From Pseudomonadota bacterium (lineage in GTDB: Bacteria; Pseudomonadota; Gammaproteobacteria; Burkholderiales; Burkholderiaceae_C): a stretch of DNA of 12,529 nt. This document shows, piece by piece, positions 1 to 12,529 of this stretch. The notes under the pieces are model-generated. The model made no database searches. It was given only the letters and a program-made list of their open reading frames with translations, and was not told the DNA's origin. The DNA lies in contig JAFECV010000014.1 of the NCBI GenBank assembly GCA_018241985.1, forward strand, positions 1-12,529, read 5' to 3'. Numbering within the stretch: the first letter of the stretch is position 1; every line of letters begins with the position of its first letter. The translations under genes and the position numbers were made by a program.

Positions 1-127
1 ACCGGCCGCTCACGGCGCGCCGCACGGCATCCCGGATCTGGTCGCGGTAGCGGTGCAGGAAGCGCTCGCGATTGCCTATCGACTTGTTCTTGCCCGACAG
101 GCGCCGATCGATGAGCTGGTACTGCAT
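1..127 (-). CDS. yeaH: YeaH (DUF444) family protein, N-terminal fragment
   Basis: Only the first 42 codons are in the window and the rest runs off the left edge. The translation opens [20 protein letters not shown] and continues with an [12 protein letters not shown] stretch. This matches the opening of E. coli YeaH ([22 protein letters not shown], from memory). YeaH proteins are cytoplasmic, carry a von Willebrand A-like region further on, and are encoded next to the PrkA kinase, often with SpoVR/YcgB. The start ATG (minus strand, 127) is preceded by GAGGTGA, a long match to the 16S rRNA anti-SD, a few bases upstream. It lies 46 bases downstream of the prkA stop on the same strand with no visible terminator between, so cotranscription is likely. 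The biochemical role of YeaH is not well defined. Identity is fairly sure despite the short fragment. Confidence 0.88.
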
Positions 128-173
128 GATCACCTCGCGGGAGCGGCCGAACCGTGCATGCCGGCCGCCGGCC

Positions 174-2096
174 TCACGAACTCTTGCGCACCCGCAGGTA
201 CCAGTCGCACAGCAGCCGCACCTGCCGCGGCGTGTAGCCCTTGGCCACCATGCGGTTCACGAAGTCTTCGTGCTTTTGCTGCTCGTCCGCGCTCGCCTTC
301 GCGTTGAACGAGATCACCGGCAGCAGGTCCTCGGTGTTCGAGAACATCTTCTTCTCGATCACGCTGCGCAGCTTCTCGTAGCTGGTCCACACCGGGTTCT
401 TGCCGGCGTTGTTCGCGCGCGCCCGCAGCACGAAGTTGACGATCTCGTTGCGGAAGTCCTTCGGGTTGCTGATGCCCGCGGGCTTTTCGATCTTCTCGAG
501 CTCGGCGTTCAGCGCCGCGCGGTCGAACAGCTCGCCGGTGTCGGTATCGCGGAACTCCTGGTCCTGAATCCAGAAGTCGGCATAGGTCACGTAGCGGTCG
601 AAGATGTTCTGGCCGTATTCGGAATAGGACTCCAGGTACGCGGTTTGTATTTCCTTGCCGATGAATTCGGCATAGCGCACCGCGAGCTGCTCCTTGATGT
701 AGGCGAGGTACTTCTGCTCGACCTCGGGCGGGAACTGCTCGCGCTCGATCTGCTGCTCGAGCACGTACATCAGGTGCACCGGGTTCGCCGCGATTTCGGT
801 CGAATCGAAATTGAACACCTTGGACAGGATCTTGAACGAGAACCGCGTCGAGATGCCGCTCATGCCCTCGTCGACGCCGGCGTAGTCACGGTATTCCTGG
901 TAGCTCTTGGCCTTCGGGTCGGTGTCCTTCAGGTTCTCGCCGTCGTAGACCTGCATCTTCGAGAACAGGCTGGAATTCTCGGGCTCCTTCAGCCGCGTCA
1001 GCACCGAGAACTGCGCCATCATCTTCAGCGTGCCGGGCGCGCAGACCGCGTTCGACAGCGACGAGCCGCGGATCAGCTTCTCGTAGATCTTGACTTCTTC
1101 GGACACGCGCAGGCAGTACGGCACCTTCACGATGTAGATGCGATCGAGAAAGGCCTCGTTGTTGCGGTTGTTCTTGAAGGTCTTCCATTCGCTCTCGTTC
1201 GAGTGCGCCATCACGATGCCGTCGAACGGAATCGCGCCGAAGCCTTCGGTGCCCTTGAAGTTGCCTTCCTGCGTCGCGGTCAGCAGCGGATGCAGCACCT
1301 TGATCGGCGCCTTGAACATCTCGACGAATTCGAGCAAGCCCTGGTTCGCCAGGCACAGCCCGCCCGAATAGCTGTACGCATCAGGGTCGTCCTGCGCGAA
1401 GGTCTCGAGCTTGCGGATGTCGATCTTGCCGGTCAGCGACGAGATGTCCTGGTTGTTTTCGTCGCCCGGCTCGGTCTTCGCGATCGCGCACTGCTTCAGG
1501 ACCGACGGATAGCGCTTGACGACGCGGAACTTGCGGATGTCCCCGCCGTATTCGTCGAGACGCTTGACCGCCCAGGGCGACATGATGCGCTGCAGATAGC
1601 GCGGCGCGATGCCGTACTGCGACTGCAGCACCGGAACGTCTTCGGAGTTGCTGAACAGGCCGAGCGGCGACTCGTTCACCGGCGAGCCCTTCAGCGCGTA
1701 GAACGGCACCTTCTCCATCAACTGCTTCAGGCGCTCGGCGATCGACGACTTGCCGCCGCCGACCGGGCCCAGCAGGTAGAGGATCTGCTTCTTTTCTTCC
1801 AGCCCCTGCGCCGCATGGCGGAAGTAGGACACGACCTGCTCGATCGGGTCCTCGAGTCCGTAGAAATCGCGGAACGCTGGATAGAGCTTGACGACCTTGT
1901 TGCCGAAGATGCGCGACAGGCGCGGATCGCTGTGCGTGTCGAACAGCTCGGGCTCGCCGATCGCGTTCAGTATTCGTTCCGCCGCGGTCGCGTAGACCAG
2001 CGGATCCTTCTTACAGAGATCGAGGTAGTCCTCGAGCGACAGCTCTTCCTCCCGTGCGTGCTCGTAGCGCGTCAGAAAGTTTGTGACGACATCCAT
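174..2096 (-). CDS. prkA: PrkA family AAA+ serine protein kinase
   Basis: This 640-residue cytoplasmic protein is the same length as E. coli PrkA/YeaG (about 644). An AAA+ type PrkA domain occupies most of it, with the Walker A loop GPVGGGKSS at residues 110-118 and the conserved stretch [19 protein letters not shown] in the middle. A PrkA C-terminal domain follows. The family was described as serine protein kinases linked to stress, starvation and, in Bacillus, sporulation; some later work reports Lon-like protease activity, so the molecular activity is unsettled. The ATG at 2096 has an excellent AGGAGG Shine-Dalgarno five bases upstream. It is first in a prkA-yeaH unit. In enterobacteria this unit is induced in stationary phase through RpoS; candidate promoter elements upstream are listed separately. 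Nothing in the reading frame looks damaged. Confidence 0.97.
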
Positions 2097-2179
2097 GAAA
2101 CCTCCTTCACGGGCGCCGGCGGGGTGGCGCCATACCGGTAGAGATAACGCTCGATACCGCCCCGACGCTTACTTCTCAA

Positions 2180-2250
2180 TGTATACCCGCGCTCGGCTGA
2201 TGGATAGACCGGCACCACAGAAATTAGTTCTTGCGACAATTATTTGGCAA
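2180..2250 (-). promoter_or_regulatory. Candidate prkA promoter region
   Basis: The 183 bases between dusA and prkA contain an AT-rich island unlike its surroundings. Two minus-strand candidates can be seen. One is TTGCCA (2250-2245) and ACTAAT (2228-2223), separated by 16 bases, which matches the sigma-70 consensus at 5/6 and 4/6. The other is TATACA (2185-2180) directly after CGGG with no recognisable -35, a form compatible with an RpoS-type promoter. No sigma-54 GG/GC pair was found. The choice between them is inference. Confidence 0.3.
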
Positions 2251-2279
2251 ACGCCGAGACAGCGCACGGCAACGGCAAC

Positions 2280-3290
2280 TCAAGCAGCGACGCGGGCCGG
2301 CGCGGCGTTGTGCAGCGCGTCATGCGCAATCTTCATGACGTCGCGCGCGGGCAACGGCTTGAGCCGGTGATCGCTCCAGACGCGCCGCCAGCTTCTGGCG
2401 CCGGGCTGGCCCTGCCGCAGGCCCAGCATGTGCCGCGCGATCGCAAACCATGGCGTGCCGCGCTCGCTGGCCTCGCGCATCATGTACTCCACCATACACC
2501 GTTCCACGTCGTCGCGCGTTTGCAGCCGCGCCGGCGCGGCGAAGAACTCCTGATCCCAGCGCGCGAGCCACCATGGATTGTGGTAGGCCTCGCGCCCCAC
2601 CATGACGCCGTCGAGCCATTGCAACTGCTCGGCCACCTGCTCGCTGCTCGCGATGCCGCCGTTGATGCAGATGGAGAGCGCCGGGAAGTCCCGTTTCAGT
2701 CGGTGCACCAACTCGTAGCGCAGCGGCGGAATCTCCCGGTTCTCCTTCGGCGACAGCCCTTGCAGCCATGCATTTCGCGCATGCACGATGAAGACCCCGC
2801 AGCCGGCCTCGGCAACCGTGCCGACGAAGTCGCGCACGAAGTCATAGCGATCTTCCCGGTCGATGCCGATCCTGTGCTTGACCGTCACGGGAACGGTCAC
2901 CGCGTCGATCATCGCCTTCACGCAGTCGGCGACCAGCGCGGGTTCGGCCATCAGGCAGGCGCCGAACGCGCCGCGCTGCACCCGCGGCGATGGGCAGCCG
3001 CAGTTGAGGTTGATCTCCGCGTAACCCCACTCTGCACCGAGCCGCGCGCAGTGGGCGAGATCTTGCGGCTCGCTGCCGCCGAGCTGCAGCGCGAGCGGCT
3101 GCTCCGCGGCCTCATGGTCCAGGTGCCGCGCGACGTCGCCATGGATCAGCGCGCCGGTCGTCACCATCTCGGTGTACAACAGCGCGTGCTGCGTCAGCAG
3201 GCGGTGGAAGAAGCGGCAATGGCGGTCGGTCCATTCCATCATCGGCGCGACCGACAACTTGCGCGCTCGGGTGATGGGCAGCATCGACAT
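2280..3290 (-). CDS. dusA: tRNA-dihydrouridine synthase A (DusA)
   Basis: Flavin-dependent enzyme that reduces specific uridines to dihydrouridine in the D-loop of tRNAs (U20/U20a for DusA). Of 336 residues from the chosen start, the N-terminal TIM barrel begins with LSVAPMMEWTDRHCRFF (residues 12-28). The catalytic cysteine is Cys99 within NLNCGCPSPRVQRGAFGACLM (95-114, shown in part). The K138-H139-R140 motif, the DusA-type ARNAWLQGLSPKENR (171-185), and the FMN phosphate-binding NGGI (210-213) and VMVGREAYHNPW (229-240) follow in order. The frame stays open far upstream, but similarity starts at about MLPITRARKL, so the start is 3290 (MSML) or 3284 (MLPI). No good Shine-Dalgarno precedes either; an extended -10 element sits just upstream (see its entry). 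A start at 3311 is also possible. Divergent from the lipoprotein gene at 3424. Confidence 0.96.
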   Translation of the reverse strand: MSMLPITRARKLSVAPMMEWTDRHCRFFHRLLTQHALLYTEMVTTGALIHGDVARHLDHEAAEQPLALQLGGSEPQDLAHCARLGAEWGYAEINLNCGCPSPRVQRGAFGACLMAEPALVADCVKAMIDAVTVPVTVKHRIGIDREDRYDFVRDFVGTVAEAGCGVFIVHARNAWLQGLSPKENREIPPLRYELVHRLKRDFPALSICINGGIASSEQVAEQLQWLDGVMVGREAYHNPWWLARWDQEFFAAPARLQTRDDVERCMVEYMMREASERGTPWFAIARHMLGLRQGQPGARSWRRVWSDHRLKPLPARDVMKIAHDALHNAAPARVAA

Positions 3291-3296
3291 GCTTTG

Positions 3297-3305
3297 ATTA
3301 TCCCA
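3297..3305 (-). promoter_or_regulatory. Candidate extended -10 promoter of dusA
   Basis: On the minus strand TGG-GATAAT reads as an extended -10 element (TGn followed by a 5/6 match to TATAAT). No -35 is evident, as is common with extended -10 promoters. Transcription would begin about seven bases further on, at or next to the ATG at 3290. That would give a leaderless or nearly leaderless dusA message and would explain the missing ribosome binding site. This is inferred from sequence only. Confidence 0.35.
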
Positions 3306-3423
3306 ACCCATCGTGCACGCTGCAGCGGCGGGTAATATCCGGCAACAAGTCGCGGTCGTCGACCCTCGGCGCCGGACCGGCGACATGCGCCAAGCCCGAC
3401 GACCGGCCGCAGGAGACCCAAGA

Positions 3424-5262
3424 ATGACGAGACCCGCCCGCCCTTCGACCGAAGCAACCGGCATGACCGCTGCAGCGCCCAGGCGCCGCCGGGTGTTGCT
3501 GGTGCTACCGGCGCTGCTGGTGCCGCTGCTGCTGGCCGCGTGCGGAACGTCGGTTCCGTTGCCCGAGTGGCCCGCGGCCACCCCGGCTCCGCCGGGCGCC
3601 GCGACGCCTGCGCTGCCCGCGGCATCGAGTCCCGCCTCGCCCCAACCGAACGGACCGGTACCGGTGCAGGTGACGCCGATCTCGTCGGCGCCTTCGGGCG
3701 CGTCCGGCGTGGCCACCGTTGCGCCTGTGACCGCGCCTTATGGGCCGGCGGTGGCGGCACGGTTTCCCGACCCCGCCATCGTCTACAGCACGCCGGGCCT
3801 GGCGGCGGGACGCAGCAGCTTCACGACGAACGCGGAAGTCGCGACGTGGCTGCACGGCCTCGCGCGGCAATCGGCGCAAGGCGCGGGTCCGAGCGCGGCA
3901 GTGTTGCCGCTCGGGGTGTCGCAGCGCGGCGCGCCGATCGAGGCGCTGCTCGTCACCCGTGCGTCGAGCACCGACCCGGCCACCGTGCTCGCCGCCGCAC
4001 GGCCGACGGTGCTGCTGATCGCGCAGCAGCGGGGCGACGCGCCCGCCGGCTGCGAGGCCCTGCTCGTGGTGGCGCGCGAGCTGCTGCAGGGCCTGCTGCG
4101 CCCGACGCTCGAGCACATCAACGTGATCGTCGTTCCACGCGCGAATCCGGACGGCGCAGCGGCCGGCACGTCGACGACCGCGGACGGCTCCGACCTGCGC
4201 CACGACCACCTGCTGCTGGGCACGCCCGAGGCGCAGGCGCTGGCGCAGGTGGCGCGCGAATACCGGCCGATGGTGGTCGTCGATCTGGAAGAGTACCCGG
4301 TCGACGGCGGCTTTCTGCGCAAGTTCGGCGCGATACGCGGCGACGACGCGCTGCTGCAGTACGCGACCACCGCCAATGTTCCGGAATTCGTGACCAAGGC
4401 CGCGGAGGAATGGTTCCGGCGTCCGGTGGTTGCGGCGCTGAAGGCAGCGTCGCTCAGCAGCGACTGGTACTACAGCACCTCCGCCGATCCGGCCAACCTG
4501 CGGGTTGCGATGGGCAGCATCCGGCCCGACAGCGAGCGCAATGTCGAAGGCCTGGAAAACGCGGTCGGCCTGATGATCGCGACCCGCGGCGTCGGCCTCG
4601 GTCGGCTGCACATCCAGCGCCGCGTGCACACCGACGTGACGGCCGTCACCGCGGTGCTGAACGCAACCGTGCGGCGCGCGAACGACTTGGTGCAGCTGCG
4701 CTCGTACGTCGAGCGTGCGGTCAGCGCCAAGGCCTGCAGCGAAGACACGGTGATCGATGCCGCGACCACCCCGATGCGGCACGACCTGACGCTGCTCGAT
4801 CCGAACACCGGGCTGGACCGCACCGTCACGGTGGACTGGGACTCCGCGCTGCAGCTGCGCCCGCTGCGCAGCCGCATCCGCCCCTGCGGCTACCTGCTGT
4901 CGGCGGCATCCGCAACCGCGGCGGGCCGGTTGCGAATGCTCGGCCTGCCCGTGATGCAGGTGACCGAGCCCGGCACCGTGCTCGGCGAAAGCTACCGTCC
5001 GTCCGCACCCGCCCAGGCGGCGCCGGGCGCGGCCGGCACAGGCGCCGCGCCCGTCATCGCGGTGAACCTGGTGCGCGGCGCGGTCGACGCGGCGGTGGGC
5101 AGCTACTACGTTCCGGTGAATCAGCCGCTCGGCAGCGTCGCGGTGGCGGCGCTCGAGCCCGACAGCCCGAGCAGCTATTTCGCGAATCACCTGCTGGGAG
5201 ACCTGCGCAGCACGACGCGCGTGATGACGGTCCCGACGCTCGCGCTGCAGGACGCGCGCTGA
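3424..5262 (+). CDS. M14-family (zinc carboxypeptidase fold) lipoprotein lacking the catalytic residues
   Basis: 612 residues. The ATG at 3424 follows a GGAGA Shine-Dalgarno. Residues 1-40 form a lipoprotein signal: Arg20-23, a hydrophobic core, and the lipobox LAAC with Cys40 as the lipidation site, so the protein should be membrane anchored outside the cytoplasm. A Pro/Ala/Ser-rich linker follows to about residue 120. The rest follows the M14 carboxypeptidase pattern known from Burkholderiales: GVSQRGAPIEALLV, a VLLIAQQRGDAPAG block, VVPRANPDG (to Gly244), HDHLLLGTPEAQALAQ, VVVDLEEY (284-291), ATRGVGLGR (386-394), and a C-terminal QPLGSVAVAALEPDS segment. The metal motif HxxE is R203-G-D-A206, the third ligand His is Glu289, and the general-base Glu is Ala386. 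The Asn-Arg substrate pair is Arg259-His260. Peptidase activity by the usual mechanism is therefore not expected. A binding or structural role in the envelope is possible but not shown. Confidence 0.85.
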   Translation: MTRPARPSTEATGMTAAAPRRRRVLLVLPALLVPLLLAACGTSVPLPEWPAATPAPPGAATPALPAASSPASPQPNGPVPVQVTPISSAPSGASGVATVAPVTAPYGPAVAARFPDPAIVYSTPGLAAGRSSFTTNAEVATWLHGLARQSAQGAGPSAAVLPLGVSQRGAPIEALLVTRASSTDPATVLAAARPTVLLIAQQRGDAPAGCEALLVVARELLQGLLRPTLEHINVIVVPRANPDGAAAGTSTTADGSDLRHDHLLLGTPEAQALAQVAREYRPMVVVDLEEYPVDGGFLRKFGAIRGDDALLQYATTANVPEFVTKAAEEWFRRPVVAALKAASLSSDWYYSTSADPANLRVAMGSIRPDSERNVEGLENAVGLMIATRGVGLGRLHIQRRVHTDVTAVTAVLNATVRRANDLVQLRSYVERAVSAKACSEDTVIDAATTPMRHDLTLLDPNTGLDRTVTVDWDSALQLRPLRSRIRPCGYLLSAASATAAGRLRMLGLPVMQVTEPGTVLGESYRPSAPAQAAPGAAGTGAAPVIAVNLVRGAVDAAVGSYYVPVNQPLGSVAVAALEPDSPSSYFANHLLGDLRSTTRVMTVPTLALQDAR

Positions 5263-5301
5263 TTCCCGCGCAAAACACAGCGCAGCGAGACGGAGCCCAC
5301 G

Positions 5302-6024
5302 ATGATCGACCTGTACTACTGGCCCACGCCGAACGGCTGGAAGATCTCCATCATGCTGGAGGAATGCGCGCTGCCGTACCGTCTCGTGCCGGTCAACATC
5401 GGCAAGGGCGAGCAGTTCGACCCAAAGTTTCTCGCGATCAGTCCGAACAACCGGATGCCGGCGATCGTCGACCACGAACCGGCCGGCGGCGGCGCGCCGG
5501 TGTCGGTGTTCGAAAGCGGCGCGATCCTGATCTACCTCGCCGAAAAGACCGGCCGCCTGCTGCCGCAAGGGCCGCGCGAGCGCGTCCAGGTGCTGCAATG
5601 GCTGATGTGGCAGATGGGCGGCCTCGGGCCGATGGCGGGGCAGAACGGCCATTTCCTGCTGTACGCCCCCGAGAAGATTCCCTATGCGCTCGAGCGTTAC
5701 GGCAACGAGGTCAATCGCCTGTACGGCGTGCTCGACGCGCAGCTCGCGCGCACGCAGGCGTTCGTCGCCGGCAGCGCGTTCTCGATCGCCGACATCGCGA
5801 TCTTTCCGTGGATCCGCACGCACAAGGCGCAGCAGGTCGCGCTGGACAATTTTCCGGCGGTGAAGCGCTGGTACGACGAGATGTTCCGGCGGCCGGCGGT
5901 CAAACGCGGCCTGGACCTGGGCAAGGAGCTGCGCGCGCCGGCGCTGACCGACGAAGCGCGCCGAGCCCTGTTCGGACAGACGGCGCAAAGCGTGCGCGAC
6001 GCCGGCCACCATCACCACCCATGA
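5302..6024 (+). CDS. yfcG: Glutathione S-transferase, YfcG-like (Nu class)
   Basis: 240-residue cytoplasmic protein closely resembling E. coli YfcG, a Nu-class GST that acts mainly as a glutathione-dependent disulfide-bond reductase. The thioredoxin-like N-terminal domain holds the active-site motif TPNG (Thr9, Asn11 contact glutathione in YfcG), then ISPNNRMPAIVD (47-58) with the cis-proline, and ESGAILIYLAEKTG from Glu71, which binds the gamma-glutamyl end. The all-helical C-terminal domain carries LQWLMWQMGGLGPMAGQNGH and the late FSIADIAIFPW helix. It is longer than YfcG by a charged tail ending in GHHHHP. The ATG at 5302 has GGAG ten bases upstream and lies 39 bases after the M14-like gene, so cotranscription is plausible. 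The disulfide-reductase assignment is by family resemblance. Confidence 0.95.
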   Translation: MIDLYYWPTPNGWKISIMLEECALPYRLVPVNIGKGEQFDPKFLAISPNNRMPAIVDHEPAGGGAPVSVFESGAILIYLAEKTGRLLPQGPRERVQVLQWLMWQMGGLGPMAGQNGHFLLYAPEKIPYALERYGNEVNRLYGVLDAQLARTQAFVAGSAFSIADIAIFPWIRTHKAQQVALDNFPAVKRWYDEMFRRPAVKRGLDLGKELRAPALTDEARRALFGQTAQSVRDAGHHHHP

Positions 6025-6075
6025 CCGGCCGCCGCTGACCACCGCTGACAGTCTTGATCCGAGGAGCGCCCCGCG

Positions 6076-6687
6076 ATGATCGAATTCTTCTTCGACTGCT
6101 CCAGCCCCTGGACCTACCTCGCGTTCCACAACATCCAGCCGCTCGCGCGCGAACTCGGCGTGGCTGTGGCCTGGCGGCCGATCCTGGTCGGCGGGGTGTT
6201 CAATGCCGTCAATTCTTCCGTCTATGCGTTGCGCGAGCACCCGGACGCACCGAAGTACCGTTACATGCTGAAGGACCTGCAAGACTGGGCGCACGCGTCG
6301 GGCCTGAAGATCGCGATGCCGCCGACCGTGTTCCCGGTCAACAGCGTGCGCGCGATGCGCGGCTGCCTCTGGCTCGCGCCGCAGGACAAGCTGGTGGCCT
6401 TCGCCACCGCCGTGTTCGAGGCCTACTGGCAGCGCGACGAGGACATTTCGCAGGACGCGGTGCTGGCGCAGGCCTGCACCGAGGTGGGCGTAGCCCCGCA
6501 GGATTTCTTTGCCGGCATCGGGATGCCCGAGATCAAACAGCAGCTCAAGGCCAACACCGACGAGCTGATCCGCCGCGGCGGGTTCGGATCGCCGACGATG
6601 TTCTTCGGCGACGACATGTATTTCGGCAACGACCGGCTGCCGCTGCTGCAGGGCGCGGTGCTGCGCTCGCGCGGCGCGTCGGCTTGA
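6076..6687 (+). CDS. DsbA-fold protein, 2-hydroxychromene-2-carboxylate isomerase family
   Basis: 203-residue protein of the HCCA isomerase / kappa-GST branch of the thioredoxin fold. It opens MIEFFFDCSSPWTYLAFHNI. Ser10 of SSPW aligns with the glutathione-activating serine of HCCA isomerase (SPFSYLA type), and an unusual Cys8 lies two residues before it. A helical insert follows, with KYRYMLKDLQDWA and the family-typical FPVNSVRAMRG. The C-terminal thioredoxin strand is FGSPTMFFGDDMYFGNDRL, with the cis-proline in SPT. No signal peptide is present, so it should be cytoplasmic and glutathione-dependent. HCCA isomerase acts in naphthalene catabolism, but many family members sit outside such clusters, and no aromatic-degradation gene is nearby, so the substrate is unknown. 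GAGGAG precedes the ATG. The gene starts 51 bases after the YfcG-like gene and is probably in the same transcript. Confidence 0.88.
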   Translation: MIEFFFDCSSPWTYLAFHNIQPLARELGVAVAWRPILVGGVFNAVNSSVYALREHPDAPKYRYMLKDLQDWAHASGLKIAMPPTVFPVNSVRAMRGCLWLAPQDKLVAFATAVFEAYWQRDEDISQDAVLAQACTEVGVAPQDFFAGIGMPEIKQQLKANTDELIRRGGFGSPTMFFGDDMYFGNDRLPLLQGAVLRSRGASA

Positions 6688-6703
6688 GACCCGGTCGGCA
6701 ACG

Positions 6704-7699
6704 CTAGGCGCCGATCGCGACCACGGTGCGCCCCTTCGCGCGCCCCTGGATGTAAGCGTCGAAGGCGGCCGGCAGATCCGCGAACGCGATGCGGTGGCTG
6801 ACGCTCGCCAGGTGCGGGGGTTTGAGGTCGGTGGCCAGACGGTCCCAGACGATCTGGCGCGTCGGAAAACCCATGTAGCCCGAATCGATACCGAGCAGGC
6901 TCACCCCGCGCAAGATGAACGGGTAGACGGTCGATTCGAGCTTGTGGCTCCCCGCATTGCCGATGCTGGCCACGGTGCCGGCCTGCTTCATCGTCGCGAG
7001 CAGCCAGTGCAGCACCGCGCCGCCGACGTTGTCGACCGCGCCGGCCCAGGTGCCGGCTTCGAGGGCGCGCACCTTGCCGAAGTCGATCTCGGAGCGCAGC
7101 CGGACCTCGGCGGCGCCGAGGCTGCGCAAGGCATCGGCCTCCGACGCCTTGCCGGTCAGCGCGACGACGTGATAGCCCAGGCTTGCGAGCATGTCGATCG
7201 CGAGCGTGCCGACGCCGCCGGTCGCGCCGGTCACGACGACCGGCCCGCGGTCCGGCGCGAGCCCGTTCTGCTCCATGCGCACGATGCCCAACGCCGCAGT
7301 GAAGCCCGCGGTGCCGATCGCCATCGACTCGAACAGGTCGAGCCCCCTGGGCAGCGGCACCACCCAGCGCGCCGGCACGCGCGCGTACTCCGCGTAGCCG
7401 CCATGGTGCGACACGCCGATGTCGAAGCTGGTGCAGATCACCGGGTCGCCTGCATGGAAGCGCTCGTCCTGGCTCTCGACCACCACACCGGCCATGTCGA
7501 TGCCGCCGACGCAGGGAAAGCGCCGGATGATGTTGCCGGTGCCGGTGGCAGCCAGCGCGTCCTTGTAGTTGATGCTCGAGTAGTGCACCTTGAGCGTCAC
7601 CTCGCCCGCATCGAGTTGCCCGGGCGAGAGCCGGGTCATCCGGCCGGCGACCTTGCCGTCGCTGCCTTTCTCGATCAGGTACGCGCTGAATGGCTCCAT
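6704..7699 (-). CDS. acuI: MDR-family oxidoreductase, acrylyl-CoA reductase type (AcuI/YhdH)
   Basis: 331-residue cytoplasmic NADPH-dependent reductase of the zinc-free medium-chain dehydrogenase/reductase group. The catalytic GroES-like N-terminal domain contains VHYSSINYKDALAATG (38-53) and VGGIDMAGVV (64-73), both typical of YhdH/AcuI. The Rossmann domain follows with the nucleotide-binding loop VTGATGGVG (156-164) and later VDNVGG and ASIGNAG. Characterised members reduce acrylyl-CoA to propionyl-CoA. The physiological substrate here is not shown by context. The ATG at 7699 (MEPFSAYLI) is chosen because a GGAGGCGGAG Shine-Dalgarno lies just ahead; an in-frame ATG six codons upstream lacks one. 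It lies 60 bases downstream of dctA on the same strand without a visible terminator. It ends 16 bases from the convergent DsbA-fold gene. Confidence 0.92.
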   Translation of the reverse strand: MEPFSAYLIEKGSDGKVAGRMTRLSPGQLDAGEVTLKVHYSSINYKDALAATGTGNIIRRFPCVGGIDMAGVVVESQDERFHAGDPVICTSFDIGVSHHGGYAEYARVPARWVVPLPRGLDLFESMAIGTAGFTAALGIVRMEQNGLAPDRGPVVVTGATGGVGTLAIDMLASLGYHVVALTGKASEADALRSLGAAEVRLRSEIDFGKVRALEAGTWAGAVDNVGGAVLHWLLATMKQAGTVASIGNAGSHKLESTVYPFILRGVSLLGIDSGYMGFPTRQIVWDRLATDLKPPHLASVSHRIAFADLPAAFDAYIQGRAKGRTVVAIGA

Positions 7700-7732
7700 C
7701 GCTCCGCCTCCAGTCATTCGGTGTTTCTCGTC

Positions 7733-7746
7733 ATCGGCTATCGGCT
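7733..7746. repeat. Tandem 7-bp repeat between dctA and acuI
   Basis: Two perfect head-to-tail copies of ATCGGCT lie in the 60-base dctA-acuI spacer. Two copies are few enough to be chance. They form no hairpin that would act as a terminator. Confidence 0.4.
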
Positions 7747-7759
7747 AGACACGCGCGCC

Positions 7760-9151
7760 CTACCCCTGCACGCGATCCAGCTTGCGAGCTTGCCCCGCCG
7801 CCATCCGCCCGGCTGACACGGCCATGTGCTCGACCTTCTCGTTCAGGATCTCTTCCGGCATCTCGGCCTCGATCCAGGTTTCGTTGTTCAGCCCCGTCGC
7901 CAGCCGCTGCTCGTCGAGCTCGCCGGTCCAGCGCGCCACGACGATCGTCGCGACGCCGTTGCCCACCAGGTTGGTCAACGCGCGCGCCTCCGACATGAAG
8001 CGGTCGATCCCGAGGATCAGCGCCAAACCGGCCACCGGAACATGGCCCACCGCCGACAGCGTGGCGGCGAGCACGATGAAGCCGCTGCCGGTGACGCCCG
8101 CCGCGCCCTTGGACGTGAGCAGCAGCACGGCCAGCAGCGTGATCTCCTGGGTCAGCGTCATCGGCGTGTTGGTCGCCTGCGCGATGAACACCGCCGCCAT
8201 CGTCAGGTAGATCGACGTGCCGTCGAGGTTGAACGAATAGCCGGTCGGGATCACCAGGCCGACGCAGGTCTTCTTCGCGCCGAGGTTCTCCATCTTTTCC
8301 ATCATTCGCGGCAGCACCGACTCCGAGGACGAAGTCCCGAGCACGATCAGCAGCTCCTCTTTGATGTACTTGACGAACTTCCAGATGCTGAACCCGTTCA
8401 GGCGCGTGACGATTCCCAGCACGACGAACACGAAGATCAGGCAGGTCAGGTAGAACGTGCCCATCAGCTTGCCCAACGAGAGCAGCGAACCGATGCCGTA
8501 CTTTCCGATCGTGAACGCCATCGCGCCGAATGCACCCAGCGGCGCGACGCGCATGATCATGCCGACGATCGAGAACAGCACGTGCGAGGTCTTCTCGATG
8601 ACGTCGAACACCAAGGTGCCGCGTCCGCCGAATTTGTGCAGCGCGGCGCCGAACAGCACCGCGAACAGCAGCACCTGCAATACCTCGCCGTTGGCGAATG
8701 CACCGACCGCGGTATTCGGGATCACGTCCATCAGGAATTCGACGGTCCCGTGCATCTTGCCCGGGCCGGTGTAGGCCGCGATGGCGGACGTATCGATCGT
8801 CGAGGCATCGACATTCATGCCGGAGCCCGGGCGCAGCAGGTTGACGATGACGAGCCCCACGATGAGCGCGATCGTGCTCATGATCTCGAAATACAGCAGC
8901 GCCAGCCCGCCGGTCTTGCCGACCTTCTTCATGTCCTCGACGCCGGCGATGCCGACGACGACGGTACAGAAGATGATCGGGGCGATCATCATCTTGATCA
9001 GCTTGATGAAGCCGTCTCCGAACGGCTTCATCTTCGCCGCGAACTGCGGGTAGAAGTGGCCCAGGATCACGCCGATGACCACCGCAACCAGCACCTGGAC
9101 GTAAAGCGATTTGTAGAGCGGCCTCTTGGCGGCCGCAGACGCATCAGTCAT
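7760..9151 (-). CDS. dctA: C4-dicarboxylate transporter DctA
   Basis: 463-residue inner-membrane sodium/proton-coupled symporter of the DAACS (glutamate-transporter-like) family, importing succinate, fumarate and malate. Transmembrane segments run from about residue 15. Family signatures are in order: the first re-entrant loop TSSSE (273-277) with [11 protein letters not shown] after it, [19 protein letters not shown] (307-325) in the substrate-binding helix, [17 protein letters not shown] in the second hairpin, and [19 protein letters not shown] followed by ATIVVARW (to 408). Length and motifs match DctA rather than the glutamate branch GltP. The hydrophilic C-terminal tail is rich in Glu and Met. 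GAGGAGA precedes the ATG at 9151. No DctBD two-component genes are in the window, and I could not identify a sigma-54 promoter in the 96 bases up to the phaB terminator. acuI follows on the same strand. Confidence 0.97.
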
Positions 9152-9247
9152 GGAGGTCTCCTCTCGATCGATTCGAATACTTTGAAGCCGTTACGCGGCT
9201 GCCGTGAAAAGCGATCGCACGATCCGGGCCCGACGGCCTTCCAAATC

Positions 9248-9277
9248 GACGAAACCCGCCATGTGGCGGGTTTCGTC
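9248..9277 (-). terminator. Rho-independent-type terminator after phaB
   Basis: A perfect 30-base palindrome (GACGAAACCCGCC, a four-base turn, then its exact complement) lies 25 bases past the phaB stop and ahead of dctA. The A and T runs sit at the base of the stem, the proteobacterial AAACCCGCC / GGCGGGTTT form, so it could work in both directions. On the minus strand only a weak T-rich stretch follows (GATTTGG). It should separate the pha transcript from dctA. Confidence 0.85.
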
Positions 9278-9302
9278 TGCAATGCGGATCGGCTCCGGGC
9301 TT

Positions 9303-10040
9303 TCAGCCCATGTGCAGGCCGCCGTTCACCGAGAAGTCAGCGCCGGTCGAATAACCGCCCTCGTCCGAGGCCAGCCACGCGATGATCGACGCGATCTCCT
9401 CGGGCGTGCCCAGGCGCCGGACGGGAATGGTCGCGACGATCTTGTCGAGCACCTCCTGGCGGATGGCCTTGACCATGTCGGTGCCGATGTAGCCTGGGCT
9501 CACCGTGTTCACCGTCACGCCCTTGCCGGCGAGTTCCTGCGCCAGCGCCATCGTGAAGCCGTGGATGCCGGCCTTCGCGGTCGAATAGTTGACCTGGCCG
9601 AACTGCCCTTTCTGCCCGTTCACCGAGCTGATGTTGACGATGCGGCCCCAGTTCGCCTCGAGCATGCCGTCGATCACCTGCTTGGTCACGTTGAACATGC
9701 TGTCGAGATTGGTCGACATCACCGCGTCCCAGTCGGCCTTGCTCATCTTGCGGAACTGGCCGTCGCGCGTGATGCCGGCGTTGTTGACCAGCACCGCCAC
9801 CGGTCCGTGCTCCGCCTTCACCTTCTCGAACGCGGCCACCGTCGAATCCCAGTCGCTGACATTGCCGACCGACGCGTGGAACGTGTAGCCCAGCGCCTTC
9901 TGTTCGCCGATCCATTTGACATGGTCGCGGGTCGGGCCGCAGCCGGCCACCACCGTGAAGCCCTCCTTGTGCAGACGCTGGCAGATCGCGGTGCCGATGC
10001 CGCCCATGCCGCCGGTGACGTACGCTGTCTTCTTGCTCAT
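9303..10040 (-). CDS. phaB: Acetoacetyl-CoA reductase PhaB
   Basis: 245-residue NADPH-dependent short-chain dehydrogenase that reduces acetoacetyl-CoA to (R)-3-hydroxybutyryl-CoA, the monomer for polyhydroxybutyrate. The cofactor loop is TGGMGGIG (9-16). NNAGITRD lies at 86-93. The catalytic triad is Ser139 (in NISSVNGQKGQFGQ), Tyr152 and Lys156 (YSTAK). The C-terminus STGADFSVNGGLHMG is nearly that of Cupriavidus PhaB (246 residues), as is most of the body. The start is the ATG at 10040 (MSKKTAYV), backed by a GAGGAG Shine-Dalgarno; an upstream in-frame ATG at 10091 would run through the intergenic palindrome and is rejected. It is last in the phaC - phaA relic - phaB unit and is followed by a strong terminator. 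All catalytic residues are intact. Confidence 0.97.
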   Translation of the reverse strand: MSKKTAYVTGGMGGIGTAICQRLHKEGFTVVAGCGPTRDHVKWIGEQKALGYTFHASVGNVSDWDSTVAAFEKVKAEHGPVAVLVNNAGITRDGQFRKMSKADWDAVMSTNLDSMFNVTKQVIDGMLEANWGRIVNISSVNGQKGQFGQVNYSTAKAGIHGFTMALAQELAGKGVTVNTVSPGYIGTDMVKAIRQEVLDKIVATIPVRRLGTPEEIASIIAWLASDEGGYSTGADFSVNGGLHMG

Positions 10041-10061
10041 GATGTGCTCCTCTGATTTCCG

Positions 10062-10081
10062 GTTGCTATTGAAATAGTAGC
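10062..10081. repeat. Short imperfect palindrome upstream of phaB
   Basis: GTTGCTATT-GA-AATAGTAGC is an inverted repeat with nine-base arms. Its two mismatches become G-U pairs on one RNA strand. It lies just upstream of the phaB Shine-Dalgarno inside a locally AT-richer gap. It recalls small intergenic repeats that I associate with Comamonadaceae (GCTAT...ATAGC type), but only one copy is in this window, so membership in a repeat family cannot be shown. Confidence 0.45.
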
Positions 10082-10152
10082 TATACCCCATTGATCCGTC
10101 TTGGCTGCAGCACGATTTCTTTGAAAATCATGCGCGGCCGCGGCGAATGCCC

Positions 10153-10227
10153 TCAGCGCTCGACGATGAGCGCCGCCTCCATGCCGCCGCCGGAGCGAGC
10201 AGCCGAAACGATGACGATGTCTTCCAT
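10153..10227 (-). pseudogene. phaA: Relic of phaA (beta-ketothiolase) with an internal in-frame deletion
   Basis: A complete 24-codon frame sits exactly where phaA is expected, between phaC and phaB. Its first half, MEDIVIVSAARS, is the N-terminus of an acetyl-CoA acetyltransferase (usual pattern: VIVSAART). Its second half, GGGMEAALIVER and stop, is the C-terminus of the same enzyme (usual pattern: GGGMGVALAVER). Nearly all of the roughly 390-residue protein between them is missing, including all catalytic Cys and His residues. The Shine-Dalgarno GGAGG seven bases before the ATG, the start and the stop codon survive, so a short peptide may still be translated. One position normally Gly in the GGGMG motif is Glu17, suggesting drift. 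It begins 29 bases past the phaC stop. A thiolase from another locus (for example BktB or another PhaA) would have to feed PhaB. Confidence 0.85.
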
Positions 10228-10256
10228 GCGGGATCCTCCATGGGTTGCCATGCAAT

Positions 10257-11969
10257 TCAGGCCTTGGCCTTGACATAGCGGCCCGGCGCCGGCTCGATCG
10301 CCTTGTACTTGCCGTTGCCGTAGGCCTTCGGCGCGGGAATCTTCGCGCCGGCGTGGCCGGCCAGCCAGGTGGACCAGTCGGTCCACCAGCTGCCGGGGTA
10401 TTCCTTGGCGCTGGCGATCCAGTCCTCGACCCGCGGCGGAAACTTGTTGTGGTCCGCGATCCAGTGGCTGCGCTTGTTCTTGGCCGGCGGGTTGATCACG
10501 CCGGCGATGTGCCCGGACGCGCCCATCACGAAGCGCTTCTTGCCCGGCAGCCACTGGGTCGATGCGTAGGCGCCGCCGATCGGAACGATGTGGTCTTCGC
10601 GCGAGCCGTAGATGTAGACCGGCATGTCGACGCGCCGCAGGTCGATCTTCTGGCCGGCGACTTCGGCCTGCCCCGGCTTCACCAGCTTGTTCTCGTGGTA
10701 GGTGTTGCGCAGGTACCAGGCATAGAACGGCCCCGGCAGGTTGGTCGAGTCGCTGTTCCAGTACAGCAGGTCGAACGCCGGCGGGGTTTCGCCCTTCAGG
10801 TAGTTGCCGACCACGTAGTTCCAGACCAGTTCGTTCGGCCGCAGGAAGCTGAAGGTGGACGCCAGATCCTGGCCCTTGAGCAGGCCGCCCTCGCCCATCT
10901 CGAACTCGCGGTACTTGACCATCAGCTCGTCGATGAAGATGTCGAGAATGCCGACGTCGGTGAAGTCGAGCAGCGTGGTCAGGAACGTGGCGCTGGCCAC
11001 CGGCTTTTCGCCGCGCGCCGCCAGCACCGCCAGCGCGGTGCAGAGAATCGTGCCGCCGACGCAGAACCCCAGCGCATTGATCTGCTTCGCGCCGGTGATC
11101 TCGCGCGTCACCGCGATCGCCTTGATCGCGGCGTTGTCGATGTAGTCGTCCCAGGTCTTCTTCGCCAGCGTCGCGTCCGGATTGCGCCAGCTCACGACGA
11201 AGGTGCGGTGGCCTTGCGCCGTGGCATAGCGGATGAACGAGTTGTCGGGCTGCAGATCGAGGATGTAGAACTTGTTGATGCAGGGCGGAATCAGCAGGAA
11301 CGGCCGCTCGTACACCTTGTCGGTCAGCGGCTTGTATTCGATCAGCTGGAACAGCTCGTTCTCGAACACCACCGCGCCCTCGGTGGTGGCGACGTTCTTG
11401 CCGACCTCGAACACGCGCTCGTCGGTCATCGACACATGGCCCTGGCGGAAATCCTGCAGCAGGTTCGCCACGCCGCGCGCGATGCTCTCGCCGTTGGTCT
11501 CGATCGCCTTCTGCTGCGCGTCGGGGTTGAACGCGAGGAAATTGCTCGGCGCCGCCGCCGACAGCCACTGCTCGACCCCGAAACGGACCCGGGCGCGCGT
11601 CTTCTCGTCGCCCTCGATCGCTTCGGCCAGCGCCGTCATCGTGCGTGCATTGAGCAGATACGTGGCCGCCGTGAACGTCGCCAGCGGATTCTTGCCCCAG
11701 GCCTCGGCGCTGAAGCGCCGGTACCGGTCCTTCTTGGCCGCCGACACGCCTTGCATGGTTTCGTTCCACAGCTCGGTCGCGTCGTGCAGGTACTGCTGCT
11801 GCAGTTCCATCAGCCTGGCCGGCGACAGCTTGAAAGGCGCCGCGCCCGGGTCGGCCGTTCCCTGCGTCAGCCCCTGCATCGCCTGCAGCGCCTGGCTCCA
11901 GCCTTCGCTGAACATTTTTTGCAGGTCCGGCGCGGCGTCCGTCTGGGACTGCGAGGTCTCGGGCGTCAT
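10257..11969 (-). CDS. phaC: Class I polyhydroxyalkanoate synthase PhaC
   Basis: 570-residue enzyme that polymerises (R)-3-hydroxyacyl-CoA, chiefly 3-hydroxybutyryl-CoA, at the surface of PHB granules. Cupriavidus PhaC has 589 residues, and the difference is in the variable N-terminal region. The alpha/beta-hydrolase core carries the lipase-like box GFCVGG with the nucleophile Cys303, then Asp459 (in YGSREDHIVP) and His487 (in VMGASGHIAGVINPP), which complete the catalytic triad. WRNPD (262-266) and the C-terminal WWTDWSTWLAGHAG are typical of class I synthases. The ATG at 11969 has AGGAG five bases upstream; the open frame reaches back into the pgeF gene, but that part is not coding. It is first of the phaC - phaA relic - phaB unit. 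A candidate extended -10 promoter lies about 36 bases upstream of the ATG. Confidence 0.98.
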   Translation of the reverse strand: MTPETSQSQTDAAPDLQKMFSEGWSQALQAMQGLTQGTADPGAAPFKLSPARLMELQQQYLHDATELWNETMQGVSAAKKDRYRRFSAEAWGKNPLATFTAATYLLNARTMTALAEAIEGDEKTRARVRFGVEQWLSAAAPSNFLAFNPDAQQKAIETNGESIARGVANLLQDFRQGHVSMTDERVFEVGKNVATTEGAVVFENELFQLIEYKPLTDKVYERPFLLIPPCINKFYILDLQPDNSFIRYATAQGHRTFVVSWRNPDATLAKKTWDDYIDNAAIKAIAVTREITGAKQINALGFCVGGTILCTALAVLAARGEKPVASATFLTTLLDFTDVGILDIFIDELMVKYREFEMGEGGLLKGQDLASTFSFLRPNELVWNYVVGNYLKGETPPAFDLLYWNSDSTNLPGPFYAWYLRNTYHENKLVKPGQAEVAGQKIDLRRVDMPVYIYGSREDHIVPIGGAYASTQWLPGKKRFVMGASGHIAGVINPPAKNKRSHWIADHNKFPPRVEDWIASAKEYPGSWWTDWSTWLAGHAGAKIPAPKAYGNGKYKAIEPAPGRYVKAKA

Positions 11970-12004
11970 GTTGTCTCCTGGGTGACTGCCATCGGGTACG
12001 GACG

Positions 12005-12013
12005 AATTTAGCA
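12005..12013 (-). promoter_or_regulatory. Candidate extended -10 promoter of phaC
   Basis: The minus strand reads TGC-TAAATT, a TGn-extended -10 with a 4/6 hexamer. Transcription would start near 11998, leaving a leader of about 29 bases with the AGGAG site. No convincing -35 is present. An A8 tract (plus-strand T8, 12046-12053) lies about 40 bases upstream and may act as an UP-like or bending element. This is inference from sequence. Confidence 0.33.
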
Positions 12014-12093
12014 CCCTTGCCGCCCGATGCGGAATGCAGGCCCGATTTTTTTTGTTCGTTGCGACGCGCAAGTTACGCGCAGCCTGAGGCAGG

Positions 12094-12529
12094 TCAATCC
12101 ACCCATATGCACGCCGCCATGCGACCGCTGCCTCCCTGGGATCGCTGATCGCGCCGGTACGAATGAAAGCGCAAGGGATTGCCGACGGTGCACCAGCCGG
12201 CGCTGCCGTCGTTGCCATGCACGCCGGCCACGCCGAGCGCAGCCAGGCGCTGGCGCGCCAGCGCCGGCAGGTCGGCCAGCCAACGGTCGGCGCGGCCGGC
12301 CTTGAAGCACACCGACGCGGCCGGGTCGTGCGCTTCGAAAGCCGCCTTCACCTCGCTGCCCACCTCGAAGCGCTCCGGGCCGATGCAAGGGCCCAGCCAT
12401 GCGAGCAGTTCGCCTTTCCCCTTGCCCTTGTCGGCATCACGATCGACGGCAGCGCGCAGCGCCGCCACCGTCGCTTCCAGCACCCCGATCCCGTCCGTGC
12501 CGACCAGGCCGCGCCAGCCCGCGTGGGCC
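12094..12529 (-). CDS. pgeF: PgeF/YfiH laccase-domain protein (peptidoglycan editing factor), C-terminal part
   Basis: The last 144 codons are present and the N-terminal part lies beyond the right edge. The fragment opens in AHAGWRGL, the metal-site motif of the YfiH/PgeF family. It continues with WLGPCIGPERFEVGSEV, ADLPALARQRLAALGV, GWCTVGNPLRFHSYRRD and a final GRMAACIWVD. All are family hallmarks in the right order. Members were long annotated as multicopper polyphenol oxidases; E. coli YfiH is now known to edit misplaced amino acids in peptidoglycan precursors, and other members act on purine nucleosides. A lysine/glycine run (DKGKGKGE) and a slightly longer loop after SYRRD look specific to this protein. 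The gene ends 124 bases before phaC on the same strand, with no terminator seen. PgeF next to phaC is an arrangement I recall from other Burkholderiales. Confidence 0.93.
   Translation of the reverse strand, partial: AHAGWRGLVGTDGIGVLEATVAALRAAVDRDADKGKGKGELLAWLGPCIGPERFEVGSEVKAAFEAHDPAASVCFKAGRADRWLADLPALARQRLAALGVAGVHGNDGSAGWCTVGNPLRFHSYRRDQRSQGGSGRMAACIWVD

Follow-up and report, generated by a model that had tools for sequence, protein, structure and literature searches.

The window analysed here, a stretch of 12,529 nt that makes up the entire contig C55, comes from a fragmented draft genome (3,128,957 bases in 820 contigs, 89.86% completeness). Its minus strand carries, in this order, phaC, a 75-nt frame, a 112-nt spacer, and phaB (Table 1). 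The 75-nt frame translates as MEDIVIVSAARSGGGMEAALIVER followed by a stop, i.e., 24 sense codons and a stop codon, in which the first 12 codons of PhaA are fused to the last 12, the 3' part starting right behind the CI of the motif CIGGGM. A GGAGG likewise precedes the phaA ATG of the nearest relative, genome G001, and the ATG of phaB at 10040 has a Shine-Dalgarno-like sequence of its own. An earlier sequence-only reading had described a phaA scar inside an intact phaC-phaB operon, with Shine-Dalgarno, ATG, and stop retained. Both descriptions held, as a frame with the two ends of PhaA occupies the phaA position, with GGAGG 7 nt from its ATG and its stop 112 nt from phaB.

Table 1. Features of the phaC-phaB region, in window coordinates
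Feature	Position	Strand	Evidence or remark
phaC, class I PHA synthase	10257..12152	-	TIGR01838, 710.8 bits (cut-off 622.65); PhaC_N and Abhydrolase_1; coordinates are those of the frame used in the search; the actual start probably lies further inside
GGAGG, Shine-Dalgarno-like	10235..10239	-	7 nt upstream of the stub ATG
phaA remnant, 24 codons and stop	10153..10227	-	Sequence and comparison with G001
5' remnant, first 12 codons of phaA, MEDIVIVSAARS	10192..10227	-	0/12 residue differences to L073
Deletion junction CGGCG	10188..10192	-	Present at both ends in G001
3' remnant, last 12 codons of phaA and stop, drifted	10153..10191	-	Versus G001: G to E, V to A, A to I
Spacer from stub stop to phaB, 112 nt	10041..10152	-	Equal length in G001
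phaB, acetoacetyl-CoA reductase	9303..10040	-	TIGR01829, 374.8 bits (cut-off 302.1)

Judged by NCBIfam cut-offs, a class I phaC and a downstream phaB on the same strand are present as expected of a phaCAB operon; a full-length phaA is not, with 24 codons remaining of 392. The catalytic Cys, His, and Cys all fall within the missing stretch, and an active PhaA is not encoded here. A consensus-match scan of 9950-10350 returned one terminator-like site, on the plus strand, and no promoter-like site. The stub frame stays open for 538 codons upstream, crossing phaC in a different frame (10153-11769, minus strand), so a mechanical list of open reading frames buries the stub within a long spurious one. 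Part of the spacer is 75% like an intergenic-looking stretch on a different contig (G000:C234:3386-3472) and contains a GCTATT...ATAGC inverted motif; possibly this is a dispersed repeat.

The missing stretch and its breakpoints

In all six other genomes of the genus the phaC-phaB gap spans 1,315-1,317 nt, versus 219 nt here, and is filled by a phaA of about 392 codons, intact in five and frameshifted in one (G003). The sequence-only reading had proposed aligning the locus with relatives, and would have given way had the short frame lacked a thiolase counterpart there; the relatives instead carry a full phaA with matching ends at this position, and the breakpoints could be defined against G001. 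The G003 gene (L093, G003:C16:182268-183442) is split by a one-base deletion; this could be another inactivation event, or else an error in the sequence of a draft whose contamination is 6%. G001 is the nearest relative, with PhaB 97% and PhaC 91% identical; among named sources, the closest PhaB matches come from the Burkholderiaceae metagenome genome FW106-02_bin.10 (91%) and from Polaromonas (87%).

We also compared a wider set of 109 loci, partly the best 80 matches of a search. This set contains duplicates of at least two genomes (L010/L096 and L044/L107), and the locus itself (L090) was excluded from it. Matches to phaC and phaB on the same strand were found in 87 of these 109 loci; in the remaining 22, phaC or phaB was absent from the available stretch or the two lay on opposite strands. 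A PhaA match stood between phaC and phaB in 80 of the 87, three of which (L062, L065, and L087) have 2.5-3.3 kb between the two genes and so hold more than phaA. The seven loci with no PhaA match have gaps of 28-178 nt, and these contained no stub-like sequence, the best match to either 12-residue end being 5/12.

Between phaB and an alcohol-dehydrogenase-family gene, the window also carries a dctA-type C4-dicarboxylate transporter gene (7760-9151, minus strand), with no match in the 16 kb over which G001 is collinear. Relatives of this gene occur in 3 of the 109 loci of the wider set (partly best 80 matches): 1.7-2 kb downstream of phaB in L062 and L077, and directly behind phaC in L099, where the available stretch has no phaA match.

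Relative to G001, exactly 1,104 nt (368 codons) are missing, and both flanks are collinear. The two ends of this stretch in G001, CACCGGCGTCGGCAAG and CATCGGCGGCGGCATG, are identical at 13 of 16 positions and stand in the same codon register. Within the shared CGGCG the crossover cannot be placed, frame points 35-40 giving an equal best score. Comparing the first with the last 200 nt of G001 phaA, we found eight pairs of 16-mers with at least 13 matches, all in phase; these overlap and reduce to two independent repeats, at distances of 1,104 and 993, one of which is the junction repeat. With just two of them, no preference for in-phase repeats can be established, and G001 serves only as a proxy for the ancestral sequence.

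These breakpoints suggest a course of events. The ancestor would have had an ordinary phaC-phaA-phaB cluster containing two imperfect in-register repeats, one around ACC GGC GTC GGC AAG close to the start of phaA and one around ATC GGC GGC GGC ATG close to its end. Replication slippage or short-homology recombination between the repeats, which we infer to be the mechanism, would have removed the 1,104 nt together with all catalytic residues, and would have left phaC and phaB untouched and under continued purifying selection. The dN/dS values to G001 are 0.21 for phaC (573 codons) and 0.07 for phaB. Because the repeats already stand in the same codon register, the kept frame needs no selection for non-polarity. 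Such selection, one of the options raised earlier, is thus superfluous, all the more as phaB begins 112 nt away with its own Shine-Dalgarno-like sequence.

Drift in the remnant and thiolases elsewhere in the draft

The two halves of the stub have fared differently. In the 3' part, Glu occupies a column where all 89 relatives whose C-terminus is complete have Gly; a second column has Ala against Val in 88 of the 89, and a third has Ile, seen there in none of them (duplicate genomes and G001 are counted among the 89). Its 12 residues differ at three positions from the closest sequence in a set of 72 full-length relatives; among the 72 themselves, duplicates kept, the same distance is 0, 1, and 2 in 65, 6, and 1 cases. 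The first 12 residues, on the other hand, are identical to those of the nearest of the 72, the PhaA of L073. Across the full 24 residues, four differences separate the stub from its nearest relative, and one of the 72 is equally isolated. Its dN/dS of 0.75, against 0.03-0.25 in eight neighbouring genes, is weak evidence, being drawn from only 24 codons with the two joined ends of G001 as the yardstick. An undrifted first half next to a drifted second half counts against a decaying pseudogene, as even decay should affect the two alike, although 12 codons are few. On balance, the changes in the last 12 codons point to a real deletion under relaxed constraint more than to a working gene joined wrongly, and suggest, as far as sequence comparison goes, that the frame is not the product of assembly collapse.

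A separate origin of the 3' part, as a copy from another thiolase, was considered and set aside: an exact degenerate search for GGGMEAALI (CTN leucine codons only) across the draft and the six genus mates found the pattern at the stub itself, with no further site in the draft and none in the six mates, and hence no donor.

A PhaA-type thiolase was not found elsewhere in the draft. The best full-length match to G001 PhaA, at 47%, is a thiolase on contig C677, and a 149-residue piece of another draft thiolase reaches 56%. A thiolase fragment at the end of contig C287 was rejected as the missing phaA body, since 3-oxoadipyl-CoA thiolase models fit it best (below cut-off, as a fragment). The C677 thiolase passes the NCBIfam BktB subfamily model NF006552 (650 bits, cut-off 565) and falls below the BktB equivalog NF042999 (578.4 versus 725 bits), so its product is named BktB-like only. 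Its closest solved structure is that of BktB (4nzs), and an alignment read by eye shows the catalytic motifs NRLCSSG, GHPIG, and CIGGG. A same-strand phasin gene (Phasin_2) precedes the thiolase gene by 72 nt, and the pair is conserved between the draft (L162, G000:C677, 1600-3288) and G001 (L163), where the thiolases are 96% identical. Among the thiolase loci compared, counterparts at 91-96% identity occur in five of the six genus mates; as these mates keep phaA, the BktB-like gene is not a new acquisition.

Phasin, PHB depolymerase-type, and PHB_acc_N families were found in the draft. PHB_depo_C had three matches there (C123:4180-4734, C1:1039-1641, and C806:3637-4197) versus one in G001. 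A further thiolase class, represented by locus L141, is present in all six mates and in none of the draft thiolases, and was either lost from the organism or not assembled; among its loci (L141-L145 and L150), the copies of the five other mates are 78-90% like that of G001. Since this class is missing from the draft as well, the absence of PhaA from the draft proves little.

Alternative explanations and the preferred reading

Had the organism a full phaA whose two ends were joined by the assembler, the stub would be an artefact, and a draft this fragmented and incomplete, together with the multi-copy nature of thiolases, gives that idea some footing. We nevertheless consider it unlikely, given that the exact junction repeat in G001 is only about 5 nt, the 3' part has a residue absent from 89 relatives, and the missing phaA body is nowhere else in the draft; usual assembly k-mers are far longer than 5 nt. 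That a PhaA-type gene moved and now sits in an unassembled part of the genome is quite improbable. The incompleteness of the draft and the missing thiolase class of all six mates are in its favour, but each of the six has a single PhaA-type gene (at least 78% identity), at the pha locus, and no second copy. We infer that the unassembled part holds no other PhaA copy.

The 24-residue frame might also have been kept for use, as a translated peptide or a translational spacer, given its Shine-Dalgarno-like sequence, ATG, open frame, and stop, and its first 12 residues shared with L073. Little credence can be given to this, as the last 12 codons have drifted, including at the otherwise invariant Gly, phaB starts 112 nt further on, behind a Shine-Dalgarno-like sequence of its own, and the seven phaA-less phaC-phaB gaps hold no similar frame; the small peptide suggested earlier is thus not supported, although the first 12 residues are undrifted. 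A constructed in-frame deletion strain, for which NcoI, BamHI, and NotI sequences near the stub had been noted, with the remark that chance makes such sites common in GC-rich DNA, has next to no probability. The NcoI site CCATGG, just before the gene, is common to G001; the NotI site GCGGCCGC after the gene reads GCGGCCGT in G001, one base apart; and the BamHI site GGATCC lies at a 2-nt indel between the draft and G001. With these comparisons, a junction in native repeats without any linker, and a genome that is a fragmented draft, an engineered deletion is very unlikely and was rejected.

We therefore favour a natural phaA pseudogene stub formed by deletion between short repeats, with the BktB-like thiolase as probable backup (probability about 0.8). 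Under this reading, acetoacetyl-CoA for PHB would come from the phasin-linked BktB-like thiolase encoded elsewhere in the genome, which probably replaces PhaA. The search for bktB or another phaA that had been proposed thus yielded the former type of gene and not the latter, and the earlier statement that precursor supply must depend on another thiolase is right in that such a thiolase exists and too strong in its "must", dependence being only likely. A more far-reaching version, rather doubtful at present, is that supply moved to the phasin-linked thiolase, that this enzyme, co-produced with a granule protein, now sets the flux, and that the polymer has shifted towards an odd-chain (3-hydroxyvalerate) copolymer; if true, this would be a natural counterpart of an engineered phaA-to-bktB swap.

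The loss of phaA is unusual to see, yet an ordinary kind of gene loss. Its value lies in the origin of a phaA-less phaC-phaB cluster with the scar still readable, consistent with a deletion between in-register repeats that left the neighbours undisturbed. It also provides a testable prediction, that the phasin-linked BktB-like thiolase suffices for PHB synthesis, and a caution that GC-rich genes can gain in-frame scars without selection or engineering.

Relation to known pha clusters

The phaC1-A-B1 cluster of Cupriavidus necator, as described in PMC3734047, has the same order of phaC, (phaA), and phaB, with a class I synthase and an acetoacetyl-CoA reductase; it differs in that phaA here is a 24-codon stub without catalytic residues. 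That source reports phaA, bktB, and H16_A0170 as major participants in P(3HB) synthesis, and as bktB and H16_A0170 participate besides phaA, a second thiolase can contribute; the corresponding role of the BktB-like thiolase here is, by comparison, a prediction from sequence.

PMC8231600 shows phaPBA clusters and cases of bktB close to pha genes. These resemble the C677 pair in that phasin and ketothiolase genes stand together, and differ in that the thiolase here is BktB-like and phaB remains at the phaC locus. Among the literature matches listed, no title or opening line of an abstract describes a natural phaA deletion scar, and further reports may exist beyond these. The abstract of PMC8231600 places phaA in the genome of all 194 strains of Burkholderia sensu lato, whereas no phaA was found in this draft. 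Ketothiolase-less pha clusters are presented for the same group, with gene loss or late entry offered as explanations (PMC8231600). The cluster studied here likewise has no ketothiolase gene, but its remnant and breakpoints are visible, so that the direction, loss, is clear.
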